Assembly: GCA_905478335.1 (NCBI GenBank)
Contig: CAJQIC010000030.1
Location: 1-64,000 of the forward strand
DNA from: an uncultured Bacteroidia bacterium
Lineage (GTDB): Bacteria > Bacteroidota > Bacteroidia > NS11-12g > UBA9320
Direction: 5' to 3'
Length of the DNA stretch: 64,000 bases
A program made the position numbers and the translations under genes. Below, in pieces: positions 1-64,000 of this stretch (within the stretch, counting starts at the first letter, position 1; each line of letters starts with the position of its first letter). The notes beneath the pieces were generated by a model. It was given only the letters and a program-made list of their open reading frames with translations, made no database searches and had not been told where the DNA came from.

Positions 1-125
1 ACGTCTAAAATGGTTATATGCTTTTTCCAAAATACCAATCGCGTCATCGTATCGACCTAGCTGGTAAAGGACCCATCCTTTTGTATCCAAGTAAGTAGGC
101 CTATTGGGGTTCTTGCTTACTGCCT
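1..125 (-). pseudogene. Out-of-frame C-terminal continuation of the TPR lipoprotein gene
   Basis: Read in the frame shifted by one base relative to the gene at 117-1574, the minus strand from about position 125 to the window edge encodes AVSKNPNRPTYLDTKGWVLY followed by QLGRYDDAIGILEKAYNHF. This is a textbook TPR helix pair and joins seamlessly to the end of the upstream frame (ALEMIK). If the run of four A residues (125-128, T on the plus strand) had five, the protein would read MIKKAVSKNP and continue beyond the window. The reading of the sequence is direct. Whether the deletion is a real mutation or an assembly error cannot be decided here. Confidence 0.75.
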
Positions 126-1574
126 TTTAATCATCTCTAAAGCATCGCCCAACCTCGTTTTTTGTTCGGCCAAGTAGTAGGCATAGTTATTCATGGCGCC
201 ATCATTGTTCGGATCCAATTCAAGAACCTCATCATACGTTTCAAAGCTCTTGTCAAAAAGGCCAAGTTCATACGATGCATCCGCTATCGTAACCAGTAAA
301 TCTGTTTGGTCATTGCGCAATAAGGCTATTTCCATGCCTTCTTCAGCTACCGATATTGCCTTTTCATAATTACCTTCAGTAAAATTGGCAAAAGAATTTA
401 CTATGTATAGAAAGGGTTGATTCGGGTAAAATTCTAAAGCCTTCTTTGAGTCTTCAACCAAAAACTTGCTGTTACCTAACTCATCGTCTATCCCCAAAAG
501 TTTTTTCCAAATACCAATATCACCAGGGTTTAATTCAGATGCCTCGATAATGTGACCTCTTGCCTTTTGCTTTTCCCCAATGGCGTGTAATACGTCACTT
601 CTTACTAAATGTGCTTTGTCTTCGTTGGGATGAACTGATACCAATTTTTCAGTCAAAGTCAAGGCCTTTAACCGCATAGACTCGTCTGATCTAAGGAAGG
701 AGAAAAAACTACCAACTACCTTGATTTTTAACTCAATAGGAACATTGATATCATTAAATCCTTCATTTAAGAAGTAGAAACTGCTGTCGTGCTGTTTGTT
801 TCTTTTGTATATGTCAGATAAGCCGAAATACGCATATCCATTATCTGGGTCTTTTTTTAGAATCCCGTGGTACAAGGATTTGGCTTTTTCCATTTGGCCA
901 TTGCGAATCAACGACTCTGCAAGTAATCCTTGAAATCGCACACTTTCCGGATCAGACTTCACCAACTTCTCCATCCACTGTATTGCATCTTTGTCTTTAC
1001 CAATCTGTATGTTTAACCCTTCGAGCAACCGAGCGGTTTCCTCGTCTATCCCAAATTTGCCAACGTAGTTCTCCAACCACTTGATTGCCTTTTTAAACTG
1101 TTGTGCATTTATATATTGCTTACCAGCCTCCAAATAGTTTAGCGGTTTTTCAGGCTCTTCAGCAACCATAATTTCAAAAATTTTGGCCGATTTCTCATAA
1201 GCCGCAACCTTGCTATAGGCTTGCGCAAGTTGACCCGCATACCAGTAATTATACTTGGGATTTGCTAGCATAGCCTGCTCCGACCAGTAAACCGCATCAT
1301 TAAAACCAGAAACAGCCATGTTTAAGTTGCCCATTTGATACATAGCCGCATGACTATTGGGGTCAATCTTTAATGCATCTGCAAACAGCCTGGCAGATTC
1401 CGTGTAATTACCCAGCACCTTTTCTTTGCTGGCTTTAAAATATAATTGATCGAATTGAGCTCTTTCGTTATATGAAAGTTTGCTCGCCGATGGCAAACCT
1501 TTTTTACCCGCGCAAGCCGTTAACAAAACAGCAGCAACCAAATAGATGGATATGCGGAGCGGGTTATATGTCAT
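117..1574 (-). CDS. TPR-repeat outer-membrane lipoprotein, frameshifted near its C-terminus
   Basis: The product is 485 residues as read. A lipoprotein signal ends in the lipobox LLTAC (Cys21), so the protein should be lipid-anchored. The rest is a run of about 34-residue tetratricopeptide units, for example around residues 60-95, 200-260 and 425-475, with the usual alternation of small and aromatic residues. TPR proteins act as docking scaffolds; no enzymatic function is visible. It is the last visible gene of a tight operon (3 bases after the nucleotidyltransferase). In my knowledge of flavobacterial genomes the order flippase, dut, nucleotidyltransferase, TPR protein is recurrent, which suggests an envelope polysaccharide role, but that is inference. 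The stop at 117-119 is premature because the TPR array continues in another frame. Confidence 0.85.
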   Translation of the reverse strand: MTYNPLRISIYLVAAVLLTACAGKKGLPSASKLSYNERAQFDQLYFKASKEKVLGNYTESARLFADALKIDPNSHAAMYQMGNLNMAVSGFNDAVYWSEQAMLANPKYNYWYAGQLAQAYSKVAAYEKSAKIFEIMVAEEPEKPLNYLEAGKQYINAQQFKKAIKWLENYVGKFGIDEETARLLEGLNIQIGKDKDAIQWMEKLVKSDPESVRFQGLLAESLIRNGQMEKAKSLYHGILKKDPDNGYAYFGLSDIYKRNKQHDSSFYFLNEGFNDINVPIELKIKVVGSFFSFLRSDESMRLKALTLTEKLVSVHPNEDKAHLVRSDVLHAIGEKQKARGHIIEASELNPGDIGIWKKLLGIDDELGNSKFLVEDSKKALEFYPNQPFLYIVNSFANFTEGNYEKAISVAEEGMEIALLRNDQTDLLVTIADASYELGLFDKSFETYDEVLELDPNNDGAMNNYAYYLAEQKTRLGDALEMIKRQ

Positions 1575-1577
1575 TAA

Positions 1578-2588
1578 TTAATTGTCTTTTACTGTACTAA
1601 AGTCGCTAATACTCAGTTGACTTGACTTCCCATCGTATTCTACGAAATTACCAATCATCGAATTTTCAAATGAGGCATTTCTAATCTGCGTATTTGTTTG
1701 AATGATACTATTCGAGATAACGGAGTTTTTGATAACGGTATTGTCTCCAACAGAAACATGTGGTCCTACGGTAGAATCTTCAATCACTACGTTTTCGCCA
1801 AGATAACAAGGTTCAATGATCGTTGCATTTATCGTTTTAGCGCTAGCTGATATGAGTTTCTCATCCGACAGATGAGACAATACGCGTTTATTCGTATCAA
1901 CAGTTGCATTCTTGTTGCCACAATCCATCCAATCTGTTACCTCTCCAGGAACAAACTCGAGGCCATCATTTTTCATGTTTTCAAGCGCGTTGGTAAGCTG
2001 GAATTCGTCTTTTTCAGTGATGTTGTTGTCAAGCAAATATTTTATCTCTTTTCTAAGACGTGCACCGTCTTTGAAATAGTAGATGCCAATGATGGCTAGA
2101 TCCGAAACAAATGTTTCCGGTTTTTCAATAAAATCACGTATTACGCCGTCTTCCGACATTTTGATTACACCAAAAGCACTTGGATCATCGACTTGTTTTA
2201 CCCAAATGACACCATCTTTAGACGGGTCGATCGTAAAGTCTGCTCTGAACAACGTATCCGCAAAACCAACAATTACGTTGCCATCTAATACTTTCTCTGC
2301 ACAATACACGGCATGAGCTGTACCCAGTGCCTCTTCTTGAACACAAATATGGCCAACTGCACCTAAAGAGTTGGCTATGTCATGTAAGTCAGCATAAACA
2401 TCCTCACCAAAGTTAGGTCCCACAACAAAAGCAATGTTGTCAATTTTTTCATCGCAAACATGGGCAATGTCTTCGACCAAACGTTGTACAATTGGTTTCC
2501 CAACGATTGGTAATAATGGTTTTGGTGTTGTTAATGTGTGTGGCCGCATTCGCTTTCCCATCCCGGCCATTGGAATTATAATATTCAT
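1578..2588 (-). CDS. Sugar-phosphate nucleotidyltransferase with left-handed beta-helix tail
   Basis: The 336-residue protein starts with the nucleotidyltransferase signature: GMGKRMRPHT at residues 9-18, followed by TPKPLLPIVGKP, the glycine-rich loop and lysine that bind NTP and sugar phosphate. Further landmarks are EEALGTAHAV and GFADTLF (metal-binding Asp). The C-terminal quarter contains hexapeptide-like repeats (IEPCYLGENVVIEDSTVGPHV and following), typical of a left-handed beta-helix as in GlmU and RmlA-like enzymes. It should form a nucleotide-activated sugar from a sugar 1-phosphate; the sugar and nucleotide cannot be told from sequence. It lies 11 bases downstream of dut and 3 bases upstream of the TPR gene, in an operon headed by a polysaccharide flippase. 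Confidence 0.88.
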   Translation of the reverse strand: MNIIIPMAGMGKRMRPHTLTTPKPLLPIVGKPIVQRLVEDIAHVCDEKIDNIAFVVGPNFGEDVYADLHDIANSLGAVGHICVQEEALGTAHAVYCAEKVLDGNVIVGFADTLFRADFTIDPSKDGVIWVKQVDDPSAFGVIKMSEDGVIRDFIEKPETFVSDLAIIGIYYFKDGARLRKEIKYLLDNNITEKDEFQLTNALENMKNDGLEFVPGEVTDWMDCGNKNATVDTNKRVLSHLSDEKLISASAKTINATIIEPCYLGENVVIEDSTVGPHVSVGDNTVIKNSVISNSIIQTNTQIRNASFENSMIGNFVEYDGKSSQLSISDFSTVKDN

Positions 2589-2599
2589 CTTAATTTATT

Positions 2600-3046
2600 T
2601 TAACCTTTTCCTGTGCTGCCGTAACCCCCAGAACCGCGTTCGGTTTCTTGTAAGCTATCGGTTATTTCTAATACTATTTTTTCATAGGACGATACAATCA
2701 TCTGAGCTATTCTATCTCCTCTGTTTATGGTAAATGCTTCGTTACTCAAATTCACAAGTAGCACCTTAATTTCACCACGATAATCAGCATCTATGGTGCC
2801 TGGTGAATTTAAAACTGTAATACCGTGTTTATATGCCAAACCACTTCTAGGTCTAATTTGGGCTTCAAACCCGTCAGGCAGGGCAATTTTTAATCCCGTG
2901 GGTATCAACCTTCGTTGTAATGATTCAAGAACGATAGATTCTTCCAGGTTTGCACGAAGATCTACTCCCGCTGAGTTAATTGTTTCATGCTTAGGCAATT
3001 CTAAGTCAGAAAGATTGACGGTTTGTATGTGAAGTGCGTCCTTCAT
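2600..3046 (-). CDS. dut: Deoxyuridine 5'-triphosphate nucleotidohydrolase (dUTPase)
   Basis: The enzyme hydrolyses dUTP to dUMP and pyrophosphate, keeping uracil out of DNA and feeding thymidylate synthesis. The 148-residue protein is the usual length for the homotrimeric family and shows all five dUTPase motifs in order: GVDLRA (about residue 27), [12 protein letters not shown] (66-77), [10 protein letters not shown] with the catalytic Asp (82-91), RIAQMIV, and the C-terminal glycine-rich arm [11 protein letters not shown] that closes over the substrate. The start codon abuts the flippase stop codon with no spacer, so translation is probably coupled. Confidence in function is high. Confidence 0.97.
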
Positions 3047-4525
3047 TTAAGCGGCAAACTTACGGTTTTTCGTTGGACGTTCTATCATGTAAACCACCGC
3101 AATAAAAGCGATTAATGTCAGTGCTGACCACAATAAAGCGTAATCGCTTAAAATTCGGTTCAAAAACGCGTAAACCCAATACAAGGCTTGACATAAAATG
3201 ATATAAAAAGCAATCATTTTTACATTATATGGTACGGCATAGTGCTTTTGACCAAGCATATAGCTGGCCAGCGCCATGCCAAAGTACACAACCAAAGTGG
3301 CTATGGCTGAGCCCAGAATCCCTATCACTGGTATTAGTGCGACATTTAATGCTATCGTGCCTAAAGCACCACCAATCGATATCCACATACCAATTCTCAT
3401 TTTGTCATTCAATTTGTACCAGATGTTTAGGTTGTACATAACCCCTAGAAACAAATTGGCAAGGAGTAAAATTGGCGTAAGCATCATGGCATTGGGGTGC
3501 CTAAAGTATACCTCACGTGTAATGATGAGAGGTCCGATTTGTTTTAGAAACACCAGTGTAACCAAAAATATGAGGCACAATGCGATTACAAAATAATGCA
3601 TCACTTTGGCATAAATGAGTTTAGGATCCTCTCCTTTTGATTGTTCAAAAAAGAACGGTTCAGCTGCAAATCGGAAACTCTGGACAAAAATGGTCATAAA
3701 CATACTCAGCTTATAAAAAGCGCTGTATACACCAATTTCGAAATCCGCTACTTCCTTTGGAAGCATTTTAAGCAACAATATTCGATCAATCATTTCATTG
3801 ACTATTCCAGCCAAGCCTATGATGACCAGGGGTCTGCCATATTTCCACATCCGCTTCCAGAGATGCCCGTCAAAACCCTCCGAAATAGGCTTCCAATAAG
3901 GCAGTAGCATCACAAACATGACCATACTTGCGAACAAGTTGGACAGAAAAATATAGCCTACGCCAAATTCAGGATCAAAAAACGATAGGTCGTAACCCTT
4001 TTTTACCAACCACGGCACCAACAATAAAAAAAATAGGTTGAAGCCAATGTTGACCAAAATGTTTGTAATTCGAATAAGGCCAAATCGTATTGGCATTTTC
4101 TTGAAACGCAACCAAGCTAAGGGCAAGTTAGACAAGGCATCAAGTGCTAGTATGAATACAAAAATTCGCACATAATCTGTTTGGTCGGGGTGTTCTAAGA
4201 AATTGGCTATTCCCTGCTGGCACGTTAGCCCTAAAAACATCAGAACTCCAGTAGTGACGAGCAGTGAAATTTGAGCCGTGGCAAATACCCTTTCCGGCTT
4301 TTCTTCTCTAGAGAAATTAAAGAATGCCGTTTCCATCCCATACATCAGGACTACTATGGCAAATCCAACCACAGCGTAATACGTACTGATGACACCATAA
4401 TCGTCTGGCGCAAATAACTTAATGTAGAGTGGTACCAATAAAAAATTTATCAGTCGTCCTAAGGTATGCGTGATACCATATATCGCCGTTTCACCGGCCA
4501 ATTTTGCTAAAATTCTATTTTTCAA
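3047..4525 (-). CDS. Polysaccharide flippase (MOP/PST family, Wzx-like)
   Basis: This 492-residue integral membrane protein has about 14 hydrophobic segments and an N-terminus typical of O-antigen and exopolysaccharide flippases (KLAGETAIYGITHTLGRLIN). Such proteins move lipid-linked oligosaccharides across the inner membrane. It is the first gene of the operon with dut, the nucleotidyltransferase and the TPR lipoprotein. The start is an unusual TTG at 4523-4525. No in-frame ATG or GTG lies between it and the predicted promoter, a TACATTTG element at 4542-4549, which would give a leader of only about 12 bases. The transported glycan is unknown. Confidence 0.88.
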   Translation of the reverse strand: MKNRILAKLAGETAIYGITHTLGRLINFLLVPLYIKLFAPDDYGVISTYYAVVGFAIVVLMYGMETAFFNFSREEKPERVFATAQISLLVTTGVLMFLGLTCQQGIANFLEHPDQTDYVRIFVFILALDALSNLPLAWLRFKKMPIRFGLIRITNILVNIGFNLFFLLLVPWLVKKGYDLSFFDPEFGVGYIFLSNLFASMVMFVMLLPYWKPISEGFDGHLWKRMWKYGRPLVIIGLAGIVNEMIDRILLLKMLPKEVADFEIGVYSAFYKLSMFMTIFVQSFRFAAEPFFFEQSKGEDPKLIYAKVMHYFVIALCLIFLVTLVFLKQIGPLIITREVYFRHPNAMMLTPILLLANLFLGVMYNLNIWYKLNDKMRIGMWISIGGALGTIALNVALIPVIGILGSAIATLVVYFGMALASYMLGQKHYAVPYNVKMIAFYIILCQALYWVYAFLNRILSDYALLWSALTLIAFIAVVYMIERPTKNRKFAA

Positions 4526-4541
4526 CGTGTATTGAGAGACT

Positions 4542-4549
4542 CAAATGTA
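4542..4549 (-). promoter_or_regulatory. Bacteroidota -7 promoter element (TACATTTG) of the flippase-dut operon
   Basis: TACATTTG on the minus strand matches the TAnnTTTG consensus. The predicted start of transcription is about 5 bases past its final G, some 12 bases before the TTG start codon. No clear -33 TTG element is visible. Confidence 0.6.
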
Positions 4550-4705
4550 ACCGGGAATAAAACCGCATCCTCGAAATTGGCGGTTTGATTATGAACGTTT
4601 TAGACAAACAATTCAAATTATAAGACAATCGCCACACCCATAAATGATACTAGTTTCATAGACATCGCAATGAATTTTTATAGCTTTAGGCATAATTAAT
4701 CCACT

Positions 4706-4798
4706 ATGAAACGCATATTTAATTGGGAGAAAGGCATATATATCATAACCGTAACCTCTGGCCATACAGTCGCTACAGGTAAGGTGTTAAAAATATAA
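4706..4798 (+). pseudogene. Orphan fragment of a T9SS C-terminal sorting domain
   Basis: A short frame, ATG at 4706 to TAA at 4796-4798, encodes 30 residues whose core KGIYIITVTSGHTVATGKVL matches the last two strands of a type A T9SS C-terminal sorting domain (consensus: Gly-Ile-Tyr, hydrophobic strand, turn, Lys-Val/Ile-Val). A stop codon lies three codons upstream of the ATG and no rest of a cargo protein is recognisable in the three plus frames upstream. This is most simply the remnant 3' end of a deleted cargo gene. It could not be exported on its own because it lacks a signal peptide. Confidence 0.55.
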
Positions 4799-4837
4799 AG
4801 ACCCACACTTAATCTAAAACTACCTCGTTCTTCTATA

Positions 4838-5683
4838 GTGAAAAAGTGTTGTCTTTTGTTTTGTGTAACCTGGCTAAGTGCCATTAGTGCCTTCGCCCAG
4901 CTCGACACGTAGTCGGTGTTGACGGGTACATGGGACTTGGTTCAGTCTAGTGTTGGTTATGGTTACCTAAATCGTGATTCTGTTGAAAGTTATTCGACAC
5001 ATTTTAATTCCAACCACACACTGAAGTTTACGGGCAATCGCATCATTCTCAAATCGCACACTATCCTTGAATTATTAAACGATAGCATAGTGGTAGTGCG
5101 CAAGTTTAAACGAAGAAGGTCTGGCAGTTTCATTCGTCTTCGTAAAAGAAAACACAACTCCAGTATGTATATCGCAAAGTTGGGTTTCGATGCGCTGGTA
5201 TTGATTGAACGTAACGAAAACACTATACCGTCTCTGTTTATCGAAACAACATACTATTACAAAAGACGGCTGCTAACTAAATCACAACCCGATTACAGTT
5301 TTATAGGTAAATGGGTGACCCCATCTTGCGAATCCTGCACTTTTTGGAGTGATACCATTTCACTCTCTGGCGATACCACAACTGGCTTTGGGTATGGGAC
5401 AAACTATTATTTAACCATCAACAAAAATGACCATCCAACCTCAGAGCACGACAAGTTTTCTGTGGATGTTGTCAATTACCCGGAACCGGATACCACTGAC
5501 CCCTATTCACATCAATACGGAAAGCTCTCATTTGGTAAAATAGCCAATGGGCGCGATTGGGTATTTGATTTCGAAAAGAAGCTACTTTACTTTTATCCAG
5601 ACTTTTTAAGCAATGAATTTCTTACTTATAAGGTTGTTGAATGCATTCCAGAAGAAAGATTAATACTCATCAGACAGAATTAA
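4838..5683 (+). pseudogene. Lipocalin-like secreted protein interrupted by an in-frame amber codon
   Basis: From GTG at 4838 the frame gives a clear signal peptide (MKKCCLLFCVTWLSAISAFA, then QLDT), a TAG at 4910-4912, and then, in the same frame, a 255-residue domain starting SVLTGTWDLVQ. The LTGTW opening followed by short beta strands, and a second similar motif (SFIGKWVTP) about 125 residues later, resembles lipocalin-like or META-type beta-barrel domains; this is only a fold-level resemblance. The intact frame between 4913 and 5683 lacks any export signal of its own, so the TAG would abolish secretion. The 3' stop codon overlaps the stop of the convergent DUF4139 gene on the sequence TTAA at 5680-5683. 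If the TAG is an assembly error the gene is intact. Confidence 0.65.
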
Positions 5684-7221
5684 CCTCTTACATAAACGAC
5701 GTACGAATAGGTAATCTTCTTTTCTGCTCCTGGTTCAACATCCATTTCCCAAGTAACATTGCTCGCTTCGTTTACATAATACGTGTTGGCCACAGTCTTC
5801 TTTTTCCAAGCTACATCCGACTTCTTTAACGATCCGTACACCAACCGGTTGATTTCCAAATGGGCTTTCTTCGACTTGTAATTATGAACCGTTATCTCTG
5901 ACTTGACATTTATCGCGACATACTTATGTTTATTCCAGTATTTGGTTGCTTCCGTTCTTGAGGTTTCTTCTTCTTCTTCTTTGATTTCAATATCTGGCGC
6001 ATTTGAAATAGTAACATACGAACAGTTCTCTATCGCCGTATAATTCAATTTGGCCGTTGCCAGTGCCTGTTTAACACCGTTCAAGTTTTGATTGATGATT
6101 AACGTACCTGACGTGAAAGGATTTGCTGAATTATTCCAGATTTTTATCTGGTGATTGAATTGAGCCAAATCAGAATAGGAGTTGTACTTTTTGATGTAAT
6201 TGTTGTTGTTAACCACTGAATTTCCATTCAGGTTACAAACGTATTTATGGTCGACTTTAACCTTCGTTTCAAACAATGGATAAAACGCCCGTTCTCCTTT
6301 CTCCAAAGAGAAATCATCTAACGTAAACAAATACAAATCCGCTATTCCATCTGCTGTAATATTGTTTGTTTTTGCTGGTGCTCTTTTATCGTTTGACTCA
6401 TAGAATCCAGAAATAGAATTGGCAAACGTCATATTATTATTGCTCTGCCAAGAGGGATTATACACGTTAAACTGGTCAGATATTAAATCGCTGAGTTGTG
6501 TCGTCGTCAAAAAATTAGGACTGCCAACAACTAAGTTTAAATGTGCGTTTTTAATATCTTCCGCATCATTTTTTATGGACGCCTTTAACGACAATGTACC
6601 ACCCTGCTCACCATCGAGCACTAACTTGTACATGGGAGTCCAGTTAAACCCTTTCGACAAATACGTTGCCTCCAAATTTTGAGAAGATTTGGCTTCTTTG
6701 AAATTTACTGAAATGGTAGTCTGCACATTTTTGTATATGACTGTTTGTTTAAGTTCTCCTTTAATAGAAGCCCTTTCTATCAAGTGATTCTTAACCAGCT
6801 CATAGCCCGTAGCGTTTTTAATAAGTACTAAAGCACCCGAGCCGCTTCCGTTGGCCGAAACAATTTCGCCACTGACTTCTTTCCCATTCGTCATCGTGAT
6901 TTCCACTGTTTTTCCAAAGTTAGACTGGATTAGATCAAGAAATGACGTCCAACTACGGGATTTCTCAATAGTATCTGCTTTGCTTTTTATCGATTGAATT
7001 GTACCTGTAGGTGATGAAAACCAAAACGTTCCGTAGATCGCTTCTGGTAAATTATCAGACCATTTAAAAGCACCCGCGTTGACAGACACTTTACCCGATT
7101 TTTGAATAAACGCCGTTCCATTCTTGAAAATTGTAACATGTTTTGTCTTGAGTTGCGCGTTTGACAGAAAGGGTAAAAGTGTGATGCTAAGTGTTAGCAG
7201 GAGGATTTTCTTGATTTTCAT
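5680..7221 (-). CDS. Secreted DUF4139 domain protein
   Basis: The 513-residue protein begins with a signal peptide (MKIKKILLLTLSITLLPFLSNAQ). The middle and C-terminal parts carry the DUF4139 pattern: YLSKGFNWTPMYKLVL followed by LSLKASIKNDAEDIKNAHL and LVVGSPNF, the alternating strands seen in the family once described as mucoidy-inhibitor-like. It ends with EPGAEKKITYSYVVYVRG. A charged EEEEE run sits near residue 415. The family has no established biochemical activity in Bacteroidota; location should be periplasm or cell surface. It stands alone with its own promoter (TACATTTG at 7252-7259) and converges with the amber-interrupted gene. Confidence 0.8.
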   Translation of the reverse strand: MKIKKILLLTLSITLLPFLSNAQLKTKHVTIFKNGTAFIQKSGKVSVNAGAFKWSDNLPEAIYGTFWFSSPTGTIQSIKSKADTIEKSRSWTSFLDLIQSNFGKTVEITMTNGKEVSGEIVSANGSGSGALVLIKNATGYELVKNHLIERASIKGELKQTVIYKNVQTTISVNFKEAKSSQNLEATYLSKGFNWTPMYKLVLDGEQGGTLSLKASIKNDAEDIKNAHLNLVVGSPNFLTTTQLSDLISDQFNVYNPSWQSNNNMTFANSISGFYESNDKRAPAKTNNITADGIADLYLFTLDDFSLEKGERAFYPLFETKVKVDHKYVCNLNGNSVVNNNNYIKKYNSYSDLAQFNHQIKIWNNSANPFTSGTLIINQNLNGVKQALATAKLNYTAIENCSYVTISNAPDIEIKEEEEETSRTEATKYWNKHKYVAINVKSEITVHNYKSKKAHLEINRLVYGSLKKSDVAWKKKTVANTYYVNEASNVTWEMDVEPGAEKKITYSYVVYVRG

Positions 7222-7251
7222 AGTGTTCTATATTGTTCTGATTGTCTTCAC

Positions 7252-7259
7252 CAAATGTA
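7252..7259 (-). promoter_or_regulatory. -7 promoter element (TACATTTG) of the DUF4139 gene
   Basis: TACATTTG on the minus strand, 30 bases upstream of the ATG at 7221; the predicted leader is about 26 bases. Confidence 0.55.
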
Positions 7260-7317
7260 CCTCATCATTTTAACATGATGTTCCCGTGAACTAAATATAG
7301 TGCTACGTTCTCTTAAA

Positions 7318-7354
7318 GGTTGACAACCACTTTAGGTGGTTGATACCGGTTGAT
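7318..7354. promoter_or_regulatory. Three phased GGTTGAY direct repeats with a 7-bp hairpin, possible operator
   Basis: GGTTGAC starts at 7318, GGTTGAT at 7338 and GGTTGAT at 7348, i.e. start-to-start spacings of 20 and 10 bases, which would place them on one face of the helix. Within them CAACCAC (7324-7330) and GTGGTTG (7336-7342) form a perfect 7-bp inverted repeat with a 5-base loop. The block lies between the divergent genes at 7221 and 7514. It looks like a transcription-factor binding array, but no regulator is known. The remainder of 7222-7513 shows nothing else beyond the two promoters. Confidence 0.35.
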
Positions 7355-7500
7355 GGATAAAAGGTAAATGCTGGGTGGACTTTTGACATAGAAAATTACG
7401 GTTAGTCTACATCCATAACACAGCACATACAACCACACCAAAACTATTTAATCGAACCGTTTTGCCTACGAAAGGTATTTACTCAACAAGACAAATGTTG

Positions 7501-7508
7501 TATTCTTG
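7501..7508 (+). promoter_or_regulatory. Near-consensus -7 element (TATTCTTG) directly before the FemAB-like gene
   Basis: TATTCTTG differs at one base from TAnnTTTG and is followed after five bases (CAACC) by the ATG at 7514, so the transcript would have almost no leader. Confidence 0.4.
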
Positions 7509-7513
7509 CAACC

Positions 7514-8410
7514 ATGAGCGTTAACTACGTGTCGCATAAAGATATTGATCAAGACCGCTGGGATGTGGCCATTTCCAACGCTACAAATCCAAAAATTTAC
7601 GCTGACTCTTGGTATCTCAATGTAACCACTGAAGGACAATGGGACGCCATTATTTCCGATGATTACACGTCAGTAATGCCTCTACCATTTAACAAAAAGT
7701 TATTTGGTATTTCACAAGTATACCGTCCATTTTTTAGCCAACAACTAGGCGTTATTCATTCGTCGAAAGCCGTTGACATTGAGGATTTTATTAAACATAT
7801 TCCAAGTAAATTTAAGCGCCTTCACTACGCCTTTAATAATGCAAATATTGTTGAAGGTTGTACGCAAAAAACGAACTTAATTCTTCCGTTGAAAACCGAT
7901 TACAACACGGTGGTTTCAAATTTCTCAAGTTCTCTTCGAAAGCATATAAAGCGATCTGCTGAATTGCAGTTGACCGAAACATCGAACGTGGAAGAAGTGA
8001 TTACCTTCTATAAAAATCATTTGGAAAGCAAGGTTAAACTTGGTAATAAAGGATACGATGTAGCCACCAAACTTTTCGCTGAAGCGTTGGAAAGAGGTTG
8101 TGCAGAGGTTTATCAGCTTACTAACGGAGATGACATACTTGCCTCAGGTGTATTCCTAAAAAAGTATAGCCGTATTATTAATGTTTTCGCTGCCAGTATT
8201 AATACGAAAAAACACCGGAATACCATGTCGGTATTACTTGCCAGAGTAATGGAAAAACATAGCGAAAGTGATTACATTTTTGACTTTGAAGGGTCAGATT
8301 TGAAAGGTGTTAAGCAATATTTCGAAAGCTTTGGAAGCACGGAAGAAAACTACCCGGTATTGCACTATAACAAACTCCCCTATTTGGTAAAACTTATCCG
8401 ACCAAGTTAA
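7514..8410 (+). CDS. FemAB/BioF2-like GNAT-fold acyltransferase
   Basis: This 298-residue cytoplasmic protein has the layout of FemAB-type or BioF2-like acetyltransferases: an N-terminal half with PLPFNKKLFGISQVYRPFFS, a middle segment SSSLRKHIKRSAELQLTETS that matches the family's Arg/Lys-rich helix, and a C-terminal GNAT half with LASGVFLKKYSRIINVFAAS, HRNTMSVLLARVME and YIFDFEGSDLKGVKQYFESFG. Family members add amino acids or acyl groups to cell-wall or surface polymers; the substrate here is unknown. The stop overlaps the stop of the convergent lipoprotein gene on TTAA (8407-8410). Confidence 0.7.
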   Translation: MSVNYVSHKDIDQDRWDVAISNATNPKIYADSWYLNVTTEGQWDAIISDDYTSVMPLPFNKKLFGISQVYRPFFSQQLGVIHSSKAVDIEDFIKHIPSKFKRLHYAFNNANIVEGCTQKTNLILPLKTDYNTVVSNFSSSLRKHIKRSAELQLTETSNVEEVITFYKNHLESKVKLGNKGYDVATKLFAEALERGCAEVYQLTNGDDILASGVFLKKYSRIINVFAASINTKKHRNTMSVLLARVMEKHSESDYIFDFEGSDLKGVKQYFESFGSTEENYPVLHYNKLPYLVKLIRPS

Positions 8411-8994
8411 GGAATATGCATTTGGTTCATGACCATTTCATATCCTAGATTGTGTCTAAAAATCAACGGCGTAGTTGGGTTGTCCCAAACCCATAAAGCC
8501 AAACCTTTATCAGAAAGGTCTTCTATGTACAATACGTTTATGGGCCGTTGTTTGTCGTTTATCAAAACCTTAATCTTCTGATTTTCAACAACTTTGTAAG
8601 AATACGTGTTTTTTACAAATCCTATACGATAAGATATCTCTGCACTAACTCCGCTTCTTAAAGACTTGAAGGTTGTATCACTCAACCGCAACGCCATACT
8701 AGAACTTAGTACCTTATCTGACCCATTAAAGTTGTGATATAACTCTGTTGAATTTTTTACCGCCCGCGATGAAGACGATAATTGAGCCGCTAAGTTGTCT
8801 TCTTGAATGACATAGTTGAACTTCCATTTAGCATTAGATTCAACTAGTGTAACATCAACCCGCAGCGACTTTTGGTTCGCTACCAAATCATATTGTAACC
8901 TACAACCGGGTTGTAAAGACAGTTTCTTGGTTGAACTGCAGGAAACTATATGTGCAAATAGAATTAGTACATAAACAGATTGCTTACGATTCAT
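8407..8994 (-). CDS. Hypothetical lipoprotein
   Basis: I do not recognise the family. The start at 8994 is preferred over an in-frame start at 9045 because it gives a proper lipoprotein signal: MNRKQSVYVLILFAHIVSC with the lipobox Cys19 followed by SSTKK. The mature 177 residues are rich in beta-strand-like segments (YDLVANQKSLRVDVTLVES, ISYRIGFVKNTYSYKVVEN) with no Cys or catalytic motif conserved to my eye, so a small beta-barrel or sandwich is likely. It lies 50 bases downstream of the S9 peptidase on the same strand and may be cotranscribed with it. Confidence 0.65.
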   Translation of the reverse strand: MNRKQSVYVLILFAHIVSCSSTKKLSLQPGCRLQYDLVANQKSLRVDVTLVESNAKWKFNYVIQEDNLAAQLSSSSRAVKNSTELYHNFNGSDKVLSSSMALRLSDTTFKSLRSGVSAEISYRIGFVKNTYSYKVVENQKIKVLINDKQRPINVLYIEDLSDKGLALWVWDNPTTPLIFRHNLGYEMVMNQMHIP

Positions 8995-9044
8995 ACACAA
9001 ATATCCAGAACTCAGTTGAGTAAATCCCAGATTACATGTCCACA

Positions 9045-10955
9045 CTACAGATTACGATGCATATCTGGTCTTAAGTGCTTGTCTAAAAACACCTCCATTG
9101 CAGCGTAAAATTCAAATTTGTTTTCCTCGTTTCTAAAACCATGACCCTCGTTGGTCTTAAGCATATACTCAACCTCTACACCTTTGTCTTTCAAGGCCTT
9201 AACCATCTGGTCGCTTTCAGATTGTTTAACACGTGGGTCGTTTGCTCCTTGTGCAATAAACAGAGGCGTTTTGATCTGGTCAGCATGAAGCGCAGGTGAA
9301 TACCGCGATAACATTTCCTTGTCTTTGATTGGATCGCCAACCATTTCGTAAAGCATTTCTCGGTACTGAATCCAATATGGAGGGATTGTTTCCATAAACG
9401 TAAATAAGTTACTTACACCAACGTAATCTATGGCACAAGCATACAAATCAGGTGTTAAGGTAACTCCAGCTAATGTCGCATAACCCCCATAGCTCCCACC
9501 ATAAATTCCGATTCGATTTTGATCTACAATGCCTTCCTTAACCAAATAACGAATTCCATCACTAATATCGTTTTGCATACTTTGACCCCATTGCTTGAAA
9601 GAAGCCTCCCAAAAACTACGACCGTACGACGTAGATCCGCGGAAATTGACTTGTAAAACGGCGTACCCTCTATTGGCAAGCATTTGCACCTCTGGGTTAA
9701 AACCCCAAACATCTCGCGCCCATGGCCCACCATGCGGGTTAACCACCACAGGTAAGTTTTTAGGAATTTCCCCTTTGGGTAAAGTTAAATACCCATGAAT
9801 GGTAAGTCCGTCGCGCGATTTATAAGTGATTGGCTTCATATCTGCCATAAAAGCCTCATTTAACCACGGGGATACATCGGCAATCTTCTGTAACTTTTTG
9901 TCACTTACTGAAAAGCTATAATAACTCCCGCGTGATTTATCGTTGGTCGTTTTAACAAGATAAATAGTTTCGGCCTTGTTTGTTGAGGTTAGATATATTT
10001 CAACCCCAGGTAATTCTTGTTCCAAATGTTTATATATCCCATCAACGGTCGGATCAAAACCACTCCGTTGTGCTTTATCCCCAATCCAAAACACCGATGT
10101 AAGTACCTTGCGCCTGTGCGAATATGCTGCACCTGATATATCATTAAGGTCGTTTTGATAAACCACTTTTAACTCCTTACCTGTAGTCATATCGACTTTA
10201 ACCAATGCCGCTTTATCTCTACCAATATTTGATATCCCGTATGCTACGGTTGTATCATTAAAATCAAAAAACTGTGGACTAAACATTTCCCTGAAATTGG
10301 TGGTAATAATGGTGTCCCAGGTTGCATATTCATCTAGTCTGTGCAAGACTGAAGAATTCACCCCGTCGGTTTGAATAGCAACCCGTAGTTTCCCTTTATG
10401 ATCAGTCATCCAACTTGAAATGTTACCTGGATTTTCGGCGATCATAGTTAAGTCGCCCGTTTGTACGTTCAATCTATAGGCGTCAAAAATCTGAGGATTC
10501 CGCTTATTCATCCCAATGATTACATGCAAATCATCATCTGGGAGGTCATCGATAATATTGGTTAATACGTTGTCAAAATTGGTATACCCTTGTATCATTC
10601 CGCTGTCAATTTGCAATCCAAACAATGCGAAGTTTTCATCACCTGCATTATCCTTCATATACAAAATTCGGTCACTACCTTTCCATATAAACCCAGCAAT
10701 ATCTCGCTTGGTCTCCTTCGTTATTTGCTTTGCATTTTCGCCATTCAACGTTTTAACAAACACGTTTAGACGCTGTTTTACTGGAGCTAGGTATGCCAAG
10801 TTTTTACCGTCTGGTGATAGTGCATAACCCGTAACCTCAGGATTTTTAAAAAATTCTTTTAATGGTATTTTCGGTATGTCCATGTCAGTTTCTTTTTCTT
10901 GATTACATCCCGAAAGAATGATGAAAACGGAAAACATGCATAACATTTTGTTCAT
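9045..10955 (-). CDS. S9 family serine peptidase (prolyl oligopeptidase type), lipoprotein
   Basis: The 636-residue protein has a lipobox (ILSGC, Cys17), then a seven-bladed-propeller-like region (about 40-370; TolB-like repeats such as YALSPDGKNLAYLAP) and a C-terminal alpha/beta-hydrolase domain (about 380-630). The catalytic triad is visible: Ser488 in GGSYGG, Asp573 in GANDPRVKQSES and His605 in NEGHGF. The oxyanion stretch NPHGGPWARD is at 406-415. Such enzymes cleave short peptides, often after Pro or release acylated or dipeptide N-terminal units, in the periplasm or at the outer membrane. A near-consensus promoter (TATACTTG) is at 10975-10982. Specificity within S9 is not determinable here. 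Confidence 0.92.
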   Translation of the reverse strand: MNKMLCMFSVFIILSGCNQEKETDMDIPKIPLKEFFKNPEVTGYALSPDGKNLAYLAPVKQRLNVFVKTLNGENAKQITKETKRDIAGFIWKGSDRILYMKDNAGDENFALFGLQIDSGMIQGYTNFDNVLTNIIDDLPDDDLHVIIGMNKRNPQIFDAYRLNVQTGDLTMIAENPGNISSWMTDHKGKLRVAIQTDGVNSSVLHRLDEYATWDTIITTNFREMFSPQFFDFNDTTVAYGISNIGRDKAALVKVDMTTGKELKVVYQNDLNDISGAAYSHRRKVLTSVFWIGDKAQRSGFDPTVDGIYKHLEQELPGVEIYLTSTNKAETIYLVKTTNDKSRGSYYSFSVSDKKLQKIADVSPWLNEAFMADMKPITYKSRDGLTIHGYLTLPKGEIPKNLPVVVNPHGGPWARDVWGFNPEVQMLANRGYAVLQVNFRGSTSYGRSFWEASFKQWGQSMQNDISDGIRYLVKEGIVDQNRIGIYGGSYGGYATLAGVTLTPDLYACAIDYVGVSNLFTFMETIPPYWIQYREMLYEMVGDPIKDKEMLSRYSPALHADQIKTPLFIAQGANDPRVKQSESDQMVKALKDKGVEVEYMLKTNEGHGFRNEENKFEFYAAMEVFLDKHLRPDMHRNL

Positions 10956-11131
10956 TGGTCGAGAATTTAGTTTACAAGTATAAAGCGCTTAAACCAGCTT
11001 CAAAACAACTCAACAGATTTTCATCTCCTGTGAGCTTCAGCAGTCTATCATCCAACAGAACGGTCTGAATTACTGTGCTTTTGTCTTGTATAGTCCATGA
11101 TTAAATGTAAATTTTGTAAAAAATATAAAAA

Positions 11132-11644
11132 ATGAAATTCAAAATCTCCGCACTACTTATTGGTTTACTTGCATTCATGTCTTCTTGTGATGACTTAAGC
11201 CTAATCAATTACGACTTGAACTTTGCAACAGTAGCCATGACTATTGATGCTACCGAAAATCCAGACACATCATACATCCTTGAATCTGGTCTAATAGACC
11301 CTAAAGGTGAACTCGAAAAAAATGGTGTTTCTTCAGATTTGATCAAAAAAGCGACAATAAAAAGCGTAACTATCAATTTAGAAAGTCCTTCCACAGGAAA
11401 CTTCAACTGGGTTAAGTCTGCTAAAGTGTTCATTATTGGTGAGAATTCACCAGAAAAAGAAGTGGCAACAGTTTCAGAAGTTCTTGATGATCAGAAATCA
11501 ATTGAGATATCGGGTATTGACTTAGAATTAACGGATTACATTAAAGGTGGAAAGTTTTCTTTTAAGCTTGAAGCCATGAACGATGAAATAATTCCTGTAG
11601 ATCATGAAGTTACAGTGAAAACAACATTCAACATCGAAGTTTAA
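11132..11644 (+). CDS. Hypothetical lipoprotein, 170 residues
   Basis: A lipoprotein signal (MKFKISALLIGLLAFMSSC, Cys19) precedes a 151-residue mature domain with no family I recognise. Alternating hydrophobic strands (ATIKSVTINLES, NWVKSAKVFIIGEN, KGGKFSFKLEAMND, EVTVKTTFNIEV) suggest an immunoglobulin-like beta-sandwich. It is a single-gene transcription unit closed by the intrinsic terminator at 11662-11696. Its upstream region has a promoter-like TAAATTTTG with one base too many between TA and TTTG. Confidence 0.7.
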   Translation: MKFKISALLIGLLAFMSSCDDLSLINYDLNFATVAMTIDATENPDTSYILESGLIDPKGELEKNGVSSDLIKKATIKSVTINLESPSTGNFNWVKSAKVFIIGENSPEKEVATVSEVLDDQKSIEISGIDLELTDYIKGGKFSFKLEAMNDEIIPVDHEVTVKTTFNIEV

Positions 11645-11661
11645 GATTAAACAAACTGTAT

Positions 11662-11696
11662 GAAAAAAGCCTGGTTTAAAGACCGGGCTTTTTTTT
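11662..11696 (+). terminator. Intrinsic terminator after the lipoprotein gene
   Basis: A-run, then GCCTGGT pairing with ACCGGGC (7 bp, one G.T) around a TTAAAG loop, then eight T. It sits 17 bases past the stop codon at 11644. Confidence 0.85.
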
Positions 11697-11718
11697 GTGA
11701 AAATTTTTTAGTTAAGAA

Positions 11719-11816
11719 AAAGCCCCTACCGGTGTCACGCTGCCATAGTGCATCGCTGCATGTGGCAAGATCTGTAGTGTGTAATTAAGTATAAAAGTGT
11801 AGCTGGTAGAGGCTTA
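11719..11816 (-). ncRNA. Candidate structured small RNA (long hairpin with large asymmetric internal loop)
   Basis: In the 348-base gap between genes, AAGCCCCTACC (11720-11730) pairs with GGTAGAGGCTT (11805-11815) over 11 positions with a single mismatch, enclosing a second hairpin with TGCCA (11741-11745) against TGGCA (11763-11767) and an inner TGCA/TGCA stem. The result is a single rod with a lopsided central bubble, a shape reminiscent of 6S RNA. On the minus strand the outer stem is followed by TTTTTC, which favours that strand, but no consensus promoter is evident on either. A 6S-Flavo or Flavo-1 type RNA is a guess that I cannot test. The rest of the gap (11817-11992) is AT-rich and shows nothing else. 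Confidence 0.38.
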
Positions 11817-11992
11817 TTTCATGTCTTTTAGTTGTTCAAACCATTATTTCAGTTTTCACAATAAATTTTTTCATTCCACTTTTATATTGTTTAGACGTTT
11901 ATAGTCGCAATTTGTTGCACGCAAAATGAAATAAAATATAAATGTGACAATCGTCAGTAGCAATCCGATAAGAATTGCGAATATTCGTAAAC

Positions 11993-12505
11993 ATGTCACT
12001 AGAATTTTTAGAAATCCGTCCTAGGTTTAAAAAACAAAGTCCAGATGGCATTGACTCACTCTTAGAAAAATTACAACACGCGATTCAAACCAATGAGGCG
12101 CAGATAATGGGTAAAATTACCCATCATCATGCGACGATAAATATTCCTATTGATCAACAGCACTTCTGGTCACCACAGTTAACTTTAAGCTTCGAGACCA
12201 TAGATGACAAGACCTTAATAAGGGGGTTATATGGTCCCAACCCGAATGTGTGGCTGCTTTTTATGTTTATGTACTTCTTTATGGGGTTTGTAGCACTTAT
12301 ATTGCTGGTGATTGGCATATCACGTTTAAACTTAGGCTTGACCGCATACGTATTATGGGCAGTACCATTTGTGTTTGGAGGCATCTTTGTTTTACGGTTT
12401 GCAGGCAAAACCGGTAGAAAATTGGGGCATGAACAAATGTATCAAATTCACGATATTATAAAGCCAGCTGTTTTGTCAAATGCCGTTGATTACCAGGATT
12501 GGTAG
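11993..12505 (+). CDS. Hypothetical membrane protein with two transmembrane helices
   Basis: The 170-residue product has a soluble N-terminal part of about 85 residues (MSLEFLEIRPRFKKQSP, later HFWSPQLTLSFETID and LIRGLYGPNPNVW) followed by two adjacent membrane helices (residues about 85-108 and 117-137) and a short tail. I know no function for it. ATG at 11993 is chosen over an in-frame TTG 18 bases upstream. It has neighbours transcribed separately on both sides. Confidence 0.7.
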   Translation: MSLEFLEIRPRFKKQSPDGIDSLLEKLQHAIQTNEAQIMGKITHHHATINIPIDQQHFWSPQLTLSFETIDDKTLIRGLYGPNPNVWLLFMFMYFFMGFVALILLVIGISRLNLGLTAYVLWAVPFVFGGIFVLRFAGKTGRKLGHEQMYQIHDIIKPAVLSNAVDYQDW

Positions 12506-12603
12506 CACCTGCTTTGTATCATTTGAGAATTTAACCAATATATAGCACATCCATTAAAGACAAATAAGACTAAATAACAGGAATAAGAATCAACATTATG
12601 AAT

Positions 12604-12618
12604 TATGAACGTTTCATA
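12604..12618. promoter_or_regulatory. Palindrome TATGAA-CGT-TTCATA upstream of the SDR-DUF2867 gene
   Basis: A perfect 6-bp inverted repeat with a 3-base centre, with a degenerate second copy (ATGAACCTTCGT) starting about 27 bases later at 12631. The position, 55-70 bases before the ATG at 12673, is that of an operator. No regulator is identified. Confidence 0.3.
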
Positions 12619-12672
12619 AAAAAACTAATCATGAACCTTCGTGTTAACTATGCTTAGGTATAATAGATTGCA

Positions 12673-14100
12673 ATGAAGATACTACTAACCGGGGCAACGG
12701 GATATATTGGGAAACGGCTTTTACCAGCATTGGTGGAAGCTGGTCATGAAGTAGTGTGTTGTGTTCGGGATACTAACCGGTTTAATCCGCCCGTCTCCAT
12801 TGAGCAAAAAATATCCGTAATAGAAATCGACTTACTGAACGAAGAGTCTCTCAATCGTATTCCCGAAGATATAGATTGTGCCTATTATCTTGTCCATTCA
12901 ATGGCATCGTCCAGTGAATATAAATCGCTCGAAAAAACCTCTTCTATAAATTTTCGAAATGCTATTGAAAAAACAAGTATACAGCAGGTCATCTACCTCA
13001 GTGGAATTGTAAACGATACCCAACTATCAGAACACTTAAGTTCAAGAAAAGATGTTGAAACTGAATTAGGGAAAGGTCGTTATAATCTCACAACCCTAAG
13101 GGCAGGGATAATTATAGGTTCAGGCAGTGCGTCTTTTGAAATCATTCGTGACCTTGTTGAAAAACTGCCGGTGATGATTACCCCTAAATGGCTAATGACC
13201 AAATGCCAACCCATTGGTGTATCTGATGTAATTGCGTTCTTGTCCAAATCCCTATTAAATCCAAAAACGTTCAACCAAAACTTTGACATTGGTGGTCCGG
13301 ATGTGCTTACCTATAAAGACATGTTACTCGGCTTTGCATTTATTAGAAACTTAAAGCGCACCATTTTTGTGGTTCCTGTTATGACCCCGAGGTTATCGTC
13401 GTATTGGCTATATTTTGTAACTTCTACTTCTTACAAACTCGCCGTGTCTCTGGTAAATAGCATGAAGATTGAAGTCATTTGTCGAGACAATGCTATTAAT
13501 GGAATCCTCGATATTCAGCCCATCACGTATAAAGAAGCGTTAGCGAAAGCATTCAATAAAATTGAAAGCAATGAGATAATATCTAGTTGGAAAGATTCAT
13601 ATTCAAGCAGCGACATAAGCTTTAATGTTTCCGATTTTGTTCAAGTCCCAAGTTATGGATGTTTTGTGGATCAGAGAAAAAGAACCATAGAGGATGCAAA
13701 AATGTGCCGAAACAAAATTTGGCGTATCGGTGGCGAGACCGGATGGTATTACGCGGATTGGCTTTGGAAATTGCGTGGGATCTTGGATAAATTTGTTGGT
13801 GGGGTTGGAATACGCAGAGGCCGTACAAATAATGCAAAGATAAACCCTGGTGATGCCATAGACTTTTGGAGAGTTTTGTATGCTGACAAAAAAGAAGGTC
13901 GTTTACTCCTATTTGCGGAAATGAAGCTTCCAGGAGAGGCCTGGTTAGAGTTTAAAATAGTGGAAAATGAACTCGTTCAAACAGCCACATATAGACCATT
14001 GGGATTATTGGGAAGATTATATTGGTTTTTGGTACTCCCTTTTCATGGTATAATCTTCAACGGCATGCTTAAAAAACTTACCGAGAACTACAAAAGCTAA
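12673..14100 (+). CDS. SDR family NAD(P)-dependent oxidoreductase with DUF2867 domain
   Basis: The 475-residue protein begins with a Rossmann NAD(P)-binding motif (LLTGATGYIGKRLLPAL, residues 4-20) of the extended/atypical SDR type, with SMASS and a TLRAGIIIG segment in the places expected for an NmrA-like or complex I NDUFA9-like enzyme. From about residue 330 follows a DUF2867 domain (WRIGGETGWYYADWLWKLRG, DFWRVLYADKKEGRLLLFAEM, PGEAWLEFKI, YRPLGLLGRLYWF). This fusion is common in bacteria but has no assigned substrate. It is a lone gene, preceded by a possible operator at 12604-12618. Confidence 0.85.
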   Translation: MKILLTGATGYIGKRLLPALVEAGHEVVCCVRDTNRFNPPVSIEQKISVIEIDLLNEESLNRIPEDIDCAYYLVHSMASSSEYKSLEKTSSINFRNAIEKTSIQQVIYLSGIVNDTQLSEHLSSRKDVETELGKGRYNLTTLRAGIIIGSGSASFEIIRDLVEKLPVMITPKWLMTKCQPIGVSDVIAFLSKSLLNPKTFNQNFDIGGPDVLTYKDMLLGFAFIRNLKRTIFVVPVMTPRLSSYWLYFVTSTSYKLAVSLVNSMKIEVICRDNAINGILDIQPITYKEALAKAFNKIESNEIISSWKDSYSSSDISFNVSDFVQVPSYGCFVDQRKRTIEDAKMCRNKIWRIGGETGWYYADWLWKLRGILDKFVGGVGIRRGRTNNAKINPGDAIDFWRVLYADKKEGRLLLFAEMKLPGEAWLEFKIVENELVQTATYRPLGLLGRLYWFLVLPFHGIIFNGMLKKLTENYKS

Positions 14101-14259
14101 AGTTGCTGAGATAAACAAAAGGTTTCAACCGAGATTGAGATAATGCGTATTTCTAGAAAATCAATGTAGAGGTACGAAAAAATAATTAGTGATTTTAACC
14201 GGCAAGTTCAGATTAAAAAACCGTGTGTAATACTGGTCTTGTTATAACTGCCAACAAAA

Positions 14260-14290
14260 AACCCTTGCAAGTATTTGACTTACAAGGGTT
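14260..14290 (-). terminator. Intrinsic terminator of the tRNA-Asp gene
   Basis: AACCCTTG (14260-14267) pairs with CAAGGGTT (14283-14290), extended by AAGT/ACTT around a 5-base loop; on the minus strand the stem is followed by TTTTTTG. It lies just 3' of the tRNA. The stretch 14101-14259 otherwise shows nothing. Confidence 0.8.
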
Positions 14291-14305
14291 TAATGATATA
14301 GGTTG

Positions 14306-14379
14306 CGGTCTGGACGGGACTCGAACCCGCGACCCCCTGCGTGACAGGCAGGTATTCTAACCAACTGAACTACCAGACC
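14306..14379 (-). tRNA. tRNA-Asp (anticodon GTC)
   Basis: On the minus strand, acceptor strands GGTCTGG and CCAGACC pair perfectly over 7 bp. The anticodon stem-loop CCTGC-CTGTCAC-GCAGG carries GTC, and the T arm GCGGG-TTCGAGT-CCCGT is canonical. The discriminator base is G and CCA is not encoded. It is 74 nt long, is driven by the promoter at 14428-14455 and is followed by the terminator at 14260-14290. Confidence 0.97.
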
Positions 14380-14427
14380 GTAGCTTAAAACAAATCCAAA
14401 TCTCTCAGACCGTTTTAAATTGGTGTG

Positions 14428-14455
14428 CAAATATAGATTTTTGAGTAAAAACAAA
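14428..14455 (-). promoter_or_regulatory. Promoter of tRNA-Asp (TTTG ... TATATTTG)
   Basis: Minus-strand TTTG (14452-14455) and TATATTTG (14428-14435) are separated by 16 bases, a good match to the Bacteroidota TTTG-N17to23-TAnnTTTG promoter. The predicted start is near 14423, giving a leader of about 44 bases before the mature tRNA. Confidence 0.75.
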
Positions 14456-14505
14456 TTAATTTTTTTTCACTTTTATATAGAAAGTCTTCGATGACTAAAT
14501 ATTTC

Positions 14506-14513
14506 TAACTTTG
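14506..14513 (+). promoter_or_regulatory. -7 promoter element (TAACTTTG) of accA
   Basis: TAACTTTG matches TAnnTTTG; the predicted start of transcription near 14518 is about 21 bases before the ATG at 14539. Confidence 0.6.
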
Positions 14514-14538
14514 CCCCTCAATTTTTAACAATCATTCT

Positions 14539-15492
14539 ATGATATTATTGGATTTTGAAAAGCCGATTGAAGAATTACTAGAGCAACTTGAAAAAGCACA
14601 AGCCACGCACGAAAAGGGCAAGGTTGATATGACCGATACCATGGAGCAACTTCAAGGTAAAATAGATCAAACGCGTAAAAACCTATATAAGAACCTTACA
14701 GGTTGGCAAAAAGTTCAAGTGTCTCGGCATCCAGATAGGCCTTATACTTTAGATTACATAAAAGGCATGACCACTAATTTTATTGAACTGCATGGTGATC
14801 GGAACATGGGCGACGATAAAGCTATCGTTGGTGGATTTGCCTCAATTGACAACCAACCAGTTATGATTCTTGGTCATCAAAAAGGACGGAACACAAAAGA
14901 ACGTCAGTACCGTAACTTCGGTATGGCCAATCCTGAAGGATATAGAAAAGCACTTCGTTTCATGAAGCTTGCTGAAAAGTTTAATAGACCCGTAATTACG
15001 TTGATAGACACCCCTGGCGCCTCTCCAGGTTTAGAAGCAGAAGAGCGAGGTCAAGGTGAAGCAATTGCCAAAAACCTGATGGAAATGGCCGTGCTTAAGG
15101 TGCCAATTATATGTGTCGTAATTGGAGAGGGTGCCTCAGGTGGAGCACTTGGAATAGGTGTGGGTGATAAAATCGCCATGCTCGAAAATTCATGGTACTC
15201 TGTAATATCACCTGAAAATTGCTCTACGATTTTGTGGCATAGCTGGGAATTCAAAGAAAAAGCAGCAGAAGCTTTAAAGTTAACTGGCAATGACATGCTT
15301 AAAAATGGTTTGATTGACAAAATCATTAAGGAACCATTAGGAGGCGCGCATAGTGACCGGGAGGCGATGTTCAAAACGGTTAAAAGCGAATTGAAAAGGA
15401 CACTTAAGGAGCTTAAGGAATTAAGCACAGAGGAATTAATCAATCAACGGATTGAAAAATTCAGCAATATGGGTGTCGTTCAAGAAGACTAA
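14539..15492 (+). CDS. accA: Acetyl-CoA carboxylase carboxyltransferase, alpha subunit
   Basis: AccA, with AccD, transfers the carboxyl group from biotin-BCCP to acetyl-CoA to make malonyl-CoA, the first committed step of fatty acid synthesis. The 317-residue length is standard. Landmarks are the N-terminal coiled-coil helix ([16 protein letters not shown]), [28 protein letters not shown] (the oxyanion-forming crotonase-fold loop) and [15 protein letters not shown]. It has its own promoter and stands apart from accD and accBC, as is usual in Bacteroidota. The stop overlaps that of the convergent WbqC gene by four bases (15489-15492). Confidence 0.98.
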
Positions 15493-16052
15493 CTCAAAAC
15501 CACTCCAGATTCTGGGCCACAATTAAACAGTAAATCGATAAAACTAAGGTTTGGGATAAAGCCTAGTTTGTTTTCAAACACTTGACCGTATGTTGGTGGG
15601 TGTGTGCTTTTTGGGTTCAATTGTATGGACGCAACAAATTCATCTGTTTTTTTGATTGTTTGATTTACCTCTAACCTGTTTCTACCAATCTCAATAGCTT
15701 TTAGATTAAGATCCAGCAAAAAGGTCGGTTTGGTATGTAGTAGATTGTCAAACTCATGCGCGTAATAGGCATAAAACGGTGAACTGTTATAGGCCGTCTT
15801 TACGCTTCTAATATGATTTTTGACCCAATCTTCAGCATAACTAATTTTAACGTCCTTAAGCCTCATTCGTGACTTTTTGATTGTAGGAATAGACAAGCTT
15901 TGCTTGCCATTAGGCCCTGCAATCTCAAAACGACTTCTAAAACTTTGTTTAACCCAGTTCTCATGAACTTCAAGCAAACAATCTTCATCTTGCTTAAAAT
16001 GTTGCCACCACAACAAAGATGGAAAGCTATACACAGGTAAAACCTTAGTCAT
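15489..16052 (-). CDS. WbqC family protein
   Basis: The 187-residue protein matches the WbqC-like family: [17 protein letters not shown] at the N-terminus, then [12 protein letters not shown]-like text ([18 protein letters not shown]), the conserved [19 protein letters not shown] helix and a C-terminal [23 protein letters not shown]. Family members occur in O-antigen loci and may act in aminosugar transfer or modification, but the activity is unproven. The start overlaps the end of folK by eight bases (16045-16052), so the two are translationally coupled. Confidence 0.85.
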
Positions 16053-16539
16053 GGGCGTTTACGGCTAGATAGAGTTGTGAAACACTTTTCCCTAAAAGAG
16101 GGTGCTCATATTGAGGGGCGATTTCGTTTAGTGGTTCTAAAACAAATTTTCGTTCATGCATGTACGGATGTGGGATTTCTAAGAAATCAGACTGATAAAT
16201 CATATCTCCATAAAAAATGATATCGATGTCTATCAATCGTGGGCCCCATTTTTTTTGCCTCACTCGACCAAGTTCCACTTCCAATTGCAAAATGGATTCA
16301 AGCAAAATGGTTGGTTTTATACTTGTAGCATATATGACCGCCATATTCAAAAACGCATCTTGGTTTTCGTTACCCCAAGGTGGTGTTTCGTAAACAGTAG
16401 ATTGCTTAGTGGGTTCACCCAATAGCTTATTTAAACCCGTAATCGCTTGAGTCAGATTTTGCGACCGGTCACCCATATTTGTTCCCAACAAAAGGACCAA
16501 AAGTTCATTTCTGTGTGCTATTTCAAAATCTCTGTCCAT
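16045..16539 (-). CDS. folK: 6-hydroxymethyl-7,8-dihydropterin pyrophosphokinase
   Basis: HPPK transfers pyrophosphate from ATP to 6-hydroxymethyl-dihydropterin, the step before dihydropteroate synthase in folate synthesis. The 164-residue length is standard. Signature segments are LLLGTNMGDRSQNL (substrate loop), YETPPWGNENQDAFLNM, the PROSITE-like motif WGPRLIDIDIIFYGD with the Asp pair that binds magnesium, and IPHPYMHERKFVLEPLNEIAP. It is followed by WbqC with an eight-base overlap. Confidence 0.96.
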   Translation of the reverse strand: MDRDFEIAHRNELLVLLLGTNMGDRSQNLTQAITGLNKLLGEPTKQSTVYETPPWGNENQDAFLNMAVIYATSIKPTILLESILQLEVELGRVRQKKWGPRLIDIDIIFYGDMIYQSDFLEIPHPYMHERKFVLEPLNEIAPQYEHPLLGKSVSQLYLAVNAHD

Positions 16540-16609
16540 AAAACCGATTCAAAGGTCTATTAATTTCTGCCATCTGACAAGACACAAATACAGTCTGGCT
16601 GCAATTCCA

Positions 16610-16617
16610 TACATTTG
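16610..16617 (+). promoter_or_regulatory. -7 element (TACATTTG) placed for a leaderless transcript
   Basis: TACATTTG is followed by TTAC and then the ATG at 16622. With the usual spacing the transcript would start at the A of the start codon. Confidence 0.55.
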
Positions 16618-16621
16618 TTAC

Positions 16622-17014
16622 ATGGATACCAAGCAAATATTAATTCTTATTGGTTTTGCGATATACTATTTTCTTAGAGCAAATGGAAATAAGGATAAGA
16701 AACAGAAAAAGGTAGCACCAAAACGTCCTCAATCAAACCAGAAGGGATCGTCCCGCCAGAAAAACCTAGAAGAAATTTTACGTGAATTGGCCCAGCAAGG
16801 AGAAACGCCGATAGAAAAGAAAAAAGAAGCACCTAAGCCGGCATTTGAATATGAGGTGCCAAGCATTGAGGAAATCGAAGACAAAAAGGTTGAGGAACCG
16901 AAAGAAACAAAAACCACAAGGATATCATTAGAAGATGATTCACATGAATCAATGCATTTTGACTTACGTCAGGCGGTAATAAACGACGCTATTCTGAATC
17001 GTCCGTGGGAATAG
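16622..17014 (+). CDS. Small membrane-anchored charged protein of unknown function
   Basis: The 130-residue product has one N-terminal membrane helix (residues 5-19, ILILIGFAIYYFLRA) followed by a cytoplasmic, highly charged tail with Lys-rich (about 24-70) and Glu-rich (about 80-110) segments that look disordered, and a conserved-looking end (HFDLRQAVINDAILNRPW). I do not recognise a domain. The same end motif, LRQAVIxxxILNRP, is reminiscent of short flavobacterial membrane proteins; that is memory, not proof. Its last 26 bases overlap the 3' end of gtrA on the other strand. Confidence 0.75.
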   Translation: MDTKQILILIGFAIYYFLRANGNKDKKQKKVAPKRPQSNQKGSSRQKNLEEILRELAQQGETPIEKKKEAPKPAFEYEVPSIEEIEDKKVEEPKETKTTRISLEDDSHESMHFDLRQAVINDAILNRPWE

Positions 17015-17501
17015 GTTGAGAACCTTTAAACACCCAAATCTTTTGACCCAAAAAATTCACAATACTGCTTACTGCAGTGGCTAGAACAAAGGCAAATAAC
17101 TTATCTGTTTTGAATGCCAACAAACTCGTAGAAACTGACTTATGGCTTGTAAACATTAAGGCAATCTCGTCGTCTTGGAATGTGTGTAACCCCCATTTAT
17201 TAATCAAAATGTTGATTACAAACGAAATCAAGTAAAGGAAGAAGAAGTTCATCAGCCTTTTATTGTTTCTATCAGACGTTCGCCAGGTCCAAAACTTATT
17301 CAGATTATACGTAACAACGGTTCCAGACATAAATCCAAGTCCTTTGTAAACGTCATTCCAATGCATACTGCCGGCTACGATATCATTCGCATTTCCAAGT
17401 AAGTTACTTAAGCCGTAGTATATCGCAAAATCAACAAAAACAGCAATGATTCCGCTTATTGTGAATTTGGTAATTTGCTTACTGGTTTGATAGATTGCCA
17501 T
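16989..17501 (-). CDS. GtrA family membrane protein
   Basis: The 170-residue protein has four predicted membrane helices in the GtrA layout: KFTISGIIAVFVDFAIYYGL, GLGFMSGTVVTYNLNKFWTW (with the conserved YxxNKFWTF-like motif), LYLISFVINILINKWGL and ATAVSSIVNFLGQKIWVFK. GtrA-type proteins are thought to move undecaprenyl-phosphate-linked sugars across the inner membrane. The ATG at 17501 is preferred to an in-frame TTG at 17546 because the promoter element TATTTTTG (17517-17524) lies between them. Unlike many relatives it has a long insertion between helices 3 and 4. Confidence 0.85.
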   Translation of the reverse strand: MAIYQTSKQITKFTISGIIAVFVDFAIYYGLSNLLGNANDIVAGSMHWNDVYKGLGFMSGTVVTYNLNKFWTWRTSDRNNKRLMNFFFLYLISFVINILINKWGLHTFQDDEIALMFTSHKSVSTSLLAFKTDKLFAFVLATAVSSIVNFLGQKIWVFKGSQPIPTDDSE

Positions 17502-17516
17502 GCTTTGAAAAGAAGG

Positions 17517-17524
17517 CAAAAATA
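17517..17524 (-). promoter_or_regulatory. -7 promoter element (TATTTTTG) of gtrA
   Basis: TATTTTTG on the minus strand matches the consensus, with a TTG about 19 bases upstream. It fixes the start codon downstream at 17501. Confidence 0.6.
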
Positions 17525-17575
17525 AGCCATTTGCAATTTTGACCAATTAATGTATGTTGGACACGACATATAATT

Positions 17576-17583
17576 TATATTTG
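17576..17583 (+). promoter_or_regulatory. -7 promoter element (TATATTTG) of guaB
   Basis: TATATTTG preceded by TTG at 17557-17559 (16-base spacer); predicted leader about 30 bases to the ATG at 17619. Confidence 0.7.
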
Positions 17584-17618
17584 CACCGCAAATAATAGCC
17601 GCATTTAATTATTTGCAC

Positions 17619-19091
17619 ATGTCTAACTTATCATCCTCCAAAATTTCTTATCACGGTTTAACTTTTGACGATGTCTTGGTTTTGCCAAAATACTCAGAAG
17701 TGTTGCCACGAGACGTTTCTACACACACGCGTCTAACTAAAAAACTTTCTATCAATGTACCAATAGTTTCTGCCGCAATGGACACCGTTACGGAAAGCAA
17801 GCTAGCAATCGCAATTGCAAGAGAAGGTGGAATTGGCATCATTCATAAAAATATGTCCATTGAAGCTCAAGCAGCTGAGGTGAAAAAAGTAAAGCGTTCT
17901 GAAAGCGGGATGATTAAAGATCCCATCACGTTAACTGGTGACGCAACATTGCAGCAAGCCTTAAATCTTATGAAAGAGCATCGCATCGGGGGCATACCTG
18001 TTGTCGATGAGAATGGCATTCTACGCGGTATTATTACAAATCGGGACTTGAGGTTTGAGAAAATCATGACCAAACCAATTTCTGACGTAATGACCAAAGA
18101 TAATTTGATCACTACAGACGTCGACACAGATCTTACCAAAGCAAAAGGGATTTTGCAAAAACATAAGATTGAAAAATTACCCGTAGTAGATGCAAATGGT
18201 GTTTTGGTTGGGTTAATTACGTTTAAAGACATCGAAAAGGTGAAAAACCACCCTTCTTCGTCCAAAGACTCTTATGGTCGATTATTGGTTGGAGCGGCCG
18301 TTGGTATCACTGCAGATACTTTAGATAGAGTTAAAGCGCTTTCGGCTGAAGAGGTTGATTGCATTACACTTGATACGGCACATGGACACTCAAAAGGTGT
18401 TGCCGATGAATTGAAAAAAATCAAAAAGCATTATCCTGATTTACAAGTTATCGTAGGAAACATAGCTACCGCTGAAGCGGCGAAGTTTTTAGCCGAAGCT
18501 GGTGCTGATGCAATTAAAGTTGGCGTTGGACCTGGATCCATATGTACAACCAGAATCATTGCCGGAATTGGAGTTCCTCAACTGTCTGCCATTATTGAAT
18601 GTGCTGAAGTTGCTCGTCAATACGATGTGCCGATTATTGCCGATGGCGGTATCCGATACAGTGGTGATTTGGTTAAAGCGCTCGTAGGCGGTGCAGATTG
18701 TATCATGGCTGGTTCTTTATTTGCAGGAACGGAAGAGGCCCCAGGAGAAACAAGCATCTACGAAGGACGAAAAGTCAAATCATACCGAGGTATGGGCAGT
18801 ATAGAGGCCATGAAAAAAGGTAGTAGTGATCGTTATTTCCAAGATGCTGAAGAAGGTATTGCCAAATTGGTGCCTGAAGGAATCGTAGGAACTGTTCCTT
18901 TTAAGGGAAATCTGAAAGAAGTAATCTATCAATATGTTGGTGGTTTACGTGCTGGTATGGGTTACTGCGGAGCCAAAGATATTGAAGCGTTAAAGCAAGC
19001 TAATTTCACCAAGATAACGGGTAGCGGTATGAGAGAAAGCCATCCGCACGATGTGAACATTACCAAGGAAGCACCAAACTACAGTAGATAA
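17619..19091 (+). CDS. guaB: Inosine-5'-monophosphate dehydrogenase
   Basis: IMPDH oxidises IMP to XMP with NAD+, the first committed step to GMP. The 490-residue protein has the classic TIM barrel with a two-CBS-domain insertion at about residues 95-215. The catalytic loop is GPGSICTTRIIAG with Cys309, and DGGIRYSGD, AGSLFAGTEEAPGE and the flap YRGMGS are all present. ATG at 17619 (MSNLSSSK) is chosen over an in-frame TTG six bases upstream. The stop codon overlaps the next gene's ATG (TAATG), so the downstream secreted protein is probably translated from the same message. An independent promoter is seen at 17576. Confidence 0.98.
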   Translation: MSNLSSSKISYHGLTFDDVLVLPKYSEVLPRDVSTHTRLTKKLSINVPIVSAAMDTVTESKLAIAIAREGGIGIIHKNMSIEAQAAEVKKVKRSESGMIKDPITLTGDATLQQALNLMKEHRIGGIPVVDENGILRGIITNRDLRFEKIMTKPISDVMTKDNLITTDVDTDLTKAKGILQKHKIEKLPVVDANGVLVGLITFKDIEKVKNHPSSSKDSYGRLLVGAAVGITADTLDRVKALSAEEVDCITLDTAHGHSKGVADELKKIKKHYPDLQVIVGNIATAEAAKFLAEAGADAIKVGVGPGSICTTRIIAGIGVPQLSAIIECAEVARQYDVPIIADGGIRYSGDLVKALVGGADCIMAGSLFAGTEEAPGETSIYEGRKVKSYRGMGSIEAMKKGSSDRYFQDAEEGIAKLVPEGIVGTVPFKGNLKEVIYQYVGGLRAGMGYCGAKDIEALKQANFTKITGSGMRESHPHDVNITKEAPNYSR

Positions 19092-20038
19092 TGCGTTTTT
19101 GGGCACTAGCCTTTCTGTATACGGTCGGTCTAAATGTTTTTGGACAAGACGTTACCTATACAAAAATACCTGGCGGTGAAGAAGTAGTGCTCTACAGCGA
19201 CAAAACGTGGGACTACAGGATTGACTTTGACTATACGAAGGTCAAACCACATCTGCTCAATGGTCCTTCCTTTACAGGAAACACAGTAGACTCTGGACAA
19301 AACGTTGCTTCGGTTGAGTTAAAACAAGTGTTCACTGAAGTATCCGAAGGGTACAAACCTGACGCTTGGTTAAAACGGAATGGATTAGACCTTAACAGGA
19401 CTATTTACCACGTTTCAAGGATGAAGAACTACCGTGAAATTCCAGATAAAGTTTCGAAATTTTATCAGAAAAGTATTATCACGCAGCACTTTGTAGACTC
19501 CTCATATCATTTCATTGCCTATGAAGGGGAAAGAAACAGTGGTCGCTATTTGGTAATCATGAATAAAGCCATGGATTCGGTGATTGCTGCGTTAGATTTT
19601 TATTATTACCAGAAAGCTCCTGTGAGTCGCAAATATGGCTACGACGGATATGACTTTACTAGCCAAGGATTAGCTTGGTTAAAGTGTGTAAATGACACCT
19701 TATATTTTAGCACTCACCACCGCACCTATGCCGACTCATCAGAAAGAAAGAACGCATATGTCACCTGTTTTGATTTAAAATCGAAAGAGGTAATATGGAG
19801 GAGTATTCCTTTGGTTTCAAATGCCAGCACATTTGCACTTCATGGTGATCACGTCTTTACCGGATATGGGTTTACCGAAGAAGATGATTTTATTTATGGT
19901 CTAAATCGTTTTACGGGGAAAGTTGTCTTAAAACATCCCTTAAACAAAGGGCCAAGTCAAGTTATAGAAAAAAATAATCAGCTGTACGTTCGCACGTACA
20001 ATCGGAATTACATCTTTGATATCATAAAGGAAGACTAG
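19091..20038 (+). CDS. Secreted protein of unknown function, possibly propeller-like
   Basis: The 315-residue product starts with a signal peptide (MRFWALAFLYTVGLNVFGQ). The mature protein has no family I recognise. The second half has PQQ/propeller-like strands (YVTCFDLKSKEVIWRSIPLV, FIYGLNRFTGKVVLKH, QLYVRTYNRNYIFDI), each resembling a blade that reports a measured value. The first part contains EVVLYSDKTWDYR, a motif often seen near the start of Bacteroidota DUF proteins. Coupling to guaB by a TAATG overlap is notable but no functional link is evident. Confidence 0.65.
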   Translation: MRFWALAFLYTVGLNVFGQDVTYTKIPGGEEVVLYSDKTWDYRIDFDYTKVKPHLLNGPSFTGNTVDSGQNVASVELKQVFTEVSEGYKPDAWLKRNGLDLNRTIYHVSRMKNYREIPDKVSKFYQKSIITQHFVDSSYHFIAYEGERNSGRYLVIMNKAMDSVIAALDFYYYQKAPVSRKYGYDGYDFTSQGLAWLKCVNDTLYFSTHHRTYADSSERKNAYVTCFDLKSKEVIWRSIPLVSNASTFALHGDHVFTGYGFTEEDDFIYGLNRFTGKVVLKHPLNKGPSQVIEKNNQLYVRTYNRNYIFDIIKED

Positions 20039-20076
20039 CGGAATTTGTATCTTAGTCGTTATCTAAGAAACACATT

Positions 20077-20442
20077 ATGCTAAAGTCATTAAACCGATTG
20101 TCCATTTTTATTAAGGTCTTTCTTACGTTGCTCATTCTATTAATCATTGGCTTTGCCATAGTTTCTGGTTCTGAATCTTTTGGAGGTGGTATTAAAGGAA
20201 TTATCAAAAACAGTCCAAATGCATTACCATGGTTAGGCCTGCTTATTCCTGTAATTATTGCTTGGAAATACGAAAAACCCGGTGCAATTATTATCACTGT
20301 ATTGGGCTTGGTTGTTGTTTATTTCTTTAACACCGGTCCCAATTTTTTTATGACAACATTTTTAGTCACGTTAACCATTCCCCTGAGTGGTATTGCACTC
20401 TGGTTAATTGCCATTCGTAAGGAAAAACTGGATGCTATTTAA
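20077..20442 (+). CDS. Small integral membrane protein of unknown function
   Basis: The 121-residue protein has about four hydrophobic helices (residues 8-27, 45-60, 65-85 and 88-110) with short loops, a basic C-terminus (RKEKLDAI) and no recognisable motif. The pattern SEGF-like GSESFGGGIKGIIKN between helices 1 and 2 is typical of small DUF membrane proteins in Bacteroidota. The stop overlaps the convergent T9SS protease gene by eight bases. Confidence 0.65.
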   Translation: MLKSLNRLSIFIKVFLTLLILLIIGFAIVSGSESFGGGIKGIIKNSPNALPWLGLLIPVIIAWKYEKPGAIIITVLGLVVVYFFNTGPNFFMTTFLVTLTIPLSGIALWLIAIRKEKLDAI

Positions 20443-22924
20443 GCACCAGCCTACCACTGACTAAGGTGGTATTTGTCGCGATTTTGTAGGTATAGATTCC
20501 CCTTGGCAAGTTTTGCAAGTCTAACGTTGTAGACTCATGAACACCATCCTGATAGATTACCTGTTGACCTGCAGTGTTGTATAGACGTATGCTCCCATCA
20601 GATACCCCTGAAATGTGTACCAATCCAGTTGCTGGGTTAGGTGAAATAAAGATATCCGTCCCTTCCAGCTGTTTGATATCAAGATTAAACTTGGCCTCAA
20701 CTTCCTTTTCTACTGTATCCACAGAACACGTATTAGAAACAATTAAGCGTACCGTGTACGTGTTTCTTGTCGCATAGGTATGCTTTGGACTTATTTCCTC
20801 AGACGAATTCCCATCACCAAAAGACCAGCTTTGTGACACGTGATCAGCACTTGTATTGACAAACTCAAAATCCATTCCGTCATCATTAACAGAAAAATCC
20901 GCGTTGACATCATTCAAAATCGTTGCCGTTTGTTTTGTTGCCCCACTTGTTCCACAACTGTTTTTGGCAGATACAGATAACTCATGATTTCCAGCTGCAT
21001 TCCAAGCGATTATAACAGCTCGGTCTTTGTTAGAACCAAATATGGCTCCTCCTGAAGCTAGAGACCAGATATATGATGTAGCATCTGTCACTGCGGTTAC
21101 TTCATACGTTTGATTGCCTTGCCCTATACATGCGGTATCTATAGAGATCGCCATTGGTGCATCCGGTGCGTCTGGTTGTACTGTAAAAGTTAAGAATGCT
21201 GTATCGCTGCCAAAAACGTTGGTGGCAATTAATCTTACCGTTTTATCTCCCGACGAGGAGTAGTTCAAAATATAAGGTCCAGACCCTGTTGCCGTTCCTG
21301 TTGACGCATCAGTGCCAAAATCCCAAGCATATTTCGTCACCTTACCTTCGGTTTTGTCTGTAAAACGTACGTCTGTTCCCGGACAAGGGGTTTTTATGTT
21401 GATGTCGAAGGCCGCTTTGGGCTTGGTAATATTGCAATCGTTAGCCGTTATCGGTTTATACAAATCCCGCCCACACACTTTGCCTGCTTTACTTTCATCA
21501 CGGACATAAATCCCGCCGTCCAAATCATCTTTGTGCAAAGTTGTTTTGCGCTCGCCATTGGTCAAGCTATAATGCATGATTTTAGTATCATCTATCACAT
21601 GTGACAGTTGATGTCCGTGTCCGAGCTCGTGGGTTGCCACAGTTTCGAAGTCGTACTGACTTGTTTGTGGTTTAGTTGTACCGTAATACCAATTTCGTGT
21701 CGAATCAAATGAAATATCAAGCTCTGACACATAAAAGAAAGCGTTGCTTCCTTGTGTGCATCCACCATACCAGCTGCCGCATACACCAAGTCGACTATCA
21801 CCGAATTTAGTAAATAGAACGATGTTAATGTTGTCTTTTACAGCGACTTGAGCTGTTGTAGTTGATGTATTAATATCCCAATTCATGAGCGTGCCACATC
21901 TCCAATTTTGCGCCGCACGATAAAAAGCATTTACCGCATCTGTTTTTGGCGAAAAATTAGTCGACATCGTCCACCGATAACCACCATTGCCGTTTAAGTC
22001 TATATGTCGTGGTTGGAAATATCCTGAGTCCACAGAAGAGGTCCCTTGAAATGGATAGTTTGAATGCGCATAACGCACCACAATTGAGGCTGAAGACATA
22101 CCAGTCTCGCTGCTATTGTTTGTCACTCTAATCTTCCCAGACCCCGCTCTTGGTGGCATATAGACTTCAATTTTGCTGTTGCTCCAAGATTTAAAAGAGG
22201 AAGGATAGTGTAACTCCTTAAACCGACCATCGCCGTAGTTTGGGTCTACAAATTCTATATAACCTTTGCCTTTTATGATACCAAAATTGCTTCCAGTAAT
22301 GGTTAACAATTCACCTGCACCTGCAGTTATCGTATCTTTATCTATTGAGTTGATTACAGGGTTGGCTAGTGGTTTAATAGAACCCATTCCAAGTGGGTTG
22401 TTGCCAATTCTCCTTTTCTGTTGATGGCTATATTGTTCAATCAGTGGAAACAAATGCGTCTTTATGTTTTCAAACTTTTCGAAATATCCATGAGCTACAT
22501 GCTCTACCTTGTCGTACTTAATGAAAGACTGAACACTTGCCACGGGTTGAAAAAACTGACCCGTCTTTGAAGTAAACTTTAAGTCAGACGATTTGAGTAA
22601 GAATATACCGACCTCACCAACCTCTACTTGTAACGATGGCTCGCGTACCAAAGCCGTTAATCCCACAATTCCGCCTTCCGTAATTAGTTCAATGTGATGT
22701 GAAACGTTTTGACCCTTAAATACCGTCGAAACTTCGAGAAGGTTTGTTGTATAAATGAAGTTTTGTGCGTCGTTCCAAAAACTTTGCTTTTCTATGATTG
22801 TGGCTTCCACTACAAGGTCAGCCATATGTACCTTTTTTTCTAAACTAAACGGAACCACAGTGCATTGCGGATACGCAGAAATTGAGATTAGAATTACTAT
22901 TGAGAGGGTAATTAAACGGTTCAT
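20435..22924 (-). CDS. T9SS-exported metzincin-type metalloprotease with IPT and PKD domains
   Basis: The 829-residue protein has a signal peptide (to about residue 20), an N-terminal beta-rich region (21-160), an IPT/TIG-like domain (about 190-285, with ITGSNFG), and a protease domain at about 300-460 carrying HELGHGHQLSH (His432, Glu433, His436, His442) and a following IMHYS that can serve as Met-turn (Met450), i.e. the HExxHxxxxxH zinc signature of metzincins. PKD-like domains with WDFG or WSFGDGNSS cores follow (about 500-580 and 670-740), and a type A T9SS sorting domain ends in LPRGIYTYKIATNTTLVSGR. It should be secreted or surface-anchored and degrade protein. The exact peptidase family is uncertain. 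Confidence 0.85.
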   Translation of the reverse strand: MNRLITLSIVILISISAYPQCTVVPFSLEKKVHMADLVVEATIIEKQSFWNDAQNFIYTTNLLEVSTVFKGQNVSHHIELITEGGIVGLTALVREPSLQVEVGEVGIFLLKSSDLKFTSKTGQFFQPVASVQSFIKYDKVEHVAHGYFEKFENIKTHLFPLIEQYSHQQKRRIGNNPLGMGSIKPLANPVINSIDKDTITAGAGELLTITGSNFGIIKGKGYIEFVDPNYGDGRFKELHYPSSFKSWSNSKIEVYMPPRAGSGKIRVTNNSSETGMSSASIVVRYAHSNYPFQGTSSVDSGYFQPRHIDLNGNGGYRWTMSTNFSPKTDAVNAFYRAAQNWRCGTLMNWDINTSTTTAQVAVKDNINIVLFTKFGDSRLGVCGSWYGGCTQGSNAFFYVSELDISFDSTRNWYYGTTKPQTSQYDFETVATHELGHGHQLSHVIDDTKIMHYSLTNGERKTTLHKDDLDGGIYVRDESKAGKVCGRDLYKPITANDCNITKPKAAFDINIKTPCPGTDVRFTDKTEGKVTKYAWDFGTDASTGTATGSGPYILNYSSSGDKTVRLIATNVFGSDTAFLTFTVQPDAPDAPMAISIDTACIGQGNQTYEVTAVTDATSYIWSLASGGAIFGSNKDRAVIIAWNAAGNHELSVSAKNSCGTSGATKQTATILNDVNADFSVNDDGMDFEFVNTSADHVSQSWSFGDGNSSEEISPKHTYATRNTYTVRLIVSNTCSVDTVEKEVEAKFNLDIKQLEGTDIFISPNPATGLVHISGVSDGSIRLYNTAGQQVIYQDGVHESTTLDLQNLPRGIYTYKIATNTTLVSGRLVLK

Positions 22925-22984
22925 GAATGAGTTTTTTCCAAATATCGGGTAAAATACGAATCCGATTTTGTTCCTGTTTAATCA

Positions 22985-22992
22985 TACCTTTG
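22985..22992 (+). promoter_or_regulatory. -7 promoter element (TACCTTTG) of purK
   Basis: TACCTTTG 14 bases before the purK ATG at 23007; the leader would be about 10 bases. Confidence 0.6.
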
Positions 22993-23006
22993 AAACCGTA
23001 TAAAAA

Positions 23007-24167
23007 ATGACACAACCCTTCTCAACTAAAATCGGAATAATAGGCGGTGGCCAATTAGGCAAAATGCTTATTGAGAGCGCAAAACCCTGGAATGTTGAAT
23101 TTAACATCCTCGAAGCCAGTAAAGATTGTCCTTGTTTTGAATATGCATCCACCTTCATTGAAGGAAGCTTAATGGACGATGAAAAAATCAAAGAACTTGC
23201 GGCCATTAGCGATGTGATTACCTACGAGATTGAACACGTAGGTGTTGAAACACTAAAGTTTTTGGAACAGAATGGAACTGCGGTAATTCCTTCAGGATCG
23301 ATATTAGAAATTATCCAGGATAAGGGCGTACAAAAACAATTTTACAAAGACAACGGCCTTGCTACGTCGCCGTTCATTATCGTCGATTCCTCTGAAACTT
23401 CTCAATTGGATTTGAGTCGATTTCCAGGAAACCGAGTTGTGATAAAAAGTTGTAAAGGCGGATATGACGGCAAAGGCGTTTCAATCATGTCTAAATCTGA
23501 TATCTCGAATGGTAAAACACCAGAAGTTTTTCAAGGACGCGTAGTCTTAGAAAATTTTGTACCAGAGGTGACTGAATTGTCTGTGATTGTAGCGAGAGAT
23601 GCCTCAGGTGATATTCGTAGTTTTCCAATTGTGGAAATGGTATTCGATCCTGAAATTAATCTTGTAGACTATCTTTTTGCACCTAGCGCTGTTAGCAATC
23701 AAGTTAAAGACCAAGCAAACACCTTAGCAGTAAAAGCCATAGAAGCATTAAATGGTGTTGGCATTTTTGCCGTTGAGCTTTTCCTAACTAAAGAGGGAGA
23801 AGTAATCATAAATGAAATTGCGCCAAGACCACATAACTCTGGTCACCACACCATCGAGGCCAATTATACATCACAGTACGAGCAGTTGATGCGCATTATG
23901 TTGAATATGCCATTGGGTGAGACTGATTTAATTACCCCGGCCGTAATGACCAACATCATAGGTGCTGATAACGTAACTGGAGCATATACACTTGGTGGCC
24001 TTGAAGATCTAATGGCTACCAAAGGTGCCTATTTGCATTGGTATAATAAATCTGTTACCAAACCCGGAAGGAAAATGGGCCATTTTACTGTGCTCGATTC
24101 CGATTTAGATTCAGCAGTACAAAAATCGCACGATTTAAAGCGTATGCTTAAAACACAGCCTCAGTAA
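23007..24167 (+). CDS. purK: N5-carboxyaminoimidazole ribonucleotide synthase
   Basis: PurK uses ATP and bicarbonate to convert AIR to N5-CAIR in de novo purine synthesis. The 386-residue ATP-grasp protein has the N-terminal IGIIGGGQLGKMLIESAKP motif, ITYEIEHVGVETL, VIKSCKGGYDGKGV (ATP-binding), the ATP-grasp elements VEVFL-like AVELFLTKEGEVIINEIAPRPHNSGH, and LGGL near the C-terminus. The next gene is purE, 45 bases downstream, so both steps of the two-enzyme bacterial route are present together. Confidence 0.97.
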   Translation: MTQPFSTKIGIIGGGQLGKMLIESAKPWNVEFNILEASKDCPCFEYASTFIEGSLMDDEKIKELAAISDVITYEIEHVGVETLKFLEQNGTAVIPSGSILEIIQDKGVQKQFYKDNGLATSPFIIVDSSETSQLDLSRFPGNRVVIKSCKGGYDGKGVSIMSKSDISNGKTPEVFQGRVVLENFVPEVTELSVIVARDASGDIRSFPIVEMVFDPEINLVDYLFAPSAVSNQVKDQANTLAVKAIEALNGVGIFAVELFLTKEGEVIINEIAPRPHNSGHHTIEANYTSQYEQLMRIMLNMPLGETDLITPAVMTNIIGADNVTGAYTLGGLEDLMATKGAYLHWYNKSVTKPGRKMGHFTVLDSDLDSAVQKSHDLKRMLKTQPQ

Positions 24168-24184
24168 TATTATCTCAAATATGG

Positions 24185-24192
24185 TAGCTTTG
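24185..24192 (+). promoter_or_regulatory. -7 promoter element (TAGCTTTG) of purE
   Basis: TAGCTTTG in the purK-purE gap suggests purE can also be transcribed separately; predicted leader about 16 bases. Confidence 0.5.
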
Positions 24193-24212
24193 CCTAAACA
24201 AGTATTTGTAAT

Positions 24213-24728
24213 ATGGCAATCCACGTTGGTATAATCATGGGATCTGATTCTGATCTCCCTGTTATGTCTGAAGCAGCTAAAGTTTTAGATGAGTTGGGTA
24301 TCGCATACGAGCTTACCGTAGTAAGTGCGCATCGCACTCCAAAACGTCTATACACGTATTCAGAATCCGCCGCTGATAAAGGTCTTAAAGTAATAATTGC
24401 TGGCGCCGGTGGTGCAGCACATTTACCTGGCATGGTGGCTTCATTGACCCCGCTTCCGGTTATTGGAGTTCCCGTTAAATCTTCAACCATGAGTGGTATA
24501 GATTCACTTTATAGCATTGTTCAAATGCCTCCTGGAGTTCCTGTGGCCACAGTGGCTATCAATGGTGCACAAAACGCAGGCATATTAGCTGCTCAAATAA
24601 TTGGTTCTTCTGATAAATCTGTCCTCGATCGAGTAACTGCATTTAAATCTAGTATGGAAAATAGGGTACTTGATAAGGCTGATCGCATAGAAGATATTGG
24701 CTTTAAATCGTATTTAGATAAATCATGA
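24213..24728 (+). CDS. purE: N5-CAIR mutase (class I PurE)
   Basis: PurE moves the carboxyl group of N5-CAIR to give CAIR. The 171-residue length and the motifs [13 protein letters not shown] (substrate loop), [12 protein letters not shown] with the catalytic His, [24 protein letters not shown] and [20 protein letters not shown] identify a class I PurE. The start of the downstream DUF3109 gene overlaps the stop by four bases (ATGA), indicating translational coupling. Confidence 0.97.
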
Positions 24729-25300
24729 TTATTCATGAAGACACATTAATAAGCGATGACGTTTTAAAAGAGTTTTTCGCTTGTGACGTTGTAAAGTGCA
24801 AAGGCGCCTGTTGTATAGAAGGCGATAAAGGAGCGCCAATATCCAAAAGTGAGGTCGCTGAAATTGAGAAGATTAAATCAACCATATATGAAGAGTTGAG
24901 CCCAGAACACATCGATTTTATAGAGGAAAATGGCTTTTATGAAGAAGATGACGACGGAGAGCTTGTTACCACTTGTATGGATGATGGTAAATGTTGTTTT
25001 GTGGTTGAAAATGCGAACGGCATACTGAACTGTGGAATTGAAAATGCGTATTATAAAAACAAAGTCGATTTCATTAAACCCATAAGTTGCCATTTGTATC
25101 CCGTAAGAATTAAAGAATACGAAACCTATACCGCTTTAAACTATCACCAGTGGTATCTCTGTTCTGATGCTTGTGACAAGGGTAATTCCGAACAAATCAA
25201 GGTGTACGAATTTGTTGAAACAGCTTTAAAACGTCGATTTAGCGATAACTGGTACGACGGATTAAAACAAATCGACGCCGAGTTGAATAATACTAAATAG
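24725..25300 (+). CDS. DUF3109 family cysteine-rich protein
   Basis: The 191-residue cytoplasmic protein has a CxxxxCxxxCC cluster near the N-terminus (Cys20, 25, 29, 30), further cysteines in [18 protein letters not shown] and [10 protein letters not shown], and a fourth set in [10 protein letters not shown]. This pattern matches DUF3109, related to the YkgJ-like cysteine-cluster family that is suspected to bind zinc or an iron-sulfur cluster. No activity is established. It is coupled to purE by a four-base overlap. The stop overlaps the convergent TonB receptor gene by eight bases. Confidence 0.88.
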
Positions 25301-27581
25301 AGGACTTTAGCTGGAAGGTTACCAAACGAGGAGCACCGATGTCGGCCGGCCTATCCATATATTCAACGTTTCCATAATTATTAACGATAAGCGATAATCT
25401 TAACCGATAACTCAATTGGTAAGACATCCTCAAATCTGTAATCCAATAACCCTTCGGATTTAAGTCAAGCCCTGTTTGAATTCCTGGAACAAAGAATGCG
25501 AACACCGGATCAATAAATGCTTTATCGATGTTTTGAACCTGACTTTGGTAACGCCAAGATGCGCCAATTGTAAATCGTTTCAAACGATAGGAAACGTCCA
25601 TTTTAAAGGTTCTTAAACTTCTATACTTAAGCACGGCATTTGTTGTATCTGAACTTGTAGATGCATAAGACAATGCCTTACCTACGCTGTCGTTTGCAAA
25701 TACATAATTGGGGTTATCAGCTACTGGAAGAGAACTTGTATATCCTCCAAAAACGCGAACATTCCCTTTCAATATTTTCATCTGTCCAACAACACTCAAG
25801 TCCACGCCTTTAATACTTGTTGGCCCAGTATTGACAGATTTGAAGCCCAGACCTAAACCGTTTCCTACAGATATATCACTTGACCATTGGCCAAACGTGA
25901 ATTCCATCATGTTTTCATAAGACATCTGAAAAAGTGCAATGTCCAGATATCCTTTAACCTTCTTGATCTTAAAACCTTGTTTTATGCCAATTTCAATGTT
26001 GTCACCAGTTTCAGATTTTAAATCATCGTTGGGATATACAGATATAGCGCCAACTGTTGTCTTTATGTATGTTTCACCAATGGTCGGAAATCGATAACCT
26101 TGACCATAACTTGCTCTCAGATACGTCGCTTTCGTTAAGCCGTAATTCATTCCTGCACGAAACACCGGTTTCGATTCTGAATAATCATTCAGACTATAAT
26201 TCTCGTAACGTATACCTAAAGAATACGTTAGTTTATTCCACTTGTGATTCAACTGGCCATATAACGCTTGATTACTCGCCTTTTGTGTTCCAGTAAACAA
26301 TGGACTATTGGTGACCGTCGAAATAACAGTGGCTCCATAAACAAAATCAATATCGTTTTTAATCGGATACGTGGATTGATAATCGGCATACAACATGGTA
26401 CTTTTATTGGATTGATTATTGGATGTGTCTCCGTTATCCACCTGATTGTCAATACTTAAATACCTTGTTTTTAGTTTGTGCTGCCAGCCCTTTTTTGTTT
26501 TATAACTCATAAAGGGATCTACCCGAAATTTCAGTCCATCGGTTACTGTTGTTTGATCATCTAAGGCATTATAGGCGCTATCATAGCTTTTCCAAAGTAA
26601 AAAAGAACCATTATTCGTTGATAACAAGTGTGTTCGTACACCCATATTAAACCTTTCATTTACTCTATATCGATAATCCAAACCCACATGAACCCTTTCA
26701 TCAAAATCACCAAATCGGTAGCCTTGGTCGTCGATATATTCCAAACTCGTCACAAAGTCGTGCTTTCCCTTTCTTCGCAAATCTGTAACACGTACACCAT
26801 TGGAATTTTGTTTATTACCGGTCCATTTTAAAGTTTCTCTTGAAGCATTTGCGTATTGTCCTGTGTATAAAGTAACCTTGGTGCGTGCTTTTTGACCTGG
26901 CCAAGATGACCGGATGTTAATCATTCCATTCAAAGCAGACGAACCATACAGCACTGAACTGGCTCCTTTTACCACTTCCATGTTCCGAATATTGTCTGTT
27001 GTTATGAAATTCCATTGAACCTGGCCAGCATCACCACTCATCAGTGGTATTCCATCGACCACAACAAGTGCTCTTGTGCCTGCTCCATAACTCCAACCAG
27101 CCCCGTTTCTTATGTTTATTTGACCATCCGTGACTACTACGCCCGGAACCTGGTTCACGATTTCATCGGCGGTTACCGTGTTTTTATCAACTATTAAACT
27201 TGGGCTAATAGCTTCAATCGAAACAATTTGATTTTTTAAAGCCCTGCCTACTTTATCGGATCCGATTACCGTTTGATCCAGCATAGTACCGTATGCATCA
27301 TTAAGCGTGATACGAGAGCCATTTACAAAATCCGCAGTCAAAAGGGTGCGTGATTTGTAAGATATGTGACTAATTTCTAACTGTTTAGACGAGGTAATCA
27401 AACTAAATCTACCCAATGAATCCGTAATGGCTATGTTGGTAGTACTGTCTAAATCCTTGATTACGGCATCCACAATTGGCTGCTTTGATTCATTAATTAT
27501 GAACCCGTTTATCGGTCGTAATTGCGCTTGAGCAATGCCACTGAGCATAACTGCGATAATCAAAATATACCATTGCTTCAT
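25293..27581 (-). CDS. TonB-dependent outer-membrane receptor
   Basis: The start at 27581 is chosen because MKQWYILIIAVMLSGIAQAQ is a proper signal peptide; the frame extends further upstream but without an export signal. The 762-residue mature-type protein has a carboxypeptidase-regulatory-like N-terminal domain (INGFIINESKQPIVDAVIKD), a plug domain with VNQVPGVVVTDGQINIRNGAGWSYGAGTRALVVVDGIPLMSGDAGQVQW, and a beta-barrel of about 500 residues ending in the aromatic-rich strand pattern and [13 protein letters not shown]. No SusD-like partner is adjacent, so it is more likely a siderophore, cofactor or peptide receptor than a polysaccharide-utilisation component. Confidence 0.92.
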   Translation of the reverse strand: MKQWYILIIAVMLSGIAQAQLRPINGFIINESKQPIVDAVIKDLDSTTNIAITDSLGRFSLITSSKQLEISHISYKSRTLLTADFVNGSRITLNDAYGTMLDQTVIGSDKVGRALKNQIVSIEAISPSLIVDKNTVTADEIVNQVPGVVVTDGQINIRNGAGWSYGAGTRALVVVDGIPLMSGDAGQVQWNFITTDNIRNMEVVKGASSVLYGSSALNGMINIRSSWPGQKARTKVTLYTGQYANASRETLKWTGNKQNSNGVRVTDLRRKGKHDFVTSLEYIDDQGYRFGDFDERVHVGLDYRYRVNERFNMGVRTHLLSTNNGSFLLWKSYDSAYNALDDQTTVTDGLKFRVDPFMSYKTKKGWQHKLKTRYLSIDNQVDNGDTSNNQSNKSTMLYADYQSTYPIKNDIDFVYGATVISTVTNSPLFTGTQKASNQALYGQLNHKWNKLTYSLGIRYENYSLNDYSESKPVFRAGMNYGLTKATYLRASYGQGYRFPTIGETYIKTTVGAISVYPNDDLKSETGDNIEIGIKQGFKIKKVKGYLDIALFQMSYENMMEFTFGQWSSDISVGNGLGLGFKSVNTGPTSIKGVDLSVVGQMKILKGNVRVFGGYTSSLPVADNPNYVFANDSVGKALSYASTSSDTTNAVLKYRSLRTFKMDVSYRLKRFTIGASWRYQSQVQNIDKAFIDPVFAFFVPGIQTGLDLNPKGYWITDLRMSYQLSYRLRLSLIVNNYGNVEYMDRPADIGAPRLVTFQLKSSI

Positions 27582-27627
27582 CCCTCTATTTTTAACTAAA
27601 TTCGTGTTGTACAATTTTAATAAAAAT

Positions 27628-28347
27628 ATGCGACGCATTCTTCTTATAATCCCAATCATGCTTTTCACCCTACTGGGGTTTAGCCAAAATTGCATATCTG
27701 ACCAAAACATAACGGACGTAGGATTTCATCCCAAAACGATTGAACCAGCTTATGTTGATTCAGCCTATAAACAGGTACTTCAGGTGCGCATATTTAAAGA
27801 TACCTCGGTAGTTTTGAACGGCAACCCCGTACTGGCCACTATTGACTCGATTGTGGTGACAGGGATTGAAGGAATGCCTTCTGGTTTTTATTATACCTGT
27901 GCGCATAAAAACTGTACGTTTATTCCGGATTCAACAGGTTGTGCAACTATGGAAGGTACGGCGTCAAAAGGCGATATCGGGGAATATCCTTTAGACATTC
28001 AAATTAAGATTTATGCCAAAATATTTGGCACGGTTAGCACGACGCAAGATGACACCATAAGACAATTTACCATGTTTGTGGAAGATTTAAGCAGCGCTAA
28101 TTCATTAACAAAACAACGAACATACCTATATCCAAACCCAACAAGCAATGGGATGTTGCGCTTGTCAAATTCGTTTTTTGAAGATTTAGCTTCTGTAACT
28201 TGCCTTAATGCATTGGGGCAGCAGGTAGATTTTAACATCGTAAATGGCAAAATGAACTTAGTCAACCCAGTAGATGGTTTGTATACCATTTCACTGCAGA
28301 CCAAATCAGGTCAAACCTTTACCGAGCGAGTGTTGTTTAACCATTAA
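27628..28347 (+). CDS. T9SS-sorted secreted protein of unknown function
   Basis: ATG at 27628 gives a signal peptide ([20 protein letters not shown]) and is preferred over upstream in-frame starts. The product is 239 residues. The mature N-terminal region (about 22-150) contains Cys pairs ([33 protein letters not shown]) and beta strands of an unrecognised domain. The end (about 165-239) is a type A T9SS sorting domain: [16 protein letters not shown], then [10 protein letters not shown], and [20 protein letters not shown]. It is 46 bases from the divergent TonB receptor and 14 bases upstream of mnmA on the same strand. Confidence 0.8.
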
Positions 28348-28361
28348 AGCAACTTATTTAC

Positions 28362-29522
28362 ATGACACGTGTTGTAGTAGGTCTTTCTGGAGGCGTTGAC
28401 TCATCTGTAGCCGCAGCATTATTGCTAGACCAAGGTTATGACGTTATTGGTGTGTTCATGAAGAACTGGCACGATACTGATGTTACCATTAGTGACGACT
28501 GCCCTTGGGAAGAGGACAGTAAAGACGCACTGATTGTTGCTGAGAAACTAGGAATACCATTTCAAACCCTTGATTTAAGCGCAGTTTATAAGGAGCGGAT
28601 TGTTGACTATATGTTCGCAGAATATAAAGCTGGACGTACGCCTAACCCGGATGTATTGTGCAACCGTGAAATTAAGTTCGATGTTTTCTTGGAGGCTGCT
28701 CAATCCTTGGGTGCCGACTTTGTTGCCACGGGTCATTATTGCCAAAAAGAAATCACGAAGTCTGAAGATGGAGACATCATGCACCTCATAGCTGGCAAAG
28801 ACCAGAATAAGGATCAATCGTACTTTTTGTGCCAAGTCAACCAAGAGCAACTTTCGAAAGCGCTTTTCCCGATTGGCCATTTAGAAAAGAGTGAAGTACG
28901 CGCCATTGCGAAGGAAAGAGACCTTATTACCGCAGATAAAAAAGACTCTCAAGGTTTGTGCTTTATTGGCAAAGTGCGTTTACCTGATTTTCTACAACAA
29001 CAGTTAAAACCAAAGTCTGGAAATATCGTTGAGATATCTCCAGAGTCCGGTTTATATGAATCTCATCCAGAAAACGCCATGCACGAAATGGCGTATCAAG
29101 AAAGTGACGGTTCTTTAGTTGGAAAACATCAAGGTGCTCACTTTTATACCATAGGCCAGCGAAAAGGTCTTGGCGTTGGTGGCAAAGAAGAACCTCTTTT
29201 TGTAATAGGTACAAATGTTGATTCCAATACGATTTACGTTGGAATGGGCGACCATCACCCTGGTCTATCGCGCAAAAGGTTATTTATACAGGATTCGGAT
29301 GTGCATTGGGTGAGACCTGACGTATCACTAAACATCGGAGAAGAACGAACGTATTTGTGCCGAATACGGTATCGACAATCTTTGCAAAAAGCGACATTAT
29401 CTCGAACCCAAGAAGGTTTAATCATTTCATTCAATGAGCCGCAAAAAGCCATCGCAGCAGGTCAGTTTGCCGCATGGTACGACGGTAATGAGTTAATAGG
29501 TAGTGGAATTATTAGTGCTTAA
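28362..29522 (+). CDS. mnmA: tRNA-specific 2-thiouridylase
   Basis: MnmA thiolates U34 of tRNA-Lys, -Glu and -Gln using sulfur from the cysteine desulfurase pathway. The 386-residue protein has the PP-loop SGGVDSS (residues 9-15), the catalytic Cys100 in TPNPDVLCN and Cys200 in QGLCFIG, and the tRNA-interaction segments [18 protein letters not shown] and RYRQS. The stop codon shares TTAA (29519-29522) with the convergent gene. It probably shares a message with the T9SS-sorted protein upstream, although no functional link is apparent. Confidence 0.97.
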
Positions 29523-30367
29523 TCGAACCTAAAGCCAAACCTAATATCTATCCTGTGATAGAATATTTCTTCTTTTATTTCAGCAATCCTATTGGATCCA
29601 AATTCCCAAACAAATCCTTGATATTCAGCCTTTAGTGTTTGATACTTATATCCAAACTTTAAATACCAACTTCTGTTTTCGTGGCGTTTATTGGTAATGC
29701 CAAAGCCCGGGTTAAAGTAAAAACCCCCAGTTACTTTTGAATTATCACGCCAACTATATTCAGACAAGTGAGGGACTCCGTAACCTGTACCATAGAAATA
29801 AAACCATGAACGGTTTTGCTCTTTGAATCTTCCATAATACTCTATTCCCAGTGGTATAACCGTAACGTCTGGCCACAAATAAGCATCGTAACCCGCCGTT
29901 GCGGCAATGTGGTGCCGATAGCCAAAACCCTTTCCATACCCAAAATTCACGCTCCCCCCGGCCACTGGGTAACCCCAGTAATCCAAACCAAGTGGAACCC
30001 CAAAGTCAAAAAAGAAGTAGTTACTAGAATCGTTAAATGGTTTGTTAGATTTTTTTGGTCTGACTAAAGCCTTAGCCCGCTCCTTTATCTCAGCATCAAT
30101 GAAACTAACACTGACAATATCACCCCAAGGAATGTGTAAGGTGTCTTGCTGGTTAACAAACAAGTCGATACTGTTCTGGTAATCAATGGTAAGCACCTTG
30201 CCTTCAATTGTTGCTCCAGATTTTAACTCGACCCGTGCATAATTTTGTTTACTCTGGGCATCAGAGGACAAAGCCAAAAGGCTAAACATCGAGATTAGTA
30301 GAATATGAACCAATCGTGATTTTTGGCGAGGATAAAGTCCTAAAAACTTTGTTAGTTTTGAATGCAT
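29519..30367 (-). CDS. Exported protein of unknown function, beta-barrel-like
   Basis: The frame opens as far as 30457, but ATG at 30367 is chosen because it gives a signal peptide ([20 protein letters not shown], cleavage near DAQ). The 282-residue product starts with [19 protein letters not shown], a pattern resembling a small beta domain, and continues with aromatic-rich, Gly-rich strands ([73 protein letters not shown]) ending in [10 protein letters not shown], the look of an outer-membrane barrel. No family is recognised. Only 13 bases separate its start from that of the divergent lipoprotein at 30381, so the promoters must overlap coding sequence. Confidence 0.7.
30353..30360 (+). promoter_or_regulatory. 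-7 promoter element (TAGTTTTG) of the propeller lipoprotein gene
   Basis: TAGTTTTG lies inside the first codons of the divergent gene and precedes the ATG at 30381 by 20 bases. Confidence 0.45.
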
Positions 30368-30380
30368 TTTGGCGGAATTT

Positions 30381-31598
30381 ATGAAAAACCTTCCTGTTTC
30401 TTTAGTCATTTTTATTTCAGTTTTAATACTGAATTCATGCGCTTCAAATTGTGACAAGTCGGTTTACTATTACGCAAAAGTACCCGTATATGGCAGCTTA
30501 GAGTCGCTCAGAAAAGGTGTTGAAGTAACTGACGTTCAATCCATGGACACAATTACTAAAATAGTGGAACTGAACCATGCATACTTTTTGGAAGAAAAAG
30601 GCAAAGGAATACACGTTATCGATAAAGTAAGCTTCAATGAACCCCGCTTAGTTTCCTTTATTCGTATTCCAGGTTTTCTGTCGGCTGAAGCAATCAACAA
30701 TACATTGTTTATTGGTCAGGCAACTGATTTATTCAGTATCAATGTGTCTGATCTTAACTCAATTCAAGTGAGCTCCCGTGTTAAAAACGTGCTTAATGCT
30801 GGTTTTGTCAAATCCGACTCGTTCATAGTCGGTTACACAGAAGCCTATATTCGCTTGGTTCTTGAGGATGCCAAATGTGCTGAAACATACATTTATCCCG
30901 AAAACAGTTCTGAATTTCTTAGCCTGTCTGTCGAACCACACATTAACCTGCATATCACCAACAATCATGTACATGCTTGCGATAACAACAATGTTTCTAG
31001 TTTTTCAATAAACAATGATGACCTCCTTTTTAGAGCGTCAAGTCCCATTGGTACTGGAAGAAACACAACGAGCCCAACAATAAGCAGTACGCCAGAATTT
31101 TTAGCCGTTGGCACACCGACGTCAAATATCTTCCTTTTTCAAAATGACGGCTCGTTAAATCGCGTTGTTTCCACCTTTGTGAGCAGTCCGTTTACCTGCG
31201 GAAAATTCTCGCTATTTCAAAACACTGCGATTTACACTGACTTTGAAACAAATCCGGCACAAGGCTGTGGCTCACAAAACAGCATGCACATCCACCCCAT
31301 TAATGGACTTAGCCAACCATTTATACCACGACAGTTTTCGTTCACTCAACCACAATACACGTCAATCGTTGATTCAACTTTGCTATTATGCGATGGCAGT
31401 GCGGGATTTAGTTTGTTCGATTTTAAAAACCCAAGTATGTTTAACCCTGATACTGACAAGTTCGACGCGTTGACTAACGTCCATGCTGCCGTTGGTGTTT
31501 TATCTACAGAAAGGGCCTTGGTTTGGGGGAATGATGGTTTGTTTTATTTCGATGTGAAAACACCATCCAATATCCAATTGATTACGGAAATAAAATAA
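30381..31598 (+). CDS. LVIVD-repeat-like lipoprotein
   Basis: ATG at 30381 (not the upstream TTG at 30369) gives a lipoprotein signal MKNLPVSLVIFISVLILNSC. The 405-residue protein shows short repeats of the type seen in LVIVD beta-propeller proteins: KGIHVIDKVSFNEPRLVSF, TLFIGQATDLFSINVSDLNSIQ, FLAVGTPTSNIFLFQNDGSLN, TLLLCDGSAGFSLFDFKNPSMFNPD and LFYFDVKTPSNIQLI. Such proteins are surface-located and bind partners of unknown nature. It has no visible terminator of its own; the next sequence downstream is the candidate RNA on the opposite strand. Confidence 0.72.
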   Translation: MKNLPVSLVIFISVLILNSCASNCDKSVYYYAKVPVYGSLESLRKGVEVTDVQSMDTITKIVELNHAYFLEEKGKGIHVIDKVSFNEPRLVSFIRIPGFLSAEAINNTLFIGQATDLFSINVSDLNSIQVSSRVKNVLNAGFVKSDSFIVGYTEAYIRLVLEDAKCAETYIYPENSSEFLSLSVEPHINLHITNNHVHACDNNNVSSFSINNDDLLFRASSPIGTGRNTTSPTISSTPEFLAVGTPTSNIFLFQNDGSLNRVVSTFVSSPFTCGKFSLFQNTAIYTDFETNPAQGCGSQNSMHIHPINGLSQPFIPRQFSFTQPQYTSIVDSTLLLCDGSAGFSLFDFKNPSMFNPDTDKFDALTNVHAAVGVLSTERALVWGNDGLFYFDVKTPSNIQLITEIK

Positions 31599-31772
31599 AG
31601 GGCGTGAAAGTTGAAAAATCCCTAAAAAATAGGATTTGGCCCCCAGCAATATCGCAACCTTCCACCGTTTGACTTACGTCTCTTTCATCGAAATGAATGA
31701 GGCCTGGTTTTGAAACACCGGTTAAGCCGGTAAAGTATAAGTGTTGAATTTTTCAATCGGATTCAACGCCCT
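31599..31772 (-). ncRNA. Candidate undescribed structured non-coding RNA, about 174 nt
   Basis: On the minus strand, a consensus -7 element TACCTTTG (31777-31784) is followed by AATC and then A31772, the expected start site. The first seven bases AGGGCGU (31772-31766) pair with ACGCCCU (31605-31599) at the other end, followed by UUAUUUUAUUU. Inside lie a GUUGAAU/AUUCAAC hairpin (31767-31743, sharing two bases with the closing stem), an ACCGG/CCGGU hairpin (31731-31717), a UUCAU-UUCG-AUGAA hairpin (31697-31684, a UUCG tetraloop on this strand), a GGCCUC/GGGGCC long-range stem (31704-31699 with 31643-31638, one G.U), and AAAUCC/GGAUUU (31637-31632 with 31621-31616). No open frame, tRNA, tmRNA or RNase P signature is present. 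It converges with the gene ending at 31598. Confidence 0.5.
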
Positions 31773-31776
31773 GATT

Positions 31777-31784
31777 CAAAGGTA
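31777..31784 (-). promoter_or_regulatory. -7 promoter element (TACCTTTG) of the candidate RNA
   Basis: TACCTTTG on the minus strand, with a weak TGTG near the -33 position. The last G is four bases from A31772, the same geometry as the leaderless genes in this window. Confidence 0.5.
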
Positions 31785-31819
31785 ACTTTTTTTATCCCTC
31801 ACACCCTTAGATAATGGCA

Positions 31820-31827
31820 TATTTTTG
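31820..31827 (+). promoter_or_regulatory. -7 promoter element (TATTTTTG) of the glycosyltransferase gene
   Basis: TATTTTTG 11 bases before the ATG at 31839. Confidence 0.55.
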
Positions 31828-31838
31828 TCTTATTAATT

Positions 31839-32840
31839 ATGCGTCATTTACACGGTAAAAACTCATTGGTGAGCATCATTCTTCCTTTTAAAAATGAAGA
31901 GAAATACCTAGAGGAATGTATCGACTCAATTATTAACCAATCCTATGAGAATTGGGAGTTGGTTTTAGTAGATGATAACAGCACAGATAAGAGTCCTGAA
32001 ATTGCTCAAAATTGGACCAAAAAAGATAAACGTGTTAGATACTTTAAGAATCCAAACAGTGGCGTAATCACTGCGCTTCAATACGGGTTTAAACAGTCCA
32101 CAGGTAATTTGATAACCCGTATGGACGGCGATGATGTCAAATCAACGGACAACCTAGAGCAGTTAATTTTTGCCGTGTCACCTGGTACAATTGCGGTAGG
32201 TCAGGTTCAATATTTTAGAACAGATGGACTAGGTGCAGGCTATTCTCAGTATCAAGACTGGCTCAACCAATGCACCCAAACAAACTCAAACTTTACGCAG
32301 ATATACAAAGAGTGCGTGGTACCATCTCCATGTTGGATGGCACATCGAAACGACTTCATACTTTCAGGGGGTTTTGAATCAGACATCTACCCCGAAGACT
32401 ATGATTTATGCTTCCGATTTTATAAGGCCGGTCTTAAAACGCAAGGCACTAAAGGCATTATTCATAGATGGCGCGATCATCCAACCCGAACAACCCGTGT
32501 TTCAAACCATTATTCGGATAATCGTTTTATGCAACTAAAGCTTCACTATTATGGTTTAATCGATTTGAAGGACGATAAGGATTTGGTTTTGTGGGGCGCT
32601 GGAAAAAAGGGCAAAACGATAGCCAAACATTGGGCGGACAACGGAATACCATTTACGTGGCTCACGGATAATCCTAAAAAAATTGGTCACGATATATACG
32701 GGACTATTTTAAAATCTAGCGAAGCATTCAATCCAACTTCGACACATCAAATCGTCATTGCTGTTGCAGACAAACAAGGACAAATAGAAATAGAAAACAT
32801 GCTCGAGAAAGCCGAGTCCGAGGTGTATTGGTTTTGTTAG
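31839..32840 (+). CDS. Family 2 glycosyltransferase with a C-terminal nucleotide-binding-like domain
   Basis: The 333-residue protein starts with a GT-A fold (SLVSIILPFKNEEKYLEECI, LVDDNSTDKSP, DGDD at about residue 93 as the metal-binding DxD). A segment GGFESDIYPEDYDLCFRFYKAG follows, typical of the GT2 acceptor region. From about residue 243 a second domain begins with LVLWGAGKKGKTIAKHW, a glycine-rich Rossmann-like motif, then WLTDNPKKIGHDIYG and IVIAVADKQGQIEIE. A GT2 plus Rossmann tail is seen in some cell-surface glycan enzymes; the product is unknown. The stop overlaps that of the convergent phosphoesterase by four bases. Confidence 0.88.
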   Translation: MRHLHGKNSLVSIILPFKNEEKYLEECIDSIINQSYENWELVLVDDNSTDKSPEIAQNWTKKDKRVRYFKNPNSGVITALQYGFKQSTGNLITRMDGDDVKSTDNLEQLIFAVSPGTIAVGQVQYFRTDGLGAGYSQYQDWLNQCTQTNSNFTQIYKECVVPSPCWMAHRNDFILSGGFESDIYPEDYDLCFRFYKAGLKTQGTKGIIHRWRDHPTRTTRVSNHYSDNRFMQLKLHYYGLIDLKDDKDLVLWGAGKKGKTIAKHWADNGIPFTWLTDNPKKIGHDIYGTILKSSEAFNPTSTHQIVIAVADKQGQIEIENMLEKAESEVYWFC

Positions 32841-34063
32841 GCTAGTTCGAAAACAGTTATCTCTGGCCAGATTCCAAATCGGCCGGGAAAACCTAGGTAC
32901 CCAAATCCTCTATTGACATACAGTTGTTGGTTTCCTTCCTTATATAAACCAGCCCATTCTGGGTATACATACTTAATTGGACTCCACTTAAAACCCCCTG
33001 TTTCGATTCCGAATTGCATACCATGTGTGTGTCCACTAAACATAGCGTCCACTTGCGGATAATCCTTTAGTATTTCGCCTCGCCAATGGCTAGGATCATG
33101 TGAAAGAAGTAATGTTGGTGTACTGGCATCAACTCCGGAAATCGCCTTAGACATGTCTCCGTACTTTTTAAAGTGCATTTTCGCCCCCCAATTTTCTATA
33201 CCTACAACTGCAAGTTGTTCTCCATTTTTTTCAATAATTTCATGCTCATTCATCAGCAATTTCCAGCCAAGATTATCATGAACTTTTTGAATTTTAGCCT
33301 TGTTTGCCGGAAGGTCTGTCCGTTTAAATCCTGGCACATATTCGCCATAGTCGTGGTTTCCCATTGTTGCAAACACACCTAACGGTGCACTGATTTGTGA
33401 AAAAACATCTATATAATCATCCATTTCGCTGGCATCGTTGTTGACAATGTCACCCGTGAAAAAGACCATGTCTGCGTTTTGCTCGTTGATGACGTTAACC
33501 CCTCTTTGTACGGCATCTTTACTCCAAAAACTACCACTATGAATGTCAGAAATTTGTACCAGTTTTAACCCTTTAAAGGCTTCGGGCAAATTGTCAATTG
33601 TCAATTTTTGATTAACCACTTGGTACTGGTGAGAACCTCGGATAACTCCGTAAGAAAGCGCAGCACCAAAACTAGTTGCGACCAACGCTCCCGACTTCAT
33701 TATAAAAGACTTCCTTGTAATCCCGCCTTCTGATTTTGCATTGGACTGAAAAAAGGTACCTATCCATTGTATTACTCTAACAACATCGTCGATAGCCATA
33801 AACAAGCCCCAAACCAATTGAATCATTAAAAAGATAAAAAAGTAGCTTAGCGTCACCTTTGTCCAAAAAGTCATTGGGTTTGAGCGCATATGCGTTGTTG
33901 TGTATGCTAAACATGCATAGGCGAGGGCCACAACAACCCAATACAGGATTTTGAAAATCGTAGAAGACTTGCCTTCAAAATTTTGAATAATGACCTTATA
34001 CCCCTGAAAAACATACATGTTTAGCAAGAGAAGTATTCCAAGAAAAATAACAATTCGTTTCAT
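32837..34063 (-). CDS. Membrane-anchored metallophosphoesterase
   Basis: The 408-residue protein has four hydrophobic helices in its first 140 residues, then a calcineurin-like phosphoesterase domain with DIH (Asp173, His175), GDIVN (Asp205), GNHD (Asn236-Asp238) and GHTHG, the metal and catalytic residues. Related proteins of the YkuE type act on lipid-linked or cell-wall substrates. The sequence TRKSFIMKSGA after the helices resembles a lost twin-arginine-like motif. Function on the substrate level is unknown. Confidence 0.88.
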   Translation of the reverse strand: MKRIVIFLGILLLLNMYVFQGYKVIIQNFEGKSSTIFKILYWVVVALAYACLAYTTTHMRSNPMTFWTKVTLSYFFIFLMIQLVWGLFMAIDDVVRVIQWIGTFFQSNAKSEGGITRKSFIMKSGALVATSFGAALSYGVIRGSHQYQVVNQKLTIDNLPEAFKGLKLVQISDIHSGSFWSKDAVQRGVNVINEQNADMVFFTGDIVNNDASEMDDYIDVFSQISAPLGVFATMGNHDYGEYVPGFKRTDLPANKAKIQKVHDNLGWKLLMNEHEIIEKNGEQLAVVGIENWGAKMHFKKYGDMSKAISGVDASTPTLLLSHDPSHWRGEILKDYPQVDAMFSGHTHGMQFGIETGGFKWSPIKYVYPEWAGLYKEGNQQLYVNRGFGYLGFPGRFGIWPEITVFELA

Positions 34064-34207
34064 AACCTGTCTTCGGCGCGCTTAAAAGCGATGCAAAGAA
34101 GACAAATCAGCCTCACATTTGTTTCTTTTTTTATCGATTAAACTCCGGTTCTAGACACTTTTTGTAATTATTCAAAACAACTTTACCTATTTAATTGTCT
34201 ATACATA

Positions 34208-34215
34208 TAATTTTG
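34208..34215 (+). promoter_or_regulatory. -7 element (TAATTTTG) placed for a leaderless marR transcript
   Basis: TAATTTTG is followed by TTAC and the ATG at 34220, the identical spacing and spacer sequence as at 16610-16622. Confidence 0.55.
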
Positions 34216-34219
34216 TTAC

Positions 34220-34678
34220 ATGTCACTCGAAGAAGATATCAAGCAGGAAAAATTTAGTTCGGAGTATCACAAGCTGACGATAAACATTGCGTTTACCAAT
34301 AGCTATTTGACCAATTTACTAAACAACTACCTAAAGCCGTTCGACCTTTCTATGCAACAGTACAATGTACTGCGTATTATACGTGGTCAGCACCCTAACC
34401 CTGTCTCTATCAACACGATAACAGACAGAATGATAGACAAAATGAGCAATGCCTCGAGGTTGGTAGAAAAGTTGCGTAAGAAAACTATGATACACCGTCA
34501 AACCTGTAACACCGATAAGCGTCAGGTAGATGTTTGTATCACGACTAAAGGTCTAGAAATTTTAGCAGAGATCGATGCATTAATGGATAGATACGAAAAA
34601 AAGTTTACGCATATTGATCTAGCAGAAATATCAGTGGCTAACAAAGTTTTAGATGACTTAAGAATAAACAACAAATGA
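34220..34678 (+). CDS. MarR family transcriptional regulator
   Basis: The 152-residue winged-helix protein has N- and C-terminal dimer helices and the DNA-binding region SINTITDRMIDKMSNASRLVEKLRKKTMIHRQTCNTDKRQVDVCITTKGLEIL at about residues 75-128. Cys95 and Cys105 could make it redox-sensitive, which would fit control of stress-linked YceI. It overlaps yceI by four bases, so the two are one unit; MarR-YceI pairs are frequent in Bacteroidota. Confidence 0.93.
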   Translation: MSLEEDIKQEKFSSEYHKLTINIAFTNSYLTNLLNNYLKPFDLSMQQYNVLRIIRGQHPNPVSINTITDRMIDKMSNASRLVEKLRKKTMIHRQTCNTDKRQVDVCITTKGLEILAEIDALMDRYEKKFTHIDLAEISVANKVLDDLRINNK

Positions 34679-35277
34679 CTATAAATTTAAAAAAAATTAC
34701 CATTTTAACTGTCATTGGCTTAACGCTAATGAGTTTTACAGCAGCAATTACGGCGCAAACTGATTTCACGATATTAGCGAGCAAAAGCAACGTTAAATGG
34801 ACAGGTTATAAGCCTGGAGGTCAGCATAAAGGAACAGTAGACGTAAAAAGTGGATCGTTTGCTATGGATGGCGATATCATTCAGTCCGGTTCAGTAGTCA
34901 TTGACATGACAAGTTTAAAGGTTACCGATTCAGAAAGTCAAAAGTTATATAATCACCTTAGAGGGGAAGACTTTTTTAATGTGAAGGAGTTTAAGACGAG
35001 CACGTTGGTCATAAAAAGCAGTAAATCTGTAAATGCTGACTCCAATGGTAAACATACTTTAGAAATCACTGGCGACATGACGATTTTGGGCAAAACCCAA
35101 CCAATCACATTTAAAGCTGTCAACACAGCCAAAACGGATAATTACATGTTTTATAGCACCAACTTGTCGATTGATCGAACCAAGTTTGGTATAACATATA
35201 AGTCAAGCATGCTAGGCGATGCCATGATTAATGATGACTTTGATTTAGCGATAAAATTAATTGCTAAAAAGAATTAG
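34675..35277 (+). CDS. YceI family periplasmic lipid-binding protein
   Basis: The 200-residue protein has a signal peptide and the YceI lipocalin-like barrel pattern: SKSNVKWTGYKPGGQHKGTVDV, GSVVIDMTSLKVTD, LRGEDFFNVKEFKTSTLVI, HTLEITGDMTILGKTQPITFKA and FGITYKSSMLGDAMINDDFDLAI. YceI proteins bind polyisoprenoid or other amphiphilic ligands in the periplasm. It is cotranscribed with the MarR regulator and ends at a strong terminator. Confidence 0.95.
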   Translation: MTINLKKITILTVIGLTLMSFTAAITAQTDFTILASKSNVKWTGYKPGGQHKGTVDVKSGSFAMDGDIIQSGSVVIDMTSLKVTDSESQKLYNHLRGEDFFNVKEFKTSTLVIKSSKSVNADSNGKHTLEITGDMTILGKTQPITFKAVNTAKTDNYMFYSTNLSIDRTKFGITYKSSMLGDAMINDDFDLAIKLIAKKN

Positions 35278-35292
35278 AAAAAGAACAATGAT

Positions 35293-35322
35293 AAAAAAAG
35301 GCCTCATATGAGGCCTTTTTTT
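35293..35322. terminator. Bidirectional intrinsic terminator
   Basis: Seven A, then the perfect palindrome GGCCTCATATGAGGCC, then seven T; it serves the converging yceI and M1 peptidase genes. Confidence 0.93.
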
Positions 35323-35340
35323 ATGCCCTATGCCGACTAA

Positions 35341-37251
35341 CTAGAGTCCTAAAATTTCTTCGATACTGTTTGAAGACACCGCATGATATCCTGGCTTTGC
35401 AATTTCATAAACGCGCGTCCCCCATTCTTTACCCTCTTCCGTTTTCACTAACGCTTCGTACAAGGGAGATAAGAACTTTCGACGACCCACTGAAGTAAGA
35501 AAGCTTTCCATGTTTTGGTATGCTGGTTCGTACTCCACTGCAATGCAGTGTTGGAACCAATCACAAAGTATTTCGTTATTTCCGCTATTGGTCAAATCAA
35601 ATACGTTGTCCAATTCAGCCACTTGGTTTACATCCAACTTATCTTTCAAGCCTCTCAAAAAGTATAACCAATGATGTGTTGTCCAGTTCTCAGTGATGAG
35701 TTGGTCAGCGTGGTCTCCATTCATAAACTTGAGTATCTCTACCTCCACTTTTTTCAATTCTTCCGATTCTGGGTTTGGTGCAGAACTAGGTAGGCCTGGT
35801 CCATAAATCCATTCTTTAGGTTGAATTTTGGCATATAAGTTGGAATCGCCCTTTAACAAATGTTCATCGAGGTAAGCCTCAAATTTGGCCGTGTTCATGG
35901 ACTTAAAGGCATTTTCTGAAAAATACTGCTTCAAGAAAACATCGAATTTTTCGCGACCAACGGCGTATTCTATGGTTTGAAGAAAGAATCGACCTTTTTC
36001 GTACGCAATATCCGTCAAACCATCGTCTGGGTTTCTTCCGGTCAACGCCAAATACAAATGCGTATCATCCACTTTGTTTTCTCTGGTCAACCGTTCTATT
36101 GTATGTTTCAACTCACCCATTCCAAGCTTGGTTTGCATCTCTTCATAAGGCTTGCCGAATATTTTTTCCATTATACGTTGCTCAAAATAAACCGTGAATC
36201 CCTCATTTAACCAGAAGTCGTCCCATGTTTCGTTGGTTACTAAATTACCCGACCATGAATGCGCAAGTTCATGCGCTATCAAGGCAACAAGGCTTCGATC
36301 ACCAGCAATAATTGTAGGCGTTGCAAAAGTCAACCGTGGGTTTTCCATGCCACCAAATGGGAAACTTGGAGGAAGCACCACGACATCGTATTGACCCCAA
36401 GCATACTTGCCATACAATGCCTCTGCACTATCAATCATGCTTTGCATATCCTGAAATTCCCAAACACATTTTTTTAACATGCTTGGCTCGGCATACACCC
36501 CACAATTTCTTCCCAACTGCTCGTATTCCAAATCACCAACCGTTAAAGCCAATAAATAAGAAGAAATAGGTTGATTCATGGTGAAAGCATACACACCATC
36601 TTTGGTTTTCTTTTGCCCATTCTCAGCACTCATCAGGGCAATCAAATCAGGTAGTGTTTTAATGCTTGCGCTATAGGTAAATTTTACACCAGGACTATCT
36701 TGACAAGGAATCCACGTACGTGCTAAAATCGCTTGTGACTGGCTAAACAGATAAGGGTGCTTTCCACCTGCGGTTTGCTCTGGTTTTAACCACTGTAAAG
36801 CCTCGGCTGATGGGCTGGTTTCGTAAAACACCGTGACACTCTTAGTTTTCTTTTTTAGGTTTATGGCCAAATCTTGTCCAAAATATTCTACATCTTCAGA
36901 CAATAAAAACTGTGCCTCAGTGCCGTCGTCCAGAAGGATTTTTTCGATTTGCAGTTGACGGCTGTCAAGGTGCAAAACATTTACCTTTGTTTTGCGATCT
37001 AAATCCAGACGCACACTGCCTTTTAGGACCCTTTTCTCAAAGTCTACGGCTAGGTCAAGGTGCATATGTTGGATTGAGACATCCTGCGGATTACTAAAGG
37101 AATGCGCATCCGATGTTACCTCTTTAAGTTGGTCAGTAGATCCTTGATCAGAATCTGATTTTAAATCGGTATTGTTTTTGCAACTATTAAGTAAAGGTAG
37201 TGAAAGTAAGATCAGGCTTGAACTTACGGTAAGTCTAGTAATTCTGTTCAT
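35341..37251 (-). CDS. M1 family aminopeptidase (leukotriene A4 hydrolase-like), lipoprotein
   Basis: ATG at 37251 is chosen since it gives a lipoprotein signal (MNRITRLTVSSSLILLSLPLLNSC, Cys24) and lies after the promoter at 37272-37279. The 636-residue protein shows the M1 signature: GGMEN (residues 300-304), HELAH (His327, Glu328, His331) and NEG with Glu350. The C-terminal region continues with an LTA4H-type helical domain. Such enzymes release N-terminal amino acids from peptides at the cell surface. Confidence 0.94.
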   Translation of the reverse strand: MNRITRLTVSSSLILLSLPLLNSCKNNTDLKSDSDQGSTDQLKEVTSDAHSFSNPQDVSIQHMHLDLAVDFEKRVLKGSVRLDLDRKTKVNVLHLDSRQLQIEKILLDDGTEAQFLLSEDVEYFGQDLAINLKKKTKSVTVFYETSPSAEALQWLKPEQTAGGKHPYLFSQSQAILARTWIPCQDSPGVKFTYSASIKTLPDLIALMSAENGQKKTKDGVYAFTMNQPISSYLLALTVGDLEYEQLGRNCGVYAEPSMLKKCVWEFQDMQSMIDSAEALYGKYAWGQYDVVVLPPSFPFGGMENPRLTFATPTIIAGDRSLVALIAHELAHSWSGNLVTNETWDDFWLNEGFTVYFEQRIMEKIFGKPYEEMQTKLGMGELKHTIERLTRENKVDDTHLYLALTGRNPDDGLTDIAYEKGRFFLQTIEYAVGREKFDVFLKQYFSENAFKSMNTAKFEAYLDEHLLKGDSNLYAKIQPKEWIYGPGLPSSAPNPESEELKKVEVEILKFMNGDHADQLITENWTTHHWLYFLRGLKDKLDVNQVAELDNVFDLTNSGNNEILCDWFQHCIAVEYEPAYQNMESFLTSVGRRKFLSPLYEALVKTEEGKEWGTRVYEIAKPGYHAVSSNSIEEILGL

Positions 37252-37271
37252 TCTTATCGATAACTTGGGGT

Positions 37272-37279
37272 CAAATATA
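37272..37279 (-). promoter_or_regulatory. -7 promoter element (TATATTTG) of the M1 peptidase
   Basis: TATATTTG with a TTG 17 bases upstream; leader about 17 bases. Confidence 0.7.
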
Positions 37280-37357
37280 GCATCACTACAATAAAACAAT
37301 GTTTATAACGTTCAATGCGTAACCGAAAATTTAATTATGCAAAGTGAACTATATGTA

Positions 37358-37365
37358 TAATTTTG
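37358..37365 (+). promoter_or_regulatory. -7 promoter element (TAATTTTG) of the acidic secreted protein gene
   Basis: TAATTTTG 16 bases before the ATG at 37382. Confidence 0.6.
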
Positions 37366-37381
37366 CACAACTTGTTAAGAA

Positions 37382-38230
37382 ATGAAAAAGATTAATAAAC
37401 TTAAACCACTACAAAAACAATCATGGCTAATTCGATTTAGCCTAGTGTTGGCTTTGTTATGCAGCTTGGCTTTTATTTCTAATGCTCAAGACGATGAATA
37501 CTCGGATGATTATTCTGACGACTATTCCTCTGATTACTCTGAAGACTATGATGAAGACTACTCTGAAGACAGCAGTGATGACTACGGAGACGATGGTGAT
37601 TATGGCGACGACTACGGAGATGACTTTGGAGATGCTTTCGGCAGCAGCGAACGTGAAGAGTACGTTCCTAAGAAAATAATTCGTAAACCTTACATTCGAT
37701 TCGTTCCTCCTTATGACTCTACAAGAGAGCTTGTATTGTACAAAGCGGTTATAGAGGTAATGGACAGAGATGGTTATGAGGTAGAGATTGACACAATCCG
37801 TTTCCGCACAAATCAATGGTTAGAAGCTGAATTCGGTAAAAATTTGAAAAAGTTTTTAACGATGGACGGTATCAATGATGCAGCTGGAGAAAACGAACAC
37901 AAAATAACAATACATGGCATGTTCCCGTGCGAAATTCAACCAAATGAATTTACAACAGTTACAGAGGGCATGGTAGAATACGACATGGAGATACGTGTTA
38001 GAGATGGTAGATACCGTTATACGGTAAAGAATCTAGTTCATATCGCTGAACCTCGTCCAGGAGAGAAAGAAGGAGAAAGAACATACTTCGAATACCTTAT
38101 GAAGAGTGAAGACGATGTTCGAGCAGGCGACAGAATTTTAGTTGCTGCAGATAAAAAAATAAACTCCATGATGACTGAGTTGCAGAAAACTTGTCAAACA
38201 AATCCAATCGAAGAAGACGACGACTGGTAG
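37382..38230 (+). CDS. Secreted acidic-repeat protein with a DUF4468-like domain
   Basis: The 282-residue product has a signal peptide (to about residue 35) and then, at about 36-90, a low-complexity run of Asp, Tyr, Ser and Glu (EDYDEDYSEDSSDDYGDDGD and similar) with no Cys. The remaining domain (about 100-265) has WLEAEFGKNLKKFLTMD, then HKITIHGMFPCEIQPNEF, VEYDMEIRVRDGRYRYTVKN, and ends in a tail EEDDDW. Its layout resembles DUF4468, a beta-rich TBP-like fold. The acidic linker could bind calcium or serve as a flexible spacer; both are guesses. Confidence 0.75.
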   Translation: MKKINKLKPLQKQSWLIRFSLVLALLCSLAFISNAQDDEYSDDYSDDYSSDYSEDYDEDYSEDSSDDYGDDGDYGDDYGDDFGDAFGSSEREEYVPKKIIRKPYIRFVPPYDSTRELVLYKAVIEVMDRDGYEVEIDTIRFRTNQWLEAEFGKNLKKFLTMDGINDAAGENEHKITIHGMFPCEIQPNEFTTVTEGMVEYDMEIRVRDGRYRYTVKNLVHIAEPRPGEKEGERTYFEYLMKSEDDVRAGDRILVAADKKINSMMTELQKTCQTNPIEEDDDW

Positions 38231-38255
38231 ACAGCAATTCTATAAAAATATTGAT

Positions 38256-38285
38256 AACCCTATGTCAACTGGCATAGGGTTTTTT
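38256..38285 (+). terminator. Intrinsic terminator after the acidic secreted protein gene
   Basis: AACCCTATG (38256-38264) pairs perfectly with CATAGGGTT (38273-38281) around an 8-base loop and is followed by a T run. Confidence 0.88.
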
Positions 38286-38348
38286 AATGCCTAAACTTTA
38301 GGGTCTTGATAAAGCCAAAAGGATGTTAATGGCCTTTTTTGTTATGTT

Positions 38349-39191
38349 CTATTTGTTGCGCATGTTTTTGATTGCACGCCAGATAACCGGAGGCATCCAG
38401 TTTGAGGCGAAATTGACAACAGCGTTATATTTCCGCATGCTTTTCTCGCTCTCCACTCCTTTTCTGTCTACAAACAATGTTGTGTGATCTTCTAGTCCTT
38501 CATTCACCTCATGTGATGGCCGACCATTGGTGTAATAATATAGCGCTAAAGAACGTCTGCTGCGGTCTTCAGGACAGTTCAACTTATCGGGATGTCCATG
38601 GTAAGAAAAATCAGTCGTTGAGAACATGGCCATACGATTAAATAAGGGCAGAATCTTCTTTTCTCCTTTTGTCATATCATCGTTCCAAAGCTCAAAGTGT
38701 CCACCGTATTCTTCTTTCCAGTCTTTATTGAGGTAAACCAAAACATTTAGACGTCTGTCTAAACCTGTTCTTTTGTGCTTGTTAAAATCGGCGTGGACCT
38801 TCAAGAATCCACCTCTTTTAATTTGGTGACAACCTCCTCCTTCATAATAAGGGTCTCCAAGCAAATCGTCAATGCCCGTTAATTCAGAAAGGAAGTTTAA
38901 AAATGGCTCAGAGTTTAAAAAGTGCATGAAGACTTTTGTCGCCTTCCCAAATCTATTTTCTCCCCTGGAAGCAAGCTTAACTTCATTTGGCGTTTTGTAC
39001 TCAATATCTCCTTTGTTACCCATATCTGGAAACTCAGACAAGACCAGTGATAAAAACTCCGAATTGAAGAAATCGTCAAAATAAATATTTGGGAAAGGAG
39101 AGTTAGATGAATAGGCGCTTTTATAGTGACTTGCAAGTCCCATTAATTCGTCATATTCGATGTCTAACACTTTATATTCTCCGATATACAT
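38349..39191 (-). CDS. 2-oxoglutarate- and Fe(II)-dependent oxygenase
   Basis: The 280-residue protein contains the facial-triad motif HADF (His133, Asp135), a second histidine in FSYHGHPD (His198 or His200) and an Arg in SRRSLALYYY (about Arg213) for the 2-oxoglutarate carboxylate, a prolyl 4-hydroxylase-like layout with LNVLVYLNKDW and GGHFELW. Bacterial members hydroxylate proteins or small molecules, frequently in glycan-linked loci. It is divergent from the DUF2723 gene, with their starts only 61 bases apart. Confidence 0.88.
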   Translation of the reverse strand: MYIGEYKVLDIEYDELMGLASHYKSAYSSNSPFPNIYFDDFFNSEFLSLVLSEFPDMGNKGDIEYKTPNEVKLASRGENRFGKATKVFMHFLNSEPFLNFLSELTGIDDLLGDPYYEGGGCHQIKRGGFLKVHADFNKHKRTGLDRRLNVLVYLNKDWKEEYGGHFELWNDDMTKGEKKILPLFNRMAMFSTTDFSYHGHPDKLNCPEDRSRRSLALYYYTNGRPSHEVNEGLEDHTTLFVDRKGVESEKSMRKYNAVVNFASNWMPPVIWRAIKNMRNK

Positions 39192-39221
39192 ACATTAGCT
39201 TTAAGGTGTAAAAAAAAGAAA

Positions 39222-39229
39222 TATTTTTG
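39222..39229 (+). promoter_or_regulatory. -7 promoter element (TATTTTTG) of the DUF2723 gene
   Basis: TATTTTTG ends at the G of an in-frame GTG at 39229, so that GTG cannot be the start; the ATG at 39253 is about 19 bases past the predicted transcription start. Confidence 0.6.
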
Positions 39230-39252
39230 TGACAACAAAGACACGTACGAAT

Positions 39253-42200
39253 ATGATACAATATAAGTTGTGGAACAACATACTTGGATGGATAAGTTTC
39301 GCGATCGCCATGGTCGTTTACTCAATGACTGTTGAGCCATCTGTACCCTTATGGGATTGCGGAGAATTTATCTCTGCTTCATACAGTTTGCAAGTAGTTC
39401 ACCCACCAGGTGCTCCACTATTCTTGCTATTAGGACGTCTATTTTCTTTATTCGCGCCTAGTGCCGAACATGTTGCTCTTGCAGTGAATATGCTGTCGGT
39501 TGTTGCCAGTGCATTAACAGTTGGTTTCACGTTTTGGATCACAACGCACTTTGCGGTTAAGGCCTTGCACTTGAATGTTCAAAACCCTTCTGTATCGGTC
39601 GAAAATGGCATGACCATCTTTGGCTCAGGTTTGATTGCTGCACTAGCCCTTACTTTTATGGATACGTTCTGGTTTAGCGCTGTTGAAGCAGAAGTATACG
39701 CATCGTCGTCTTTATTTACGGCCCTGTCCTTTTGGGGAATATTAAAATGGGAAACCAACAAAGATAAACCAAAGTCTAATCGCTGGTTGGTGTTTATAGC
39801 CTACACCATTGGTTTATCTATCGGACTTCACTTACTGAACTTACTGGTTATACCAGCCGTAGTTTTATACTACTTCTTTAATCAATATGAAGTAAACCAA
39901 AGAAACATTATTCGCGCCTTAGGTATTGGTGCTGGGTCATTGGTTTTTATTAACTGGGGGTTAATTCCAGGCTTGCCAAAACTTGCTGCATTCTTCGACA
40001 AGATATTTGTAAACAGCTTAGGATTGCCTTTTAACTCTGGTGTGCTTTTCGCAGTAGCATTGGTAATTGGATTAATCGTCTTTGGTATTCGGTATACCAT
40101 TCAAAACAAAAAGCCTTTACTGAATTTAGTCATGTTGTGTGTTACGTTTATCTTGATTGGATACAGTTCTTATTCGATGGTAGTGATTCGTTCATTGGCT
40201 GAACCAGCTATTGACATGAACGACCCTGAAGACGCATACAGCTTACTGAGCTACATTCAACGTGAGCAATATGGTGACCGACCATTGTTTAAAGGGCCTT
40301 ATTACAACGCCCGTTTAAAACCTCCTTATTACAAAGAAGGATCTGCTCAATACCGAAATGGAATTGACAAGGAAGGAAATCCTGAATATGTAAAAACAGG
40401 AAACCGTACGGAGTATGTATGGGATGATAGATATCTGACCAATTTCCCTCGAATGGGTGATTTGACGGATAAGAATAAAGGCTACAAGTACTGGTATAAA
40501 GAACGTGAGAAAACGGACGCAAACGGTAATAAAGAAATTGTTACTCCAGACTTTAAAGACAATATCGGGTTCATGATGAACTATCAGCTTGGCTGGATGT
40601 ATTGGCGTTATTTCTTTTGGAATTTTGGCGGAAGACAAAGTGATATTCAGAATGTCGACAATAACATTTTTGAAGGAAATTGGATGAGTGGAATTGGTGC
40701 ATTTGACAATCGTCGTATTGGCCCACAAGACAACATCCCGGCTTCTTTATCCAGTAATAAAGCAAGAAACAAATATTACCTAATTCCATTCTTTTTAGGG
40801 TTAATAGGGATATTCTTCCAGTTCACTCGGCAGAAATTTGACGCAATTGTTGTGCTTGCACTATTTGTGTTTACAGGAATGATGATTGTGATTTATCTGA
40901 ATCAACCTCCTCTAGAACCTAGAGAAAGAGACTATACCAACGTGGGGTCCTATCAAACGTTCTGTATTTGGATTGGCTTGGCTGTTTTAGGAATTGCCCA
41001 GGCGCTAAAAAAATACATAAATGGACGACTGGCAGCAGTCGTTGCGATTCTGGTATGTGCTACAGCACCTTACCTCATGGGGTCAGAAAACTGGGATGAT
41101 CATGATCGCTCAGACAGATACTTAGGGATCAGTTTTGCTAAAAACTACCTAAACTCCTGTGAAGAAAACGCCATTCTGTTTACCAACGGTGATAATGACA
41201 CCTATCCATTGTGGTACGCACAAAACGTTGAAGGGTATAGAACGGATGTTCGTGTAATTAACTTAAGTCTTTTAAGCACGGAGTATTACGCTCAAGCACT
41301 TACTAGAAAATACTACGGATCAGAACCTTTGCCAATGACGATTATCCCAAGTGATAAATTGAGAGATGGTGAACGCGAAAGCTTAGCATGGAAAAAAGAT
41401 AATCCATTCTTTAATTCTACTGATTATTACAATTTAGCCACCGTGCTCAAATTTATGATTAGTGATGATGACAGACACAAAGCTGCATCCAATCCAGTTA
41501 AACCAAGTGAGTTAGAAAACTACCTGCCAAGTCGTAATGTGATTGTACCTGTTGACCGAAACGCGGTTCTTAAATCAGGCATCGTTGAAGAAAAGGATAC
41601 CGCAAGAATTGTTGACAATATTCAATTCAACTTGGGTTCTCGATTGATGAAGGGAAGCATTGTGATGCTTGACATAATCGCGACCAATGCAGCAAACGGT
41701 TGGAAACGACCTATCTACTTTACCACAACAACCGGCGACGACACATATGCTGGTTTAGAAGCATACTTTAGACATGAAGGCTTAACCTACAGACTTGTTC
41801 CAATGAAACACAACTGGGATCAGCTAAGAGGCTTGGTAGATAAAGATTTGATTTACAAAAGGTTGATGAAGGACTTTGTTTGGGGGAATATGGATAAAGG
41901 AACGATGTTCTTAGACCATAAAGCAACCCTTGTACCACGTAACCTTAGAATTTTATTCGTACAAGTTGCTCAACAATATTCCAATGAAGGAGACAACGAC
42001 AAGGCCAAAGAATTACTTCTAGAGTCGTTGCGTGTTATTCCTGAATCTGTATTACCAATGGATGTTTATGTTCGATCGTATTACATAGAAATGCTTAATT
42101 CAAGTGGAGAAGCAGAAACTGCAAAAATGTTGTTGGATCGAAGCGTAAATCAAATCACAGAGGAAATGGCTTACTATCGAAAACTTGCGACCAATAAGGA

Positions 42201-42342
42201 TCGAAAGTTTAAGAAAATTGGCAAGCAACGATTAGAGTCTACTGCAAGAGACTTACAGCAAAACATCGGTATCGCAACACGTATGAGCGATTCAACTGCT
42301 GTGAATACTTTGTCGAACTTACAAAGTACATTTAGTAGATAA
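39253..42342 (+). CDS. DUF2723 (GT117) family protein, probable protein O-mannosyltransferase
   Basis: The 1029-residue protein has about a dozen membrane helices in the first 400 residues and again around 510-620, with the family signature WDCGEFISASYSLQVVHPPGAPLFLLLGR at about residues 33-61; the acidic pair near its start is the likely catalytic site of a GT-C fold. A large soluble C-terminal portion (630-1029) includes a helical TPR-like end. Human TMEM260, of the same family, is an O-mannosyltransferase for IPT domains, and Bacteroidota O-mannosylate many secreted proteins. The promoter lies just before an ATG at 39253 (an upstream GTG is excluded). rlmB follows 31 bases downstream. Confidence 0.88.
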   Translation: MIQYKLWNNILGWISFAIAMVVYSMTVEPSVPLWDCGEFISASYSLQVVHPPGAPLFLLLGRLFSLFAPSAEHVALAVNMLSVVASALTVGFTFWITTHFAVKALHLNVQNPSVSVENGMTIFGSGLIAALALTFMDTFWFSAVEAEVYASSSLFTALSFWGILKWETNKDKPKSNRWLVFIAYTIGLSIGLHLLNLLVIPAVVLYYFFNQYEVNQRNIIRALGIGAGSLVFINWGLIPGLPKLAAFFDKIFVNSLGLPFNSGVLFAVALVIGLIVFGIRYTIQNKKPLLNLVMLCVTFILIGYSSYSMVVIRSLAEPAIDMNDPEDAYSLLSYIQREQYGDRPLFKGPYYNARLKPPYYKEGSAQYRNGIDKEGNPEYVKTGNRTEYVWDDRYLTNFPRMGDLTDKNKGYKYWYKEREKTDANGNKEIVTPDFKDNIGFMMNYQLGWMYWRYFFWNFGGRQSDIQNVDNNIFEGNWMSGIGAFDNRRIGPQDNIPASLSSNKARNKYYLIPFFLGLIGIFFQFTRQKFDAIVVLALFVFTGMMIVIYLNQPPLEPRERDYTNVGSYQTFCIWIGLAVLGIAQALKKYINGRLAAVVAILVCATAPYLMGSENWDDHDRSDRYLGISFAKNYLNSCEENAILFTNGDNDTYPLWYAQNVEGYRTDVRVINLSLLSTEYYAQALTRKYYGSEPLPMTIIPSDKLRDGERESLAWKKDNPFFNSTDYYNLATVLKFMISDDDRHKAASNPVKPSELENYLPSRNVIVPVDRNAVLKSGIVEEKDTARIVDNIQFNLGSRLMKGSIVMLDIIATNAANGWKRPIYFTTTTGDDTYAGLEAYFRHEGLTYRLVPMKHNWDQLRGLVDKDLIYKRLMKDFVWGNMDKGTMFLDHKATLVPRNLRILFVQVAQQYSNEGDNDKAKELLLESLRVIPESVLPMDVYVRSYYIEMLNSSGEAETAKMLLDRSVNQITEEMAYYRKLATNKDRKFKKIGKQRLESTARDLQQNIGIATRMSDSTAVNTLSNLQSTFSR

Positions 42343-42373
42343 AGCGCCAGCTGGTTGCCACTGGCTTATTGAC

Positions 42374-43111
42374 ATGGAAAAAAAACCACAACCCAAGCAA
42401 CTGATTTACGGCATCCATGCCGTGCAAGAGGCTATCGAGGCTGGGAAGCAGTTTGAAAGAATCTATATTTTAAAAACTGATAAAGGTGAAGCACTAATGG
42501 GTTTAAACGCTTTGATTAAGTCAAACCGTTTACCCGTTCACCACGTGCCAATTCATAAGTTAAATCGTCTGTCGAGAGGAAACCACCAAGGTGTTGTTGC
42601 TTTCTTGTCCTTAATACCAAATGTTGAAATCGATGAAATCATCACCAGGGCATTTGAAGAAGGCGCTCATCCAAAGATTTTGGTACTTGATGGCATAACT
42701 GACGTAAGAAACTTTGGCGCCCTTAGTCGATCTGCGTTGGCTTTTGGTTTTCATGCTGTTGTTGTTCCAAACAAAGGCTCGGCACTTATCCATCAAGATG
42801 CAGTGAAAGCATCTGCAGGTGCCTTGATGAAGATTCCTGTTGCCAAGGTAATCAACCTCAGTCGATCTTTGGAGGCAATGAAGGACTTCGGCTTAAAGAT
42901 TATTGGAATTACGGAAAAAGCCTCAGAGTCCATACGTGACATTAAAGTTAACGAGCCAGTTGCATTGGTATTGGGAAATGAAGAAACGGGGTTACATCAA
43001 AACAGTTTAGCCTTGTGCGACAACACATATTGTATCGAAATATCGGAAGAAATTGACTCGTTAAATGTGTCGGTTGCAGGAGCAATTGCCATGTTTCAAG
43101 CGTCTATGTAG
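42374..43111 (+). CDS. rlmB: 23S rRNA (guanosine-2'-O-)-methyltransferase RlmB (TrmH family)
   Basis: The SPOUT enzyme methylates the ribose of G2251 in 23S rRNA using SAM. The 245-residue protein has the N-terminal substrate-binding domain (IYGIHAVQEAI, LSRGNHQGVVAF) and the three TrmH motifs: VRNFGALSRSALAFGFHAVV, LVLGNEETGL and DSLNVSVAGAIAMF. The two helices of the knot are intact. TrmH-family members differ in target, so RlmB is likely rather than certain. Confidence 0.94.
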   Translation: MEKKPQPKQLIYGIHAVQEAIEAGKQFERIYILKTDKGEALMGLNALIKSNRLPVHHVPIHKLNRLSRGNHQGVVAFLSLIPNVEIDEIITRAFEEGAHPKILVLDGITDVRNFGALSRSALAFGFHAVVVPNKGSALIHQDAVKASAGALMKIPVAKVINLSRSLEAMKDFGLKIIGITEKASESIRDIKVNEPVALVLGNEETGLHQNSLALCDNTYCIEISEEIDSLNVSVAGAIAMFQASM

Positions 43112-43301
43112 GCGCTTTTTACGCGTTCAGTTACATCAACTTTCAGCCTAAAATTTTCCCACATTCGCATCTACCTGATAACAAGTGAGTTACGCATCCA
43201 CTGGCATGGTTGTTGTACTTTAAAACTAAATAAGTTTTTGCTTGTTTTTTTGAAGTAGAAATTTATTTTCGCGAACAATTGGGACAGATTAATATTAAAT
43301 T

Positions 43302-43523
43302 ATGTATTGGACTTTAGAACTAGCATCATATTTAGATGACGCACCTTGGCCAGCGAGCAAAGATGAGTTAATAGATTATGCCATTCGATCTGGTGCTCCT
43401 TTAGAAGTTGTAGAAAACCTACAAGAATTAGAGGATGACGGAGATGCATTTGAATCAATCGACGAGGTTTGGAGTGAATATCCAACCACAGACGATTATT
43501 TCTTTAATGAAGATGAGCTATAA
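43302..43523 (+). CDS. DUF2795 domain protein
   Basis: The 73-residue acidic protein matches DUF2795: YWTLELASYLDDAPWPASKDELIDYAIRSG at the N-terminus, then EVVENLQELEDDGD and an acidic end. It is widespread and conserved in Bacteroidota but has no established function. It is a single-gene unit with a near-consensus promoter (TATTTTCG at about 43269-43276) and its own terminator. The upstream 190-base gap (43112-43301) otherwise shows nothing. Confidence 0.93.
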   Translation: MYWTLELASYLDDAPWPASKDELIDYAIRSGAPLEVVENLQELEDDGDAFESIDEVWSEYPTTDDYFFNEDEL

Positions 43524-43545
43524 ACAGCATTAACATATTTTGTTG

Positions 43546-43570
43546 AACCGGGCCTAGGTCCGGTTTTTTT
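43546..43570 (+). terminator. Intrinsic terminator after DUF2795
   Basis: AACCGG (43546-43551) pairs with CCGGTT (43560-43565), followed by TTTTTTT; it lies 23 bases after the stop and abuts the convergent hydrolase gene. Confidence 0.88.
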
Positions 43571-44387
43571 ATGCAATAAAGTCAACAACCTCGTTGACCA
43601 CATCGTCGGATTTTAATCCATTGTTGTGCCCCAATCCATGCGTCTCAATCAGTTTACTTTTTGTGGCTTCAGCAAATGATTTTACCTCTTCAATTTGTAC
43701 TTCTGGGTCGTCGTGGTCGCCAACGACTAGGATACCAGGTACTTCATTCAAATCGTGTATTCTGTCGTAAATGGAATAATACCTGAAGTCTTGATCAAAC
43801 TTTCTTCTTAGTCGGTTTAAAAGTGCCTGCTTCACCCTGTCACTTCCTTTTATCTGTTCTATAAACCTATTCATAATTGACGTCGCAAACGCCGCTGAAT
43901 TGGCCACAACAAGCTTGTCTACCTTATGCTCGTTTTGACCAAGGAACAAAACGCAAGCCATTGCGCCTAAAGAATGTCCAACAAGTGCGTATACGGAATC
44001 AAAATGTTTAACAATAGCGCCTATAGTCGCTCTAAATTCAAGAACGTTGGTTGATTTGCCTTCAGAACTTACGTGGCCTGGTAAGTCTGGAATGACTACA
44101 GTGAATCCTTTTTGCACTAAAGGATCTATAAATTTTCTAAAATGAAAGCCTTTGCTACTCCAACCATGCACCAACACCACAACCGGTCCTTTACCACAAA
44201 ACCAAGCTCGGGTCTTTTTCCCAGCAATGGTGAATGTTAATTGCGTTCCCTGTCTTTTTTTTTCAAGATCTAATGGGTGAGATTTCAACCTGAACGGCTT
44301 AAAGAATAGATAAAATGTAAACCTGCCTGCAAGTTTTGGGCTAAGCCAGCCTAACATTTGAACGACGCCTTGAATAGCTTTTTGCAT
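43569..44387 (-). CDS. Alpha/beta hydrolase
   Basis: The 272-residue protein has the alpha/beta-hydrolase fold with an HGWS oxyanion motif (about 74), nucleophile Ser139 in GHSLGA, an Asp in VVGDHDDPEVQ and His in GLGHNNGL. The N-terminus (MQKAIQGVVQMLGWLSPKLAGRF) is amphipathic and may touch the membrane. Specificity is unknown. The gene is next to a second alpha/beta hydrolase in the same direction (gap 106 bases). Confidence 0.9.
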   Translation of the reverse strand: MQKAIQGVVQMLGWLSPKLAGRFTFYLFFKPFRLKSHPLDLEKKRQGTQLTFTIAGKKTRAWFCGKGPVVVLVHGWSSKGFHFRKFIDPLVQKGFTVVIPDLPGHVSSEGKSTNVLEFRATIGAIVKHFDSVYALVGHSLGAMACVLFLGQNEHKVDKLVVANSAAFATSIMNRFIEQIKGSDRVKQALLNRLRRKFDQDFRYYSIYDRIHDLNEVPGILVVGDHDDPEVQIEEVKSFAEATKSKLIETHGLGHNNGLKSDDVVNEVVDFIA

Positions 44388-44493
44388 TTGATTGCTTTGT
44401 TGGGCAAAGGTGTCTTATACGGCCTGAAATCTTTGACAATTGTGGAATTTATTTTTTCTCCTTGTGTGTTTTGCGCCAGCTATACCCATCATT

Positions 44494-45297
44494 TTATGGC
44501 AGTAGTTCATGAATAATTTCGTTCGTTTTGGAGACAAGCAAACGGTGGCCCCCATCTACAATTTTCAGCTGTGTATTGGGAACTAACTTATGATAACGTT
44601 GAGCACTTTTATAAGAAATCACGCTATCTGATTTTCCGTAAATCAAAAACGACCTGATGTCTGAATCACTTATTTCGACAATTGTTTTAGAGATTCCAGG
44701 ACTAATACGCGCGGTACTTGACCAACGGTCAAATAATTCCTGTCGCTTACTTAAGGTGTCTACAGTAGATTTATAAAATTTTAAGGCTTTGGGATTCATT
44801 AATCCGAGCTTCTTGATAAACTTAACTGTAGAGAAAAACCATCCTGGATAAAGCACGAAGCTTTTAAAAAGTAGTTGACCCAGGCTCGTTTTAGTAACAA
44901 AACTGAAGGCCGGTTTTCTTTTCAACCCATCAGCTGCAATTAGCCACAAATCATTTACTTTTTCTTTAAAAGCAACGGCAAAACCAAGTGCATAATTACC
45001 ACCAATACTGTAGCCGAGAAGGCTAATTGTTTCACTTGCCTTTACATAAAGCAAAAAACGAGACATTAAATCTGCCAATAACTCAGGTGTTAGCTTTTCC
45101 TTTTCACCCCAAATTGTCTTTCCTTGAAATGGTAAATCGACAGAAACAAGTCGATATCTCTGGCCTAAACTCTGCTCGAAAACGTTGAAAACAATACAAT
45201 CCTGCCCATATCCATGAAAACAAATCAGGGTTTCCGTGCCTTCGCCAAACTCAATGTAGTTGATTCGTGAATTACGCCATGCAAATACCTTTTCCAC
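44494..45297 (-). CDS. Alpha/beta hydrolase
   Basis: The 267-residue protein has HGYGQD near residue 28 (oxyanion), nucleophile Ser97 in GYSIGG, Asp in YGKSDSVISY and His in VDGGHRLL. It resembles lysophospholipase or MhpC-like hydrolases with a helical lid (about 130-190). It is divergent from carB, 55 bases from the carB start, and precedes another hydrolase on the same strand. Confidence 0.9.
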   Translation of the reverse strand: MEKVFAWRNSRINYIEFGEGTETLICFHGYGQDCIVFNVFEQSLGQRYRLVSVDLPFQGKTIWGEKEKLTPELLADLMSRFLLYVKASETISLLGYSIGGNYALGFAVAFKEKVNDLWLIAADGLKRKPAFSFVTKTSLGQLLFKSFVLYPGWFFSTVKFIKKLGLMNPKALKFYKSTVDTLSKRQELFDRWSSTARISPGISKTIVEISDSDIRSFLIYGKSDSVISYKSAQRYHKLVPNTQLKIVDGGHRLLVSKTNEIIHELLP

Positions 45298-45324
45298 AAT
45301 GTATTAATTAGTACTTTAAAGTCT

Positions 45325-45332
45325 TAATTTTG
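45325..45332 (+). promoter_or_regulatory. -7 promoter element (TAATTTTG) of carB
   Basis: TAATTTTG 20 bases before the ATG at 45353; leader about 16 bases. Confidence 0.65.
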
Positions 45333-45352
45333 CCCAATTTGAAAGAAAACTA

Positions 45353-48169
45353 ATGCCCAAAGATACTTCATTAAAATCGGTCTTAATTATTGGTAGTGGT
45401 CCAATCATTATTGGCCAAGCGTGTGAATTTGATTATGCTGGATCTCAAGCTTCGCGAAGCTTGATGGAAGAAGGAATTTCAGTAACTTTAATCAACTCCA
45501 ACCCTGCAACGATTATGACTGATCCTGTAATGGCTGACAATATTTATTTGTTGCCATTAACTCCAGAATCAATCGAGTCCATATTACAAAAACACGACAT
45601 AGACGCCGTACTGCCAACCATGGGTGGTCAAACTGCTTTAAACTTAGCCAAAGAAGTCGACGAGCTTGGTATTTGGGATAAGTACAATGTCCGCATGATT
45701 GGTGTTGACATGGCTGCCGTTGAGAAAACAGAAAACCGTGAAGAGTTCCGACGTCTTATGGTAGACATTGGTATTGGTGTCGCACCATCAAAAATTGCCA
45801 ACTCCTTTTTAGAAGGAAAAGAAGCAGCTCAAAAACTAGGTTTTCCGTTGGTTATTCGTCCATCATACACATTAGGTGGTTACGGTGGTGGTTTTGTACA
45901 CACAAAAGACGAATTTGATGAATCGCTCAAACGCGGTTTAGAGGCATCACCAACACACGAAGTATTAGTAGAGCAAGCGGTTTTAGGTTGGAAAGAATAC
46001 GAATTGGAGCTTCTGCGCGACGCCAACGACAACATTACAATTATTTGTACCATCGAGAATTTTGACCCGATGGGAATACATACAGGAGACTCAATTACCG
46101 TTGCTCCTGCAATGACACTGAGTGATACTTGTTTTCAAGAGATGCGTGACCAATCTATCAAAATGATGCGTAGCATCGGAAATTTTGCGGGTGGTTGTAA
46201 CGTTCAATTCTCTGTGAATCCTGAAAATGAAGATATTATTGCCATTGAGATTAACCCAAGGGTAAGTCGGTCATCTGCACTTGCCTCAAAAGCTACAGGT
46301 TATCCAATTGCTAAAATTGCCGCTAAACTTGCGATTGGTTACCATTTAGATGAATTGAAAAATCCGGTAACAAAAACCACTTCTGCGTTTTTCGAACCAT
46401 CTATAGATTATACTATCGTTAAGATTCCAAGATGGAACTTTGCCAAATTCCCTGGTGCTGAAACACACCTTGGCCTTCAAATGAAATCTGTGGGTGAAGT
46501 AATGGCAATTGGTCGCAGTTTCCAAGAAGCCATTCAAAAAGCGTGTCAGAGTCTGGAGCTAAAAAGAATGGGCTTAGGTTGTGACGGCTACGAAGAACGT
46601 AACTTAGAAAAGCTAATCAATAGTCTTAAGAATCCGAGTTGGGATAGATTATTCCACATCAAAGATGCTATTTCGTTAGGTGTACCCATTACGTCTATTC
46701 AAGAAGCTACTAAAATCGACAGATGGTTCTTGGAACAGATTTACGACTTGGTGAAAACCGAAAGAGAAATTAAAAAGTACACACTTCAAAACATCGAGCC
46801 TTCAGTTTTACGTGTTGCTAAAGAAAAGGGTTTTTCTGATTACCAGATAGCGCATGCCATTGGCGGTTGTAAAGAAGATGAAGTATTCGAAAAACGAAGT
46901 GATTTGGGTATAAAACGGGTCTACAAAATGGTAGATACGTGTTCTGCTGAGTTTGAGTCTCCAACCAATTATTTCTACTCGACATTCGATGGGGAAAACG
47001 AGTCTGTTGTAACTGACAAAAAGAAAGTGGTTGTGCTTGGTGCTGGACCAAACAGAATTGGTCAAGGAATTGAGTTTGACTACTGCTGTGTACATGGGCT
47101 AATCGCCTCCAAAGAAGAGGATTACGAAGCCATCATGATCAACTGCAACCCAGAAACCGTTTCGACCGATTTCGACATGGCCAACAAACTATATTTTGAG
47201 CCTGTTTTCTGGGAGCATTTGTTAGAAATTATCGAACTTGAAAAGCCTGAAGGAGTAATCGTTCAATTGGGTGGTCAAACTGCCCTTAAATTAGCGGAAC
47301 GCTTACATGAGAAAGGCATCAAGATTATTGGTACCGCATTCCCTGATATGGATTTAGCAGAAGACAGAGGATCGTTTTCTGATTTATTGAAAGAGCTTGA
47401 AATCCCATACCCAGACTATGGCGTTGCAGACAATGCATACGAAGCAGTTGAAATTGCCAATCGAGTAGGATACCCAGTGCTGGTTCGTCCTTCTTATGTT
47501 CTTGGTGGACAAGGAATGAAAATTGTCATCAACGACGAAGACCTGCAAAAAGCCGTTATTGACCTTCAAGGAGATCTTCCGGACAATAAAATCCTTATTG
47601 ATCATTTCCTTGATCGTGCCGAAGAATCTGAAAGCGATAGCATTTGCGACGGCGAAGACGTTCATATATTAGGTATGATGGAGCATATAGAGCCTGCTGG
47701 AATTCATTCTGGAGATTCTTCTGCTGTATTGCCCCCATTTAGTTTTTCACAAAACGTGCTTGACCAAATGGAAGAATACACGGTAAAAATTGCACACGCA
47801 CTTAACATTATAGGCTTACTAAATATTCAGTTTGCTGTGAAAGATGAAAAGGTATATGTAATTGAAGCAAACCCAAGAGGTTCAAGAACCGTCCCTTTTA
47901 TTTGCAAAGCATACGAGGTTCCTTACGTAAACATAGCGACCAAAATCATGTTGGGTACGCACAAACTAAAGGACTTCGAAATTGTTAAGAAACCTAAAGG
48001 CTACGCAATTAAAAAGCCTGTGTTCTCTTTCAATAAATTCCCGAATGTAAACAAGGAATTAGGTCCTGAAATGAAATCAACTGGAGAGGCAATCTTATTC
48101 GTTGAAGATTTGAAAGATCCTTATTTTAGAGATTTATACAAGGAGAAATCGATGTACCTAAGCAAATAA
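45353..48169 (+). CDS. carB: Carbamoyl-phosphate synthase large subunit, lacking the MGS-like allosteric domain
   Basis: CarB with CarA makes carbamoyl phosphate from glutamine, bicarbonate and ATP for pyrimidines and arginine. The protein contains the two homologous halves: LIIGSGPIIIGQACEFDYAG and IINCNPETVSTDFDMAN-type motifs in each, ATP-grasp motifs (RPSYTLGGYGGG; RPSYVLGGQGM), and the oligomerisation region between them. At 938 residues it stops where the C-terminal methylglyoxal-synthase-like allosteric domain of the 1073-residue E. coli enzyme would begin. The shortened form is, to my knowledge, seen in other Flavobacteria. carA is not in the window. Confidence 0.97.
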   Translation: MPKDTSLKSVLIIGSGPIIIGQACEFDYAGSQASRSLMEEGISVTLINSNPATIMTDPVMADNIYLLPLTPESIESILQKHDIDAVLPTMGGQTALNLAKEVDELGIWDKYNVRMIGVDMAAVEKTENREEFRRLMVDIGIGVAPSKIANSFLEGKEAAQKLGFPLVIRPSYTLGGYGGGFVHTKDEFDESLKRGLEASPTHEVLVEQAVLGWKEYELELLRDANDNITIICTIENFDPMGIHTGDSITVAPAMTLSDTCFQEMRDQSIKMMRSIGNFAGGCNVQFSVNPENEDIIAIEINPRVSRSSALASKATGYPIAKIAAKLAIGYHLDELKNPVTKTTSAFFEPSIDYTIVKIPRWNFAKFPGAETHLGLQMKSVGEVMAIGRSFQEAIQKACQSLELKRMGLGCDGYEERNLEKLINSLKNPSWDRLFHIKDAISLGVPITSIQEATKIDRWFLEQIYDLVKTEREIKKYTLQNIEPSVLRVAKEKGFSDYQIAHAIGGCKEDEVFEKRSDLGIKRVYKMVDTCSAEFESPTNYFYSTFDGENESVVTDKKKVVVLGAGPNRIGQGIEFDYCCVHGLIASKEEDYEAIMINCNPETVSTDFDMANKLYFEPVFWEHLLEIIELEKPEGVIVQLGGQTALKLAERLHEKGIKIIGTAFPDMDLAEDRGSFSDLLKELEIPYPDYGVADNAYEAVEIANRVGYPVLVRPSYVLGGQGMKIVINDEDLQKAVIDLQGDLPDNKILIDHFLDRAEESESDSICDGEDVHILGMMEHIEPAGIHSGDSSAVLPPFSFSQNVLDQMEEYTVKIAHALNIIGLLNIQFAVKDEKVYVIEANPRGSRTVPFICKAYEVPYVNIATKIMLGTHKLKDFEIVKKPKGYAIKKPVFSFNKFPNVNKELGPEMKSTGEAILFVEDLKDPYFRDLYKEKSMYLSK

Positions 48170-48170
48170 G

Positions 48171-48407
48171 ATGTTCTTTAGAAACCTGCTGTTATTACTT
48201 GTTGCCTACTTACTTTGGCGTTTTATAAGCAAAGCGTGGCGTTTTCGAAAGCTTGTAATTAACCAACGCGATGAGTTTTTGAACCAAACGCGTGCTGCAG
48301 AAAAACAGACCAGACAAGAAGGGGAAATCAACATTACAGGTAAGCAGAAATCCGACGGTAAGCCTTCTGATGATGGGACTTATGTTGATTTTGAGGAAGT
48401 AGATTAG
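48171..48407 (+). CDS. DUF4834 family small membrane protein
   Basis: The 78-residue protein has one N-terminal transmembrane helix (LLLLLVAYLLWRFISKAWRF) and a short, charged tail (KQTRQEGEINITGKQKSDGK, then YVDFEEVD), matching DUF4834. No function is known. Its ATG is one base after the carB stop (TAAGATG), so it is translated from the same transcript. Confidence 0.85.
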   Translation: MFFRNLLLLLVAYLLWRFISKAWRFRKLVINQRDEFLNQTRAAEKQTRQEGEINITGKQKSDGKPSDDGTYVDFEEVD

Positions 48408-48514
48408 GTTACCAAACTTCTGAGACTAACATTTTTTACCCTGCAAACATTCTAAAAGATGCTACTGCTCGTAGTCCGCGGCTTTTTGTATAATATTGTA
48501 TTAATAGCGCTTCT

Positions 48515-50650
48515 ATGAAATCATCCTTTTACACCGTTTTAGGCTTTCTATTTCTGCTCACCAACTCATCAGTAATAGCGCAAAATGTTGCTATTAATTT
48601 TGATGGTAGTGATGATGTAATCCAAACTACTCACCCCGGTATTAGCGGCCAAAATGTGCGTACTGTTGAGGCAATGATTCGCACTACTGCCAATTGTGAT
48701 CCTAAAAATGGAGGCAGACAAAAGATAATCGTAGACTGGGGAGCATCTTCAACCGGCGCTCGATTCACTCTGAATATTAAAGACCAAAATGCACTGCGAT
48801 TGGAAGTGCAGGGGTCGGGCATGAACGGACAAACAACACTAAATGACGGCAAATGGCATCATGTCGCGGCTGTTTATTCATTAAACGGCAAACAAAACAA
48901 CATCGCCCTGTACGTCGATGGTGTTTTAGATACTAGTGGAAGTATTCCGACAAATATAAATACTGGGAATGCAGTAAATGTGAGAATTGGCCAACGTGTA
49001 GATGGCATAAACAACTTCGATGGAGACATTGACGAGGTACGCATTTTTAATGTTGCTAGATCCCAGTCAGATATCAAAGCCGGAATTAATAAGGAGTACT
49101 GCAAGTTTCCAAAAGGACTTGTTGCATATTATAAACTTAATGAAGGTAGTGCAGGATCAACTAACACCTCTAATAAAACAGCTAAAGATTACTCATCAAG
49201 TAAGAAAAATGGCACATTAAACAACTTCAGTTTGTCCGGCTCTGCATCTAACTGGATTACAGGTGACACCTTAATCGGTGGTGACACTAAATCTAGTGTA
49301 GATGTTTTTGGTTGCTACAAGTATACCACTCCCGAAGGCATCGAATATACTTCTCCAGGAAAATACACTCGTACTATTCCAAACGCAGCTGGTTGCGACT
49401 CACTTATTACTTTAAACGTTACTCTTGGAAGAGCTTACCATTTCAAGAGACATACTGTATGCGACTCCTTTGTGACACCGTTGGGTAACGTTGTTTACAA
49501 AAGTGGTTTCTATCGCGATACAATTAAAGGGGTTACAGCAAAAGGATGCGATTCTGTTTTAATAATGGAAGTAAGAGTAAATCAAAAAGTAGAAACACAA
49601 GAAGACTTAGTTACGTGTGACTCGGTTTCTATTAACAGCAAGTGGTATTTTACAGATGTACAACTCACTCAAAATAGTTCAGCTGCTAATGGATGTGATT
49701 CCATTCACACGATTGACATAACCGTAAACAAATCAAGTTTTGAAACGCTGTATGAAACGCACTGTGATCGATTTACATCCAGCTTAGGAAACACCTATAC
49801 CAAGACAGGTATATACCAAGAAAAGCTCTCTAAAGCCAATAAATATAAATGCGACTCTCTGGTTGTATATGACCTAACTATAAACAACACCAGCAACATA
49901 ACCGTTCCGGTTCAAGACTGTGATTCCTTTGTTTCTCCAGCAGGCAAACATTACTTTACTACAGGAGTGCATACTGAGCGCTTTGTATCTCAATTTGGAT
50001 GTGATTCAATTATCGCATACGATGTGGTTCTATCTGAGACTAAAGAATCATTTGTAAAAGTGGAGGCTTGCGATTCTATACTGTTTGATAATATCTGGAG
50101 AACCGAATCTGGAACAATTGACTTTAAATCTACTACAACTGCCGGATGCGATTCTTTGGTTTCTGTAGATTTACAAGTGACGTCAATCAATAATAATGTT
50201 TTGATTTCGGGCCACACCTTAACGGCTGATCAATTTGCAAGCGAATATCAATGGGTCGATTGTAAAACTGGAAGACCGGTAAAAGGTGAATCTAAAATGT
50301 CGTTTACCGCACCCTATTCTGGGTCATTTGCCGTTGACATTACACTAAATAATTGCACCAAACGCAGCGATTGTTATGATGTGATAGGTTTGGGTATAGA
50401 AAAGTTACGAATTGCCAACAACATTCGAGTCATTCCAAGTCCTAACAACGGTGCATTTCAGGTCATCAATTACACCAACCAACCTATTTCAAGTTACGCT
50501 TTGAGAGACCTCACGGGCAGACTTATTCTTGAAAAAGGAAACATCAATAATTCAATATTTTATGTGCAAACGCAATTATTACCAGGTATGTATATATTGA
50601 ATGTTACAACGGAAAACACCATTCGCTCTGTCCGGTTTAGTGTCGACTAG
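48515..50650 (+). CDS. T9SS-sorted LamG protein with six cysteine-paired repeats
   Basis: The 711-residue protein has a signal peptide (to about 22), a LamG-type concanavalin-like domain (about 25-200, with GSDDVIQTTHPGIS, GKWHHVAAVYS and FDGDIDEVRIFNVARS), then six tandem repeats of about 50 residues from about 265 to 555. Each repeat has a Cys followed 26-29 residues later by GCDS or KCDS: Cys267/294, 316/345, 368/394, 417/446, 469/496, 519/545. A type A T9SS domain ends the protein (VIPSPNNGAFQVIN, LPGMYILNVTTENTIRSVRF). LamG modules usually bind glycans. It would be released or anchored at the cell surface. Confidence 0.88.
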   Translation: MKSSFYTVLGFLFLLTNSSVIAQNVAINFDGSDDVIQTTHPGISGQNVRTVEAMIRTTANCDPKNGGRQKIIVDWGASSTGARFTLNIKDQNALRLEVQGSGMNGQTTLNDGKWHHVAAVYSLNGKQNNIALYVDGVLDTSGSIPTNINTGNAVNVRIGQRVDGINNFDGDIDEVRIFNVARSQSDIKAGINKEYCKFPKGLVAYYKLNEGSAGSTNTSNKTAKDYSSSKKNGTLNNFSLSGSASNWITGDTLIGGDTKSSVDVFGCYKYTTPEGIEYTSPGKYTRTIPNAAGCDSLITLNVTLGRAYHFKRHTVCDSFVTPLGNVVYKSGFYRDTIKGVTAKGCDSVLIMEVRVNQKVETQEDLVTCDSVSINSKWYFTDVQLTQNSSAANGCDSIHTIDITVNKSSFETLYETHCDRFTSSLGNTYTKTGIYQEKLSKANKYKCDSLVVYDLTINNTSNITVPVQDCDSFVSPAGKHYFTTGVHTERFVSQFGCDSIIAYDVVLSETKESFVKVEACDSILFDNIWRTESGTIDFKSTTTAGCDSLVSVDLQVTSINNNVLISGHTLTADQFASEYQWVDCKTGRPVKGESKMSFTAPYSGSFAVDITLNNCTKRSDCYDVIGLGIEKLRIANNIRVIPSPNNGAFQVINYTNQPISSYALRDLTGRLILEKGNINNSIFYVQTQLLPGMYILNVTTENTIRSVRFSVD

Positions 50651-50760
50651 TGTAGATCCAAACCCAAATCGGTTCAGAACGACGATTGACTTAAAAGGGC
50701 AAAGACGAAGGCGCTTACATAGAGAGTCAACGTTTTACTCCTTTTAACAAACTAGTAAAA

Positions 50761-50795
50761 AACCAACAAGGCAGAGTTAATCCGCCTTGTTGGTT
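50761..50795 (-). terminator. Intrinsic terminator of the PKD-repeat gene
   Basis: AACCAACAAGGC and GCCTTGTTGGTT form a perfect 12-bp stem with an 11-base loop; on the minus strand it is followed by TTTTTT. It lies 8 bases past the stop codon at 50804. Confidence 0.85.
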
Positions 50796-50803
50796 GACTT
50801 TAG

Positions 50804-53172
50804 TTACCTATTTACCAAAAATCTTGCATTATAGTTATGGCCTTCATAGGTTATTTGAATAATGTACAGACCATTACTCAATTCGGTAGTATTAGCCTGG
50901 TACAACCCGGTACTAACTTCGTTTACTTCTACTGACACTTGTTTACCATTTGCATCGATTATTTGTATCAATGCGAAATCGGGTTTGTCTTTTAGGTCGA
51001 CAAAAAGTTGGTCCGAGCTCGGATTTGGGTAAATCGTGCAAACCACCTGTTCAGTTCTTGGGTCATTAATCCCTACGGTTCCGACACGAACTGTTTTGTT
51101 TATAGTATCCCAGCATCCAAACTCATTCATGCCAAATAGCGACACAACGTAATTGCCTTTTTGAGGATAAGATCGTTTGATTTCTGTGGCGCTAGATGTG
51201 TCATTTACATCCATATTGTACACCCAAAACTGTCGCGTTTGATCAGTTGATGTGTTCGTGAAGGTTACCGTATCCCCAATATTCACGTTCAAGTCTGAAT
51301 GTGTCATAGACAGCATTGGTCCTTGAGCAACATTCACCTTGGAAATAGCCTTAGACATACCACAGCCGTTGATTGCAGTGATATTCACCGTATACATGCC
51401 TGAGGCGTTGTAGGCATACATAAAGTGTGGCAAATTAGGGTCACTTGTAAGCTGTGATCCATCTCCCATATCCCATTTTATCTCCTTTGCTCCATTGGCA
51501 AATACGTCGAAGAAAAACTCTTGGTTTACGCATTGTGTTTGAGGATAGAAATAATAGCTGAGCGATGGGTTTGCAGTGTGGTTGAGTATCACCAAAGTAT
51601 AATATGCAGTTAAGTCAGTCCCACACAAATTTGTAGCCGTGGCTTTGATCAAATGTTCCCCATTCTTAAAAGTTTTAAAAGCCTTTTCGCCGTTAAATTT
51701 TGAACCATCCTCAAATGTGAATGTAGGGTTTGTCAAGCTATACCCTTCGGCCTGCATAGCCAATTGGACTGTGTCGTCTTGACATAAAGGACTTCCTTCA
51801 GCATTGTAATCCGCATTTATTGTAAGTCTTGGTTTGGCATCGTTCGATATTCTCACATTCGTTTGAACCTGTTTACTAAAACCACATACATTACGCTTTA
51901 CAGCCTTGACTGTGTAGTTTTTTGCACTTGCATATGTGTGAAACACTTGTCCAATTGTGTCGACAAATTTTTCTGTGGTTACATCGCCAAAATCTATGTG
52001 TAGGGTGTCGCCTGGATATAACCATGGCGCATTAAACTGAACCGTTTCTCCTAAACAGTATTGGTTGCGATAGCTGTTGATCGAAAAGTTAAATACTGGT
52101 GTCCCTGTACCAATTGTTACGGTCTTTTTTGCCGTATGGCTTGGACCGCAAGCATAGTCAAAGGTGGCTTCAACCGTATATGTACCTGTATCGGCATATT
52201 GGTGTTTGAAAGACGTGTATTCCGGAATTGTATCCTTAATTCCATCACCATAGTTAATGATGTACCGAATCGCGCCTTGCGAACTGGCAGATCCGCGCAT
52301 TTCTTGACCTAAACAAAGCATGGAATTATTTACATATACATTGCCACTCCGCATGACATTGTCTGTTACTTTAACTGATTGCTGTGTAGTATCTGAACCA
52401 CAGGCGTTAAAAGTTATGGCCTCAATGGTGTATTGTCCAGTATTGGGGTAATTGTAGTCAAATTCGTCTAGCTGTGTGGCGTTACCATCACCCATATCAA
52501 TTTGTAAACTATCAATTGGCGTGCTACCAGGCCAAACATTTACATTCACGGTTTGATTCGGACAAAGCTCCATTGGGTTTACACTTAAGCTCGCTTTCGG
52601 TTTGCCTCTTGCATCATCGACAATGGATACCGATACTGTGTGTTCTCCTTCACCACAAAATCCTTTCACCTTCAGTTTGATATCGAAATTTCCTGATGTT
52701 GCATACGTATGTTTTGGGTACAGAAGATTTGACGTTGTTCCATCTCCAAAATCCCATTGTAAGCTGTCGTAACCTGCAATGTTACTCCATTGAGAAATGC
52801 TGAGTGCTGTGCCTAAACAATAATGGCCACCGTTGCTTGTCTCAGCTATACTAAAGCCTGTTTCTATTTTGGGTCTAACACGGATGAAAATATCTGCTGT
52901 GTCGGTTGTATTGCCGTCTGTGGCATACAAAAACACCCGATACGTTCCAGTCTCCCAAAAATTCTTGGTCTTAATTGGATTTGTGGTGGACTGAAGCACC
53001 GATCCGTCTCCAAAGTCCCATTGGTAAAGATTGGCGCCCTGACCAGTAAACGTAAAAATCACATCCTGACCTGCACAAATGTTACTGTCTGATACGTTAA
53101 ACGATGCTGTAACCTGAGCTTGAGCGGGATAATAAGAGGCAAATAATGCCATTACATTAAAACTTTTTTCAT
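50804..53172 (-). CDS. T9SS-sorted PKD-repeat surface protein, signal-peptide region disrupted by a 1-base deletion
   Basis: The protein has about eight PKD-like modules of roughly 85 residues with WDFGDG-type cores (QWDFGDGSVLQ, LQWDFGDGTTSN, DMGDGNATQ, NYGDGIKDT, IDFGDVTTEK, WDMGDGSQLT), and a type A T9SS domain at the end (IYPNPSSDQLFVDLKD, GLYIIQITYEGHNYNARF). The only sensible start is ATG at 53170-53172, but it is out of frame by one base: with seven rather than six A after ATG (53164-53169) the protein would start MKKSFNVMALFASYYPAQAQ, a good signal peptide. The open frame itself extends to a TTG at 53188 without a signal. Long PKD arrays make extended stalks or adhesins. Confidence 0.8.
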
Positions 53173-53305
53173 GTCCTTTTTGAAACAAAGTTCCTGTGTT
53201 TTGTCAGCTACCACACTGCTCAGAATCAGAAGATTTACCTGATTATGCGCACTAATATTTACAAACTTTGTGTTTAACTTACGAGGTTGCCCCGGGACAT
53301 AAAGG

Positions 53306-54352
53306 CTACATCAAGACACCATTAACTGGCTTAATTGGTTCTGGTAAATCCTTTTCGCCTACCATTTCTAACAGGTCAATTTCGATCGTTCGGCATAATG
53401 CCAACATGGGTATATCGTTACCCAAGCCCTCAAACGGGTTTTCGGAATAATCCCCTATTAACTCCATCATAAGAAATACCCAACCAATAATTATCGAAAA
53501 CGGAATAGACAGCCACGCTCCCCATTCTGTTAAATCATGGAATACGGATACCATCCCGAATGGTAACAAAAAAATGAACAAGCCCACAAACACCAAACTC
53601 ATACTGCCGTATTGTCTTGGGAGAGGAAACTTCTTAATTCGCTCTGCCTTGCCTTGATGCCTATAAAAATCGTTTAGAATACCTTGCAGCTCCATATGAC
53701 GGAAATCGTCAATCAAGTTTTGACTTCTGAATTCCTTCAAATCCTGTGATTGCTGATCAATAATTTGTGTTGCTGTGTTTTGACTATTGATTAAACGGTC
53801 TACCTCTTCTTTCGGCAGGCATCGAGGTAATTCGAATGCAGTAACATCGTCGCCGTACAAGCCAATGCCATAGGTTTTAAAAGATGATTTCGTTTTTCTT
53901 CTTACCATACGACCTTGGTTGATATGCTCCCATGATGTTGGTATCAGTAACTGACTTCTGAGCGAATAGAGCCAAGCAATGTGCCTATATACTAGTCGTT
54001 TATGGATGCCTGTTATCATTTCTTCTGATGCTTCTTCGTCTCGAAACTGGTTAGAGACAAAACCTCTGACACTTGCTCCCCACATCCGACTGCTATTCAC
54101 AATAGCACCCCAAATTTTTCTGGCTTCCCAAAGTCTATCATATGAACTGTTGTTCTTAAATCCGACATAAAATGCTACCGCTGTACCCACAAGCGATACT
54201 GGTAACCACGGAACCTCAAACGAATAAATGTCTTTGCCGTGAAGGTATTCTATAAACAATGGAACTATTGTAGCCCAAACGGCTAGCCAAATTATGTGGC
54301 CACCGGAAAAATTCATTACACCTTTAAACGTAAAGTTCTTTTTAACGTACAT
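53306..54352 (-). CDS. Bestrophin family (UPF0187) membrane protein
   Basis: The 348-residue protein has four hydrophobic segments and the bestrophin hallmarks: FYVGFKNNSSYDRLWEARKIWGAIVNSSR near residue 60-90, then GLFIFLLPFGMVSVFHDLTEWGAWLSIPFSIIIGWVFLMMELIG, and NPFEGLGNDIPMLALCRTIE (the conserved NPFExxxNDxP motif). Bestrophins are chloride channels in eukaryotes; bacterial homologues conduct ions and may be cation-selective. It starts five bases after the stop of the T9SS propeller protein and may be cotranscribed with it. Confidence 0.92.
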   Translation of the reverse strand: MYVKKNFTFKGVMNFSGGHIIWLAVWATIVPLFIEYLHGKDIYSFEVPWLPVSLVGTAVAFYVGFKNNSSYDRLWEARKIWGAIVNSSRMWGASVRGFVSNQFRDEEASEEMITGIHKRLVYRHIAWLYSLRSQLLIPTSWEHINQGRMVRRKTKSSFKTYGIGLYGDDVTAFELPRCLPKEEVDRLINSQNTATQIIDQQSQDLKEFRSQNLIDDFRHMELQGILNDFYRHQGKAERIKKFPLPRQYGSMSLVFVGLFIFLLPFGMVSVFHDLTEWGAWLSIPFSIIIGWVFLMMELIGDYSENPFEGLGNDIPMLALCRTIEIDLLEMVGEKDLPEPIKPVNGVLM

Positions 54353-54357
54353 GCTAG

Positions 54358-57300
54358 TTATTCAACAATTAATTTTCTGGATAATGAGCCTTTTTGTGTA
54401 GTAAGCTCAAGTATATAAATGCCTGCTTTTAGGTTAGATTGAACCGTTATGTTTCTTCCCGTAATATCAGTCTGATTCAAAACAACTTGTCCAAGTTGGT
54501 CATAAATGATGAGGTTTCCATCCAAACACACTTCATCTAATTCAATCACAAATGTGCCGTCATTCGGATTCGGATATAGTGCTCCGGTAATACTTTTGAC
54601 ATCAACCACATTGCTTAGAGTGTCTTTAGAAACAATTACGGTATAATCTTCTACCTCACCTGCATCGAAACCACATGGATCCACTTCGTTAGAACCATAC
54701 CTGCACACTACGCGTAGTCTTAACTCTTTATCTAAAACGACATCATTTGGTATGGTAAAGGTCCCAATACTTGCATGGCTCCCGTCAATTTTTCCCATAT
54801 TTAACCGTTCATCGTTATCGAATTCTGCATCTAAGTTGTAATCAATCCATGCTTCAACTTTGTTCAGTTCAAAGTGATAGTTAAGTTCCATTTGGAGTGC
54901 ATAGGTTTGGTTTTGCATTAAGTGTACAATACTGTCTGTATAATCACCATAGTATTCCTGATCTGTCGAGTTGGACAGTCCCTCTAAACTTACATTCTTA
55001 ATCCAATCAGCTCCAGTACCAGATGCTCCTCTTCCTTCGCAATACACAAATGGACGAACGGTATAGTGATATCTATACGAGTGTGTTACTTCACCGTTGT
55101 TTGATTCCACGACCAAGTTGAAGTACATATTGTCACCAGCTTCTTCACTGGGTATTCCTTGCTTAGACTTCCAAATATTGCCTGATGTATTTTCAAATTC
55201 TATTTCGTTGTTCAAACTGATGTTGTTTTTTGACCAAAACACTTTGGCGTTTTTAACGCCATTCTTTGATTCAATTTCTATAGTCACAAATTGGTCTAAC
55301 CCTTTTCGTGGCTTTCTATCGGAAGCGGTTTCCGTTGTACTTACCTGCAAGATTCTAGGATATGTGGCTTTCCCTATTGTCGTATTTTCCCATAAGCCAC
55401 GTCCCCACGAAGCAGCACGCAGCGTATTACTTCCATGATGTATTTCTAAGTCTTTAACTGTAACGTTTGGCAATTGATCATTGTATAAGGTCCAGGTTGT
55501 GGCGTTCATACTTTTATAGTAGACACCAATCTCGCCACCTACATAAATGTATGACGAATCTGACTGATCCATAGTTACCGTGCGTAATGGCATATCACCC
55601 AAGTTGTAGGTGATATTCTTCCAAGTGTTACCTAGGTCGTGAGAAACAAATACTTTTTGATTGTCTCTTTGATGACGGTTATACGTAACAACAAGTGTAC
55701 TGTCTTTCAACGGGTGAAAGGCAATGTCCGTAACACTATAATTAGGCAAGTTTGAGCGAATATCCGTCCATGTTTTTCCGCCATCTTGTGTAAGCCGAAT
55801 AGCCGAATTACGAGACACGGCTATAATATCAGAATTGTTTTGTGCTATGTCCGCATCCTTTATCAATCCGATTCCCGGAAAGCTGAAAAATTCCCAAGAC
55901 AAACCAAAATCTTCACTTACATAAATAGTGTCAGAGAAGTGGTACAACTTCAAATGATTTAAAGGGTCTAGAAGCAGCGGAGCTTCCCAATCTGCTTTGC
56001 CTGAACCACTCCGTGGATTACCAACGGCCGTTCTTGTTTGCCCCCCATTCCGCGTAATGTTTCTTGAGCCATATTGCCAACTTCCAATCAGCCAATCACT
56101 ATTTAGTGAATGAACAATGCCCTCCATTCCATCACCACCATTCCATTCTATCCAACCTGATTCTTTCAAGATACTTGTTCCATTGTCTTGCGACCCAGCG
56201 ATATTCAAATGAATATTTGATTGGCTTAGTCCAACGGCATAAAACTCACGAATGGCTGTTCCATCGTTCAGCCTTGTCCATGTTTGGCCATTGTCAGAGC
56301 TTTTAGCCAAGTACCCGTCTGTTCCTAGATAGAATACGCCGGCAATACATTCAGCAGTCCGTATATCGGCGTGTACATATGCAGCATTTCTGTTGCTCCA
56401 CTTGGTAACCTGTTTAAATGTTTGTCCTTCATCAGTGCTTGCTTCTGTATCTACATAACCATAGATCATATTCTTTACATCTAGATCCGAAACAGCAAAT
56501 CCAAGACAACTTTCATCTGGGTTAGACAAAAACGTAAAAAACGCGCCTTGATTTTTAGACCTCCAAACTCCATTGGTTGAAGCCACATACACATTATTTG
56601 GTGCGCTAGGCGAAACGGCGATATGCAGTTTTGCATTGTTGTTGTTTGAGATGAGTGCCGAGTTGTTCCAGGTTTTACCCGTGTCGTTTGAGTATTTTAG
56701 GTAATTTCTATCCGATTGATAGTTGTCGTAAGCATAAATGCGTGCAGGGTTTGTTGGGTGAAATTCCATGTCTGTATTCCTTCCAGAGAATACAAGCGTC
56801 CACGTTTGTAAATTGTCTTTCGACAAGTACATTCCATTGGATGTTCCTATGTATATTATTCCCTTTCGTGTTGGGTGAAACGCAATTTTATAAATTCTTT
56901 GGTTTCTACCTAAACCACCAAAAGAGGCCGCAATCGGATTGAATTTGGTTTCAATCCACGTTGTTCCACCATCACTTGATCGAAAAAGACCATGGGTGTT
57001 GGCATTGCCCCCTTGTCGAACAGCGATTAAAATGTCGTTATTATCGGCTGGGTTAACGGTTAAAGATTCTACCCCAGAAACCACCAAAGTATCCGTTGTA
57101 TTTTCCCAGTTTTTGCCACCATCTGATGTTCTCCAAAAACCACCGCTTCTTGACCCAAGAAATATTTGGTCTGTATTTGCTGGGTTTACCCAAAACGTCT
57201 CAACGCGCCCAATCCCAGGTGAATAATGAGAAGTAATATTGTTGGCATCCCAAGGTCCAAGTTCTTCCCATCCATTTTCGAGGGCTTTACTATGTTTGTT

Positions 57301-57603
57301 AACGCGCCCGTTTGATAAATTTCGATAACTTTCAATGGCCCCAAGATCATAGGCATTTAGTCTATTTCCTGTAGGGAAATATTTGCTCTCGTTTTCGTTT
57401 TTCCAACGTTGATACCCTTTCCAACCGCTGCCTTTACCGGTACCATTTTTATCGAAATAAGCCTCCGCGGAATCAACAACTTCGTAGAAATTGTAGTTGA
57501 TGTCGTCCATCATCCATTTGTATGATTTCTCTTGGCCAAAAGCCATTGTCGTAAATAATGATATACATACGACAGCAAAAAAATTAAAACTCCTTTTATA
57601 CAT
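54358..57603 (-). CDS. T9SS-sorted sortilin/VPS10-type propeller protein with GEVED domain
   Basis: ATG at 57603 gives a signal peptide (MYKRSFNFFAVVCISLFTTM, cleavage near AFG-QEK). The 1081-residue protein is dominated by a ten-blade-like propeller (about 130-700) with BNR/Asp-box repeats SxDxGxTW such as RTSDGGKNWEN, RSSDGGTTWIE, SSDNGQTWTR, SEDFGLSWEF and SHDLGNTWKN. A GEVED domain (DPCGFDAGEVEDYTVIVS) and a type A T9SS sorting domain (LYPNPNDGTFVIELDE, LKAGIYILELTTQKGSLSRK) follow. Substrate or ligand is unknown. A TACATTTG promoter sits six bases before the start codon. Confidence 0.9.
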   Translation of the reverse strand: MYKRSFNFFAVVCISLFTTMAFGQEKSYKWMMDDINYNFYEVVDSAEAYFDKNGTGKGSGWKGYQRWKNENESKYFPTGNRLNAYDLGAIESYRNLSNGRVNKHSKALENGWEELGPWDANNITSHYSPGIGRVETFWVNPANTDQIFLGSRSGGFWRTSDGGKNWENTTDTLVVSGVESLTVNPADNNDILIAVRQGGNANTHGLFRSSDGGTTWIETKFNPIAASFGGLGRNQRIYKIAFHPTRKGIIYIGTSNGMYLSKDNLQTWTLVFSGRNTDMEFHPTNPARIYAYDNYQSDRNYLKYSNDTGKTWNNSALISNNNNAKLHIAVSPSAPNNVYVASTNGVWRSKNQGAFFTFLSNPDESCLGFAVSDLDVKNMIYGYVDTEASTDEGQTFKQVTKWSNRNAAYVHADIRTAECIAGVFYLGTDGYLAKSSDNGQTWTRLNDGTAIREFYAVGLSQSNIHLNIAGSQDNGTSILKESGWIEWNGGDGMEGIVHSLNSDWLIGSWQYGSRNITRNGGQTRTAVGNPRSGSGKADWEAPLLLDPLNHLKLYHFSDTIYVSEDFGLSWEFFSFPGIGLIKDADIAQNNSDIIAVSRNSAIRLTQDGGKTWTDIRSNLPNYSVTDIAFHPLKDSTLVVTYNRHQRDNQKVFVSHDLGNTWKNITYNLGDMPLRTVTMDQSDSSYIYVGGEIGVYYKSMNATTWTLYNDQLPNVTVKDLEIHHGSNTLRAASWGRGLWENTTIGKATYPRILQVSTTETASDRKPRKGLDQFVTIEIESKNGVKNAKVFWSKNNISLNNEIEFENTSGNIWKSKQGIPSEEAGDNMYFNLVVESNNGEVTHSYRYHYTVRPFVYCEGRGASGTGADWIKNVSLEGLSNSTDQEYYGDYTDSIVHLMQNQTYALQMELNYHFELNKVEAWIDYNLDAEFDNDERLNMGKIDGSHASIGTFTIPNDVVLDKELRLRVVCRYGSNEVDPCGFDAGEVEDYTVIVSKDTLSNVVDVKSITGALYPNPNDGTFVIELDEVCLDGNLIIYDQLGQVVLNQTDITGRNITVQSNLKAGIYILELTTQKGSLSRKLIVE

Positions 57604-57609
57604 AGTATT

Positions 57610-57617
57610 CAAATGTA
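57610..57617 (-). promoter_or_regulatory. -7 element (TACATTTG) directly before the sortilin-like gene
   Basis: TACATTTG followed by AATACT and the ATG at 57603, a very short or absent leader; an in-frame TTG at 57612 overlaps the promoter element and is rejected. Confidence 0.5.
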
Positions 57618-57637
57618 ATTCATCTATAGTTAACGGA

Positions 57638-58930
57638 TTATCCCAAGCCGATTTTGTAAGTGTCTAATGCCCGTTTCCTTGCCATTTTATGATCTACCAT
57701 TGGTTCTGGGTATTGTTCTGTTGCTAGTTCAGGAACCCACTGTTTGACATAGGCCCATTGACCGTCAAACTTTTTAAGTTGTTCCGTCGGGTTAAATATT
57801 CTAAAATACGGTGCAGCATCACAACCGGTGCCCGCTGCCCACTGCCAGTTTCCGTTGTTTGATGACAGCTCAAAATCGAGTAGTTTAATTGCAAAATAGG
57901 CCTCCCCCCAACGCCAATCAATTAGCAAATGCTTACACAAAAAGCTAGCCGTGACCATGCGCACTCGGTTGTGCATATAGCCAGTCGCATTTAGCTGTCG
58001 CATCCCTGCATCAACCATTGGATATCCAGTATTACCCGAGCACCATTTCTCAAATTCATCGGTGTCGTTTCGCCATTCAATGCCGTCATATTTTCTTTTA
58101 AAGTTATGTTCGACAACGTCAGGAAAGTGATACATAATTTGCATAAAAAACTCACGCCATATGAGTTCAGATACAAAAACCGCGTTGTCTTTTACTTTGC
58201 TCAATATGGTTCTAATACCAACGGTTCCAAAACGTAAGTGCGGGCTTAAATAGCTTGTTTTATCAATGGCCGGTAAATCTCTATTCACAGCATAATCTCC
58301 TAAATCACTAATATTAAATGATTTAACCTCTATTGTGGACTTTTCAAAACCCATTTCCTTAAGTGAAAGCAGTCTTCCTTTTGACTTATACCAATTTGAT
58401 TTAGGTGGGTTGAAAACCGGTTCAACTGCATTTAAATCTATGTGTTGAAGCCACTTGTTTTTGAATGGTGTGTATACGGTATAAGGTTTGCCATCCGCCT
58501 TAACCACTTCACTTTTTTCCACCATAACTTGATCCTTGTATGATTTGAAGGCGATGTTTTTGGTTTGAAGCAAGGTTTCAATTTGTTCATCTCGCTGTAT
58601 CCCGTACGGCTCGTAATCGTGATTTGCATATACCTCAGCAACTTCCCATTCCGTTAACAATGATTTGAAAACATCTAATGGATTCCCATTACACATGATC
58701 AAACCAGATTGAACTTTGTCTAATTGTTGATCCATGTCGACCAAACAATCATGTATAAAAGATACACGCGCATCGCTGGGATCGAGCTCATTGAGGATTT
58801 CATCGTCAAAAATAAATATGGGAACAACCGGATATCCAGAACACAAAGCCTTGGACAATCCAACATTATCTTCAAGCCGTAAATCACGACGAAACCAAAA
58901 TAACGCAACTGGATTTTCTTGAATAGACAT
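57638..58930 (-). CDS. Deoxyribodipyrimidine photolyase / cryptochrome
   Basis: The enzyme repairs cyclobutane pyrimidine dimers using blue light and FAD. The 430-residue protein has the N-terminal alpha/beta domain (LFWFRRDLRLEDNVGLSKAL) and the helical FAD-binding domain with YPMVDAGMRQL, GYMHNRVRMVTASFL, DWRWGEAYFA and GNWQWAAGTGCDAAPYFRIFNP. The tryptophan-rich segments for electron transfer are present. It could alternatively be a cryptochrome acting as a light sensor. It lies 43 bases downstream of cphA in the same direction, so it might be on the cphA transcript. Confidence 0.94.
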   Translation of the reverse strand: MSIQENPVALFWFRRDLRLEDNVGLSKALCSGYPVVPIFIFDDEILNELDPSDARVSFIHDCLVDMDQQLDKVQSGLIMCNGNPLDVFKSLLTEWEVAEVYANHDYEPYGIQRDEQIETLLQTKNIAFKSYKDQVMVEKSEVVKADGKPYTVYTPFKNKWLQHIDLNAVEPVFNPPKSNWYKSKGRLLSLKEMGFEKSTIEVKSFNISDLGDYAVNRDLPAIDKTSYLSPHLRFGTVGIRTILSKVKDNAVFVSELIWREFFMQIMYHFPDVVEHNFKRKYDGIEWRNDTDEFEKWCSGNTGYPMVDAGMRQLNATGYMHNRVRMVTASFLCKHLLIDWRWGEAYFAIKLLDFELSSNNGNWQWAAGTGCDAAPYFRIFNPTEQLKKFDGQWAYVKQWVPELATEQYPEPMVDHKMARKRALDTYKIGLG

Positions 58931-58973
58931 TCTCTGTTTAATAACAGATAAAGTCCATTTCCGTTTGCGACAA

Positions 58974-61628
58974 TTACATTTGGTTTGGAATCTGTTCTGT
59001 AGAGAATTCGTATAACCGATCCGACTCCTCTTCTTTTAGTCTTTTTACTAATTCTAAGGCATCTGGAACCACGTCGCTACATAGCACAATTAAGGCTCCA
59101 TCAACTGCATTATCTACAGCGTGTTTTATCGCTTCTGCTTCAGAAGGTATAATCGTCGTTTTGATGTTTGGATCATGCATTTTTATGCCGTCGTCTAACA
59201 TCTTAATCAATTCTTCTTCTGTTTTGCCTCGCAAGCGTTTGTCCTGACGAATAATTATTTCGTCAAACATTTCAGCCGCAATGCTCCCCATTTCGTTATT
59301 GTCTTCCACTCGTCTATCGCCTATACCAGCAATAATGCCGACTTTAACGGTGCAGTCTATGTTTTCAATGAACTGTTGTAGCGCTCTCATCCCAGCAGGG
59401 TTGTGCGCATAATCCAATAAAATCTTGAAATTCTTGAAGTTGAATAGGTTTAATCTTCCTGGGGTTTGGGTAGGTGATGGAATAAATGTTTCGACAGCCA
59501 TCTTGATATCCTCGTTGCTAAATCCTTGAATATGAGCCGTTAGTACCGATGGCAAAACATTCTGAATCATAAATTTCGCTTTGCCTCCATAAGTTAATGG
59601 AATATTTACGGCCTTTGCAATGCGCATTTTCCATTCACCACGGCAAATCGTGATATATCCGTTTTCATAAATTGCACACAAACCGTCCCGCTTTTGCATG
59701 GCTTTGATATGGATATTATCCTCATCCATTGAGAATAAGGCAACGTTGCAGTCTACCTTTTTTCTCATTTTGTACACCAAGTCATCATCCGCATTGAGTA
59801 TGGCATAACCATCAGGTAAAACTGTTTCTGGAATAACTCCTTTCACAGCAGCAAGTTGTTCAACCGTATGAATGCCCTTAAGACCAAGGTGGTCGGAAGC
59901 TACGTTTGTTACAATGCCCACGTCGCAATTTTTAAAACCTAAACCTGCACGCAGTAGCCCCCCTCTGGCCGACTCTAAAACGGCAAAGTTGACTGTTGGG
60001 TCTTTTAGAACAAATTCAGCGCTAGAAGGGCCCGTACAATCACCCTTCATAAGCAATCGGTTTTGTATATACACACCATCACTTGTTGTGTACCCTACTT
60101 TATACCCTTTCATTTTGGCCATATGTGCGATTAATCGCGTAGTGGTCGTTTTACCATTTGTGCCTGTCACAGCGATAATTGGAATTTTTGCATTTGAACC
60201 TGGAGGAAATAGTTTATCTATCACCGGTGCCGCAACGTTGCGTGGCAGCCCAGTGGTTGGGGCTAGATGCATTCTGAAACCAGGTCCGGCATTCACCTCT
60301 AAAACCGCACCACCAGTATCCGAAAGTGGTTCAGAAATGTCTGTGGTCATAATATCGATACCACAAATATCGAGGCCAATAATTTTTGAAATTCGCTCAG
60401 CCATAAAAACGTTTGCTGGGTGAACAACGTCTGTAACGTCCTCTGCCGTTCCACCTGTACTGAGGTTTGCTGTATCCTTTAGAATTAGCGTTTCACCATC
60501 GGCAATAACCGAATCTACCGTATATCCCTTTGATTTAATTAATGTCTCTGTAAGCTCATTCACTTTAATAGCGGTGAGCACTTTTTCGTGCCCATACCCA
60601 CGTCTTGGATCTTTATTGACTTCATCAATCAGCTCTTGAATGGTTGATTTTCCATCGCCAATAACATGCGCTGGTGTACGTTTTGCAGCGGCCACCAACT
60701 TATGATTGATTACAAGTAATCGATAGTCATCACCTACAACAAATTTTTCGACAATAACGGCACGCGACACCTTTTGGGCTTCTCGGAAGGCCACTAATGC
60801 ATCCTCATAGTTGTTTATGTTAACGGTTATGCCTCTACCATGGTTTCCGTCGATGGGTTTAACCACAAGCGGGAAACCCACATAACGGCAGGTGTCTTTT
60901 AAACTGCTTTCTCTGCGTATAATTTCTCCTCGCGGTACTTCAACTTCAGCTTGCTCCAGTAAGTATTTGGTGTCTTCTTTATCGCATGCTAACTCGACGG
61001 CAATGTTGCTTGTCTCGCTCGTAACCGTTGCTTGAATTCTTTTCTGGTTTGCGCCATAACCCAACTGGCACAGCGAGTATTTATTTAATCTAATCCATGG
61101 AATTCCGCGTTTTTCGGCTTCTTCTACAATTGAGCCAGTACTTGGCCCCAGCCTTTCGTTTTCCCGAAGTATCCGCATCTCTTGGATATCTTCTTCCATG
61201 TCATACGATTCTCCGCTAATGAGCGCTTCACATATACGCACGGCGGCTTTAGCCGCATAACGTCCGACGTTTTCTTCCATGTAGGCAAACACAACATTGT
61301 AGACGCCATCCTCACCATAACCTCGAGTCCTGCCAAATCCTACGTCCATTCCAGCTAGCGTTTGTATTTCAAGCGCGATGTGCTCAATAATGTGCCCCAT
61401 CCATGTGCCTTCTTCAACCCGTTGAAAAAACCCTCCTGGAGTACCTACCGAGCAACGATGCGCAAACATCGTCGGAAACATTTCCTTTAGCCTGTCTGAA
61501 AATCCTTCGATTTTATTAGACGGACTCTCTTCCATCTCTTGAAGGTCTAAGACCATGACTATAAGTTTATGTCTTCTTACCGACCAGTAATTTGGGCCGC
61601 GCATTGCTTTTATTTCTCTAATCTCCAT
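58974..61628 (-). CDS. cphA: Cyanophycin synthetase
   Basis: CphA elongates cyanophycin, a polymer of an aspartate backbone with arginine side chains, in the cytoplasm using ATP. The 884-residue protein has an N-terminal domain (1-165, with HRCSVGTPGGFFQRVEEGTW), an ATP-grasp domain (about 215-475, KPIDGNHGRGI, EVNAGPGFRMH) and a Mur-ligase-like domain from 485 with the P-loop GTNGKTTT (489-496), then SARGGLLRAGLGF and DYAHNPAGMRAL. All three regions of the family are intact. It is divergent from the cyanophycinase gene, with 145 bases between the starts. Confidence 0.97.
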   Translation of the reverse strand: MEIREIKAMRGPNYWSVRRHKLIVMVLDLQEMEESPSNKIEGFSDRLKEMFPTMFAHRCSVGTPGGFFQRVEEGTWMGHIIEHIALEIQTLAGMDVGFGRTRGYGEDGVYNVVFAYMEENVGRYAAKAAVRICEALISGESYDMEEDIQEMRILRENERLGPSTGSIVEEAEKRGIPWIRLNKYSLCQLGYGANQKRIQATVTSETSNIAVELACDKEDTKYLLEQAEVEVPRGEIIRRESSLKDTCRYVGFPLVVKPIDGNHGRGITVNINNYEDALVAFREAQKVSRAVIVEKFVVGDDYRLLVINHKLVAAAKRTPAHVIGDGKSTIQELIDEVNKDPRRGYGHEKVLTAIKVNELTETLIKSKGYTVDSVIADGETLILKDTANLSTGGTAEDVTDVVHPANVFMAERISKIIGLDICGIDIMTTDISEPLSDTGGAVLEVNAGPGFRMHLAPTTGLPRNVAAPVIDKLFPPGSNAKIPIIAVTGTNGKTTTTRLIAHMAKMKGYKVGYTTSDGVYIQNRLLMKGDCTGPSSAEFVLKDPTVNFAVLESARGGLLRAGLGFKNCDVGIVTNVASDHLGLKGIHTVEQLAAVKGVIPETVLPDGYAILNADDDLVYKMRKKVDCNVALFSMDEDNIHIKAMQKRDGLCAIYENGYITICRGEWKMRIAKAVNIPLTYGGKAKFMIQNVLPSVLTAHIQGFSNEDIKMAVETFIPSPTQTPGRLNLFNFKNFKILLDYAHNPAGMRALQQFIENIDCTVKVGIIAGIGDRRVEDNNEMGSIAAEMFDEIIIRQDKRLRGKTEEELIKMLDDGIKMHDPNIKTTIIPSEAEAIKHAVDNAVDGALIVLCSDVVPDALELVKRLKEEESDRLYEFSTEQIPNQM

Positions 61629-61773
61629 ATCCTTCTACTGTTTTGTGCTTGTAAATGTGCCCGAAAGCCACTAATGATGCAAAACAAGACGTTGTTGTTT
61701 ATGCTTGCTGTACAATAATAACTTTTTTAATAATTAATGAAATTATACTTTGTTTTATTTACAAATTTGCGGG

Positions 61774-62637
61774 ATGGCAAAAGGAACACTAATTCCAATT
61801 GGAGGCAATGAAGATAAGGGAGACGGTTTAACAGAAAACTACTCGTTAGACTTTATCGAACAGGGCATTTTATCGCATGTTGTTCGCGAATGCGGTGGCA
61901 TAGATTCGTTGATTGTGGTTATCCCAACAGCATCAAGTATTCCTGAGGAAGTAGGTGAAAACTACCTAGACGCTTTTCAAAAATTGGGTTGTACTAATGT
62001 TGTGGTTTTAGATATTCGAAAAAAAGAAGATTCCGAAACTGCACATGCAATCGACCTGATTTCTAGAGCCAATTGTGTCATGTTTTCTGGCGGAGATCAG
62101 TCAAAAATTGCAAAAAAAATTGGAGATACCGCCATCCATAAAATTCTAATGGATCGATATCGTGAAGATGAAGGTTTTGTAATTGCTGGAACTAGCGCTG
62201 GTGCTATGGCTATGTCGTCTGAAATGATTGCAGGAGGAAGCAGTACAGAAGCATTTATCAAAGGAGCCGTTAAAATGTACACCGGTTTAGGTCTTGCCCC
62301 AGGCATTATGTTCGACACCCACTTCATCATGCGTGGACGGTTTGGCAGAATCAGTGAAGCGGTTGCGAAGCATCCAGAATTAATTGGAATAGGTTTGGCA
62401 GAAGACACCGGTTTGGTCATTAAAAATGGCAACGACCTTAAGGTAATAGGGTCAGGAATGGTAATCGTTTTTGATGGAAGCAGTTTGGTTCACAACAACG
62501 AAAAAATATTAGAACCAGGCACACCAATGACCATTACCGACTTAAAAGTACACGTACTCTCAAATTCGGACAGATATTCACTGAAAGAGCGAAAAGTTAC
62601 TGTGCTGCCAATCGACGCTCCGTTCGAGTTCGACTGA
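61774..62637 (+). CDS. cphB: Cyanophycinase
   Basis: CphB cleaves cyanophycin to beta-Asp-Arg dipeptides. ATG at 61774 (MAKGTLIPIGG) is chosen over an upstream in-frame TTG at 61750. The 287-residue serine peptidase (S51 family) carries FSGGDQ (104-109), the nucleophile elbow GTSAGAMAMS with Ser141, and DTHFIMRGRFGRI. It is positioned divergently to cphA and convergently with iaaA (5-base gap). No strict consensus promoter is visible (TATACTTTG is close). Confidence 0.95.
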   Translation: MAKGTLIPIGGNEDKGDGLTENYSLDFIEQGILSHVVRECGGIDSLIVVIPTASSIPEEVGENYLDAFQKLGCTNVVVLDIRKKEDSETAHAIDLISRANCVMFSGGDQSKIAKKIGDTAIHKILMDRYREDEGFVIAGTSAGAMAMSSEMIAGGSSTEAFIKGAVKMYTGLGLAPGIMFDTHFIMRGRFGRISEAVAKHPELIGIGLAEDTGLVIKNGNDLKVIGSGMVIVFDGSSLVHNNEKILEPGTPMTITDLKVHVLSNSDRYSLKERKVTVLPIDAPFEFD

Positions 62638-62642
62638 TTTTT

Positions 62643-63572
62643 TTATTTATAAATAGCGATGCTGGGTTCTTGACCAGAAATGCGTTGCGCCCTATACATA
62701 CCTTCCGTATTAAATGGCATGGCGATATTGCCTTCTCCGTCAACGGCAATTAATCCACCGTCTCCACCGATTTCTAAAATGCGTTTGTTTATGACTTCGT
62801 TTGCCGCTTCGCTGAGCGATAAGCCTTTAAACTCCATTAATGCGCTTACCTCATACGCTACAACACCGCGGATAAAAAACTCTCCACTACCGGTACAAGA
62901 AACGGCACACGTGGTATTGTTCGCATAATTTCCTGCTCCTATCATTGGGCTGTCGCCTATTCTTCCAAAACGCTTGTTGGTCATTCCGCCAGTAGATGTA
63001 GCAGCGGCTATGTTTCCATGCGCATCTCGCGCTACCGCTCCAACTGTCCCAAATTTGTGGTCTTTCGACTTTGAATGATCCAGTTGAAATGAATCGGTAT
63101 CTTTTATCTCTTGCCATTGGTCGTACCTCAATTGGTCAAAGAAATAATCATCATCAAGGGTTGAAACACCCTGTGCTTTAGCGAATTTCAGGGCGCCTTC
63201 TCCACCTAAAAAAACGTGGTCGGAGTTGTCCTTCACCTTACGTGCCAACTGAATTGGGTTTTTAATCCCAGATATTAATCCTACCGCGCCAGCTTCTTTG
63301 TTGGACCCGTCCATTATGGAGGCGTCCATTTCATGTGTGCCTTCCGCCGTAAAAACACTGCCTTTTCCAGCATTAAACAAAGGTGAGTCTTCCAAATACG
63401 ATACTGCAGTTTCTACCGCATCAATGGCAGAACCTCCATTGCTCAATATTTCGTAACCAGCGTTAACACTTTGTTCCAAGGCAGATTTATATGCGGCCTC
63501 TTTCTCTGGAGTCATCATGCCTTTAACTAGGGTGCCTGCTCCGCCGTGAATAGCGATAGAAAATTTATTCAT
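62643..63572 (-). CDS. iaaA: Isoaspartyl peptidase / plant-type L-asparaginase
   Basis: The Ntn-hydrolase is cleaved autocatalytically before Thr176 (in FGTVGAVARD), which becomes the nucleophile. Other motifs are the N-terminal IHGGAG, GSAIDAVE, NAGKGSVFT, MDASIMDGS and GGMTNKRFGRIGDSP. It hydrolyses beta-aspartyl dipeptides such as beta-Asp-Arg, the product of CphB. The 309-residue length is normal. Its start follows the stop of the ACR3 gene by one base, so it may be translated from that transcript. Confidence 0.95.
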   Translation of the reverse strand: MNKFSIAIHGGAGTLVKGMMTPEKEAAYKSALEQSVNAGYEILSNGGSAIDAVETAVSYLEDSPLFNAGKGSVFTAEGTHEMDASIMDGSNKEAGAVGLISGIKNPIQLARKVKDNSDHVFLGGEGALKFAKAQGVSTLDDDYFFDQLRYDQWQEIKDTDSFQLDHSKSKDHKFGTVGAVARDAHGNIAAATSTGGMTNKRFGRIGDSPMIGAGNYANNTTCAVSCTGSGEFFIRGVVAYEVSALMEFKGLSLSEAANEVINKRILEIGGDGGLIAVDGEGNIAMPFNTEGMYRAQRISGQEPSIAIYK

Positions 63573-63573
63573 T

Positions 63574-64000
63574 TTACTTGTAGTATTTCTTTTTCAACCA
63601 AAGGGACAAACGTACCAATAAAATAAGTGCCGGCACCTCAACCAACGGACCAACAACGCCAGCAAAGGCCTGTTTACCATGAATTCCAAAAACGGCTATG
63701 GCCACGGCAATCGCTAACTCAAAATTGTTACCCGCCGCAGTAAACGAAACAGAGGCGTTTTGCTCATAACTTGCTCCAAGCCATTTGCTGAACATAAAAC
63801 TGACCAAAAACATCAATATAAAATATATGAGTAAGGGCATTGATATTCGAAGAACATCCATTGGTAAGTCGACGATATATTCTCCTTTTAGCGAGAACAT
63901 AACCACGATGGTAAATAGCAATGCAATCAACGTCATTGGGGATATTTTTGGAATGAACGTATTGTTATACCAGTCTAATCCCTTCTTTTTAACCAAGACT
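63574..64000 (-). CDS. ACR3-family arsenite efflux transporter, 5' end outside the window
   Basis: The frame is open to the window edge and the apparent first residue is an internal Leu, so the N-terminus is missing. The visible 141 residues include three to four hydrophobic helices and the conserved segments [49 protein letters not shown] and [22 protein letters not shown] that identify the C-terminal half of ACR3-type (BASS superfamily) arsenite carriers. It would export arsenite across the inner membrane. Confidence 0.88.

Follow-up and report, generated by a model that had tools for sequence, protein, structure and literature searches.

On the minus strand of the window (the whole 64,000-nucleotide stretch of DNA analysed here) the gene of a 174-nt RNA is located at 31599-31772. 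Re-reading of this strand over 31599-31784 gives the octamer TACCTTTG at 31784-31777, a 4-base gap and then A31772, which is the first base of AGGGCGU (31772-31766); the partner of this heptamer, ACGCCCU (31605-31599), is followed by a U-rich run (31585-31598). The octamer is a -7 promoter box of the TAnnTTTG type, recognised by the housekeeping sigma factor of Bacteroidota. For Flavobacterium psychrophilum this housekeeping box has been placed at -12 to -5 (PMC9723704), and with such a spacing A31772 becomes +1. The first-pass annotation, which had aimed the element at A31772, is upheld by both sequence and spacing: among 31 homologues the identical position before the closing stem is occupied by TAnnTTTG in 19, a number that rises to 24 for the looser T[A/T]nnTTTG. 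The U-rich 3' end, also noticed earlier, is plainly seen in the sequence, its U-tract is conserved among homologues, and together with the closing stem it constitutes the terminator; the RNA probably ends a few U beyond 31599, at about 31590. An ORF search inside the RNA on the minus strand gave nothing notable (the longest fully contained frame has 23 aa), in agreement with the absence of an open frame reported before, while a sigma70/terminator scan, ill-suited to the phylum Bacteroidota, gave nothing useful. It can be said that this is a stand-alone gene which has a promoter and a terminator of its own and as a rule occurs once per genome.

Within the family the RNA is placed between mnmA, pointing towards it, and a glycosyltransferase gene pointing away. 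In the genus of the window two extra genes without a Pfam match, 29519-30457 (-) and 30369-31598 (+), with overlapping predicted starts, are inserted between mnmA and the RNA, an arrangement found only in some genera. In the related genus g8 (L091, L101, L103, L110, L111, L115) the 3' end of the RNA comes near the mnmA stop codon, the two being convergent. Outside the family the search for mnmA next to the RNA was negative, therefore the RNA is regarded as an independent unit.

The closing stem H1, formed by the arms 31766-31772 and 31599-31605, was examined by an arm-swap permutation test. Among 23 representatives its sequence is wholly different between lineages and its pairing is always kept: the mean pairing energy is -17.9 kcal/mol for own arms versus -7.0 kcal/mol for swapped arms (an approximate effect size, since the anchors used to excise the arms were set by hand, in part from inspection of the sequences), and the native mean was not reached in any of 200,000 permutations. 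The 7-bp pairing of the ends proposed in the first-pass annotation is thereby confirmed. Next comes H2, a downstream or P2-like helix (5' arm UUGAAAAAUU, 31747-31756; 3' arm AUUUUUCAA, 31611-31619), which in other families becomes UUUGGUAAACUC/GGGGUUUACUCAAA. It is followed by a central bubble, the 5' strand of which, CAACACUUAUACUUUACC (31729-31746), is unpaired in clade consensus folds and aligns to the ACUCAACA... stretch of the Rfam family RF01685. The 3' strand, AAAUCCUAUUUUUUAGGG (31620-31637), holds a small hairpin CCUA/UAGG, which is supported by covariation pair counts and is present in several per-clade consensus folds. Above the bubble lies H3 (GGCUU, 31724-31728, with GGGCC, 31638-31642), and the apical arm contains H5 (AACC, 31706-31709, with GGUU, 31656-31659). 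Alignment A4, made from sequence only, shows 73 double-change cells for the inner helices plus the hairpin of the 3' bubble strand taken as one set, versus 26 in shuffles (0/500), and the signal collapses when the partner is shifted by one column. H5 is paired in 95% of cases, and of its four base pairs two have 13 and 15 double-change cells. H3 shows double changes from GC to AU (0/500 shuffles for cells with a double change); in other lineages it is of the GAC-/-GUC and GAG-/-CUC types, and in distant homologues GAGU/GCUC. H3 derives from the consensus and is missing from the lowest-energy single-sequence fold. When several clades were folded separately, their consensus structures coincided in most of the main elements, namely H2, the open 5' bubble strand, H3 and the apical arm. 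Compensatory changes, proposed earlier as a check, are thus found in H1, H2, H3 and H5.

Not all inner helices suggested at the outset have survived. The UUCG-capped hairpin (UUCAU-UUCG-AUGAA, 31684-31697) appears in folds of the window RNA as a variable apical tip and is absent as such in many relatives. The long-range GGCCUC/GGGGCC stem does not covary convincingly: its two double-change counts were reached by 276 and 61 of 500 shuffles, and two out of six pairs are disrupted in one third of the sequences. H3, which uses the same 3' arm, does covary. For the 5' arm of the GGCCUC/GGGGCC stem, a short helix with GUGG is the better explanation. A mimic of the -7 box was also sought in the bubble; both bubble strands gave a slight excess over shuffles with no fixed position, and no such element is claimed. 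Fold stability against shuffles is weakly unusual (z -1.8 for 191 nt, z -2.0 for 174 nt) and would not suffice alone, so the case rests on conservation and covariation. These confirm the original idea of a stable, structured RNA of about 174 nt with its own promoter and paired ends.

A DNA search of 38 genomes of the same family returned clear relatives in several genera. The aligned copies have in common the promoter box, the bubble sequences, the helices and the terminal U-tract, and the bubble strands with their flanking helices are the most conserved parts of the RNA. A covariance model built from the family alignment (R1) finds the RNA in 32 of the 38 genomes and in 21 of the 22 good ones, in essentially one copy each; second matches in two family genomes are weak, one of them being the reverse strand of the same place. 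Pattern matches in unrelated records (L092, L095, L097-L099, L108, L109, L112, L114) had no R1 match and were taken as chance. With a further model over the combined clades (R3), 79 of the 247 class genomes give a match, and nearly all of these have one copy. The count is not independent for those of the 247 genomes on which R3 was trained, many of the matches being new nevertheless, and absence from the remaining genomes does not mean lack, as stricter filters lose weak matches. In the same set of 247, RF01685 has matches at E <= 1 in 28 genomes, one of them above its cutoff.

The identity of the RNA is not apparent from Rfam directly. At gathering and relaxed thresholds no match was obtained near the RNA in the window, RF01685 (6S-Flavo) gave none at any reported score, and the only match noted in the window is a tRNA at 14306-14379. 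The canonical 6S model RF00013 has no match at the locus; its best one in the genome is elsewhere, with 11.9 bits and E 6.1, and the whole genome contains no other RF00013 or RF01685 candidate. The earlier remark that 31599-31772 matches neither tRNA, tmRNA, RNase P nor SRP RNA is therefore right as regards these four, none of which Rfam reports there; the RNA does not stand outside the known classes, and the 6S suggestion, then mentioned as one possibility, is borne out by the homology. In four of the 247 class genomes searched (G209, G175, G260, G110) the RF01685 and R1 matches overlap on the same strand; with genome sizes of 2 to 3.4 Mb, the probability of such agreement by chance is negligible. 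One member of the window's own family, L007, matches RF01685 over the full length of the model at 36.4 bits, below the gathering score. A model built only from loci detected by RF01685, all outside the family of the window (R2), provides a test free of that family. On the 2.78-Mb genome its sole significant match is 31602-31763 (-), with 40.2 bits and E 3.5e-5 (the next has E 2.6); it was confirmed without filters, and R2 also recovers almost all other family members tested. From the overlap of RF01685 and R1, the L007 match and the single significant match of R2 it follows that the RNA is a divergent 6S-Flavo RNA, of common descent with the RF01685 members, and its closing stem, internal bubble and apical stem are conserved with covariation, as befits a 6S RNA. 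As a new, divergent representative of a known RNA family it lies beyond what the present Rfam model can reach. The gathering threshold of 85 bits, which the window does not attain and which one of the 247 class genomes passes, singles out the seed group; what it gauges is how far Rfam reaches, not descent.

We are highly confident that the feature at 31599-31772 (-) is a divergent Bacteroidota 6S RNA with its own promoter and terminator, whose function as a polymerase mimic is deduced from other 6S RNAs; this function is unproven but well-founded. An RNA of 6S-Flavo ancestry might have changed its partner and become a structured trans-acting sRNA, either binding core polymerase or acting as a neofunctionalised copy. 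For the 6S-related Ms1 RNA of actinobacteria the binding partner is core polymerase (PMC9130861), the window sequence is far from the Rfam consensus, and polymerase binding is here a prediction. Such a change is nevertheless improbable, for the RNA is the only 6S homologue of its genome and is single in nearly all relatives, and the bubble strands with their flanking helices, i.e. the functional core, are what has been conserved best.

Two explanations without any independent RNA deserve far less credit. As the RNA directly abuts the end of gene 30369-31598 (+), it could be read as the 3' UTR or convergent-terminator structure of this gene; in most of the family, however, the gene is not beside the RNA (in g8 mnmA abuts instead), and RNA, promoter box and bubble persist. 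Moreover it is the minus strand that carries the promoter, the U-tract and the homology, so this reading, already contradicted, retains hardly any probability. A chance fold in AT-rich intergenic DNA, for which the z-score of only about -2 could speak, is refuted by stems that co-vary across families and by the single significant match of the independent model R2, and can be given next to no weight.

6S RNA is a small RNA that sits on RNA polymerase and restrains transcription once growth stops. 6S RNAs are open-promoter mimics, their 3' bubble strand providing a -10-like element, and block the primary-sigma polymerase; release follows as the polymerase synthesises a short pRNA on a template that runs from the 5' bubble strand into the downstream helix (PMC8876501). 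Transcription of 6S RNA is documented in Flavobacterium (PMC9723704), and in Bacteroides thetaiotaomicron 6S RNA was detected by dRNA-seq together with two classes of pRNA (PMC7366714), from which it is concluded that the 6S/pRNA mechanism operates in Bacteroidota. By analogy with the established 6S biology, the window RNA would fold as a rod with a central bubble, bind the primary-sigma holoenzyme by mimicking an open promoter, and sequester polymerase as growth slows. For release, the polymerase would make a short pRNA, proceeding from the 5' bubble strand (31729-31746, the expected template region) into H2 and unwinding it, which puts the expected pRNA template within 31729-31756.

With the 6S-Flavo RNA described by Weinberg et al. 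2010 (RF01685, PMC2864571) the window RNA has in common the block order ACUCAACA... / CAGGCC / GUGGAAG..UUG / CAAAUC..AGGAGUUU, the same helices around the central bubble and the usually single copy. It differs in having no reportable match to that model (relatives outside family f55 reach 24-49 bits versus the gathering 85), in a larger apical tip, and in H2, which is nearly A/U-only, UUGAAAAAU instead of UUGNUAAACUC. The RNA of B. thetaiotaomicron (PMC7366714), from the same phylum and with known pRNAs, is likened to it at the level of description. Canonical 6S RNA (SsrS, RF00013) shares the rod, closing stem, central bubble and apical arm, although its model has no match at the locus, and B. 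subtilis 6S-1 has a small hairpin in the 3' bubble strand (PMC8876501), as here.

It is speculated that the nearly A/U-only H2 may ease release. A bolder proposal, that of a large unrecognised 6S clade in Bacteroidota with mimic elements re-tuned to TAnnTTTG and a nearly A/U-only H2 altering pRNA-driven release, is tentative and rather doubtful. In terms of detection, 6S RNA reaches well past the group recognised by the Rfam 6S-Flavo model (79 of 247 class genomes versus 28 with RF01685 at E <= 1). A gathering cutoff of 85 bits looks too stringent for the family, as a single genome of the 247 passes it though homologous loci with co-varying stems occur in dozens. The clade offers diverse, strongly covarying sequences for a corrected family model, as well as natural variants with which the mimicry of the unusual Bacteroidota promoter by 6S RNA can be studied. 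Two genomes carry two 6S RNA copies each, G083 (C37:11975-12143 + and C93:5490-5664 -) and G114 (C3:61129-61297 + and C7:46678-46847 +), and these pairs are possible 6S-1/6S-2 paralogues in Bacteroidota.
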